Positions 1-64,000 of a DNA stretch of 64,000 bases are shown piece by piece. The DNA comes from Notamacropus eugenii. Taxonomy: Eukaryota > Chordata > Mammalia > Diprotodontia > Macropodidae. Under the pieces are notes generated by a model. That model had not been told where the DNA came from, made no database searches, and was given only the letters and a program-made list of their open reading frames with translations. Where the stretch lies: the NCBI RefSeq assembly GCF_028372415.1, contig NC_092875.1, positions 51,150,771 through 51,214,770 on the forward strand, given 5' to 3'. Positions within the stretch are counted from its first letter, which is position 1; the number at the start of each line of letters is the position of its first letter. Made by a program: the position numbers and the translations under genes.

Positions 1-395
1 TTGGTCCGGGGCTGTTAAATGTGTTTATCAATGACTTGTTTAAAGGTATAGATGGCATCTTTACTAAATGTACAGATAACACAAAGATGGGGTTGGGGAG
101 GGGAGAACAGCTAACGTACTCAGTGACAGAATGAAGATACAAAAAAGTCTTCACAAGATAGAAAATTTGTCTGAATGTAATAAGATGAAATTCAGTAGAG
201 ATCAATGTAAAGTTTTATATTGGAATTTAAAACACAAGATGGGGGAAATATGGCTAGTTAGCAGTTGTTCTGAAAAAGATTTGGCAGCCCTAATGGATCA
301 CAATTTCTGTGATTTTATTTGGCAAGTGCTATTGGGAGATTGGAAGAAAGTCAACACCATCCCTTACCTCAAGTTCTTGGAGTTTGATTAGGGAG
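1..395 (+). mobile_element. CR1/L3-type LINE fragment (RT region)
   Basis: The plus-strand translation shows LGPGLLNVFINDL and MKFSRDQCKVL, the reverse-transcriptase text of CR1/L3 LINEs (FNIFINDL, MKFNxxKCKVL). It is diverged, with stops. Confidence 0.6.
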
Positions 396-409
396 ATCAC
401 AGATGCACA

Positions 410-720
410 GAATCATAGATCACAGCAGAATTTTAGAGTTAGAAGGATACTTAGTGACCATCTAGTCCAAATCATATCTGAAAAAATAATCCCTTTCTGC
501 AATTCTCTCCATGATTAATCATCAGTCTATCCTTGAGGACCTTCAGTGAGGAGGACCTCACTCCTTTCCAAAATAGTCCATTCCATTTGGAGAACACTTT
601 AATTATTAAAGAGTTTTTCCTAACATCAAGCTTAAATTTGTCTTTTTTGCATCTTGTACCCATTGCTCCTTTGTTATGGCCATCATTCCTACCCAAGGTA
701 TCCCATGTACACTGAAATAT
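410..720 (-). mobile_element. CR1/L3 LINE 3'-end fragment
   Basis: The plus strand shows CATCTAGTCCAA, TTTTCCTAACATCAAGC and CCCATTGCTCC, the reverse complement of the CR1/L3 3' end. Confidence 0.6.
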
Positions 721-819
721 GGCTATCATGAAGATTAGCTCAGATATAAACTCTGACTCTGCCTTTTTCCATTCTACCACAGAGGCATAAAGGGGGATGC
801 CATCACCCCACCAAATATT

Positions 820-1110
820 CACCTTTCAAGACCCAATTCAAATGCTACCTTCTCCAGGAAGTCTTCTTCTGACCACCCCAACTATTAAAATAGAAAACAG
901 TCCCTTTCCAGTCCTATACTTTCCTCTTTCCCTGTGGCTATAAGATCAAAGGATCATAGAATTTGGAGCTAGAAGGAAAGTTAGATGCATCATCATGTTA
1001 AATACCTCTATTTTCAAGTGGGGAAATTGAAGCTTAGCAAGGGGAAGGGACTTCCCCAAGATCACACAGCAAATTTCCACGCTTTGAACCAACCTCATCA
1101 TCCATGTCTC
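820..1110 (+). repeat. L2 scrap followed by MIR-type SINE
   Basis: 820-940 matches L2 3' text (CTTCTCCAGGAAGTCTTC). 946-1110 is MIR-like (AGAATTTGGAGCTAGAAGG, AAGATCACACAGC). Confidence 0.5.
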
Positions 1111-1139
1111 AAACATCAGTATCCAAGCCCTTAACAAGA

Positions 1140-2300
1140 TTAGTCTCTGGAGGCGGACAGAACCATTGTCCCATGGGACCAGAAGATCAAACCAAGGATG
1201 GGAAATATGTCACTCAGAAGGGAAACCATAAGTGCTGCTGGTTTGGATGAAACTGAGGGCAAAAAAAGGACAACAGGAGGGAGGGACGTGACAAGACTGT
1301 TGACTAAGGAGGGGCTTTCTATCAATAACAGGCCTTCCTGAGAAGGGCCAGGGGTCTTCCCAGAAGCCAGTGGAGTAGCAATGTAAGCATTGGCTCTCTT
1401 CCCTCCTCTCCTTCCCATGACTAACTTGGGAGGAGCTTTCCTGGAGAGAGGGGCAGGTGCTGGCAGGCTCTTCTTCCCAGGGTGTAACTAGCCATTAAGG
1501 GACCTTCCCAGACCAAGGGGTCTGAGAATTGCATAAACTAAGAGCCCCTACCTCTTCCTTAGTACGTCACTGGAGCACTAGCCATGATCAGTAGGACCCT
1601 AAATGAACAATCTTCTCTTTTTGTGTGTAAATAATTTTCCAGAGTGAATATGCCTCAGGTAGCCTTCCAGTCACTATAAAAGTAAGAAAAGCTCCTAATT
1701 TGGGGCTGGTTGAAATCCATTCCCTTGGGGAGGCTGATGGAAGTAGGTCAATTCCTTTCTTCCTCTACCAGTCATTCAATGCCCCATGATCTCTCCCTAG
1801 TTTCAGGCCTATCTCTCTGCTGTCCCCCAACTGTCTCCTCATGCATTGGCCTCTGCATACATGATTTCAGTTTGCCTAGGATCACACAGCTGGTAAGGAT
1901 CAGAGGCATCAGGGATTGGAATCTAGAACTCCTTCAATAAAGCATGGACCAGAGCACTGAGAACTAAGAAGGAACCTGAAATATTGAATAATACAATATG
2001 GATTTTTTTCTTTGATACCATCCATTCAATCCCCCTTTTTTACAGAAGAGGAAACTGAGGCTCAGGGAGAAACTTTAGTTCTATTTGAATAATATTTAAA
2101 GATTAAAATTCAGGTTGAATGAAGGCTCAGAACTATGCTCTGGATAAGGACTTTTTTTCAGAGTGGGAGGTGGAATGGGGAGGGGTGCTATATTTGGGTC
2201 AAGAACTGCTCCTTGAGAACAAAGGACAATGTTGATTGTCCTTTAATGTTTATAGACAAAGAGAAAGAGGAATCTACTCATCTATCCTGCTTCTAGCCCA
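1140..2300. other. Mostly unassigned stretch
   Basis: No gene seen. It holds two MIR tail scraps (about 1868-1935, GATCACACAGCTGGTAAG; about 2040-2080, GAGGAAACTGAGGC) in otherwise unrecognised sequence. Confidence 0.3.
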
Positions 2301-2309
2301 AATATAACT

Positions 2310-3690
2310 ATTAGAATATAAGCCTCTTGTGGGCAGGATGTGTTTTTGCTTTAACTTTATCTTCTGAGAGCTTAGCTAGATGTCTGGCATGTAGAAGAAA
2401 CTCAATAAGGGTTCCCTCCTCCCACCTTCCGAAATGAGAACATTGCTTTAAGCTTCACTGAAAAAAAAAATATGAGGCCATCTACCTAGGACTCTCTCTT
2501 CTCCCCTTCCCCTCATCTCATCTCACCTGCCTTCACCCACCATCTCCTCTTTCATCCCTGCCACACAGGAAGCAGCCTTTCTTACCAAGACAACCCCCTT
2601 TACATTGCACAAGTGATCCCATTCCCTTCTGTCTTCTCCAATAAATTGCCCCCCTCTAATATCCCTACTCTTTTCCTAATCCTCAATCTCTCCCTGTCTA
2701 CTGGCTATTTCCCTGCCACCCACAAACCCACCCATGTCTCCCCCATCCTCAAAAAGCCCTCAACTTGATCCTTCCACTCCCACTAATAATTGTCCCATGT
2801 TTCTACTTTATTCTGTGGCCGAAGTTCTTGAGAAGGCCATTTACTTACAATGAGACATCTTAAACTCATTATGTCCCAACATTGTCTTCCCTTCCTAGTG
2901 AGAACACTCCCATCTTCTGAGTCACTAAAATGTCATCCTCAGTTTCTCACTCTCTGTTGATAGTCCTATGGTTTCTATCTTGAAAACACCTCTCACTCAA
3001 GCCCCCTTCTCCCCTTGGATACTGCCACCATGCCGGTTCTGGACCTTGCAATAAATTGCCTGTGGCTTGGTCTCCCTGCCTCGAGCCCCTGCCTAATCCA
3101 GTCCATCTTCCACTTGGTCACTAAATTAATCTTCCTAAAGTGCAGGTCTGACCATGTCACTCCCACCCCATTCAACAAACTCCAGTGGTTCCTCATCACC
3201 ACCAGCATCAAATATTAAATTATTATTCATTTTTAATTAAAATTTATTTAATCTTTATTTAATTAAAATATTATTCCTTTTTAAAGCCCTTCACAACCTG
3301 GCCCCTTCCTCCTATTTTTCCAGTCTTCTTATACTTTACCGCCCCTTGATGTTCTTCATAGCATAAACTACTATCCCTCATTTCCCAACTCCATGCATTT
3401 GTGTTGGCTCTCCCTCCTCAGTTTCACCTCGAGGCTTCTTTCAAGTCTTAGCTAAATCCTCACCTTTTGAAAATACTTTTTTGGATCTTCCTTAATGCTA
3501 GTTCCTTCCCTCTATTGACTCTCTCCAATTTCTCCTGCACATATCTTGTTTGTACATAGTTGCTTGCGTGGTCTCTGCCTTAAGAGTGTGAGATACTTGA
3601 AAGCAAGGACTATTTTTGCCTCTTTGTATCCCTAGCTCTTTGCACGGGTGCCTGGCATCTACATGCCCCTTAATAAATGCTGTTGATTTG
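2310..3690 (+). mobile_element. L2-type LINE remains
   Basis: An L2 tail at 2310-2415, then a longer plus-strand L2-like piece to 3690 with AAGTGCAGGTCTGACCATGTC, AAACTCCAGTGG, AAAGCCCTTCACAACCTGG and the tail GCCTGGCATCTACATGCCCC-TTAATAAATGC. Confidence 0.6.
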
Positions 3691-3884
3691 ATTATGAGGG
3701 AGCTGAAGAAGCCCAGGTTAAAAGAGGATGTAATGAAGGAGTTCATACCTCTCTTAAGAACCTCAGGGCAGGAGTATTTCTGGCCTGATATGTCAGAAGA
3801 GAAATGGCACTGAGTAGTATATACAGTCAGGAAGACCTAGGTTAAAGCCCAGTCTTTGATATATGCTTACTGTGTGAATAATGA

Positions 3885-4355
3885 GTAAATTATAATAATA
3901 GTTAGACTTAAGTCACACTTTTAGGTTTGTAAAGCCATTTACAAATATGATCTTATCTCATCCTCATAACCAACCAGGGAGGTAGGTGTTATTTGATCCC
4001 CATTTTACAAATTAGGAAATTGAGGCACAGAGCAATTAAATGATTCCAATGTGCTACCAGTACCCTAGGTTAACAACTCTCTGGGACAATAAGTGATAGG
4101 TAAATTGCCCATCTGTATAGATGGAGGTAATTTCCCCCACAACAATAAATTCATAGCTGTACCCCACCCCCCAAAAATGTCCAAAATAATGCTTTATGGG
4201 ATTTAGAACTGGGAGATGCCTTCATGATCATCTAGTAACTTCTTATTTTTCAAATGAAAAAATTGAGATTTAGAGAGGAGAACTACCCACAAGTATACAG
4301 CTAGCAGAGTATCAGAACCAGTTCCAATTCAGTGCTGTCTGGACCCTGTGCCACA
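3885..4355 (+). repeat. Two MIR-type SINEs
   Basis: 3885-4050 has the CTCATCCTCATAACCA and CCCCATTTTACAAATTAGG blocks. 4195-4355 has GATTTAGAACTGGGAGATGCC and ACAGCTAGCAGAG. Confidence 0.6.
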
Positions 4356-4454
4356 GAACTGCTGCAAATATGCTGGGTATGGATGCAAAACACTGTGATC
4401 TGCTGTCAAGCAGTCAATTCAATTCCCTAGAAAATCCTCTCCTTTAAGAGTTCT

Positions 4455-5095
4455 CTTCTAGAGCAATTTGGAAATATGCCCAAAGGACTATAAAACTGTG
4501 CATACCCTTTGATCCAGCAATACCATTTTTAGGTCTTTATTCCAATGAGATCATAAAAAAGGGAAAAGGGCCCAGATGTACAAAAATATTTATAGTAGCT
4601 CTTTTTGTAGTGGAAAAGAACTGGAAATTGAGGGGATGCCCATCAGTTGGGGAATGGTTGAACAAGCTGTGGCATATGGATGTAATGGAATACTATTGTG
4701 CTATAAAAAATGGTGAGGAAGCAGATTTCAGAAAAACCTGGAAAGACTTACATGGAGTGATGCTGAGTGAAGTGAGCAGAACCAAGAGAACATTGTACAC
4801 CGTAACAGCATTATTCAATGACTAATTTTGATAGACTTAGCTCTTCTCAGCAATGCAAGGATCTAAGACAATTCCAAAAACTACTATGTCTCTTTTTGTT
4901 TTTTCTTTCTCATGGTTTTTCTCTTTTGCTCTGAATCTTCTTTCACAACGCAACCAATGTGGAAGTATGTGTAATATGTGCCATACATCACATTAAGCCT
5001 ATATCAAGTCAACCATCTTAGGGAAGGGAAAGGGGAGGAGATTTAGAACTCAAGATCTTATAAAAGTGAATGTTGGAAACTAAAAAGAAAGAAAA
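4455..5095 (+). mobile_element. L1 3'-end fragment
   Basis: Matches the 3' end of the intact L1 from GAGCAATTTGGAAATATGCC through the ORF2 C-terminus (71-aa open piece at 4610-4825, ending just after SRTKRTLYTVTA) and the 3' UTR. It is strongly 5' truncated. Confidence 0.85.
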
Positions 5096-5357
5096 AACTA
5101 CTCTTCTAGACTAGTTGAAAATATGTTCATTCTTAAGTTCCCTAAGAACCAGAGATGCTAGGAGCATGTCATTCGTCCTTGGACAAGGCATTCCTCCCTT
5201 CATGGGACTTAATTTCCTCTCTGTAAAATGGGTGGTTTGAATGAAGCTCCCTTATATCTCTAAGAGAGACCAGGCTAGCCTCAGGGAGATATGGACTTCT
5301 TCCTGGGTTTTGGTTTTCTACCCTATTTCACCGTACATTTTCATTATTTTCATTTAT

Positions 5358-5475
5358 TCCACCAAGGGGCAAAGTGGTTTAAGTGGACAGAGAGCCAGTC
5401 TCAGAGTGGAGGACCTACGTGCAAACCCCACCTCTGATACATATTGGCTAGGTGACCTTGGGCAAGTCACTTATA
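5358..5475 (+). repeat. tRNA-derived SINE
   Basis: GGGGCAAAGTGGTTTAAGTGG, then GACCTACGTGCAAACCC and ACCTTGGGCAAGTCACTTA, the pattern of marsupial tRNA/CORE-type SINEs. Confidence 0.6.
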
Positions 5476-5479
5476 ACAA

Positions 5480-7050
5480 TTCTAAATGTCACAGAGCATG
5501 GTAGAGGGATCCCCTAGACCAATGCTTTTTTAATTCTCACAAGTCAGAGTCAGGGAAGTTTTCCCCTTTTCAACAGAAAGCTCCCAAGATTCACCAAAAT
5601 GTCTGACCTAAGGATTTCTTAACTCTTACCCTAGAACCAGAGACAGATTGATATATGAAAAGAAGTCCATATGAGGAGAGTCCACAAGACCTGATTTGTG
5701 ATCCAGACTTCTAGACAGAAAAATGCTTTAGCTGGAGAGAATAAGTGATGAAGGCAGGGAGACAGGAGAGTTAATGTCTGTATCTGTGTCTACGTGTGCC
5801 TATGAGCTGTAGGCCCACATATAAACAAAGAAAATTGCGTATTTTAAATCAAAATGTTTTTCTAAAAACATCTTACCTCCCCCCTGAACACTCAGTTTCT
5901 AAGGCTTTAGCATTCAGAGCATATTCAGGAAAACTGCACACACACACCCCAGAGGATCTCTCCATCCCCCAGGACATACCCTATGGCTCACAGAGGCTTC
6001 TGGTAGGTGGGAATCAGGCTGGCCCCATGATACCAGATGAGTGCTGTGGCATATGCCCAAGGACCTAGTTCTTACCCTTGGGGGGGGGGGGGGCTCTTTC
6101 TCCGCTTTGGGACTTCCCTGGAGATCAAACCAGAACAGGGAAGAGAGTAAATTGAAGATGAAGCCACAATGAGGCAGGAGAAAGAGGGAACTGTCTTGAG
6201 AATTCATCCCTGGTTGAACATCAGAACGCTGCAGCCGCATCAGCAATTTAGTACAGTGAGCTGTATGTCCCATTCCTGCCCCCTCCCTATGCAGCCCCTT
6301 ACCTTCCGAGGGGTCTTCAGTAAGCCCATGAGCACATGGTCCTGGGCAGGAGGTAGCTGGGAGCTCCAAGGTTTTGCCCCAGAACAGAGAAGAATGATCT
6401 TTAATTCAGGGCCCCCAGGAGCCTCAGGCAGCAGCCCCTGGCTGAGACAGTAAGGGGGTACAACAGAAAGACAGGGCCACAGAAATTGGACTCAGGATTA
6501 TTCTGGTCCAGCGCTGCTGCCCATTGGCCAAAGCCAACACTTCACCCTCCAAGGCTTTGAAAGGTCTCCTCTGTAGAATAGACTGTGAACTACTGTTGCC
6601 ACTCTGAGGCAAATTCTGGTACTGCATCCAGAGCTCCCCCACTAGACTCAGCTACCCTGGCCTTCCAATCCCACCCCCAAGAACCTTTTTCTTACCTTTG
6701 TGGAGGTAGAAATAACTCGGCTAAAAATCGAGGAAACAAATTCTTCTGTGTAGGTGATGGAGATTTGCTTCATGGCTTTAGAAGCCATAGTAATAATGCC
6801 TAACTTGCAATGAAAGTGACTGTTGCCAGTTCAGGGGTAGGTTTTGAACCTGTCTAGGGGAATGGGGGTGCAGGGGAAGAGATACCTCCATACCTTGTAA
6901 TTGTGTGAACAGAAATTTGGGTACCAGCCAGAAACTTGAGGCTACAAGAAGTCCCAGAGATCCATGTAGCCCAAAACGGGGCCATATGTTTACAAGCTAG
7001 TTTGGACTCTTACCTTACCATTCAGCACACAGAAGATTTAGAACTTCCCA
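5480..7050. other. No gene recognised; G14 run inside
   Basis: Open frames here (such as the 151-codon minus frame at 5914-6369) lack any recognisable domain and span the G14 homopolymer at 6080-6093. Part of 6160-6880 is GC-moderate unique-looking sequence. Confidence 0.3.
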
Positions 7051-7054
7051 GTGC

Positions 7055-7690
7055 TCAAATATTAATTATGCACCTACTGTGGGCAAGGCACCGTAGAAGG
7101 CTCTGGTGATATAAGTATCAAAAATGAAGGAAAAAAAGGAAAAATGCCTTCCATTGTAGTGGGGTGGAGAATGGAGTGGTAAGGATTAACCAGGCAAGTG
7201 CATAAAAGATCATTTGAAGAGGGGGAGAGAGAACATTAACAGGGAGGATGAGTCAGGAAGGCTGGTGATATGTAGGAGACAGCACTAGGCCCTGAGTCCT
7301 GAAGAAAGGAAGGAATTCTCAGAGATGGAGGTGAAGAGAGAGCTCTCTCCAGGCATGAAGGGTAGGCCATGCAAAAGCAGAGGCCTCTGGAACCTTGAAC
7401 GCATGAAGGGAAGTGAGAACTCTACCATCAGTTGAAGTCAATCAGTGCCAGACTTTAAAGGCCAAATGGAGAAGTTTGCATTTAATGATCCTGGCCATTG
7501 AAGTTTCCTGAACAGAGGAGTGCGATGATCAGACCTGACCTCTAAGAAGATTGTGTTGGCAGCTATGAGAAGGATGGATTGGAACAGAGAGAACCCAGAG
7601 GCAGGGAGGCTAACTAAGAATTGTAATAATGCAGGTGAGAGATAATCCTGACCTTGGATTAGGAATGGCAGTGTGGGAAGGAAGACAGGT
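7055..7690 (+). repeat. Old interspersed repeat, family A (long copy)
   Basis: Starts ATTATGCACCTACTGTGGGC and runs through GGCATGAAGGGTAGGCC, GTGCGATGATCAGACCTGACC and AGAGAACCCAGAGGCAGGG. It is the fullest copy of this family in the window. The class is uncertain. Confidence 0.5.
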
Positions 7691-7702
7691 GAGAGAGGAG
7701 TT

Positions 7703-7935
7703 GTTGTCTAGTTGTTTTCAGTCTGTCCAATGCTTCATGACCCCATTTGGGATTTTCTTGGCAAAGATCCAGGAGTGGTTTGCCATTTCCTTCTCCACCT
7801 CATTTAACAGATGTGGAAACTGAGGCAAATAGAGTGAAGTGACTTGCCCAGAATCACATAGCTAATAAGTGTATGAGGCCAGATTTGAACTCAGGAAGAC
7901 TTATGCTCTGTGCACTAGGGCACTACCTAGGGGCA
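7703..7935 (+). repeat. Marsupial-type SINE
   Basis: TTGTTTTCAGTCTGTCC, GACCCCATTTGGGATTTTC, CATTTCCTTCTCCACC, GAGGCCAGATTTGAACTC: a SINE pattern I know from opossum sequence. A related copy is at 37145-37395. Confidence 0.65.
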
Positions 7936-8374
7936 TGAGAGAGGTGTTATATAGATAGAATTGACAAGAGTTGGGCACAAGTCGAGGATGGTACTGGGTA
8001 GCTGCAAAACTGTATCTACAAAATCACAAATAGCCCGGTTTATGGTGGAATGAAAAGATAATGGACTTTGTTTCTGATGTGATAACTCTGAGAAGCAGCA
8101 GGGCAAGGTAGTTGGAGACCTTGCCTCTGACAATAAGTTAACTCTTTTATAGTTCTTCATGGTTTGCAGAGAACTTAACAGAAGGCAAGCTTCGGGTTCT
8201 GGTAATCCCTTTGTGGCTGTGGTAGGCTGCAGGTACAGTTCATGGGAGCTGAGAGTATTTCAATTCTGAACTCCCCAAGATGAGGGCAGGAGTTGTAAAT
8301 TAAAGGAAGACTGAGTTAAGGAAAAGGAATGGCCTGGAGATGCGTGGATTCACCCAAAGAAAGTAGGAAAGAAA

Positions 8375-8585
8375 TAAGCACCTACTATGTGCCAGGAACC
8401 ATGCTAAGCATTTCAAATTATCATCTCATTTGATCCTCACAACAACCCTATGAAGTAGGTGCTATTATTAACTTCATTTTACTAAGGAGGAAATTGAGGC
8501 AGACAGAGATTCAACAACTTGCCCAGTCATATAACTAGTAAGTTTCTGAGACTGGATTGGAACTCAGGTCTTCCTGATTCCAGGT
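8375..8585 (+). repeat. MIR-type SINE
   Basis: CACCTACTATGTGCCAGG, GATCCTCACAACAACCC, GGAGGAAATTGAGGCAGAC, GGAACTCAGGTCTTCCTG. Confidence 0.7.
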
Positions 8586-8599
8586 TACCGCCAGCCTCA

Positions 8600-9300
8600 T
8601 CTCACACGCCTCCCTTCCAGACAGTGTCTTCCAGTCAGACTACACTGTTTGTTGCTCCTCTCACAGCTCCTACCTGGCATCCTCCATGTCTGAAATCCCA
8701 CACCTCTGATGATTTTTAAATCTTACCCATCCTTCAAAACTGGATCCAAAAGCCATCTCTTCCATGAGGCTGACCTTGGGCACCTCAATTCACCTCCCCA
8801 GCCTCCATTCCTTTCTTATCTGTAAATAACACCATTGAACCCGAGGCGCCCAAGGCCTCTTCTAGCTCTCTATCTAGGACCTTATTAACCCTTGTAGATT
8901 CCTGCCCACTTGGGTAAGCAAGATGGCTGCTGCCCCAGCCTCAGAGAGCACAATGTACACTTCCCATCCTGCTCACGCTCTGCTCTGCTTCATCTTTCCA
9001 TCTCATAATTTAAGCTCCCAAGAGTAGACACTGTCTTTCTTGTTTTTATTTATATACGCCGGCTTAGCACAGTGCCTGGCACTTGGCAAATGCTTACTAA
9101 AAGCCTCATCTATCTGTCTATACTAGCCCTATGTCCTGAGGTTTCATTCCCTACTCGTTATTGCATAATACTGTATATCAGGACTGTGTATCCTCCCTAC
9201 TCAACTGTGAAGTCCATGAGGGCTGCAGTCACGTTTGAATTATCTTTGTTGTCTTTTCCAAGGCTAGCATAGAGGTCTGCATGTTAATGGTGCTTAATCA
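8600..9300 (+). mobile_element. L2-type LINE 3' pieces
   Basis: Two L2 tails: one ending AGCACAGTGCCTGGCACTTGG (about 9065-9090) and another at about 9160-9300. Confidence 0.5.
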
Positions 9301-9339
9301 AACAAGCATTTCTGCATGTCTACCTAGCAGGCACCAGGG

Positions 9340-10365
9340 ACTATACCTGAATGAATCTCCAGGCTGACAATTCTCAAATCTACCTATCCTGCAGGCTCCG
9401 AACTCTCTGCTGATATTCAATCTTATGTTTCCAACTGCCTTTCAGACATCTCAAACTGCATGTCCAGTAGACATCTTAAACTCAACACATCTAGAACTAT
9501 CATCTTTCCCCTTAAACCCTCCTCATCTCCTACCTCCCCTACTGCTACAGAGGCCAAAACCATCTTCCCAGTCCCTCAGATGTCACAAGCTAGAGTCATC
9601 CTGAATTCCTCACTATCTCTCACCACCATATCCAATCTATTGCCAAGGCCTTTCAATTTCACCTCTGCAATACCTTTCCAATATGCCCTTTCTGCCCCCA
9701 TTGCCTCACATCTGGATTACTGCAACTGTCTCTGGGGGTCACCTCCCTTAAGTCTCTCCTCATTCCAATCCACCTTCCATTCTGCAACTAAAGTACAGGT
9801 CTGATCACTTCTGGCTCAGCCTTCCCCCACCCCTATCCTGCCATCCCCAAGCCTCCCTCCCCCACCATACACACATTCAATAAACTCCAGTGTCTTCCTG
9901 TTGCCTCCAGGAGCAAATATAAAAATGCTCTACTTAACATTCAAAGCCCTTTGTAACCTAGCCCCCTCCTACCTTTCCAGTCTTCTTACACCTTTCTCTT
10001 CGACACTGGCCTCTTGGCAGTTCCATGAACAAGACCCTCCACCTCTTGGCTCCTAGCATTTTCTCTGGCTATCCCCCAGGCTTGGAACATTCTCCTTCTT
10101 CAACTCCACCTGACTTGCTTGGCTTTCTAACTAAAATTCTACCTTTTACTGGAAGCCTTCCCTAACCCCTCTTAATTCTAGTGCCTTCCCTCTGTTAATG
10201 ATTTCCTTTCTATCCTGTATGTAGCTTGCTTTGTCTACATTTGTTCCTCTACCATTAGGTTGTAAGTTCCTTGAGGGCAGGTACTGTGTTTCGTCTCTTT
10301 TTGTAACCCTAATGCTTAGCACAGTGCCTGACACATGGTAGGCTGGTTTGACTGGTTTACTGATT
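9340..10365 (+). mobile_element. L2 LINE fragment (ORF2 end and 3' UTR)
   Basis: The translation includes ASHLDYCNCLW, matching the L2 reverse-transcriptase block LDYCNSLL. It is followed by AAACTCCAGTG, TTCAAAGCCCTTTGTAACC and the tail TTAGCACAGTGCCTGACACA. It is decayed and not coding. Confidence 0.75.
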
Positions 10366-10539
10366 GAGTTGATCAGAAACTGGGGCCTCAGAAGATGTTC
10401 ATAATCTGTAGGAGACATCACAGCAGGTACAAGCTTCCTACAGGACTGGACTCTATCTCCTTCTTTGAGGCTTTTTCTAGCTAGCACAGCCCTCTTCTAA
10501 GGGGGCCCCTTCTCACTCCCCAGTTTAGGGTGAGAAGAT

Positions 10540-10990
10540 TGGGAAAGACAATTCAAATATTTATAAAAACACCTACTGTGATAATGTGCAGAAGCCTGGT
10601 GCTTGTTACTGCAGGTACAAGACAAAAACAGCTCTGACCTCAGAGTTAAAATTCTACTGAGGAGATAACAATACATAAGACAGATATGTAATCCGAGGAG
10701 GGCAGCTTCCTTCACAGGAGGTGAACCAAGAGGCCAGCCTTGAAAGAAGGTAGGAATTTGAAGAGGTGGGATGAGGAGGGAATATATTCCAGGGACAGGC
10801 AGGGTGGTGGGGATACAGGACTCAAGGTCAGCGAGTAGGCCAGTGCTGCTGGCAAGCAGCGTGCATAAAGGGGCCAGGGAATTCAGTGAGAAGCACAGCG
10901 TGAAGGGCTTCCATGCCACGCTGAGGAGGAAGATAAGAAGTAGGAAGGTTAGAAGTAACAACAAGCCAGGGACAGTTATAAAGGACAAAA
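10540..10990 (+). repeat. Old interspersed repeat, family A
   Basis: Diverged copy with AACACCTACTGTGATAATG, TTCACAGGAGGTGAACC and GGAATATATTCCAGGGACAGG. Long open frames on both strands here are by chance. Confidence 0.45.
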
Positions 10991-11196
10991 TAAGATCAGG
11001 CATGAGATCCAAGAGAAAATGTTTAAACTGTGAATCTAGTCCCCCCTGCTCCTCCCCTTTACACTGTTTAGTTAGGGAGATTTTCTTTCAATGTGAAAGT
11101 TGTAACAAAATTACCTTGGGGAATACCAATAGTAGGAAATTTTTTTTGATGCTTTAAGGATGCCTTCATGATGGAAGATTCTTTTCCCCAAGTCCC

Positions 11197-11197
<1 letters not shown>

Positions 11198-11247
<50 letters not shown>

Positions 11248-11360
11248 TCTCTCTCTCCCCTCCCTCCTTTCCTCCCCCTCTTCTTTTCTCTCCCCCCTCC
11301 TCCTTTACCACCCCCATCCTTCCTCTGTCTCTCTCTCTCTCTTTCCCGCTCTCTCATAGT
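11198..11360. repeat. (CA)n then CT-rich simple repeat
   Basis: About 24 CA repeats (11198-11246), followed by CT/CCCT-rich sequence to 11360. Cys-Val, Thr-His and Arg-Glu peptides predicted here are artefacts. Confidence 0.95.
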
Positions 11361-11884
11361 TTTACATTTTCCTCACTGGCTCCTAGGATCACAGGATTTG
11401 GAGCTGAAAGGGGCCTTAGAAATCACCTCATCCATCCCTTTTGGTTTCAGAAGTGAGCCAGGGCAGTTGGTACGGGGCAGATGGCAGCAGAAGTCCACAC
11501 CACCAGGAGGCTCTCTTCTTGCAGAAGGACTTCCGAGGCTGTGCTAGGCATCTCCTGCCACATTCAGACCAAGCCGCTGTCCTAGGGTTTAGTTGTCCCT
11601 CCAAGGACAGACATCTGCTCCGATTTCTTTCAGCCCCCTTCCGCCTCCCTCTCCCCTTCAAATTCTTCTCTTTCTGCCCACATTTCTCTTTCTGCTGCCA
11701 AAAGAGAATAAGAAATGGAGAATAAAGAGGAAGGGGATGGGGACAGGAGACACACACAGGGAGGACAGAGCAGTTGTCCCTAGGGGATGAGCATGATGAA
11801 ACATGAAACTTAAGAAAAAGCCCACCAGATCTCCCCATTTAAAACAGGTAAGAAGTGAGACAATAAGACCGTCATCATTACAAC

Positions 11885-12005
11885 CAAACATTTATTCAGC
11901 TAAATATTATTTGTACTAAGTACAAGGCCTTATCTAAATTCTTGGGGGTTCAGCCAGTGGGGCATAACCGGGGGGCTGCACCCTCCTCTTCTTCCTTTCC
12001 CCTTA
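11885..12005 (+). repeat. Unidentified repeat, copy 1 of a local pair
   Basis: Shares GTTCAGCCAGTGGGGCATAA, TTGTACT and TTACTGG/TTATTGG context with 12790-12905. Confidence 0.5.
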
Positions 12006-12789
12006 CTGGCGTGTTACTGTCACCTGAAAATAGCAAGTCTAGGACAAGCCAGACCATGTTCTGCTCTCTTTACCCTCCCACACAGCACATGCAGAAGGCA
12101 GGTACCCACTGAGTGTCCCTGGAGAGTTTTCTCCTAGACACAGGCTGTGCAGTAGATGCTCACCCAACATCTGGGAGGGTGAACAAAAGCACAAGCATCT
12201 AGGTGATCCACATCAGAAAGTCCAGGAAACAGAGACACCATGGCAGGACAGGGTCCACGGCTCCTCAGAGTAAGGACTTCAGGGTCCTGAGGCTGCTCAG
12301 TTTTAGACCATGGGGTCAGAGGAAGATGTCACTTAAAGGCACACATGCCTCTGATGCCCTTTCACCCTACTCAAGTCTCAGCCTACTCCTACAGGGGAAA
12401 ACAACAACAATCACTAAAGCTGACATCATAAGAGTGTTTCACAACTCACAGAGCAGTTTACATACATTATTAGCCCACTTAATTATCAAAGCTAAACTAT
12501 GACCTACCTTGTTGAGTGCCTCCCAACTATGAATGGCAAAGCAGACATAAGGCGCCAAGTCCAGGGGCCAGTTGGACCATGGCCAAGGGCCTCTGCATCA
12601 GGACTAGGATTCAGAGGTCAGAGCTTTATTACAAGAGAACTCAGAAGCCATTTGATCTGGCTGCTCATTTCACAGGTGGGGAATCTGAAGAAAGGAAAAA
12701 GAGCAATGCCCAAAGTCTCGAACCAGACCCTGCGACTCCAAACCCAGCTCTTTTCCACTCTACCAGACTGAAGAAAAAACAAAAAACAA

Positions 12790-12905
12790 CAACAAAAAAG
12801 CATTACTTGTACTCAAAGTAAGGTCCTGCGTTAACTCTGCAGGGTTCAGCCAGTGGGGCATAAGCCAGAGGGTCGCACTACCCTCTTTCCCACTTTTTCC
12901 TTATT
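12790..12905 (+). repeat. Unidentified repeat, copy 2 of a local pair
   Basis: The partner of 11885-12005, about 0.9 kb away in the same orientation. The two may be ends of one old element or two insertions of it. Confidence 0.5.
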
Positions 12906-13404
12906 GGTCTTAGTTAGCTAGGTGTTGCCTTTCCCATGCCATAATATTTGAGGGAGAAAAGGCATCACTCCTTTTATACAAAGCAGAACAAGCTCAGAAG
13001 ATAAATCAACAGTTTCTCTCGATTATATAACAAGCCAATGGAAGTTAGAAAAAGTCTTCCAATAAGGGCCTTTAGGCGCAAATTTGCTACTAAGCACAAC
13101 AGCTAACTACTACAACAGCAAAGCCAGAAACGCACAGAACACAGAGAGGTTCTGTCTCGGAGAAGTTGTAGCAAGCTTCCTACGTGGAACTCTAGTTATA
13201 TTAAGGAGCGATTAACTACAATCTCAGCTTGCAAATGGAGCTGATGACAATATGACTGGGAAAGGCCCTTGAAGGATAGAGCCAGTCTGGATATGGGTGG
13301 GTATGGTCCAAGTGAACAGGTCTTGCATCGAAGGCAGCAACTACAACTGGTCCAGGGCAGAAGCGCCCAAGTGAACAGAGGAAGAATCACTTTCTCAGAG
13401 TTGT

Positions 13405-13660
13405 AAAGGTCCTCATGGGACCTAGCTAGTCTAACCTATAAACTCTGAAGAGGATCTTCTCTACAGCATCTCCAACAAGCAACCATGCAGCCTCTCCTCG
13501 AACATCTCTAGTGAAGAGAAATTCACTCTCACCCCAGGCAGCCCATTCTACAGCTCTCACTGTATGCAAGTTTTTCCTTGGATCGAGTCTGAATCTATCT
13601 CTGTAACTTACTCTCACTGTTCATTGTTCCACCTTCTGTCTCCAACAAGCAACGCTAAAT
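13405..13660 (-). mobile_element. CR1/L3 LINE 3'-end fragment
   Basis: The plus strand shows CTCTACAGCATCTCCAACAAG, GCAGCCCATTCTACAGCTC and TGTTCCACCTTCTGTC. Confidence 0.65.
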
Positions 13661-13974
13661 TTCAGTCATAGAATCGAGGCCAGGAACAGTTGGCCAGGGA
13701 GACAAGAGAATGGGGCCAAAAGGCATCTATGCATCATAGCTGGCACTGGCTGAACACATGCCTCAGTGCCTATGTGCCCAGGTTTGGCTCTGGCAGTCCC
13801 ATCTCGGACAAGGTTTAAGTCTTAAAGGGTCAAATCTACCAGGATTGTTTGGGCTATCTAATCTTTAGTGAACACAACTCTGAGGAGACTCACATCCTCT
13901 GGAAGAGGTATCCAAAAATGAAATGTGGAAGCAGGTGGAGCAAAGAAAAGAAGAAATGTGATCTCTCAGCAAAG

Positions 13975-14165
13975 TATTGATTGAAGAATGACAGGCAGAG
14001 AGCTGAGGGACCTTAGAGATAATTGCAGTTCAAACACCTCATTTTGCAAGTGAGGAAACTGAGGGCTTAAGTGACTTACCTAAGGTCACACCGACAGTGA
14101 CCAAGCCCAGGACTTAAACCCTGGTCCTCAAACTCTATCCAGCGCTCTTTCCACTGCTCCATCTT
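13975..14165 (+). repeat. MIR-type SINE
   Basis: GGGACCTTAGAGATAATTGC, AAGTGAGGAAACTGAGG, TAAGGTCACACCGACAG. Confidence 0.6.
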
Positions 14166-14169
14166 ACTT

Positions 14170-14880
14170 GCCAAGGATTTCTGCTTCAGGACAGAGTTCC
14201 TGCTTTGAATACAAGTTGGGCTAGATGACACCTAAGTTCTCCTTGGGATTCGAGAAGGCATATCCCTCAAAGCCCACACAAGATGCCAGAACAAATGCAA
14301 CTAAAGAGATCCTGAAAGCTCTTACTGCTTCTGTTGATTCAGCTCCAATAGTTTTCTTTGGATTGAGCAAAAGATGATGAAAAAATTTCTTTCCAATAGA
14401 CAGTCCATTCTGGAGATGATTCCCTGCTCCCTGACACCTGGACTCCAAGTTCCCACTGAATCAGGACAAAAGGTCAGGGCTAGAGTTGCTCTAAACAATT
14501 AAAATCATCTTCTTAATGACTTAAAGAAAATGTTTGAGCTGGGCAGTTGAATTTCTATTGATTACATTCCTAGGGGCTCCTTACAAAAGGGTTTTGAAGG
14601 GACTGAAATGGTTAGAATCTTTTTACCCGAATCAATGAATCGGTAAGTCTTTGGAAGACACCAAAACAAGCTTGATCCTAGACTTAGGACTATGAACAAA
14701 GTAAGGCACCAAAAGTCTGCCCTCCAGCAGTTTACCTTCTCTGAGGTAGGGTCTTATCTGCTTCTATTTGGTAGAGAAAATCTCCTTTGGTCATTCGAAG
14801 TTTTCCAGGTCAGAATCTCAAAGCCATCTTTCTTCTATAGTTGGCTTTTTTTTTTTTTTTTTGCTTATGCAACCTTTGCA
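14170..14880. other. No feature recognised
   Basis: No gene or clear repeat seen; there is a T-run at about 14848-14863. Confidence 0.3.
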
Positions 14881-14884
14881 AAAT

Positions 14885-15260
14885 TGACTTTAAAAAGGTT
14901 TAAAGAGAATTGCAACATTAGAGAATCTCAGAGTTGGGAAATTTCTAACTACTCTTCCTAATTCTGCTCTCTGGGTCCAAGCAGAACTAGCTGAGTCTCC
15001 CTTTCTGGTTCAAATATTTGACAACACGTCCCCTTAACTAAGCTAAACACCGTTCATGTCCTTCAATAGTTCATCTGGCACATTCTCTGTTACCCTTGAC
15101 ATCCATATTACCTTCTTCTACATGTGCTCCACTTTGCCAAAATTGTTCCTAAAACTGACACCCCAAATTGAACTTGAGATGGCAAAAGTTAGTAAGATTA
15201 TAATCTCACTCATTTTGGACACTGTACCTCTCAATGTAGTTTAAGATCATGAATTAACCT
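14885..15260 (-). mobile_element. CR1/L3 LINE 3'-end fragment
   Basis: The plus strand shows TCTGCTCTCTGGGTCCAAGC, ACATGTGCTCCACTTTG and CTGACACCCCAAATTGAAC. Confidence 0.55.
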
Positions 15261-15964
15261 AAGATATAGAGGAAAGACCATAAGCAAAAAGTTTAAGAGT
15301 GAATTTGGAATCAGTTGGGAATGATGTCTAAATTATCCTAACAGCCAGTTCAGCAATATCAGAGATAACAGAATGGGAGAAAGGGACAGCTTAAGGCCTA
15401 GAGAAACAAAAGGCTTGCTGGGCTTCTGAAATCAGCTTGATCTAGAGAGATGAGTTGCAAAGAAAATGGGAAGAGGTTTGTTTTTACAGGGTGAGGCAAT
15501 TTGTTGTTACCAAAGCTATCCTCAGGGTAGGATAAAGAGGTGGGAATAAAACCATGGGAAATAGTCGTCAACTATAATCCCACTGATTGTTTCAATTTAT
15601 AAGTGAGGGAGTTACCATTTAACTACTCATCAATTCACACCTGAGTTATTAGCCAATACCTGAGCAGGGTTGATTTTAACAGAGATGAGGGACTGGTCCC
15701 TACTAGAGTAGGGGAGAGCTATACAGGTTGTCAACAGAAAAGTGCTTTGTAAACTGGAAAGTACTGATATTATGATGGTGTCACAATGGGGGAGGAGTAC
15801 CTAATTGCAAATTTGAAAATGGGGTCAAACATAGGAACTAAAGCAAAGGAACCACTCTTGGAAAGAGATCATGGTTAAGGGAGAAAGCAAGGGTTGGCCC
15901 CTCCTGGCCTCATGGCAATCACTCTTTCAATAGTCTGGTGATACTGAGAATTCCCTGCTCAGTG

Positions 15965-16165
15965 GAGACAGGTACGGTGAAAGGACCATTGCATCTGAAG
16001 TCAGAGGGCCTGTATTTGAATTCTTATTCTGCTATTTATCACCTGCATGACCCTGAGTGGGTCATTTCCCTCTTCTGGATCTGTTCTATCACCAATAAGA
16101 TAGGTTAGTTGGACAAGATATCCTCACAGGTCCTCCCACTCTAGATCTGTGATACTATGATGCTG
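15965..16165 (+). repeat. MIR/THER-type SINE
   Basis: GACCATTGCATCTGAAGTCAG, ATGACCCTGAGTGGGTC, GATCTGTGATACTATGATG. Confidence 0.6.
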
Positions 16166-16990
16166 CCAAAAATGTTCCCTTAGTTATCAATACCTGATTC
16201 AAGATTAAGCAGAAGAGACAAGAACAGACAAAAACAGGAAAAGGAAGGGGGGAGCTCAGGGAAACTTCACCTATTTCCCCATATGGCCCAAAGTCCACAC
16301 ATTCAGCTCCCCTGCTCTTATCCTGTTCCAATTCCAAAGAAGCAAAACTCTTTCTTTGGAAAGGCTGGGTTCAGAAATGGCCGAAATCTAGGGGCCCCTT
16401 GGCCCACAGCTTGGAAACTATCACCCAGTAAGTCCTAGCTCAACCTCCAAGAAACAGGCCAGAAGGTTAATCAATTTTTCATATTAAGATGCACTGAGGA
16501 AAGGGAAGTCCTAAAGGGAGGAGGCAGGAAAGCTGTAATTTTAGAATGTAAGAAATTGTGGAAGAAGATAGGGATGAACAGAGGATACAGTGAAGAACTC
16601 TGGGTAGTCAGAAGGCAGCATAGGGCACTGGAACCCCTGGAGTACAGAGAAGAGAATGCCAAGAAACCAAAGAAGATATCTATCGCAACTCTCACCACTG
16701 TCCTGGGAAGAAAAAGAAATGAGTTTCTTTAACTCCAAAACAACTTTATCTTCCTTACTCCTACCCTAGGGGGTCCTGCCTCATCCTCTGGATCTAGTGC
16801 CAGGCCCCAATTGAAAAAATTCTGTCCACTCTTCACTAGCCCACTTAACACTGGGAATTTCTTTCAGGGTGAAATATACAAGTATCTGAAGATATTTCAC
16901 AGGCATATGCCCACAACTAGTTTGTGCACACCAAAAGTAACGGGTACTTTTAAAATATGCATTTACTTTAGCAGGACTTTCTTTTATCCC

Positions 16991-16996
16991 TTTATT
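16991..16996 (-). terminator. Candidate poly(A) signal AATAAA of the zinc-finger gene
   Basis: AATAAA on the minus strand, about 290 nt past the stop codon. An alternative ATTAAA lies at 17233-17238, only about 50 nt past the stop. Which one is used cannot be told from sequence. Confidence 0.4.
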
Positions 16997-17285
16997 CACA
17001 GATATTGCCCAGTTGTTCTAACACTAGAATTGGAAACCTAATAAAGATTCCTTCTTTTGTTAGTTATTTTAGAAGGATTGGTATTTCTACTACTACAGAT
17101 CTCATAACAGATGCTCCTTCCTGTTCAACTTATGCAAATCTGTGGCTTGAAAGCAGGTAGTGTACTACAGGGAAGAGGGAAATCTCTCTCTAACTCCCAA
17201 GGGGCAGATTGTGATCATTTGACTCTGGGGTATTTAATAAGTGATAAGCATGACTAAAGCTTTCCCCATGGATTTTCTCACTCCA

Positions 17286-26066
<8,781 letters not shown>

Positions 26067-26144
26067 ATCTCCTTCAGCCACAAGCTGAGCAGACACATCC
26101 TACTAAGGTGCGCTATGGGCAGAAACACACAGCCAATGGTCAGT

Positions 26145-26845
26145 CAATAAGCATTCGTTAACATCTACTATATGCTGGGCACTGTGCTAAGTGCTGGGGA
26201 TACAAAGAAAGGTGAAAAACAGTCCCTTGCTCTTGAGAAGATCCTAGTCTAATGGGGAAGATGAGATGCAAACAACAAACAAGCTATAGACAGGATAAAA
26301 TGCAAATCATCAACAGAGGGAGGCACTAGCATTAGGAAAGGAATCCAAAAAGGGGTTCCTGTAGGAGGAGGGATTTTAGCTAGGGTTTGAAGGAAGCTAG
26401 AGAAGGTGGAAGCAAAGATGAGGAGAGAGAGAGTTCCAGGCATGGAGGACAGCCAGTAAAAATACATGGAGCTGGAAGATGGAGAATCTAGTGCAAGGAA
26501 CAGCAAGGAGACCAGCGTCCCTGGATCACTGCCAGAGGGACGTAGTTAAACAAACCATGGTATATGTACATGAAAGACATTACATCAAGGAAACAATAGC
26601 ATGGAGTACTGGATTTGAAGTTAGAAGACTCAGGTGCATGTCCTAGCTCTGCTCTCCTCTCCATGGGCCATATTACCATGGTGTGTGTAAATGCTACAAG
26701 CTTTAAAAAAAAAAAAACAACCCAACATTTGAAAGGTTAATCATCTTGGATATGTCACATAACATCTCTGGGGCCAGTTTCATCACTAATAAATTAGGTG
26801 ATCTCTGCAATCTTTTTCACCTCTAAATCCTCTGATCCTGTGACC
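26145..26845. repeat. Family A repeat and MIR/THER-type SINE just 5' of the SCAN exon
   Basis: 26145-26525 is a family A copy (ATATGCTGGGCACTGTGC, GAGAGTTCCAGGCATGGAGG). 26575-26845 is a SINE split by an A-rich stretch (TACTGGATTTGAAGTTAG, TCACTAATAAATTAGG). Confidence 0.55.
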
Positions 26846-26849
26846 TCAT

Positions 26850-27890
26850 CATATTGTAAAGGTGACTCTGGGCCCTGGGTCTGCTGCCAGCAGAGTTCAA
26901 GGAACACAAAGTCCTAAAGTCTGGCTGAATGCTAGGAGGATGAAAGGGCATAATAAAGTAAGTCCACATTTGGATTTGTGATTGTATCAGTGGGGAGAAT
27001 ATCCACATAAGTGAAGTCATATACAAAAGCACTTTGCAAACTTAGATGGAATATACAGAAATGTCAGCTATGATGATGATGATGATGGTAACACCACAGA
27101 AATGTTAGCTGTGATGATGATGACAAGGACAAGGGCATAAAGTCCCTTTCTGGAACAATATTTGAAGATTTTCCACCTTCCTAGCAGTCTTCAGAGTTTA
27201 CAATTACTTAAAACTTGGCATAACCTCAGAAATACCAGGATCATCTCCCACCACAATGAGGGACCACAGGGAAACTTCAATTGAGGACATTCATGATTTT
27301 TAAAAAAAGAAAAAGAAAGCCCTTATTTCAGATTTCATTCCAGATCTCTTAAGTCCTACAGGGAAAATTATCTCCATACCAGAGCATCTTGCAATACTGA
27401 AAAATAAATTAATCAGGAAAAAAGAAACCAATCAGATCCTCCAGTCTAAGTTTTCGAAACCATTTACCCCACAGCTGCTGTCACAAAGCAGAGGTTTCTT
27501 CCACACCACCCTCCTTTTCCCTTCTAATGCCCCATCTCCTTGCCTGGGCAACTATTGGGTGTATCATAAAGAGCACAGGACTTGGAGTCAGAGGGTGCTC
27601 CCTATTTGGGGGACTTGAACCCTAGTTCCTCACCAGTAAAATAAGGGGGGACTCAAAAATCTGTCCTTTTTTGTCTTAAATCTATGATCCATAAAATAAA
27701 GCAGTCCTTTATGTGCTTGGGCTGGTTCTGACCCAGTGGCTGCTCACTCTCCATCCCGCCCTCTTGCTGATCGAGGCCTTTTTCCTACGCTTTTCACAAG
27801 TTAAAATTCATTGATTTGGGCCAGGAAAGACCTTAAGACGTCACACAGGCTAGCTCAACCAGAGCTTTGCACGTTTCCCTAGGTACCCTG
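26850..27890. other. 5' intron of the zinc-finger gene
   Basis: Contains a short (GAT)n at about 27071-27088 and a THER-type SINE scrap at 27565-27690; nothing else recognised. Confidence 0.35.
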
Positions 27891-28593
27891 GCCCTGTTCC
27901 TACGGGGCTCCCTTCCCAAAGGGCCACCCACCCAACCTGCAGGTGAGGCCTGGAGACCCTACCTCCCCCAACGAGTACCGCAGTGCGGCTGCCCCGCAGT
28001 GACCCCGCCCCCACCCTCCTTCCCGGCCCCGGCTCGGGAGGCTTCCTCAGGAACCCTAAAGGCCTCGAGTGTCTCCCTTCCACGTGACTCTCCTTTGGTC
28101 TCCCAACGACCCTTAATCTGACCCCTCAAGCCTCGTCCTTCCCCTCCCCCAAAAGTTCCCTTCCTTCTCCGGCCGAGCTCCAGCCCCATCCCCTCCCGTC
28201 CCTCTCCCCAACATCCCCGCCCCTGGATGCCCCACCCCCAAGCCGCCCCCATCCCTGGACCCCAGGATGATTCTCTCCCAGCGCCCCTCCCCCTCGATGC
28301 CTCTCCCCCGGCAGCCCCGCCCCCTCACGCCTCTCCCCCTCCCCCCGGCAGCCCCGCCCCTTGATGCTTCACAGGCCTCTCACTCCTGAGGCCTCACTGA
28401 CCAAAACGCTTCAGAGACCTTGCCCCGCAAATGTCGGGCCCCGATCCCTTCTCTAAGTGCCCAAGTACCTGGTAAAAGGGCCCTGCCTCGCTTGGCCACA
28501 GGCGGAGCTACCTCTCAGGACCAGGGTCTCTAAATCTGCGCTATCCTAATGGCGACTAAAATCCGCGCGCATCCTTAGCCTGGAGATAGCACT

Positions 28594-28606
28594 TGCGCCT
28601 GCGCGG
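28594..28606. promoter_or_regulatory. NRF1-like site
   Basis: TGCGCCTGCGCGG resembles the NRF1 palindrome (GCGCATGCGC core) with one central change. It lies 21 bp from the ZNF143-type site. Confidence 0.5.
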
Positions 28607-28627
28607 AGTTGCTTTTTCAAAAAAGAA

Positions 28628-28647
28628 ACTACGAATCCCAGAATCCT
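28628..28647 (+). promoter_or_regulatory. ZNF143/SBS-type site
   Basis: The sequence starts ACTACGAATCCCAGAAT, a close match to the mammalian promoter motif ACTACAATTCCCAGAATGC bound by ZNF143. Such sites sit near start sites of CpG-island promoters, which helps place the transcription start at about 28.6 kb. Confidence 0.7.
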
Positions 28648-28939
28648 CTGACGCACAGCCTTCGCTTCCCAAAGGAGGAGGACCTGATTGGCTACCAGAA
28701 GTTATTTCCCTAGCCACGCCCCAGGTTTAAGCGGGAGACCCTCAGTTGCCTAGGCGATGAAGTATATGAAATAAACTGGACTCCATCACATTACTCCCTT
28801 CCCTTCCAAACTCTCCAATCCATCATTTCCTGTGGCCCCTAAGACTAGAAATCGTGATTTCATTGTTTTTAGGGTTACGGTCACCAGATCCGATTAGCCC
28901 CACCTATTCTAAGAAAAAGGAGGAGCCTGGATGAGGAGA

Positions 28940-29101
28940 CCAATCAACACCTCGGAAATGGGGGCGAGGGGCGCAAGAGGTCCAGAGGACCAATCACTGC
29001 CTTTGTATTCATGGATGGGGCTTGGAGGAGGAGCAACGAGGCCAATCAGAGCCTCCCAGGAGGGGGAGGGGTGGAGAGAAGAAGCGGGAGGAGGAACCAT
29101 T
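28940..29101 (+). promoter_or_regulatory. CCAAT box series, about 50 bp spacing
   Basis: CCAAT occurs at 28940, 28990 and 29042, each followed by CA or CR, and a degenerate CCATT lies at 29097. The spacings are 50, 52 and 55 bp. The surrounding units share GGAGGAG and AGGACC/AGGCC-like text, suggesting an old tandem duplication. These are likely NF-Y sites. Confidence 0.55.
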
Positions 29102-29308
29102 CAGCCACTCCCTGGCGGGAGGCGCGAGACGAGTCTGGGCCAAACATTACAATTATCAATTAATAATTCCACATGTCCGGTGCGGAGCTTATTACTTTCC
29201 CCACCCCGCCAGATCCATCCCTTCTGTGCCCGTGGGCGTCCTCACGAAGTCGTGGAAGCTCGGAACGCCGGCATCCTCGTCTCCTCGCTCTCTCTCGCTC
29301 CCCCCAAA

Positions 29309-29362
29309 CGCCCGCCCCGCCCCTGCCACGCCCCACCCCTGCCCCGCCCCCGCCCCCGCCAA
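29309..29362 (+). promoter_or_regulatory. GC-box cluster (Sp/KLF type)
   Basis: Repeated CCCCGCCCC, CCACGCCCC and CCGCCCCCG units in about 54 bp, ending in a CCAAT box at 29359-29363. Confidence 0.55.
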
Positions 29363-29599
29363 TCCCGGGCCAGCCACATCCAGACCTTTCTCTTTCCTCA
29401 GCATCTTTCCCGTGAGCCTCCTCTTCCCTGTGCTCACTCTGGGACCACCCAGGTGCAGGTTTCCTAGCTCCTCATCCTCACTGCAGAACCCCCTAGAGTT
29501 GGTCAAACTCCCCTCCAGACCGCTGCCAAAGGGAGGGAGGGAGGAAGGAAGGGGGATTGTTGGCCTTTTAAAAAACGAATGAACGGGCCTAACTAAAAG

Positions 29600-30465
29600 G
29601 AAGGACGGGAAGGAGAAATCTGTCTGACTCACTGAGAGGGGGAAAAAGAATGGGTAGAAGCGTATGATCCATGAAAGTCAGGAAAGAGGAACACCTAAAA
29701 CCTGTAAAGGGAAAGGGAAACAAAAGAGAAAAGGAGAAGAGGCTCATGAGGGGAGGAGAGCCAGCAGGGACAGCGCTACCTTTGGAAAAAAGAAAGGAGC
29801 TGAAGGAATAGAGTAGATGCTGTGTTTACAATTATATATGTTTAATGACATATATATTGATGGAGGAAAATATAAGCCTAATTCCTTACTTTAAATGTGA
29901 ATGGATTTTAAAAATCTAACAAAATGAAAAAGTGACAGATTGGATAAGATAGCAAAACCCTACAATCTGTTGACTAAAAAGCTTCTGCACAGGCAACACT
30001 AATACATCTAGGATAAGAAAGGAAATGGTGGAATGGGGGGAAATCTGTTAAATTCCTCTTCATTTTTATGTTGGGCTTTTCCACTAGTCCTGCCTTTACC
30101 ATATACTGTTTACCCAAATTAGAAGCTGAGTTCCTAGAATCCAGGAACGGTACTTGCCAAGGTGGACACTTCATAAATGCTTTTCTCAGTCATTAGCTTG
30201 TGGTTTTGAGTATTTTTAGAGTGATTATATTATTTTCCTAACATGGAGGCAATTAATCCAAAATAGAAATGGAAGATTATATTTGTAGGTATAGGTACTG
30301 GTATAGGGAGGTCCCATGTAAGGTCCCTCTTGTAATGTAACTTAGAGGCTTAGAGAGTTAACTAGAAGTTGTGACTTGGCTACTGTTACACAGCCAGTCA
30401 AAGTTGGGAATTAAACTCCAGCCCCCTGGGCTTTGAAGTCAGCTATCTACGCACTTACTACACTG
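29600..30465 (+). repeat. Old L1 scrap and MIR
   Basis: 29830-29985 resembles diverged L1 endonuclease-region text (ATGTGAATGGATTTTAAA, GATTGGATAAGATAGC). 30335-30465 is MIR-like (TACACAGCCAGTCAAAG). The rest is unassigned. Confidence 0.4.
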
Positions 30466-30589
30466 TAAGTAGGAGATATGGGATGTTCAGGGAGGACTAG
30501 CACCTTTGGTGTGAGAGCTGCTCATCCGCCTTTGGTATCTACCCGGCACCCAGGATGTCTACCCCAGACTCCTCCCTCCCCCATCATGA

Positions 30590-30784
30590 AGGCAGCTGAA
30601 GCACTTAGAACTTGGTCAGACATCAAAGATGCCAGGGTCATCCACTGCATCCCAGGCATTTACAGTCATCTTGACTTTTATTTTGCCTTTCACTTTGTAC
30701 ACAACTCTTCCTCACTTGAATCCAGTTCACAAATGAGTCAAGACATCCCTTGATATCACTGGTTCTCATTGAAAAAAAGACAAT
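30590..30784 (+). repeat. Interspersed repeat (family B), copy 2
   Basis: Shares CTTGGTCAGACATC, CCAGGGTCATCCACTGCATC and a terminal GGTTCTCATTGA with the copy at 41.7 kb. Confidence 0.5.
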
Positions 30785-30975
30785 AAAATGACACCTACAG
30801 GTGGCCTACAACTAGATTAAGTTAAATTGGGCAGAACCAGATTAAAATGTAATTGGAAAATACTTAACAAAATAAAGAAAGACAGAGAATATATAGATTT
30901 GTGGTTTTCTAAGTCAGTATGTAGTCAACAGGGATCCGCTGCTATTTGAGTTTGACATTCCACTATACCATGTTG
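30785..30975 (+). repeat. Interspersed repeat (family C), uninterrupted copy
   Basis: Matches 23640-23812 plus 24501-24545 and lacks the LTR, so it shows the pre-insertion arrangement. Confidence 0.6.
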
Positions 30976-31094
30976 ACTGCTAAGATCTTATTTAAATTTT
31001 TTGCATCAAAACTCATTAGTGATATTGCTCAATAGCTCTTTTTCTCCTTCAATGGTTTAAGCATTAGCCCCACATTTGCCTCATTCTATCTATG

Positions 31095-31975
31095 GTCATA
31101 TAAAAAGTGTTCTAAATCGCTACTGATTAAAGAAATACAAATTAAAACAACTCTGAGATAGCATCTCACCTATCAGATTGGCTAATATGACTAATGATAA
31201 AGGAAAATGATAAATATTGGAGATGTGTGAAAATTGGAACACTAATGTACTATTGATGGAGCTGTGAACTGATCCAACCATTCTGAAATGCAATTTGGAA
31301 CTATGCCCAAAGGGCTATAAAACTGTGCATACCCTTTGATTCCAGCATTACTACTACTAGGTCTTTATCCCAAAGAGATCATAAAAAAATGACAAAGGAC
31401 CCACATGTACAAAAATATTTATAGCAGCTCTTTTTGTTGTGCGAAAGAATTGGAAATTGAGGGCATGCCCATTAACTGGGTTGAACAAATATGGCATACG
31501 AATGTAATGGAATACTACTGTGTTATAAGAAATGATGAGCAAGCAAATTTCAGAAAATCCTGGAAAGACTCATTTGAACTAATGCTGAGTGAAGTGAGCA
31601 GAACCAGGAGAATATTGTACACAGTAACAGCAACATTGTACAGTGATCAACTTTGATAGACTTAGCTCTTCTCAGTACTGCAATGATCTAAGACAATTCC
31701 AAAAGACTCATGATGAAAAATGCTATCCACATCCAGAGAAAGAACTATGGAGGCTGAATGTAGCTCAAAGTGCACTATTTTATTTTGTTTTTGTTGTTTT
31801 TACTTTTTCTTGGTTTTTTTCTTTTTGTTCTGATTCACAACATGATTAATGTGGAAATATGTTTAATATAATTTTATATAATAAGATTGCTTGCCATCTT
31901 GGGGAGAAGGAAAGGGAAGGAAGGAGAAAAAAATTTAGAACTCAAAATCTTATAAAAGCGAAAGTTGAAAACTAT
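31095..31975 (+). mobile_element. 5'-truncated L1 3' end
   Basis: Matches the intact L1 from AAATCGCTACTGATTAAAG through the ORF2 C-terminus and the 3' UTR, ending TTAGAACTCAAAATCTT. Confidence 0.85.
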
Positions 31976-31994
31976 GTTTGCACATCATTGGGGG

Positions 31995-32324
31995 AAAAAA
32001 TACTATTATGGGGGGAGAGGAAGAAATAATGAGCAAGAGGATTTCAGAAAATACTGGAAAGGCTTAAATGAACTGATGTTGAATGAAGTAAGCAGAACCA
32101 GGAGAACACTGTGCATGGTAACAGCGACATTGTTCAACAATCGACTTTGATTGACTTAGCTCTTTTCAGCATTACAGTGATGCAAGACAATTCCAAAAGA
32201 CTTATGATGGACAATGCTGTCCACATCCAGAGAAAGAACTGATAGAATATGAATGTAGATCAAAGCATACTATTTTCACTTCCCTTATTTTTGTAGGGTT
32301 TTTTCCCTTTTGTTCTTCCTTCAA
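31995..32324 (+). mobile_element. Second L1 3'-end fragment
   Basis: Starts within the ORF2 C-terminus (GATTTCAGAAAATACTGG) and repeats the 3' end just read at 31.5-31.9 kb. It abuts the KRAB-B duplicate. Confidence 0.8.
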
Positions 32325-32705
32325 AACATGTCTTTGATGAAGAAGGGGCAAAGATTTCAGTCTAAGATGGATCTTTGTGTCCTTCCTATTTCTTTCTCCA
32401 TGAGCAGAGCTTCTTCTGTCTAAGCCAGAGCTGGTATCCCAGTTGGAGAGAGGAGAAGCACCATGGATGTGGAGCAGGAATGTGTCCAGAGCCTGATGCA
32501 GGTGAGTAAGGACTAGGCCAATGAGTCACTGCAAAGAAGATCCCAGTTCTTTCTCAGTTGGTCATGCACCTTTCCTTGAAGTCCCTTAGGCAGTGGGGAG
32601 GCCTCAGTCAGTCCAGTATTAGCTCCTTCCTCTGTCCTCATCTTTACCTCAGCATATTATTTTCCTATTATCTCTCAGAAGTCACTCTAGGTTCGGAGGA
32701 AATAG
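32325..32705 (+). pseudogene. Decayed KRAB-B exon copy with intron flanks
   Basis: Plus-strand copy of the live gene's KRAB-B exon: the 3' splice site ATGAGCAG is kept, SKPELVSQLERGEAPW is readable, and a donor CAG|GTGAGTAAG follows. Near the exon end a 2-nt loss relative to the live exon shifts the frame to an immediate stop. Homology extends into intron on both sides, so this came from a genomic duplication plus inversion, not from a retrocopy. No KRAB-A or finger exon was found next to it on this strand. Confidence 0.75.
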
Positions 32706-32709
32706 TGTA

Positions 32710-33955
32710 TAGGGGAAGCTCTACTAGAAACTTCCAAAAACTTAAGAGACCCGGATGGCTCCATGCTGAAGGCCATTTTTCATGGAAATATTGAAACAAG
32801 CTCCTCAGTGGCCACTGAGCAGTAGACCCACTACTCATGGATCTTTTAAAGGGAATGACCTGCTCTCTACCTTGTCTTCTCCTCCACTCCACCTAATGGC
32901 AGCTGTGAGTACATGGCATCTAAATCACATGTACTGCCCAAGGTGAACCTAAGGCTGGATCTCAAAGCTCTAGCTACCTTTTCTTTTTTGTTTCTTTGCC
33001 TGATCAGATGTGATTGAGCAGTGATTTTGCCTGCAAGTTTCAGAAGTCTGGAGATCCTGGATCCTCAGTAGACACAGCAGGTCCCCACTACATTCACTAC
33101 AGAGCTTCTTAGAGGGCAGAGCCCAAGGCTTTGGCTTGGCTTGCCAGAAGGCACAGACCCAAAGGAAATTGAATGGACAGTAAAAAAGCAAGGTAGAATA
33201 TTCACTATTCCTGCAAACTGCATCATGTGCTGATATTTAAATAAGTATCAATCTTCCCAGAGAGTATAACAGTAGTTATAAGTCATGGGTATTGTGTGGT
33301 AAGCATTTGTGTGTAAGAAGAAATAAATAGCTGACCTATTCCTGGACTGTTATTGTACACTGAGGACCTTTCTACTGTCCCTTTTTTGGGGAAATTCTAT
33401 AAACATGAACTGAAACCTAAGCTTTAAGCCATTGTCCCTGGGGTCCCCAGAGTCAGGGTATAAAAAGCCAAAGAATTTGCCCCATCTCTTTGAAGGTCCA
33501 GCTCCCTAAGGACTGATTTCAGGATACATTTGTCTGAGTCCAGAGCTGAGAGGAACCTCTTAGTCAAGAGAGAGATGAACCACCTCAGACTTGTTATATA
33601 CAAAATACCAGAACTGATTCAATAGAAAATATGCAACTTGAATTGTCCAATTTAAGAGAAAAAGAAAGTAATTTAAATTGATCTTCCTACCACTACCAGG
33701 AAAACAGTCCCAATCAGATGGGCTCTCAGGAGAATTTCTTCAAAAGCTCAAACAAATCATTCCTCTATTACACAAACTCTTTATAAACAGAGAAATATGG
33801 CATGTTGCTTAATTCCTTTAGTAAGACAGATATGTTCTTATTCTCAAAACAAACAAAACCCAGCACTGAGAAATATACCCTTTAAAATACATTAAAACAT
33901 ATCTTTTATAATATTATTTGGTAGAATATTATCATTATCATTGTTCTTCTAAACT
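32710..33955. other. No feature recognised
   Basis: No gene, finger exon or clear repeat was found here, although it follows the KRAB-B copy where a downstream exon might be expected. Confidence 0.35.
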
Positions 33956-33961
33956 TATATT

Positions 33962-34455
33962 CATAGGATCACAGCCTTAGAGTTGGAAGTAACTTTCAAA
34001 GTCACTGAGTATGAAGCCCTCATTTTACCGAAGAAGAATTGAGCCCCAGAGAGGTTAATTGATTTACCTAGGGTCACACAGCTAAGTAAGTATCTCAAGT
34101 AGGATCCATACCCAAGTGGTACAGTAAATAAGAGTGCTAAACCTGAAGTCAGGAAGACCTGAATTCAAATCTATCATGACATACTTACCACTTGTATGAC
34201 CCTCAGGGAAGTCACTTACCTTCTATATGCCTCAGTTTACCCATATGTAAAACAGGGATACAAATAGCACCTACATACGAATGAGATAAGATATATTTGT
34301 AAAGCATTTTGCAAACTTTTAAGCACCTAATGAGTGCTATCATGACACTTCAATAGCAACAAAAATGATCCTATATATGTGTGTGTATACATATATACAT
34401 GTGTATTGTGTATGTGTGTATATACATATACACATACATACATACATATATGTAT
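33962..34455 (+). repeat. MIR, tRNA-derived SINE and TG/TA microsatellite
   Basis: 33962-34095 is MIR (TAGGGTCACACAGCTAAG). 34105-34345 is a tRNA/CORE-type SINE (GAAGTCAGGAAGACCTG, AAGTCACTTACC, TTGTAAAGCATTTTGC). 34365-34455 is an alternating TG/TA/CA tract. Confidence 0.65.
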
Positions 34456-34459
34456 TGAA

Positions 34460-35170
34460 GTACCAAGATAAAAAAACAAGGCCTTTATAAAGGATGCCAC
34501 AAAACTTTAGTAACCTAAATAAAGGAATACTAAAACACCTGGAGGAGTATGTTCACTGTTGGAAAGACTGAACACAGTTAAGATGATAATATTCTGTAGT
34601 TCACATGTAGGTTCTACATATTACTAATAGGACATTTTCTGTAAATGGATAAAATAATAGTAAAGCATATGTGGAAAAAAAGTGGGTAAGGATCCTAAAG
34701 GGCATATTTTTCAGCGCTGACAAAGGAGACTTCCTCCTTCAGATGTCTTTAAAACACACTATAAAATGACAGTTATTGAATCTGTCTGCTACTAGGCAAC
34801 AGAAAGAGAAAAACAGAACAAAGACCTCTAAAATAGATCGAAATACATACAAAAACAATTACCTACACTAAATCTGCAGGTATTAAATAATAAGGGAAAG
34901 AATTAAAGAAATATTGTTGGGGGAAATGTAACATGGTATGGAGAAAAATAAATTTAGAAAATCAATTTATAAAGACATACTATCAATGAGTAAAATATAT
35001 TTCTAAAAATGTTAAAGGAAAAATGGAATAATATATGTATTTATTCCAAATGTTGAATGAAGGCAAATTCTTAACTTATGAAAGCACTGTTTGATGAAAA
35101 ACTTACTGGATTTAATTATATTAAAACAAAGAAAATTTTCAACCACAAAAAGCAACAAACCAGGAAGGTT
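34460..35170 (+). mobile_element. Ancient L1 ORF2 remnant
   Basis: Diverged text resembling the L1 ORF2 C-terminal half, e.g. TTAATTATATTAAAAC followed by AAAATTTTCAACC and AAGCAACAAACC near 35120-35165. Not coding. Confidence 0.4.
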
Positions 35171-35189
35171 TAATCGAGATACCCAAACA

Positions 35190-35725
35190 TCTGTGGCAGT
35201 ATAGAGAGGAGGGTGGGGCCTACATACGTGAGGAAGGGTACCCCTGTGGTGAGGGTATTGTCCTTGTGTGACTCTATGAGAGACAGCTTAGACTAAGCAA
35301 TAAGGAATGGAGAGGGACTGAAGATTGGGCCCTCCATGTATGGTGAGGCCCCTTTTATGACAGGGAAGACATTGTCGTTGCATGGCCCAACGTGGAGGGA
35401 TAAGGAGAGGGGTTGTCATAGGGTGTGGCTCAAAGGGAGGCAGAATAAACCTCCCTAACCTCTTCTACCCTACCCTCCTACCCTACCCCACCCCCTACCC
35501 TCCACCCGATGTTTTTCCAAGGGAGACTTTCATTTCTGCTTCCTCTTCTGGCAGGAATTAAAGTCTCTCTTGGAGAAGGGTGAGGGGAGAAGAGGCTAGA
35601 GATGTCTCTTCTGCCTCCCTTCAAGCCACACATGGAAACCCTACCCCTCATGTTAGATGCAGGGAACAGAGCTTATAATACATGGGCCTCAATACAAATG
35701 GGGGTCTCACTACACACAAAACTGG
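35190..35725 (+). mobile_element. Possible old solo LTR fragment
   Basis: A GC-moderate block with AATAAAC and, at its end, GGGGGTCTCACTACACACA, which resembles the 3' ends of LTR-a and LTR-b. No clean flanking duplication was found. Fossil; family uncertain. Confidence 0.35.
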
Positions 35726-35799
35726 TCATTCCTCTTTCACAATGGTAATCCCATTACTAAGGGAAAAATGACATAGAACTATTTTCAAAAGATTCGGAG

Positions 35800-36830
35800 T
35801 CACAGAATTTGAGAATTGGCTGTCTAGTCCAACCTATACATGAAGGAATCTCCACTATAATGTATTAGACAAGTGGCTGCCCATTCTCTGCTTTATTAAA
35901 GACAGAACCATTCATCTCTCAAGGCAGCCTCTTCCACTTTTAGAAAGTTAATTGTTAGGAAGCTTTTTTCCCAGATATCCAGCCTAAACCAACCTCTTTG
36001 AAAACTCTGCCCGCTATTCCGGATCCTGTCTTCTGGAGCCCATCAGAACAAATCTAATTACTCTCCCATATGAATGCTCTCCAAATACTAGGTGGGATTA
36101 TTTTGTCCCCCACCCTTTTCTTCAGCTTTAATACACCCACTTCCTTTAACTGATTCTCAGATGACATGGACTCAAGGTCCCTCATTATTTGGGTTGCCCT
36201 CCTCCAGACATTTCCCATCTTATTCATATCCTTCTCAAATTGTGGTATCCAGAGTTGAGTACCATACTCCCAATAAAGTCTGACAAGGGCAGAAGACAGT
36301 TGGACCATCCCTTCCTTATTTCTGGAAGTCACACCCCTCTTTATGTAGCCTAAGATAGCAATCCCTTTTTTTGGCTGCCTCATACTCCGATGGTTCATGT
36401 TGACCCTACGGTCCACTAAAAACACCAAAATCATTTAAAATGGTTAGATAGCTACTGTCTAACCATTCATGTCTAATACATTTGTGAAGTGGATTTTTAA
36501 TATCCTGGCTTAAAACCTTACATTCATCCCTACTGAATTTCTTCTTAGTAAATATCCATGTTCTAGCCTGTAAGAGTCTTTTGGGTGCTGATTCCCTCAT
36601 CTAATGTGTCCATTCTCCCTCCAACCCAGTGTAATCAGCAAATGTGATGAGCAAGTAACCTATGCTTTTATCCAAAGCACTGTTAGGAGTGCTAAACAAC
36701 ACAGAACCAAGCACAGATCCTTGTGGCCCTCTGATAGAGACCTCCTGCCACATGGTCACTGAATGATTAAATAAAGACCCTTTTTAGTACAGCAATTCAA
36801 ACAGTCCTAAATCCATTTAATTGGATTATT
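35800..36830 (-). mobile_element. CR1/L3 LINE, 3' part
   Basis: The minus-strand translation at 36054-36434 contains SALVRLYWEYGTQLWIPQF, matching the CR1 block ALVRPHLEYCxQFW. The 3'-end text at 35820-36020 and upstream RT text to 36830 are contiguous. This is the longest CR1/L3 piece besides the one at 62-63.5 kb. Confidence 0.7.
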
Positions 36831-36834
36831 CTCT

Positions 36835-38280
36835 AAACCCATCTCTGTCTTTTCCTTTAGAATAGTATAGTACTTAGTAGCTGTATTCCTTGTATAAAAA
36901 TACTGGCTCATGATTTTCTCATCACAGGGGAACTCAAAGGGTGAGAACTCTTTCCACTGACCCATCTATGACTTAGTATATAAATCCTAGGGAGTTCCAG
37001 TTTCTTTAAGCATTAAATTAAATATTAAATTAAGATTAAATTATTTTTCTGAGGGTCACAAAGCTAATGTCAAATGTGGAAATTTGAACCCAGAGCTTCT
37101 TGACTCCAAATTTAGCACTCTGTCTTTTAGACCACATTGCAAACTTCTGTTGTCGTTTTTCAGTTGAGTGAGACTCTTCGTGAGCCCCTTTGGGGTTTTC
37201 TTAGCAGAGATGTTAAAGTGGATTGTCATTTCCTTCTCCAGCTCATTTTACTGTTGAGGAAACTGAGGCAAGTAGGGTTAAGTGACTTAGTGTCACACAG
37301 CTAGTAAGTGTCTGAAGCCAGATCTGAACTCAGAAAGAGGAGTCTTCCTGACTTAGGCCAAGCATTCTGTCCACTGCGTTACCAAGTTGCCCTTTGCACA
37401 TCACACACACACACACACACACACCACATACATGTTCATTCATGTATATATACAATACACATATTTATTTTTATTAATTTTAAACTTAAATATACAACAA
37501 GAAAAGAGAACATTTACATGTACACAGCAGAACACAGAGAAAAGTTTATGTAAATTTCCATTTCAGATTGTTTACCTTTTCTTTAAAAAACTATGTTTTC
37601 AAAGCTGCCTAGTTTTTCTGTGCTTTCTTCTAAGTTTTCTTTTATACTCAGCTCTGCTTTTTATATTTACAAAATTTAGAAGCAGCCTACGATTGGGAAA
37701 TGATTGAATGACATACCTAGGATGGATCAATTTGATGGAATATTTTGCCATTAAAAAGAGATTAAGAAGAAAGATTATACAGAAATGTGGAAAGCTCTGC
37801 ATTGGAATAATGCCACGTGAACACAGAATTGTGGTGAGAGCGTGGGGTTTGGGCTAAGTGAGTGTGGACTCAGCCTGGCTCTGTGATCTCAAGAGCCCTT
37901 TAACCTCATTAGACACCAGTTCTCTCATCTCTAACATGACTAGATGGCCTTTAAGATCCCTCAGAGCGAAGACCAGATGACTGCTTGTCAAGAAGGCTAT
38001 AAAGGAGATTAATAGTAATATAACGAGCATTTATATGGCGCTTTAAATTTTACAAAGCACTTTACAGAGATCTCACTTTACCCTCACAACCCTGAGAGGT
38101 AGATGTTACTATTATCCCCACTTTGGGGAAAGTGAGGCAGGCAGAGATTTCAGTGACTTGTCCAGGGTCCTACAGTAAGTATCAGCAGTTGCCTTTAAAC
38201 TGAGGTCTAACCTGACTCAAGGTCTAAAGCTCTGTAATAATAGTTCTTATTCAAAGTGGCCAGCTATGAATCTAAGAGCC
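36835..38280. repeat. SINEs, microsatellite and L1 scrap
   Basis: 37145-37395 is a marsupial-type SINE related to 7703-7935. (CA)n lies at about 37402-37424. 37685-37800 is an L1 3' scrap (GATTGGGAAATGATTGAATG). 37830-38280 holds THER/MIR-type SINEs. Confidence 0.55.
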
Positions 38281-38696
38281 TATGAGAGGAGGGGGGAGAA
38301 AATGCAGGGAGCTGACAATCATGACATCTGTTATATCAACAAATGTACAAATCTACATTTTTTAAAAAAAATTTAAAGAATACACTATTCCTTTATTATA
38401 CACACTGTAAATCTTAAGGACTAGAAGGCATTCTAGGCAACTAAATTGTATTGAGTTTTATGTGTCTGTGAATGTTAATTATAAAACTGATTGAGTAAAA
38501 AAAAATAAGAGAAAATAAAAGAAAAATATGTAATGACTATAATGTTGTTTTGTTAATTTGATAGATTATTTTTAAAAAGTGTGTCCAGTCGACATCTCAG
38601 GCTAGAACAATACCTGCTTTAACTAAGTGAACTTAGCAACCATGAGGTGGCAGTACACTGGTACTTTAGAAATATTGTTACAAAAGAGAGATAAGC

Positions 38697-38720
38697 TTTT
38701 TTTTTTTTGGGGGGGGGGGG
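38697..38720 (+). repeat. T12G12 homopolymer pair
   Basis: Twelve T followed directly by twelve G. Could be real or a sequencing/assembly slip. Confidence 0.85.
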
Positions 38721-38834
38721 TCTATCAAACCCCAAACAAAGTTACACCTGATGACAAATATGAGACAACCTTGACTCTTTAGTTTTTAGCAAATTATAGG
38801 GCAGAATGAGACTTTTTTTTTACATTGCTACACT

Positions 38835-39960
38835 CCCCCATATAATTTTCATCATGAAGTCCTTTGTGTCTTATAAGACATTCAAAATATTCCCTACATT
38901 CATTACATTGATATGGTTCTACTCCAGAATTAATTCATTGATGTTCTTGAGATATACACTCCAGCTACGAGCTTTCCTATATTAATGATAACAATAGTTA
39001 ACGTTTATATCGCTTTTTAGCATTTGCAATGTGCCTTACAAATATAGTTATCCTCATTTTATCCTCACAACAACTTTGGGGGGTGGGTGCTATTATTATC
39101 CTCATTTTACAGACGAGGAAACTGAGGCAGAATTTAAGTGACTGTGCCCAGAGTCACACAGTTGGGAAGTGTCTGAGGCTAGATTTGAACTGAGGTCTTC
39201 CTGACTCTGGATTCAGCGTTCCATCCCCTGAACCTGTATGTTTCCTCTGAACATCATCAGTATGAGAGAAAATGAGGCTGAAAATTGCCCTAATTCTTTT
39301 GGAGTCTTCTCTGCCATATATATTCTCTGATAAGGTTCATGCTTTTTTGCAAAACTTCTCCACATTCTCTTCGTTCATAGGGTTTGTCTCCAGTGTGAAT
39401 TCTCTCATGAGCAGTAAAATATTAAATCTACCTGCAGGCTGTTCTATAGTCTTGTGTTTGTGGCATCTCTCCGGTAACAGTTATTTGACGACTGGCAAGG
39501 GATGAAATTCAGGTGGAAGCTTAGGTAGACTTCTTACATTCATGGGTTTTCTCTCTAGTATGTATTATTTAATGTGTAATATAGGCTTCCCTATCATGAC
39601 GGTAGTCCCACATTCATTAGTTTACAGGCTTTCTCTCCAGCATGGACTCTGAGTAAGGAATAAGTTATTGCCAAAGGTTTTGTCGTATTTATTACCCCAA
39701 CAGGGTTTTTTCCCCCTCCAGAACGAATTCTCTGGTGTTCAGTGAATTAGATGATCTGGTTGAAAAATCTTTCCCACGTTCATTTTATTTATGGGGTTTT
39801 TCTTCAGTACAAATGCTCCACTACTAAGTAAGTGATGAATTACTAAAGCTTTTACCCCATTCACTCTATTTGCAGGGTGATTCTTCTATAGGTTTTCCAT
39901 GACATTGAATAAGGTCCAAGTGCTAAGTGAAGGTTTTTTTCTGCATTCAGATTTTTTCCC
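38835..39960 (-). pseudogene. Decayed C2H2 zinc-finger array
   Basis: The minus strand holds a series of degenerate finger units about 84 nt apart, recognisable by plus-strand text such as CCACATTCATT, TTTCTCTCCAG and GAATTCTCT. Roughly eight or more units can be made out, with many stops, frameshifts and lost ligands. A MIR-type SINE interrupts the array at 38985-39235. The orientation matches the live gene, so it may be a dead relative from a local zinc-finger cluster. Confidence 0.75.
38985..39235 (+). repeat. MIR-type SINE inside the zinc-finger relic
   Basis: Shows the typical CTCACAACAA, ATTTTACAGACGAGGAAACTG and TTGAACTGAGGTCTTCCTGACTC blocks. It is inserted between finger-like units. 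Confidence 0.7.
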
Positions 39961-40234
39961 TGAAGAGATTATATTATGCTTACTTGGGTCTGATTATGTT
40001 CTGAAGTTCCTTAGATTTGAATCACATTTATGGAAACACCTTACTTTGAGAGTTCTCTGTTGTGAAACAAGGACCTACCTCAGACTGAAGCATCTGAAAA
40101 AAATGTATTGTACTCATGGACTTGCATCTTAGAAGTTTTCTTGTATGTGTGATTGTTCCTTCCCTATAATCTCTTTTGGCCTGACTACCTTAGTGTCTCT
40201 CTAACCTGACATTATATCTCCAGCCTTCAGTCAG

Positions 40235-42468
40235 TCAGCCAAGTCAGATACAAAGAAAGATAAAAGACAGTTACTACCCTCAAGGAACTTATAATCTAAT
40301 GGTGGCCACAAGAGGCAAACAACTATGTACAAACAAGATAAATACAAGATAAATTAGAGATAATCAATAGAGGGAAGGCATTAGCATTGAGGTAGAGCTG
40401 TAATAGGTGGAATTTTAGCTGAGACTTGAAAGAAGTCTTCTCATCATCTAGGATCTTTGGTACCATCCCTTGTGAGTTTTTATTTTTTATAGAAATTCCT
40501 TGATCTCAGGTTGACACCTTAGTTTCAGACCTGTTCTCACAATATGAACGAAACAAAAATAGTAATGTCCCATAGTACTTGAGCTAGGAGAAAAGTGAGA
40601 GCTGTAAATATGTTCCATCTTCTGTCTCTTCCATCAAGGAGGATTACTTTCAAATATAAAATGGAGAGCAATCAACTCTAAGAAGGTACTCCAGTTCGGT
40701 GGAGGTAGAAAGATAGTAAGAAGGTACTCTATCATTTCATTTATAGGCCCAGGTTCAAACACTGTATTCCATAGTACTGATAACTTGCAGACACGATTTC
40801 AAGAGACATAATAGTTAAGAAACTGAGAACAGAAAGGTCCTGTAAGATCTGAACTGGGTAAATGTATGGGTTTCAAAAAGGAGAAAACATGAAAGGACAC
40901 AGTGGAAAAAACAATGGGTTTGGAGACACAAGTCACAAGTTCAAATTTCAGTTCCACTATTTACTACCAGTGTGCCCTTGGCTTCCCCTCTGTGGGCCTA
41001 AGTTTCCTCATCTGTAAAATGAGATTGGTTTCCCTCTTCCACACTCAAGAGTTTGTTCAGCTCTCTGGGACCTGTTGCTCTCCCTCTGTTCTCCTGGAAG
41101 CCCAAAAGACAAGGACCTGGCACCCTGATGCTCTATTTCCAGTCTTCTGGAAGATCCAAGGATGATCATGATAATAATAATTCATATTTATTAAATTAGA
41201 TATTTGTAAAGTGCTTAACACAGTCTCCAGCACATAGTAAGTACTATATAAATGTTTAACAAAAAAAAAATTTTAATAGCACCTTAAGTTTTGCAAAGCT
41301 CTTCATTTGTATTATCTCAGTTGATTCTAGCAACAATCCTAGGAGGAAGGAGCTACTATTTTACTATCTCCATTTTACATTTACATTTTATATTTATTTT
41401 ATGCATTTACAGATAAGGAAACTAAAGCAGAGACTGAATGACTTGCCTAGGGTTACACAGCCAGTAAGTGGATGAGGTAGGGTTTGAACTCAGGTCTTCC
41501 GGCTTATCCACCTTTCGTTTCCACCTGGCACTCAACTCTCAACTGTGGCTACAAGAAGCTGTAGCATATATAATGGCTACACCCAATAAAACTGTCTCAG
41601 CCAGGTTGAGGCCTCAGACCCATCAGTGAGTTAGGGATCCCCCTACCCTAAGCATGTGAAGACTTCTCCCTGTGGAAAGGATGGATGAAGACACCTGAAG
41701 CAGGCACTGTGGAGCGTTTAGAGCTTGGTCAGACATCTAAGACACCAAGGTCATTTGCTGAATCCCAAGCCACTGACAGTCACACTGACTTTTTCTTGCC
41801 CTTGAACTTTGATGACTCTGGAAGAGAGAGTGAAGTTAATGATTCCCTGCAATTCACTCAGTAAGTCAAGATATCACCCGTTATACCATTGGTCCTTTTC
41901 AAAAAATAAAGATTGAACAATAGCTTTGGAGGACACTTAGCACCATTTACTATTGAATCCACCACGGAAAGGCCTGGTTCACTGTCTCAACATTAATCAT
42001 CTTATAATTTCATCATTTGGAAATCAATCAGTCCTTAATTTGTGTCTTAATGGCTACAAGCAGGTGGAAGGGCAGCTACCATCATTGCTTTGGGATTAAT
42101 GACTCTAGAGAGCAGGCCTGTGGAAGCTCCTGCTCCTGAGTCTGAGGCATTTTGCCTGCTTTTCAAGGTTCTCTCCCTGGGAATCTGAAGGGAACAAGTG
42201 ATGTGTCAATGTGTGTTTAGTAACTCAGCAAATAGTATTTAAAGCAGGAAGTTTTTAACCTGAGGACCATGAACATGTTTCGTTTGTTTGGTTTTTTTGC
42301 TTAATATTTTGATAACTGTTTTTTAATATAATTGGTTCTCTTTGTAAACTTATGTATTTTATTTTATGCATTTAAAAATCTTATTCTGAAGGGGGCTCCA
42401 TAGGTTTTGCCAGGCTGCTTAAAAGGTCCAGGAGTCTAGTCAACAAGCATTTTTTAAAAATATTTTAG
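40235..42468. repeat. Family A, SINE and MIR copies 5' of the intact L1
   Basis: 40235-40450 is family A. 40890-41060 is THER-type (TCATCTGTAAAATGAGATTGG). 41165-41515 is MIR (GATTTGCCTAGGGTTACACAG-like text). Family B is at 41690-41930. 42250-42450 is an old repeat ending near the L1 5' end. No gene seen. Confidence 0.5.
41690..41930 (+). repeat. Interspersed repeat (family B), copy 3
   Basis: The fullest copy: GAGCTTGGTCAGACATCTAA, ACTCTGGAAGAGAGAGTG, CAAGATATCACCCG, GGTCCTTTTCAA. Confidence 0.5.
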
Positions 42469-43078
42469 AATCTTCAGCCTGAAGACGGACTTCGGTGGGT
42501 CACTACTTGAACTTCCAGGAACTGGGATGGCAGAGTGATCAGTAAGTGCTCTCTCCTCCCCCCTGATGACCCTGAGGGAACCATAAAATTCTTCCCCAGA
42601 TTAATCCTGGATCAGCGGGAACAGCAGAAGGGGGCGGGTGGTCTCATAACACCAGAGGCTGGAAAAGTGGCAAAGGGGGATTCTTCCTACTGTGGTGGAG
42701 GCGATCTGGAGGAACAGACGACCCAGGGCAGAGAAAATTCATACTGAGACCCAGGCAAGCCTCAGAGCCGGGAGACGAGCCCCAGGAGGGGCGGGAACAT
42801 GCGTTAGCTTCTAGGCGTGCCCCAGCCCTCCAGGGGAAAAGGGAAGACAATAGGGAAGCTGGGATTACCATCCCCTGACCTTGCCTATGCCTCAAGTCAG
42901 CTGAGGAGATAGCCTGAGACCAGACCACACCTCCCACACACCTAACAAGCTAACCCCAGGGTTGATCGGGGAAACAAAAAACAAAAGCCTGCTTTTAGCC
43001 TAGACACACATCAGCTCAACTTAAAGATCTGTACCTTCTGACTGAAAGAACCAAAAGCTACAACACTCAGCCAACATC
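42469..43078 (+). promoter_or_regulatory. L1 5' UTR / internal promoter region
   Basis: GC-richer than its surroundings, with several GGGGCGGG/GAGGGGCGGG stretches. It leads straight to ORF1 with no long ORF of its own. In L1 this region holds the internal promoter; no specific factor site is claimed. Confidence 0.6.
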
Positions 43079-44260
43079 ATGAATCGGAAAAAGCAGACGA
43101 AAAGTGAAAAAACCATAGAATCTTTCTATGGGGATAAGGACCAAAACACAAACACCAAAGAGGTTAGAGCTGAGACTGTACTTCCATCTGAAACCTCAGA
43201 TGGGACTATGAATTTCTCGCAAGCACAACTAGATTACCTGGAACGTCTGAAGAAGGATATAAAAGAAAAACTGGCCAATGATTTTAAAACTATAAAAAAA
43301 GAATTCACTGATGAGAACATCACCCTGAAAAAGAAAATTGAAGAAATGGAAAAGGAAGTTCAAAAATTAACTGGAGAGAATAATTCCCTAAAAGGAAGAG
43401 CTAATCAAATGGAAAAGGAAACCCAAAACCTAATTGGGAAAATTGATCAGATGGAAAAGGAAACCCAAAACCTAACTGGGAAAATTGGTCGAATGGAAAA
43501 AGAAGTACAAAAATTAAATGGAGAAAATAGCTCCTTAAAGGGAAAAATTGGTCAGATGGAAAAGGAGATGGAAAAGCTAACTGAAGAAAACACTACGATG
43601 AAGATTAGAATTGGGCAAGTAGAAACTAATGACTCAATGAGGCAACAAGAATCAGTCAAACAAAATCTAAAGAATGAAAAGATAGAAGAAAATGTAAAAT
43701 ATTTAATTGGAAAAACAACTGACCTGGAAAACAGATCCAGGAGAGAAAATCTAAGAATTATTGGCCTGCCAGAAACCCATGATGAAGAAAAGAGTCTGGA
43801 CAATATCTTCCAGGAAATCATCAAGGAAAACTGTCCAGAAGTACTAGACTCAGAGGGCAAAATAGTCATCGAAAGAATCCACCGTTCCCCTCCTGAAAGG
43901 GATCCCAAACTCAAAACCCCAAGAAATATAGTTGCCAAATTCCAGAGCTATCAAGTGAAGGAGAAAATACTACAAGCAGCCAGAAAGAAACAATTCAAAT
44001 ATCAAGGACACACAGTCAGGATCACACAGGACCTTGCAGCTTCTACATTAAAAGATCGAAAGAATTGGAACCCAATATTCCGTAAGGCAAAGGAGTTGGG
44101 ACTTCAACCAAGGATCAACTACCCAGCAAAGTTCAGCATAACATTTCAGGCAAGGAGAAAGTCATTCAACGAAATAAGGGATTTCCAGAGCTTCCTGACC
44201 AAAACACCAGAACTCAATAGACAATTTGATCTTCAAATGCAGGTCTCCAGAGAATCATAA
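43079..44260 (+). CDS. L1 ORF1 protein, 393 aa
   Basis: This is the L1 RNA-binding chaperone, which trimerises and packages L1 RNA in the cytoplasm. The N-terminus (1-45) is basic/polar. A long coiled coil (about 46-215) contains repeated QMEKE-T/V-Q-x-L units around residues 110, 124, 138 and 159, at 14- or 21-residue steps that keep heptad phase. The RRM follows (about 219-313, with the RNP2-like NLRIIGLPE), then the C-terminal domain (about 314-380, with DLAASTLKDR and PRINYPAKFSI). It ends in TAA. It is somewhat longer than human ORF1p (338 aa), mainly through the coiled coil. The start ATG follows CAACATC. Confidence 0.93.
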   Translation: MNRKKQTKSEKTIESFYGDKDQNTNTKEVRAETVLPSETSDGTMNFSQAQLDYLERLKKDIKEKLANDFKTIKKEFTDENITLKKKIEEMEKEVQKLTGENNSLKGRANQMEKETQNLIGKIDQMEKETQNLTGKIGRMEKEVQKLNGENSSLKGKIGQMEKEMEKLTEENTTMKIRIGQVETNDSMRQQESVKQNLKNEKIEENVKYLIGKTTDLENRSRRENLRIIGLPETHDEEKSLDNIFQEIIKENCPEVLDSEGKIVIERIHRSPPERDPKLKTPRNIVAKFQSYQVKEKILQAARKKQFKYQGHTVRITQDLAASTLKDRKNWNPIFRKAKELGLQPRINYPAKFSITFQARRKSFNEIRDFQSFLTKTPELNRQFDLQMQVSRES

Positions 44261-44825
44261 AAAGGTAAACAGAGGGGAAAAAACAAAAACAAAAACTTGC
44301 TACTCAATTAGGGCAAACTGTTTACCTCCCTATAAGGGAAGATGATACCTGTTAATCTTGAGAACTGTGCAGCTATTATGATAAAAGGGATATATGTAGA
44401 GGGAACGGGCATAAAGTAAATGATGTCATGTCAAAAATATGATTTAAGTATGAGAAGGGAATGTAATAGGAGGTGTGGAAAGGGGGAAGCAGAAAATGGC
44501 AAATTATATCACAGGAAGAAGTACAAAACTATAGTAGAGGGAAGGAGGGGAGGGAGATGAGCATTGTTTGAGAGGTACTCTCATCTGATTTGTTCAAAGG
44601 AGGGAACAATAATCTTAAGTAGATAATGCTAACTAGCTCTATAGGTAGTAGGAGGGGAAGGGGGAAGAAAGGGGAGGGTGGCTAAAAGGGAGGAAAGAAG
44701 CAATAAGAGTAAAGGGAACTAAAAGGGAGGGGGGTCAAAAGAAGGAGGGGAAGGCTGCAGGAGGAGGGGGAGAAAAGTGAATACTATTGAGGAGGGGAAG
44801 GGAGACGGGAGAGCTAAAAGCACAA
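44261..44825 (+). other. Inter-ORF spacer of L1, purine/G rich
   Basis: A spacer of 565 bp, far longer than the tens of bases in human and mouse L1. The second half is almost pure purine, with many GGGG/GGGAGG runs (44525-44800). The second L1 copy has a spacer of similar length and composition (about 50141-50750), so this is a property of the family rather than damage. Confidence 0.8.
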
Positions 44826-47800
44826 ATGGTGGGAAAGAGGTTGGAGGGAAATACACAGATTGTAATCATAACTGTGAATGTGAATGGAATGAACTCTCCC
44901 ATAAAACGGAGACGGATAGCAGAATGGATTAAAAGCCATAATCCAACAATATGCTGCTTACAAGAAACACATTTGAAACGGGGGGATACACATAGGATAA
45001 AGGTCAAAGGATGGAGCAGAATATATTGTGCTTCAGCTCATGTAAGAAAGGCAGGAGTAGCAATCCTAATCTCAGACAAAGCAAAAGCAGAAATAGATCT
45101 AATCAAAAGGGATAAGGATGGAAACTATATCCTGCTAAAAGGCACCATAGACAATGAAGCAATATCATTACTAAACATGTATGCTCCAAGTGGTATAGCA
45201 TTCAGATTCTTAGAGGAGAGGTTGGGGGAGTTGAAGAAAGAAATTGATAGCAAAACTATACTAGTGGGGGACCTCAACCTCCCCCTCTCTGAACTAGATA
45301 AATCCAACCTCAAAATAAACAAGAAAGAGGTTAAGGAGGTAAATAAAACTCTGGATAAGGTAGATATGATAGATCTTTGGAGAAAATTAAATGGGAATAG
45401 AAAGGAATATACTTTTTTCTCAGCGGTACATGGAACATTTACAAAAATTGACCATGTACTACTAGGACATAAAAATCTCACAATCCAGTGCAGAAAGGTA
45501 GAGATAATCAATGCATCCTTTTCAGATCATAATGCATTAAAAATTACATGTAATAAAAGGCCATGGAAAGAGAAACCAAAAATCAATTGGAAACTAAATA
45601 ATCTAATTCTAAAGAAGGGTTGGGTTAAAGAAGAAATCATAGAAACAATCAACAATTTCATTCGAGAGAATGACAATAGTGAGACAACATACCAAAACTT
45701 ATGGGATACGGCAAAAGCAGTTATTAGGGGAAGTTTTATATCTCTGAATGCTTACATAAATAAAATAGAGAAAGAGGAGATCAATGACTTAGGCTTGCAG
45801 TTGAAAAAGCTAGAAAAAGAACAAATTGAAAATCCCCAAGTAAATACCAAATTAGAAATACTGAAAACCAAAGGAGAGATTAATAAAATTGAAATTAAGA
45901 AAACTATTGAATTAATAAATAAAACCAATAGTTGGTTTTATGAAAAAACTAATAAAATTGATAAACCTTTGGTCAATCTGATTAAAAAAAAGAAAGAAGA
46001 AAACCAAATTACTAATATTAAAAATGAAAGGGGTGAACTCACCTCCAATGAGGAGGAAATTAAAACAATAATTAGAAACTACTTTGCCCAACTTTATGCC
46101 CACAAATTCGATAATCTAAATGAGATGGATGAATATTTTAAAAAATACAAATTGCCCAGATTAACAGAAGAGGAAGTTGATTACTTAAACAACCCCATCT
46201 CAGAAAAAGAAATTGAACAAGCCATCAATGAACTCCCTAGGAAAAAATCTCCAGGGCCAGATGGATTCACAAGTGAATTCTATCAAACATTTAAAGAACA
46301 GTTAATTCCAATACTACATACACTATTCTTGAAAATTGGGGAAGAAGGAGTCCTCCCAAATTCTTTCTATGATACAAATATGGTTTTGATACCCAAACCA
46401 GGAAGAGACAAAACAGAGAAAGAAAATTATAGACCAATTTCCCTAATGAATATAGATGCAAAAATTTTAAATAAGATTCTAGCAAAACGAATACAGCATC
46501 TTATCACGAGATTAATACATTATGATCAGGTAGGATTCATACCAGGACTACAGGGCTGGTTCAATATTAGGAAAACTATTAGCATTATCGATCACATCAA
46601 CAACAAAGCTAACAAAAACCACATGATTATCTCAATAGATGCAGAAAAAGCTTTTGACAAAATACAACATCCATTCCTACTAAAAACATTGGAGAATGTA
46701 GGAATAAAGGGAACTTTCCATAAAATAATAAGCAGTATCTATCTAAAACCTTCAGCAAGCATTATATGCAATGGGGATAAGCTAGATGCATTCCCAATAA
46801 GATCAGGGGTGAAACAAGGTTGTCCATTATCACCACTATTATTTAATATGGTACTAGAAATGTTAGCTGTAGCAATTAGACAAGATAAAGATATCCAAGG
46901 AATTAAAATAGCCAAAGAAGAAACTAAGTTATCACTCTTTGCAGATGATATGATGATTTACCTAGAGAATCCCAGAGATTCAAGTAAAAAATTACTAGAA
47001 TTAATAAACAACTTTGGCAAAGTTGCAGGGTACAAAATAAACCCACACAAATCTTCTGCATTCCTATATATTAGCAACAAAGTCCAACAGCAAGAGATAG
47101 AAAGAGAAATCCCATTTAAAGTTAGGGTAGACAGTATAAAATACTTAGGAGTCTACCTGCCAAAACAAACCCAGGGATTATATGAACGCAATTACAAGAC
47201 ACTTTTTGCACAAATAAAGTCAGATTTAAGTAAGTGGAAAAACATTAGTTGCTCATGGGTAGGCTGTGCTAATATAATAAAAATGACAATTCTACCTAAA
47301 TTAATATACTTATTTAGTGCCATACCAATTAAACTATCAGACAATTACTTTCTAGAGCTGGACAAAATAATATCAAAATTCATTTGGAAAAACAAAAGGT
47401 CCAGAATATCAAAGGGACTAATGAAAAGAAATGCTTGGGAAGGTGGCCTAGCGCTACCAGACCTCAAACTGTACTATAAAGCAGCAATTATCAAAACCAC
47501 TTGGTATTGGCTAAGAAACAGAGAGGTAGACAAGTGGAATAGACTTGGCACTCAAGATGCAGTAGGCAAGGAATATAGCAACCTTCTGTTTGATAAACCC
47601 AAGGACCCCAGCTTCTGGGATAAGAACTCATTGTTTGACAAAAATTGCTGGGAAAACTGGATAACAGTGTGGCGGAAATTAGGCATAGACCCATACCTGA
47701 CACTGTACACAAGAATAAAGTCCAAATGGGTACATGATTTAGGTATAAAGATTGATACCATGAATAAACTGGAGAAGCAAGGAATAGTGTATTTATCAGA

Positions 47801-48680
47801 TCTATGGAGAAGGGAAGAATTCTTTACTAAAGGAGAGATAGAATGCATTATGAAATGCAAAATGGATAACTTTGATTACATTAAACTGAGAAGTTTTTGC
47901 ACAACCAAACCCAATGCAACCAAAATCCGGAGGGCTGTAGTAAATTGGGAAAGAATTTTTACAGCTAAGCTCGGGGATAAAGGCCTCATTTCTAGAATGT
48001 ATAGAGAACTGATCCAAATGTACAATCATACAAGTCATTCCCCAATTGATAAATGGTCAAAGGATATGAACAGGCAATTTTCAGAGGAAGAAATTAAAGC
48101 TATCTATAATCATATGAAAAAATGCTCTAAATCACTATTGGTTAGAGAGATGCAAATCAAAACAACTCTGAGGTACCACATCACACCTATAAGATTGGCA
48201 AACATGACAGAACAAGAAAATGATAAATGCTGGAGAGGATGTGGGAAAGTTGGAACACTAATTCATTGTTGGTGGAGCTGCGAGCGCATCCAGCCATTCT
48301 GGAGAGCAATTTGGAACTATGCCCAAAGGGCTACAAAAATGTGCATACCCTTTGACCCAGCAATATCGCTACTAGGACTATATCCCCAAGAGATCATAAA
48401 AATGGGAAAGGGTCCCACATGTACAAAAATATTTATAGCAGCACTCTATGTAGTTGCCAAAAACTGGAAGTCAAGGGGATGTCCATCAATTGGGGAATGG
48501 CTGAATAAATTATGGTATATGAATGTAATGGAGTACTATTGTGCCATAAGAAATGATGAACAAGAAGACTTCAGAGAGGCCTGGAAGGACTTATATGACC
48601 TGATGCTCAGTGAAAGGAGCAGAACCAGGAGAACTTTATGCACAGCAACAACCACAGTGTGTGAGAGTTTTTTCTGGTAG
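44826..48680 (+). CDS. L1 ORF2 protein, 1284 aa (endonuclease, reverse transcriptase)
   Basis: This is the enzyme for target-primed reverse transcription. The first ATG of the open frame is at 44826; the frame is open 39 nt further 5' but without an ATG. The endonuclease domain (about 1-245) keeps NVNG (18-21), QETH (Glu 47), GDLN and SDHN. The RT domain (about 500-770) keeps SPGPDG, the SIDAEKAFD block, [10 protein letters not shown] and FADD (705-708). The C-terminal Cys motif CWRGC...HCWWSC starts at about residue 1135. Length and motif spacing match human ORF2p (1275 aa; FADD at 700-703). It stops at TAG 48678-48680. No internal stop or frameshift is seen. Confidence 0.94.
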
Positions 48681-48965
48681 ACTTAGATTTTTGTAATAAC
48701 ACAAGAACTTCTTACCAAAAAAAAAAAAAAATCCCAATGGAGGATCTCAAGGCAAAATGCCTGCCACACTCAGAGAGAGAAATATGGAAGTCACTCACAT
48801 ATTGTAGCAGATCATGTTTGTGTATGTGTATGTGTTTGTGTATCATGTTCTGATTTGTTATACGATTTCTTTCATTTATCTTAGTCTGACTACATAGCAT
48901 GACTATAGTGAAAATATACTCAATAGGAAAGTATATGTAGAATCTATACAGAATTGTATGCAGTC

Positions 48966-49008
48966 GTGGGGAGGGAGGGGGGGAGTGGGGGGTAGGTGGG
49001 GGGGATAA
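48966..49008 (+). other. G-rich tract in L1 3' UTR
   Basis: Several runs of 4-7 G separated by 1-3 bases, which fits a G-quadruplex-forming sequence. Mammalian L1 3' UTRs commonly carry such a polypurine tract. Confidence 0.7.
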
Positions 49009-49110
49009 AATCACAATTGTATGGCAGTGACTGTTAAACATTACAAAATAAAAAAAAAAGAAAAAAGAAAAAAAAGAAAAATTAAAAAAAAAGAAAAAGA
49101 AAAAAAAAAT

Positions 49111-49396
49111 TTTAAACATTTTTTTTGAGTTCCAAATTCTCTCCTTCTCTTCTATCATTTCCCCACCCATTGAGAAGATAAGCAATATGATATTAATTAT
49201 GCATGTGAAATCATGCAAGACATATTTTCATATTAGCCATGTTGCCCAAAAAGTAAGAAAAATAAAGTGAAAAAATTATACTTCAATCTGCACTCAGTTC
49301 ATCAGTTCTCTCTCTCTGGAAGTGGATAGTATTTTTCCTCATGAGTCCTTTGCAATTGTCCTGTATCATTATATTGACCAAAATAACTAAGTCAAA
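49111..49396 (-). mobile_element. Old minus-strand L1 3' end, left part
   Basis: Reverse-complement L1 3' UTR text (TTTGAGTTCCAAATTC, CTCTGGAAGTGGATAG, GAGTCCTTTGCAATTG). It continues at 54862 after the insertion of a younger L1. It begins in T-rich sequence where the intact L1 ends. Confidence 0.7.
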
Positions 49397-52300
49397 GTAC
49401 AAAAACTAACTGGAGAAAATAACTCCCTAAAAGGAACAAGTGGACAGATGGAAAAGGAGATGCAAAAGTCAACTGAAGAAAACAATCTATTAGAAATTAG
49501 AATTGGGCAAGTAAAAGCTAATGACTCTATGAGACATCAAGAATCAGTCAAAGAATGAAAAAATAGAAGAAAATGTAAAATATTTCATTGGAAAAACAAC
49601 TGACCTGGAAAATAGATCCAGAAGAGAAAATCCAAGAATTATTGGTCTACTGGAAAGCCATGATGAAAAAAAGAGCCTAGATAATATCTTCCAGGAAATC
49701 ATCAAGGAAAACTGCCCAAAGGTCCTGGATCCAGAGGGCAAAATAGTCATCGAAGGAATTCACCAATCACCTCCTAAAAGGGATCCCAAGCTGAAAACAC
49801 CAAGGAATACCATTACCAAATTCCAGAACTATCAAGTGAAGAAGAAAATACTGCAGGAAGCCAGAAAGAAACAATTCAAATATAGAGGAACTACAGTCAG
49901 GATCACACAGCACCTTGCAGCTTCTACATTAAAAGATCAAAGGGATTGGCATATGATATTCTGTAAGGCAAAGGAGTTGGGACTACAACCAAGGATCAGT
50001 TACCCAGAAAATTGAGCATAATATTTCAGGCAAGGAGATGGACATTCAATGAAATAAGGGATTTCCAGATCTTCCTGATGAAAAGGCCAGAGCTCAATAG
50101 AAAATTCGATCTTCAAACACAAGTCTCAAGAGAGGCATAAAAAAGGTAAATGGGGCAGGGGGGAGACTTTGTTATTCAATATGGGCAAATTGTTTACATC
50201 CCTATAAGAGAAGATGATACTTGTTAATCTTTAGAATTGTACATTTATTATGATACTTAAAAGAGATATACATAGAGGGAGTTGGTATAAATTAAATGAG
50301 GTGAAGATAAAAATGTGGTTTAAGGGTGCAAAGGGATTGTAATGGGAGAGGTGAAAAGGAGGAGGCAGGAAAAGGTAAATAACATTACAGGAAGAGGCAC
50401 AAAAACATATTACAGTAGAGGGAAAGAGGGGAGGGAGATGAGCACTGTTTGAGCACTCTCATCTGATTTGGTTCAAGGAGGGAATAACAAACTCAATTAA
50501 GTATAGAAATCTAAGTAGCTCTATAGGCAGTAGGAGGGGAAAGGGGAAAGAAAAGAGAGGGGAGGCTAAAAGGGAGGGAAGAAGGAGTAAGGGGAAAAGG
50601 GAGTAAAAGGGAGGGAGACTGAAAGAAGGAAAGGAAGACTGAGGGAGGTGATCAAAAATTAAAACTCTATTGTGGAGGGGAAGGGAGAAGGGAGAACTAA
50701 AAATATAAATGGGGGAAAGAGGACAAAAGGAAAGACACAGGTAGTAATCATAACTGTGAATGTGAATGGAATGAACTCTCCCATAAAACAGAGACAGATA
50801 GCAGAATGGATTAAAAACCATAATCCAACAATATGTTGTTTACAAGAAACACATTTGAAATGGAGGGATATACACAGAGTAAAGGTAAAAGGTTAGAAAC
50901 AGAATATATTGTGCTTCAGCTGATGTTAAAAAAGCAGGGGTAGTAATCCTAATCTCAGACAAAGCAAAAGCAGAAATAGATCTAAATGAAAGAGATAAGG
51001 AAGGAAACTATATCCTGCTAAAAGGCACCTTAGACAACGAAGAAATATCATTGCTAAACATATATGCTCCAAGTGGTATAGCATCCAAATTCTTAGATTT
51101 AACTTAGAGAAGTTAAAGGAGTTACAGGAAAAAACTAGATAGCAAAACTATACTAGTAGGAGACCGCAGCCTTCCCCTCTCTGAACCTGATAAATCTAAT
51201 CTAAAAAAATAAACAAAGAAAGAAGTCAAGGAGGTGAATAAAACTCTGGATAAGGTAGATATGATAGATCTCTGGAGAAAACTGAATGGGGATAGAAAGG
51301 AATATACCTTTTTCTCAGCAGTACATGGCACATATACAAAAATTGACCATAGTACACTTGGGCATAAAAACCTCACAATACAGTACAGAAAGGCAGAGGG
51401 AGTCAATCCTTCTCTGATCATAATGCAATAAAAATTATATGTAATAAAAGGCTATGGAAAGATAGACCAAAAATTAATGGAAAACTAAATAATCTAATCC
51501 TAAAGAATGAGTGGGTTAAACATCAAATCATAGAAAAAATCAACAACTTCATTCAAGGGAATGACAATAATGAGACAACCTACCAAAACTTATGGGATAC
51601 TGCAAAAGCAGTTCTTAGGAGAAGTTTTATATCATTGAATGCCTACATGAATAAAATAGAGAAAGAGAAGATCAGTGAATTGGGCATGCAGCTGAAAAAG
51701 CTAGAAAAAAAACAAATTAAAAATCCCCAAGTAAATACCTAAATAGAAATACTGAAAATCAAAGGAAAGATTAATAAAATTGAAATTAAGAAAACTATTG
51801 AACTAATAAATAAAACTAAGAGTTGGTTTTATGAAAAAACCAATAAAATTGATAAACCTTTGGTCAATTTGATTTAAAAAAAGAAAGAAGAAAACCAAAT
51901 TAGCAATATAAAAAATGAAAAGGGTGAACTCACCTCCAATGAGGAGGAAATTAAAACAATAATTATCAATTACTTTACCCAACTGTATGCCCATAAATTT
52001 GACATCTAAGTGAGATGGATGAATATTTTTAAAAAATATATAAATTGCCCAGATTGACAGAGGAGGAAGTTGAATACTTAACCCCATCTCAGAAAAAGAA
52101 ATTGAACAAGCCATCCTCCCTGGGAAAAAATCTCCAGGGTCAGATGGATTTACAAGTGAATTCTATCAAACATTTAAAGAACAATTAATTCCAAAAGTAT
52201 ATAGACTATTTGGGAAAATTGGTGAAGGAGTCCTACCAAATTCTTTTAACGATATAAATATGGTTCTGATGCCTAAACCAGGAAGAACCAAACAGAGAAA

Positions 52301-54861
52301 GAAAATTATAGACCAATTTCTCTAATGAATATAGATGCAAAAATTTTAAGTAAGATATTAGCAAAAAGAATAAAACAATTTATCACTAGAATAATACATT
52401 ATGATCAGCTAGGAGTTATACCAGGAATGCAGAACTGGTTCAATATTAGGAAAACTATCAGCATTATTGACCATATGAACAACAAAACTAACAGAAACCA
52501 TATGATTATCTCAAGAGATGCAGAAAAAGTTTTTGACAAAATACAACACCCATTCCTATTAAAAATACTAGAGAGCATAGGAATAAATGAAACTTTCCAT
52601 AAAATAATAAGCAGTATCTACCTAAAATCATCAGCAAGTACTATATGCAATATGGATAAGTTAGATACATTTCCAATAAGATCCAAGGATGTCCATTATC
52701 ACCACTGTTATTCAATATGGTACTAAAAATGTTAGCTTTAGCAATAAGAGAAGAAAAAGAAATTGAAGGAATTAGAATAGGCAAAGAAGAAACTAAGTTA
52801 TCACTCTTTGCAGATGACATGATGATATACTTAGAGATCTCAGAGAATCAAGTAAAAAATACTTGAAATAATAAACAACTTTGGCAAAGTCACTGGTTAC
52901 AAAATAAACCCAGATAAATGCATTTCTATATATTACTAACAAAGCCCAATAGCAAGAGATAGAAAGAGGAATCCCATTTAAAGCTACAATATAAATATAT
53001 CTGGAAGTCTACCTGCCAAAACAAACCCAGGGACTATATGAACACAATTACAAAACACTTTTTGCACAATTAAAGTCATACATAAGTGGAAAAACATCAG
53101 TTGCTCATGGGTAGCCCAAACTAATATAATAAAAATGTCAATTCTACCTAAATAATTTACTTATTCATTGCCATACCAATCAAACTACCAGATAATTATT
53201 TTCTAGAGCTAGAAAAAATAATATCAAAATTCATCTGGAAGAACAAAAAGTCCAGAATATCAAGGGAACTAATGAAAAGAAATGCTAGGGAAAGTGACCT
53301 AACCCTACTAGATCTCAAATTGTATTATAAAGCAGCAATCACCAAAACCATTTGGTACTGGCTAAGAAATAAGAGGGGTAGACCAGTGGAATAGGTTAAG
53401 TATTCAAGACCTAGTAGTCAATGAATATAGCAATCATTTTGGTTTGATAAACCCAAGGACTCCAGCTTCTGGGATAAGAACTCATTGTCTGACAAAAACT
53501 GCTGGGAAAACTGGATAACGTGTGGTGGAAATTGGGCAGAGACCAATGCCTGACACTGCACACGAGAATAAAGTCCAAATGGACACATAATCAAGGTATA
53601 ATGATTGATACTATAAACAAATTAGGGGAGCAAAGAATAGTGTGTTTGTCAGACTTATGGAGAATGGAGAAATTTTTGACCAAACAAAAGATAGAAAACA
53701 TTATGATGTGCAAAATGGATAATTTTGATTACATTAAATTGAAAAAATTTTGCACAAATAAACCCAATGCAACCAAGATTAGGAGGGAAGCAGAAAACTG
53801 GGAAAGAATTTTTGCAACTAGTGTCTGTGACAAAGGCCTCATTTCTAAAATATATAGAGAATTGAGTCAACTGTGCAAGAATACAAGTCATTCCCCAATT
53901 GATAGTCAAAGGATATCAACAGGAAGTTTTCAGAGGAAGAAATTAAAGATATCCATAGTCATATGAAAAAAATGCTCTAAATCACTATTGATTAGAGAGA
54001 TGCACATCAAAACAACTCAGATACCACATCACACCTATCAGATTGGCTAACATGACAAAACAGGAAGATGATAAATGTTGGAGAAGATGTGTGAGAGTTG
54101 GAACAGTACTTCATTGTTGGTAGAGCTGTGAGCTGATCCAACCATTCTGGAGAGCAATTGGGAACTATGCCTAAAGGGCTACAAAAATGTGCATACCCTT
54201 TGACCCAGCAATATCGCTTCTAGGACTGTAATCTCAAAGAGATCATAAAAATGGAAAAGGGTCCCACACGCACAAAAATATTTACAGCAGCTCTCTTTGT
54301 AGTAGCCAAAAACTGGAAATCGAGGAGATGCCCATCAATGGGGGAATAGTTGAACAACTGGTGGTATATGAATGTCATGGAATACTATTGTGCTATAAGA
54401 AATGATGAACAGGAAGACTTCGGAGAGGCATGGAAGGACATATGAACTGATGCTGTGAAAGAAGCAGAACCAGGAGAACTTTGTACACAGCAACAACCAC
54501 AGTGTACAAGGAATTTTTCTGGTAGACATAGCCCTTCACAGCAATGCAAGGACCTAAAAAATTCCCAATTGACTCAAGGCAAAATGCCATCAACAACCAG
54601 AGAAAGAACTATGAAATTGGATTAAAGAATGAAGCAGACTATTTTCTCTTGTGTTTTTGTTTTGTTTTGTTTTGGTTTGGTTTTTTTTCATGGTTTCTCC
54701 CATTCATTTTAATTCTTCCATGCAACATGACTAAGGTGAAAATGTATTTAGTAAGAATGTATGTGTAGAACCCATATAAGACTGCACACCACCTAAGGGA
54801 GGGAGGAGAAAAATCTAAGATTTATGGAAGTGATTGTAGAAAACTGAAAACAAATTAATTA
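49397..54861 (+). mobile_element. 5'-truncated, broken L1 inserted in an older L1
   Basis: Starts inside ORF1 (GTACAAAAACTAACTGG) and closely tracks the intact element through ORF1 (to about 50140), the purine-rich spacer, ORF2 (about 50740-54525) and the 3' UTR. ORF1 has an early stop (after QESVKE, near 49556). ORF2 has several stops and small indels, so only pieces remain open (e.g. 52325-52726 with RT blocks, 53520-53966). The insertion splits a minus-strand L1. Both sides carry TAAGTC, a likely short target-site duplication. It is older than the intact copy but of the same type. Confidence 0.88.
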
Positions 54862-55645
54862 ATTAAAAAAATAAGTCTTTCATCATAACAGCATTACTAT
54901 GACTGTGTGCAGTGTTCTCCTGGTTCTGTTCACTTTACTTTGCATCAGTACATGTAAGTCTAGATTTTTCTGAACCATCCTGCTCCTCATTTCTTATAGT
55001 ACAAAAGTGTTCCATCACAATCATATACCACTCATTTAGCCATTCCCTAACTGATGGGAGGACTTCCCCTCAATTTCCAATTCTTTGTCACCACAAAAGA
55101 GCTGCTCTAAATATTTTTGTACATACAAATCTTCATCCTTTTCCTTTTCCTTTGATCTCTTTGGGATACAGACCTAGTAGTGGTATTGCTGGTTCACAAG
55201 ATATGCACAGTTTGAAAGCCCTTTGGGCATAGTTACAAATTGTTTTCCAGAATGGTTGGACCAATTTACTACTCTACCAGCAGTTCATTAATGTACATAT
55301 TTTTCTCTTAACCCCTTCCACATTTGTTGTTTTCCTTTTCTGTCACGCTAGCCAATATAATAGGTGTGAGATGGTACCTCAGAATTGTTTTAATTTATAT
55401 TTCTCTAATAAATAGTGATTTAGAGCATTTTTTCATATGACTATAGTTTTGATTTCTTCTTTTGAAAACTGCCTGTTTATATCATTTGACCATTCATCAG
55501 TTGGAGAATGGCTCTCATGTTTACAAATATGACTGAGTTCCCCATATATCTGAGAAATAAGGTCTTTATCAGAGAAACTTACTGTGAATTCCCCACTCCC
55601 CCAGACTTCTGCTTTCTTGATCTTGATCACATAGGTTTTGTTTAA
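54862..55645 (-). mobile_element. Old minus-strand L1 3' end, right part
   Basis: Resumes the element broken at 49396. Reading the minus strand gives the ORF2 C-terminal region and the 3' UTR (e.g. complement of CTCCTGGTTCTG, GGGATACAGACCTAGTAGTGG, TAGAGCATTTTTTCATATG). It is diverged and 5' truncated near 55640. Confidence 0.75.
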
Positions 55646-55905
55646 CAAGTATTTATTAAGTGCCTACTGAGTGGCAGGTACTTTATTAAGCACTGTGACT
55701 ACAACACCAAGAACAAAAACAGTCCCTGCTCTCCCCGTGCTCATAGCCTACAAAAAAGATATATGTGTGTGTATGTGTGTGTGTGTGTGCATATATATAT
55801 GTAAGATAAATTGGAGATAAGGATAAAGGTAAGAAGGATGGGGAAAGCTTTTTGCAGGTGAGATTTAAGGGGAGTTCTAAAGAAAGCCAGGAGAATCTGA
55901 TGAGA
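55640..55905 (+). repeat. Old interspersed repeat, family A
   Basis: Starts ACAAGTATTTATTAAGTGCC and runs through a shared GCAGGTGAGATTTAAG block; contains a (GT)n run at about 55766-55800. Other copies are at 7.06, 10.54, 23.46, 26.15 and 40.24 kb. The family is not identified. Confidence 0.5.
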
Positions 55906-55974
55906 AAATTTTCTTTGACTGTCTATGTGCTTGAGTATGAATCCTTTGTGTGTCCTTTGTTGTATAAGATAAAC

Positions 55975-57100
55975 TTCAATTTTTCACCCTGTTTTTTTTA
56001 AAGTGTTTAATTTTTATATTACATATACTTGCATATTACTTTCCCTCGGTGAAGTCTCTTGTAGCAAAGTAAAACAGTTAAGCAAAACTAACAATAATCA
56101 CCTCACCTGAAAACAATATTCCACATCTGGAGCATACCCCAAACCTCTCTACTTTAAAATTTTTTTTAACAGAAATTTATTTTTTTCTCTCTCCTCTACC
56201 CCAAATCCCACTGAAGAGAAAGAAAAAAGAAAAACAATTTCTTGTAATACATGTATCTGTCGAGCAAAACAAATTCTCTCACTGGCTATATGTTATACGT
56301 GTGTATATGCATATATAGAGAGATATATATCAATATCCATGTTATCTATATCTATATGTGTATATGTATATGTGTGTATATATAATTCCAAACCCTAAAT
56401 CTATCACCTCTTTCTTTTTTTAAAAATTTTATTTTTATTTGTAAAATAAAACAAGCATTTCAATAACAGAGTAGATAAAAAGATGATTGCAGGTGAAACT
56501 GCAAATCTCCTACGTACAACTTGCCATTCCTTTTAAATATAGTTATCATTTAAATTTCTTTTTTTTTCTTGCCCTCCCCTGCCCCGTCCTAGTGATAGCT
56601 ACTGTTAGTCACAAATATATGTGTATATGTAAAACATTCTACATATACTTCTATTTATCAGCTCTTTCTCTGGAAGTAGATAGCATCTTCCTTTATATAT
56701 CCTTTATAGTTAATTTGAGTATGTATAATAATCAAAATGACTTAGTTGCTCAAAGCTGTTTTTAAAACAATATTGCTATTACTATATACAATGTTTTCTT
56801 GCTTCTGCTCATTCCACTTCTCATTATTTCATGCAAGTCTTTCCATGTTTTTCTAAAATCAATGAGCTCATCCTTTCTTATAGCACAGTAGTATTCCATC
56901 ATGATCACATACTACAACTTATTCAGCCATTTCCCCAATTGATATCAGGGCATCCCCTCAATTTCCAGTTGCCACCACAAAAAGAGCTGCTATAAATACT
57001 TTAGAACATATAGGTTCTTTTCCTTTTCCCCTAATCATCTTTGGAAATACACCTAGTAGTGGTATTGCTGGATCAAAAAGTATAGACAGTTTACCACCTC
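55975..57100 (-). mobile_element. Minus-strand L1 3' remnants
   Basis: Diverged L1 3' UTR and ORF2 C-terminal text in reverse orientation, with the clearest homology at 56420-57100 (GCAGGTGAAACTGC, TTCTGCTCATTCCACTTC, AGTGGTATTGCTGGATC). AT-rich microsatellite text lies at 56280-56395. Confidence 0.6.
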
Positions 57101-57249
57101 TCTTTCCAAAGATGGACAGTATCCTTCAGCTTTGGTCCCCTGGAATCATGGAATCAGGAATGGCATTGATCATAGTTCTTACAGTTTTTAAAGTTGTTTG
57201 GCTTTAAGAGTAGTTATTATATAAATTGTTCTGCATGTTTCATTCTTCA

Positions 57250-57790
57250 TAGAAAAAAGAAGGGATACTGCCAAATTTCTTCTATGATATTAATATGGTC
57301 TTTAAAAAAATGTTTTCTAACCAGCAAAAATTTGCCTTCTTTCTCTTCCAACTAAGAAAGGAAAATTCCTGTTACAAAGATATGGTGAAACAAAACAAAT
57401 TTTTGCAATGGCTATAACCAAAAAAAAAAAAAAAATGTATGTCTCATTCTGCACCAAGTCCTTCACCTCTCTATCTGGTGGTGCAGAACCTGTTTCAGCA
57501 TGAATCCTCTGGAACTATGGTTTGTCATTACAATAGCTAGGATTTATAAGTCTTTCAAAGTTGTTTGTATTTGCAATATTACTGTCATTATGAAATTTTT
57601 CTGGTTCTACTTTCTTTATGCATGTGCTCATACAAATCTTCCTTGGTTTCTCTGGGACCATCCCCTTCATCATTTCTTATAACATAATAGTATTTCATCA
57701 CATTCATACACAACAACTTGTTCAACCACTCCTCAATTAATGGACACCCCTTTAGCTTCTGAATCATTGCCACCAAAAAAAAGAGCTCTA
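57250..57790. mobile_element. Small L1 scraps, mixed orientation
   Basis: A plus-strand scrap at about 57255-57305 resembles the ORF2 text around CCAAATTTCTTCTATGAT. A minus-strand L1 3'-end piece follows at about 57470-57790 (CATTTCTTATAACATAATAG, CAACCACTCCTCAATTAATG). Confidence 0.5.
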
Positions 57791-59067
57791 AATATTTTTG
57801 TACATCCTTAGTTTGAATTTGTTTTGCTTCAGTATAATCCCTTCGTTATTGTACCTTTCAATTCTCCCCCTCCCTTTCCCCCTTTCCTTTCACTTTCCCT
57901 ATTGAATGAAATGTATTTCTTTACCCAAGTATGTGTGTGTGGTGGTGGGATTATATTTTCCCTCCTTTGACTAGTTCAACAGAGTAAGATTCAAGTGTCA
58001 GTTGCTCCGCTCACCTAGTCCTCCTTGTTTGTATAGACTTATACACCTCAATTATATAATTTTCCCTAATCTTCCTCTGTTTTCCCACCCTTCAGGGGAT
58101 TCTTGCCCTCCCATTCCTTTTTTCATGATCATTAAGACATAACAGAACTACTCCCTTCAGTCTAATTAGACTCTCCTTGACCCCTGATGATGATGTGGTT
58201 CAGAGGGGACACATGAATCATTTCCTCATATTAGAATGTAAACAGTTTATCTTGTTTAGTCCCTTATGATTCTTCATTCATGTCTATCTTTTTTGTTTTT
58301 CTTGAATCCTGTCTTTGAACTTCAAAGTTTCTGTGAAGCTCTGATGTCTCAAGAATTCTGAGTCCAGATTTTTATCAGGAAATCCTCTATTCATCAAAGG
58401 TTCAATTTTTTCCGTAGTAGGATTATAATCAGTTTTACCAAACACATTATTCTTGCTTGTAAGCTTATATCCTTTACCTTCTGAAATATCACATGCCAAC
58501 CTCTGTGCTCCTTTATATATGATAGTGCTGCTAAATTGCTTAACCACAACCCATTTAGGAGTTTCTTTCAGGAGGCAATCAGTGGATTCTTTTTATTTCT
58601 ACATTGTCCTCTGGTTCTAAGAGACATAGACAGTTTTCTTTTATAATTTCTTGAAAATGTTAGGTCTGGACTCTTTTTTGAGTGTCATAACTTCCCAGTA
58701 ATCCAATGATTCCTAAATTCTCTCTCTCCTTGATCTATTTTCTAAGTGAGTTTTTTGCAGTGAGATGACTTTACATTTTCTTCTATTTTTTAGTCTTTTT
58801 ATTTTACTTTATTATTTCTTATCCCAAGGAGTCATTAACTTCTATTTGGTCTCTTTTCGAATTTTCCAGGAGTTTGCTGCCTGCGCAAGGTTTTATTTCT
58901 CTTGTGCCAAATTATTAATTATCTGTCCCATTCTTTATTATATAAGTGTTATTTCTTTTCCAATTTTTTTCCTCTATGTAAAAGCAAGCACCCCAACATA
59001 ATTCTTAGATCTGCTTTTCTAAAAGGAAAGGCAACTTTTAAGGGGGTCAACAATCATTTTAATCAAG

Positions 59068-59070
<3 letters not shown>

Positions 59071-59135
<65 letters not shown>
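59071..59135. repeat. (AT)n microsatellite
   Basis: Uninterrupted AT dinucleotides for about 65 bp. The predicted peptides rich in Tyr-Ile here are artefacts. Confidence 0.95.
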
Positions 59136-59140
<5 letters not shown>

Positions 59141-59640
59141 CACTTAGTTCAGGAGAAAAAGTCAGCACCCTGAACTTCACAGAAAATACAGAGAAATACA
59201 GATCAATAGACAGTGCTTCCAGCTGCCTGACATAAGCAATACATACATCATGGATCAACAGACAGATGCAACTGTCTAACCGTACCTACATAGTTACCAG
59301 AGAGAGAAGCACCAACATCTGGGTTTTCAAAGCTGGGGAGACTCCTTAGCGACTGCCCAGAGTCTCTTCTGGCCAAACAAATACTTCCAATGAGTAAGTC
59401 CCAAAGTAAAACCTCACCTCAGAGAAGTTATATTTCTTAAAGCCAGAGGGCATCACACCCCTTGAGAACCAAGATTAGAAAATTAACAAAAGGTGTGGGC
59501 CTTCCTACAAATCTTCCCTAATCAAACTTCCCTCAATAGGCAGGTCCATTAATGGGTGGGGAAGATCTTCTCATTAAGAAGAAAAGTTATATTAACAATA
59601 AGCAAAAATGCATTATCAATACACTCTAGCACCCTCACCT
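59136..59640. other. Unassigned sequence between L1 pieces
   Basis: Moderate GC and no open frame of interest; it splits the old L1 remains. It may be an old repeat or LTR-like piece, but I do not recognise it. Confidence 0.3.
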
Positions 59641-60734
59641 CATTTCATTTGTAAAAGGTAGTTTAAGCTTAAAAAAAAAAAACCTCTTGCTTATCTCTTT
59701 CAGGTATTCTAGTGAGTTTGTGCTCAAGTTATGTTTTCCTTTCAGGCTTTCATTGTAGATGTTTTGGAATAATTCTCTTCTTGAGTGGTTTGAAGTCCTT
59801 GTCACTATAATAGCCTTTTGTTTATTTGTTCATTCTTCCAACCTACTTTCTAACTTTGGACTTTATGTTAAAGCCAGCTCTGCACATTTCTGGAAGGAAT
59901 ATCTGGGCTGATCATGCTGCTACTTTCTTGGGGTGCTTAATTGAATGTGTTATTCCAAGATCTCAGAGATGAAATCAGACTGGGGACCTGCAAGCTTTCA
60001 GTACTCCCAAAATAGAATGATTCAGGGCAAGATCTGATCACTGCTCCCCTGGTCTCAGCTCTTCAAGTTCCTGACTTAGGTATGGGTCTGAGCAACACTC
60101 CTGTGACTTTGCCCTTTGGAGCTTCAGTAGACTAATGCTGGATTTGGCTAAAAATTGACAGCTAGAAAGTTCTGATGGTTCAGAGTGACGGAATTTTAGT
60201 TTTCCTTTTGGTCTCAGAATCCTGTCCTCTGCAGACTTCAGACTAGTATGGCAGTTGGAATCGAAAGACCCCACTCTGCTCCTGAGGTCAGAAATACACA
60301 GCTGTTACTTACTTCTGAATTGGCTCCTTGCTTGGCACCCAACCTGGATCTAGACAGCAACTCATCCCTGGAACAAAACCCCTGAAGTATAGGTCTCCTC
60401 TTCAGTCCACCCTGTATCTTTGATCCGGAACTGGGCAGTGAGTGACAGCTACTAGTTGAAACCTATATTCCTACATCCTTCACAAGTTTAGTCCCTCTAT
60501 GTGAGTCTGGGACCTCTTCTTGACTTGGTACAGCCTTTCTCTGCATTATAGTGTTTCTCATGGAGTGTGTTCCTGGCCAGACACTGTCCCTAGTATCTGC
60601 AGCCTTCTCTGTCTATGTCTCTTTCCTGACTTGGTCTGGAAAAAATCATAACAAGTGATATTTTGGATTTCCCAACAAGGATTCAGTGCAGATCTGTTTG
60701 GAGGAGTTGGCTCATGCTATGTTACCTTGATGTT

Positions 60735-62100
60735 TGCAAAGAAATGGAATTCCTATAAAGAAAGACAAGAAATGAGCTAAATTCAAGATACAAAGATATT
60801 AAGAACTGATTTGAAAGTAGGGTCAAGTTCACATTAAAAGAGACCAAGACCTATTCACCTATTCATGTCTAAAAGACAAAGTAAAAAAAAAATAGTTTGA
60901 AGTGAGTTCTGGGTCAATGAACAATCAGAACCCACAACAGGAGGATCTAGGATATAAGGAGTATATGGCTCTGAGACCTCTGACATGCAGTCTTCCAATT
61001 TGAAGTAAATATGGGGAGGAGAAAAAGGAACACAGAAAGTAAGGAAAGGGCTTTCAGAGTGCAGTGAAGAAGGGGTCAGCAGGGCCACAGTCTAAGCTGA
61101 GGTAATGGGGATAAGAGAACTGATCAGAGGATAAGCAGAGATTAGTGGAACAGGCTGGGATCAGAATTCAGGCTCTCATTAACTCATGCCTAGTTATTAC
61201 AAAACGCTCTTAAATGCTTTCCCTTCCTGTAGGTTTGCCCCTACCCTTTCCAATTAATCTTGCACAAGGCTACCCGATTAATCTTCTAGGAAGCACAATT
61301 TCATCATGTCAGTACTATACTCAGAAATCCCCAGTTCCCAGCTCCTACCTTACCTATAAATCAAACACTTACACTTCCCATGTCAAAAGGCTTTTTTTTA
61401 TCAGTACATTAGACTATGGCCCCTCAACTCCTACAGAAGTTACAATCCCTAGTGCCTGCTGACATTGCCTCCCTAAAGCACTTCCTGATGACATCAATCC
61501 CTCAGTAGTAAAGGAACAGCCAAGGCCTTCTGAAAGGACTGGCTTTTTTGAGTGAGTACATTGGCCACAGTTGGATGGACAGAAGAAGAAAGAAGAGACA
61601 GGAAAAGAAAGAGAAGAAGCATTCAAAGGAGTAAAAAGAGAAAAAGGGTAGTGCCACAGTGGTATAGATTCCAGATGGGATGATCAATGCCATCAAATAA
61701 GGCAGAGGAGTTCAGGAAATAACAAGAATGAGAAAAATCTTTTGGATGCAGCTGCAAACCTTTCAGTGGTGACTTTTAAGAGCAGTTTTTTCTTAAGGCA
61801 ATATGTGTAAAAACCAAATTAGAGGAACTGAAGAGGTCTGTGCATATTTGAAAGGACACAAGGCAGCTATGACAAGAAAGAGATGGAATATATTCCCAAA
61901 TAGGCAAATTTTAATCTGATTTTCAAGGAACTGTTAAATTTTGCAAATTGCAGACTGATAGCAGCAAGGCACACTGAAAAAAATAATTAAAGGACCTGGG
62001 TTTCAATCCCAGTTCTGCCACTGACTTCTGTGAAAACTTGGGAAGTCACCTCTTTCTCTAAGCCTCATAAATGACATAGTTTGTATGGACGACCTCTGTG
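60735..62100. other. No gene; L2-like scrap
   Basis: 61200-61520 resembles decayed L2 3' text (CCTGATGACATCAATCC, TTAATCTTCTAGG). The rest is unassigned. Confidence 0.35.
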
Positions 62101-63150
62101 GTCCTTTTCAGCTATAAATCTATGATCACAGGATCCTAAGAACTTGATTAATTGAAAAAAACTCAAGAATGGATGGTCTTTGAACCCTTTAGAAAGGGAA
62201 GTAGTAATTACTTGGAAGAGCATTGAGGATAAATCATGTCAGACTAAGCCCACTTCCTTTTTTGACGGAGGACTTACTAGCGTATCTGGGAAATACTGGA
62301 AATATATTATATCCAAATTCCAGCAAAGCATTTTACAAGGCCTCATCTGTTTTCCTTCCTTCTGAACAAGACAGAAAGATATGAACTAAATAGCAGTCCA
62401 ATAAGGTGGGTTCACCACTGGTTGGGTGAACTGACCCAAAGAATTCACGAATGAATGTCCTCCTGGAGGAAGGTCTCTAATGGCATGACACAGAGTTCTG
62501 TCTTTGGTCCCATTTCATTCAACATTTTTATCAATGAGTTAATTAAAGACAGAGATGGCAAGGTTCTCAAGCATACAGATGAAACAAAATTAGAAGAGAA
62601 AGCTAATCTGTTGGATGGAAATCCAAAAAGGTCTCAATAATATTTAAAAAGGCATTTCTGTTATCCTTCTAGATAACAGGAGGATACCAGCACAATGGTC
62701 CTCATCTAATACAATGAAATTTAATAGCATAAAATCCTTCACTTTTCTTAAAAGAGATCAATTACACAGCTACAGAATTCAGGAGCTATGGCTAGAAAGC
62801 AGTCTATACAAAAGTAAACCAGGCATTTTAGTGGGTTGCAAGCTTGGTGAGTCATCAGATGACATGGCAGCCGAAAAAAAAAAGCAAACTAGGTCGTAGA
62901 TGTATTAATGGCCAGTACCCAAAACAAAGAGACCACGGTCCCACTATCCTTTGACCTGGTCAGATATTTGAAGATCTAGTTCTGAGCTCATCTTTGGAGA
63001 GGCACTAACAAGGGAGAATACATCTAGGAAAGTGAACAGGAGGGTTTGGGGACTTTAACCAATGTTAAAGAAATTGAGGAAGCTTACCCAAGAGAAGATT
63101 TTATGGGGGAGAGAAGAGATAGTCACCATCATCAAACATCTGTCATACAG

Positions 63151-63224
63151 AACAAGTAGGCATATCATGTCTACTGGACACAGTGGAAACAAGTAGACAT
63201 ATCATGTCTACTGGACACAGTGGA
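63151..63224 (+). repeat. 37-bp tandem duplication
   Basis: 63151-63187 is repeated at 63188-63224 with one base difference. Confidence 0.95.
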
Positions 63225-63273
63225 AAAGACAAGGACCACAGGACTGAAGTTATAGGGAAGAATTTAGCTCAAT

Positions 63274-63407
63274 ACAATGAGACAGTTTCTTTACTTACAG
63301 AATTGTCAAAATAGAAAAACTGAACGCCTAAGAAGAATCTACAATGAGACAGTTTCTTTACTTACAGAATTGTCAAAATAGAAAAACTGAACGCCTAAGA
63401 AGAATCT
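63274..63407 (+). repeat. 67-bp tandem duplication
   Basis: 63274-63340 is repeated exactly at 63341-63407. Confidence 0.97.
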
Positions 63408-63639
63408 CCAACAGCGGTCCAATGACCACTTTTCAGGCAAGTTGTAAAGGAGATAGATCCTTCAGGTAAAGGTTGAAGTAGATGATCATCTCAAGTCCCT
63501 CTCAACTCTTCAGATTCTATGATGACGCATGGAGGCAACGTCTTTGACGCAACAGAAAGAGATGGATTCTGGAATATATATTTCAAGACTAATTTTAGAG
63601 AGGAGAATGGACACTAATTCCTCTGAGAGTTCTCCCTCA

Positions 63640-63935
63640 TCTCAGTTTCCTAGAAGTCCTTGTTTTCTTAAAAGTTCTGCTCAAGTGACACCTTCCTTGT
63701 AAGGCTTTTCTTGATTCCCTTAGCTACCACTGTCCTCCCCCGAAACAATAACCTTGTACTTAATTTGTATGTATTTGTTATCAACTTATTTTCATACATT
63801 TTGTCTCCCTCAAGAGAATATAAGTTCCATGAAGGTAGGAACTATTTCAATTTCATTTTTGTCTTTTAATCCCCAGTGCCTGTCACAGTGCGTGACACAC
63901 AGTAAGCACTTAATAAATGTGGTTTGGTTGATAGT
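63640..63935 (+). mobile_element. L2 LINE 3' end
   Basis: CCTTCCTTGTAAGGCTTTTC, AAGTTCCATGAAGGTAGG, GTGCCTGTCACAGTGCGTGAC and TAAGCACTTAATAAATG form a typical L2 tail. Confidence 0.7.
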
Positions 63936-64000
63936 AAGTATAACAGCCTGTTTTTGAAGAGACCTAAACCTTTGTTTTTGAAGAGATCCAATGACATCAC

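What the first reader, a model, noticed from the sequence alone, without database searches (positions are those of the whole stretch)
42469..49110. Full-length L1 with both ORFs intact, possibly active
ORF1 (393 aa) and ORF2 (1284 aa) are open throughout. They keep the endonuclease residues, FADD and the C-terminal Cys motif. 5' UTR, 3' UTR, poly(A) signal and tail are all present. Intact copies are rare among L1s, so this is a candidate source element for current mobilisation.
Basis: partly seen in the sequence, partly recalled or inferred. Interest (0 to 1): 0.75.

Follow-up and report, generated by a model that had tools for sequence, protein, structure and literature searches.

The report
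Promoter-less L1 from young wallaby family
This tammar wallaby jumping gene still has both protein genes open but has lost the front end that should switch it on, so it is probably not a source of new copies; its near-identical relatives, however, suggest that L1 has jumped recently in a kangaroo lineage where it was reported to be nearly or entirely inactive.

Summary
The ORFs are real: ORF1 (393 aa) and ORF2 (1284 aa) are open, with endonuclease, FADD and Cys motifs, 3' UTR and A-rich tail. "Full-length" is wrong. The missing piece, CpG-rich with a YY1-type site, is present wholly or in part in 23 of 28 loci. The copy also lacks a clean target-site duplication and has a codon insertion in the endonuclease unseen in 24 aligned copies. 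"Intact copies are rare" fails here: 102 of 105 scored ORF1 hits and 31 of 36 scored ORF2 hits have no stop, 9 of 28 fetched loci have both ORFs complete, and an exact 43-base 5' end occurs 1,255 times. The wider result is at family level: two ORF-intact copies with complete 5' ends show 11 mismatches in 6,939 bp, different flanks and own 13-bp duplications. This goes against a 2017 inference of little or no L1 activity in kangaroos over 10 My, for this species. Present-day activity is not shown.

The parts
42469..43078 (+). remaining 610 bp of a 5' UTR that is about 957 bp in complete copies; the first 347 bp are absent
42468..42469 (+). 5' truncation junction; no clean target-site duplication, and the repeats on both sides of the element look interrupted
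43079..44260 (+). ORF1, 393 aa: coiled coil with 42-bp internal repeats, RRM-like and C-terminal domains
44261..44825 (+). inter-ORF spacer, 565 bp, 72% purine, 12 ATG; present wholly or in part in all 28 loci
44826..48680 (+). ORF2, 1284 aa (1283 aa in most other open copies)
44868..45530 (+). endonuclease domain (Exo_endo_phos, residues 15-235)
45457..45459 (+). 3-bp in-frame insertion (extra Leu after IDHV) in the endonuclease, absent from the 24 other aligned copies; human ORF2p also lacks the residue
46389..47156 (+). reverse transcriptase domain (RVT_1, residues 522-777); FADD at 46938-46949
48228..48281 (+). C-terminal CX3CX7HX4C motif
48681..49044 (+). 3' UTR with G-rich tract about 48966-49006
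49045..49109 (+). A-rich tail interrupted by G and T; AATAAA at 49047-49052

Best explanation
This is a 5'-truncated copy of a young L1 family of the tammar wallaby (Notamacropus eugenii). It was probably made by target-primed reverse transcription (TPRT) of an RNA from another, complete element. Either reverse transcription stopped 347 bp short of the RNA's 5' end, with loss of some target DNA, or the 5' end was deleted afterwards. Both ORFs remain open because the insertion is young (about 1-3 My), not because this copy has been kept as a source. Without the 5' end it probably cannot start its own RNA. Shown: the truncation, the open ORFs, the near-identical relatives and the lack of a clean duplication. 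Inferred: loss of promoter function, TPRT as the route, and the age. The family itself appears to have moved within roughly the last million years.
For: 23 of 28 fetched loci carry, wholly or in part, sequence upstream of the point where this copy starts, and 16 of 28 (L013, the reference, among them) begin at base 1-2 of the 347-bp piece. That 5' end carries a CAAGATGGC (YY1-type) site at +12 and 25 CpG against 12 in the retained 610 bp. All 13 loci tested have exact repeats of 10-17 bp flanking the element, so their 5' ends are real insertion ends (in L013 and L014 they sit 5 and 10 bp off the junction). The window copy has only a weak match (8 bp exact; 32 of 500 shuffles reach its gapped score). 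It differs from 20 other aligned copies by 0.61-1.19% and from the 4 of a sister subfamily by 2.04-2.15%, with 13 private substitutions. L035 and L042 differ by 11 mismatches and 2 gaps over 6,939 bp, with different flanks and own 13-bp duplications. In ORF2, nonsynonymous:synonymous is 172:87 for private and 24:45 for shared changes, p=3.5e-6 (24 copies), as expected if source lineages are under selection and copies drift.
Against: Loss of promoter function was not measured; the retained 610 bp might have some promoter activity. The fetched loci were picked by ORF1 or ORF2 similarity, so fractions are not genome-wide. With only the 16 ORF1-ranked copies the selection test is weak (152:74 against 14:16, p=0.04; without CpG sites 142:64 against 9:11, p=0.04). 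The private ratio (about 2.0) is also below the neutral expectation of 2.79. Genome-wide searches for this copy's private insertion and its junctions did not complete, so offspring are not excluded.
Confidence: 0.86

Rival explanations
1. The copy is a complete element of a subfamily with a shorter, 610-bp 5' UTR and its own promoter, and is a current source.
For: Both ORFs are open and the tail is present. Sister copies L035, L036, L039 and L042 show that 5' UTRs vary between subfamilies.
Against: None of the 27 other fetched loci starts at this point. The copy groups with copies that have the 957-bp 5' UTR. There is no clean duplication at this junction, and the 5' flank was found once only at high identity.
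Confidence: 0.05
2. The copy was inserted full length and a later deletion removed the 5' flank, the 5' duplication and the first 347 bp.
For: No clean duplication, and repeats that look interrupted on both sides. The 5'-truncated copies L015 and L028 keep duplications of 14 and 15 bp, so truncation alone does not explain the loss.
Against: TPRT with target-site deletion gives the same picture (described in a review, PMC5857280, passage).
Confidence: 0.35
3. The copy is mobile now, driven by an outside promoter or helped in trans.
For: Both ORFs are open.
Against: No offspring were seen, though the search was limited. It carries private ORF2 changes: S126F, E138K, H788R, D1037A, I1058M and an extra Leu in the endonuclease. 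P960L is shared with one other copy (L040). P960 and I1058 are the same residues in human ORF2p. Their effect is untested.
Confidence: 0.06
4. An assembly or consensus artefact.
For: High-copy repeats can be collapsed in assemblies (general knowledge).
Against: The copy has 13 private substitutions and a private insertion and sits in its own flanks; other copies have their own duplications.
Confidence: 0.02

Closest known systems
Human L1 (ORF2p structures 8uw3, 9k6g, 9hdo; ORF1p 2yko/2ykp)
   Same: Two ORFs, EN-RT-Cys ORF2p aligned over nearly its whole length, ORF1p with RRM and CTD. In complete copies the 5' end carries a CAAGATGGC site near +12; that human L1 has a YY1 site there is recalled.
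   Different: Inter-ORF spacer is 565 bp (human about 63 bp, recalled). The complete element is about 6.9-7.0 kb. The window copy lacks 347 bp of 5' UTR.
Marsupial L1s of Tasmanian devil and opossum (ORF1 relatives P0002, P0005, P0011)
   Same: ORF1 homologues over 87-96% of the query at 53-57% identity. Devil L1 moves in DFT2 tumours (PMC7614631, passages).
   Different: Other species; no DNA of those elements was fetched, so only ORF1 protein was compared.
Longer copies of the same family in this genome (L013, L020, L027, L037, L041)
   Same: They differ from the window copy by 0.70-0.99% over the shared part and have the same spacer and ORF layout (L013 and L041 do not have both ORFs complete).
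   Different: They carry the 957-bp 5' UTR and flanking duplications of 11-17 bp (in L013 5 bp off the junction); the window copy does not.

Membership tests
L1 clade of non-LTR retrotransposons | ORF1p with coiled coil, RRM-like and C-terminal domains | tested here: met
L1 clade of non-LTR retrotransposons | ORF2p with APE-type endonuclease, reverse transcriptase and C-terminal Cys motif | tested here: met
L1 clade of non-LTR retrotransposons | 3' UTR with G-rich tract and an A-rich tail | tested here: met
   sequence; tandem repeats
L1 clade of non-LTR retrotransposons | target-site duplication flanking the insertion | tested here: inconclusive
   window copy: best exact match 8 bp; gapped score reached by 32 of 500 shuffles. 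Sister copies: 13 of 13 tested have 10-17 bp
Full-length, potentially active L1 | complete 5' UTR with internal promoter | tested here: not met
   347 of about 957 bp missing; promoter activity itself not measured
Full-length, potentially active L1 | both ORFs open | tested here: met
Full-length, potentially active L1 | transcription or retrotransposition of this copy | not testable with these tools
   no RNA or population data here

The most novel reading that the evidence does not exclude
L1 is still retrotransposing in the tammar wallaby germ line, from many ORF-intact, 5'-complete elements of at least two subfamilies. [quoted passage not shown] Some insertions, such as the near-identical pair L035 and L042, should be restricted to the tammar lineage or polymorphic.
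Probability: 0.65. Interest if true: 0.55.

Novelty: new member of a known kind. Interest (0 to 1): 0.4.

Why it matters
The copy itself is ordinary. Its family matters because a 2017 study (PMC5711953) inferred little or no L1 activity in macropods over the last 10 My, possibly complete inactivation, and suggested that endogenous retrovirus activity may have risen in its absence. The data here point to movement within roughly the last million years in one macropod. That weakens one proposed L1 extinction, as happened for the Tasmanian devil, and makes the question directly testable by presence/absence typing in wallaby populations and sister species.

Tried and rejected
Rejected: full-length status; rarity of intact copies; assembly artefact. 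A second haplotype or an offspring carrying the 5' flank was looked for with the 969-bp 5' flank: only the window itself matched at high identity; the other 42 of 43 listed matches are 68-83% identical, reach no further than base 425 of 969, and look like old repeats (40 of 5,746 candidates scored; the search skips very common words).

Led nowhere: genome-wide searches for the private 3-bp insertion, the 5' junction and the 3' flank, ORF2 searches from L037 and L035, and a search with P0110; none was answered. Literature: no paper giving intact-L1 counts for the tammar was seen in 10 searches of an open-licence library that lacks most subscription papers, with passages or single sections read of 12 papers. 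PMC12424770 may hold such a count in a supplement that I could not open, and a later correction of the 2017 claim may exist elsewhere. PMC13174262 held none of six terms looked for.

The selection contrast is partly driven by the sister subfamily; with ORF1-ranked copies alone it is marginal (p=0.04). One search gave a first count in which the duplicated pair L023/L024 was not collapsed; replace it. The private set of the window copy fell from 15 (17 copies) to 13 (24 copies) and may fall further with more copies. For alignments and the tree I left out L009, L010 and L019 (3 of 28), because their homology to the element ends early; L024, nearly identical to L023, was also left out of the change counts. 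The SINE motif used was recalled, and the view that both flanking repeats are interrupted rests on few copies.

Full report
What was checked. ORF1 (43079-44260) and ORF2 (44826-48680) are open as stated. Domains and motifs are those of L1: Pfam Transposase_22 and Tnp_22_dsRBD, Exo_endo_phos and RVT_1, human ORF2p over residues 8-1270 and human ORF1p over residues 177-383.

Which genome. The window lies at C14:51150771-51214770 of a 3.445-Gb genome. A fourth (C14, 478,166,881) differs by 4,394 bases from that of P0001. I take the species to be the tammar wallaby.

Not full length. Twenty loci ranked by ORF1 similarity (one being the window copy) and eight ranked by ORF2 similarity were fetched: 28 in all. 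In 23 of 28 the element continues, wholly or in part, upstream of the window copy's first base; 16 of 28 (including L013, the reference) begin at base 1 or 2 of a 347-bp piece that the window copy lacks. The other five without that piece are the window copy, L010, L015, L028 and L040. Complete 5' UTRs of this subfamily are about 957 bp and begin with a G-run, a CAAGATGGC site and CpG-rich DNA: 25 CpG in the missing 347 bp against 12 in the retained 610 bp. That this site binds YY1 and that the 5' end is the promoter are inferred from human L1 (recalled). All 13 loci tested have exact flanking repeats of 10-17 bp, two of them (L013, L014) 5 and 10 bp off the junction; L019 was not tested. The window copy has no convincing one (best exact match 8 bp; 32 of 500 shuffles reach its gapped score). 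The repeats on both sides look interrupted, which suggests loss of target DNA.

Not rare. Of 105 scored ORF1 hits (from 277,024 loose candidates) 102 have no stop, and all 105 are 99-100% identical to this ORF1. Of 36 scored ORF2 hits (from 403,756 candidates) 31 have no stop. Both lists include the window copy, hold only the best candidates and are lower bounds. Among the 28 fetched loci 9 have ORF1 of 393 aa and ORF2 of at least 1280 aa: the window copy, L015, L020, L027, L035, L036, L037, L039 and L042. Five of the nine (L020, L027, L035, L037, L042) also reach the 5' start; the window copy and L015 do not, and L036 and L039 match it only in part. An exact 43-base stretch of the 5' end occurs 1,255 times (639 forward, 616 reverse), the reversed control 0 times. 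These loci were picked for similarity, so 9 of 28 is not a genome-wide rate.

Age and evolution. In 25 alignable copies the window copy differs by 0.61-1.19% from 20 others and by 2.04-2.15% from four of a sister subfamily (L035, L036, L039, L042). The tree is close to a star: summed terminal branches 0.087, internal 0.033. Terminal branch of the window copy 0.0029; 13 private substitutions among 24 copies. I used 0.87e-9 per site per year (koala 6.12e-9 per generation over 7 years, my division) and 2.35e-9 (Virginia opossum), both from passages of PMC13247528. That gives about 0.8-3.3 My for this copy. A 10-My-old copy should show 57-154 changes; the largest private count seen is 32, and the longest terminal branch, 0.0064, would be about 42. 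L035 and L042 share 6,939 bp with 11 mismatches and 2 gaps, the match ending at the element ends; their flanks differ and each has its own exact 13-bp duplication. Half of 0.16% at those rates is about 0.3-0.9 My. For scale, tammar and red-necked wallaby are said to have split about 3 My ago (PMC10815390, passage). No mutation rate for the tammar itself was found, so all ages are rough.

Selection. In ORF2 the private changes are 172 nonsynonymous to 87 synonymous and the shared ones 24 to 45 (Fisher p=3.5e-6, 24 copies); neutral expectation 2.79 to 1. With only the 16 ORF1-ranked copies it is 152:74 against 14:16, p=0.04. This fits an L1 family whose source lineages keep working ORFs while daughter copies drift, though the private ratio stays below neutral.

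The window copy's own changes. Private among 24 copies: S126F, E138K, H788R, D1037A and I1058M in ORF2, four synonymous changes in the ORFs, and four outside them. P960L is shared with L040. P960 and I1058 are the same residues in human ORF2p. A 3-bp in-frame insertion adds a Leu after IDHV in the endonuclease; none of the 24 other aligned copies has it, and human ORF2p lacks the residue. Whether these changes harm the protein is unknown.

Source test. The 969-bp 5' flank has no other high-identity match in the assembly (40 of 5,746 candidates scored), so no offspring carrying it and no second haplotype were seen. Searches for the junction, the 3' flank and the private insertion did not complete.

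Literature. [quoted passage not shown] robustus were broken, 38 LINE1 loci from the M. [quoted passage not shown] Random ORF2 clones (mean distance 0.178 there) mostly sample old copies, so a young minority would be missed; that is my reading. The present data concern N. eugenii only and do not test M. robustus. A similar reversal is on record: the devil was listed there among proposed extinctions (passage), while PMC7614631 (passages) reports hundreds of L1 insertions and 35 source elements in DFT2. PMC12424770 (section 8 and passages) includes the tammar and counts L1s within 10% of 6.1 kb; a complete 6.9-7.0-kb element would fall outside that range, while a truncated one such as this (6.64 kb) would fall inside. 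What they counted for the tammar I did not see.

Verdict. An ordinary, recently inserted, 5'-truncated L1 with open ORFs, unlikely to be a source. The family it belongs to is the finding worth a second look.

Noticed in passing
49395-54776 (+): A second, older L1 directly downstream and in the same orientation: 84% identical, 5'-truncated, frames broken.
   Followed up: partly
44261-44825: The inter-ORF spacer is 565 bp, purine-rich and holds 12 ATG, yet it is kept in nearly all fetched copies; how ORF2 is translated across it is an open question.
   Followed up: partly
43404-43528: 42-bp (two-heptad) tandem repeats in the ORF1 coiled coil, suggesting coil length can change by repeat slippage.
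   Followed up: no
17286-18896 (-), 25584-26096 (-), CpG-rich 28001-29500: ORFs that look like the C2H2 zinc-finger and SCAN parts of a ZSCAN-type gene on the minus strand, with a CpG-rich stretch upstream (names by eye, no family search run).
   Followed up: no
23964-24299: About seven near-perfect copies of a 49-bp tandem repeat (99% matches), perhaps length-variable between individuals.
   Followed up: no
L023 and L024: Two L1 copies 160 kb apart on C4, 0.015% different, sharing the same 3' flank and a TAG stop in ORF2: a recent segmental duplication, not two insertions.
   Followed up: partly
protein P0003: A protein labelled Bacteroidales MAG is 58% identical to this marsupial L1 ORF1 over 99%, on a 2,533-bp contig; probably host DNA binned into a gut metagenome assembly.
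   Followed up: no
L010, L015, L028: Three 5'-truncated copies all begin within 20 bp of each other, 69-88 bp before ORF1; possibly a preferred stop of reverse transcription or a shorter RNA.
   Followed up: no
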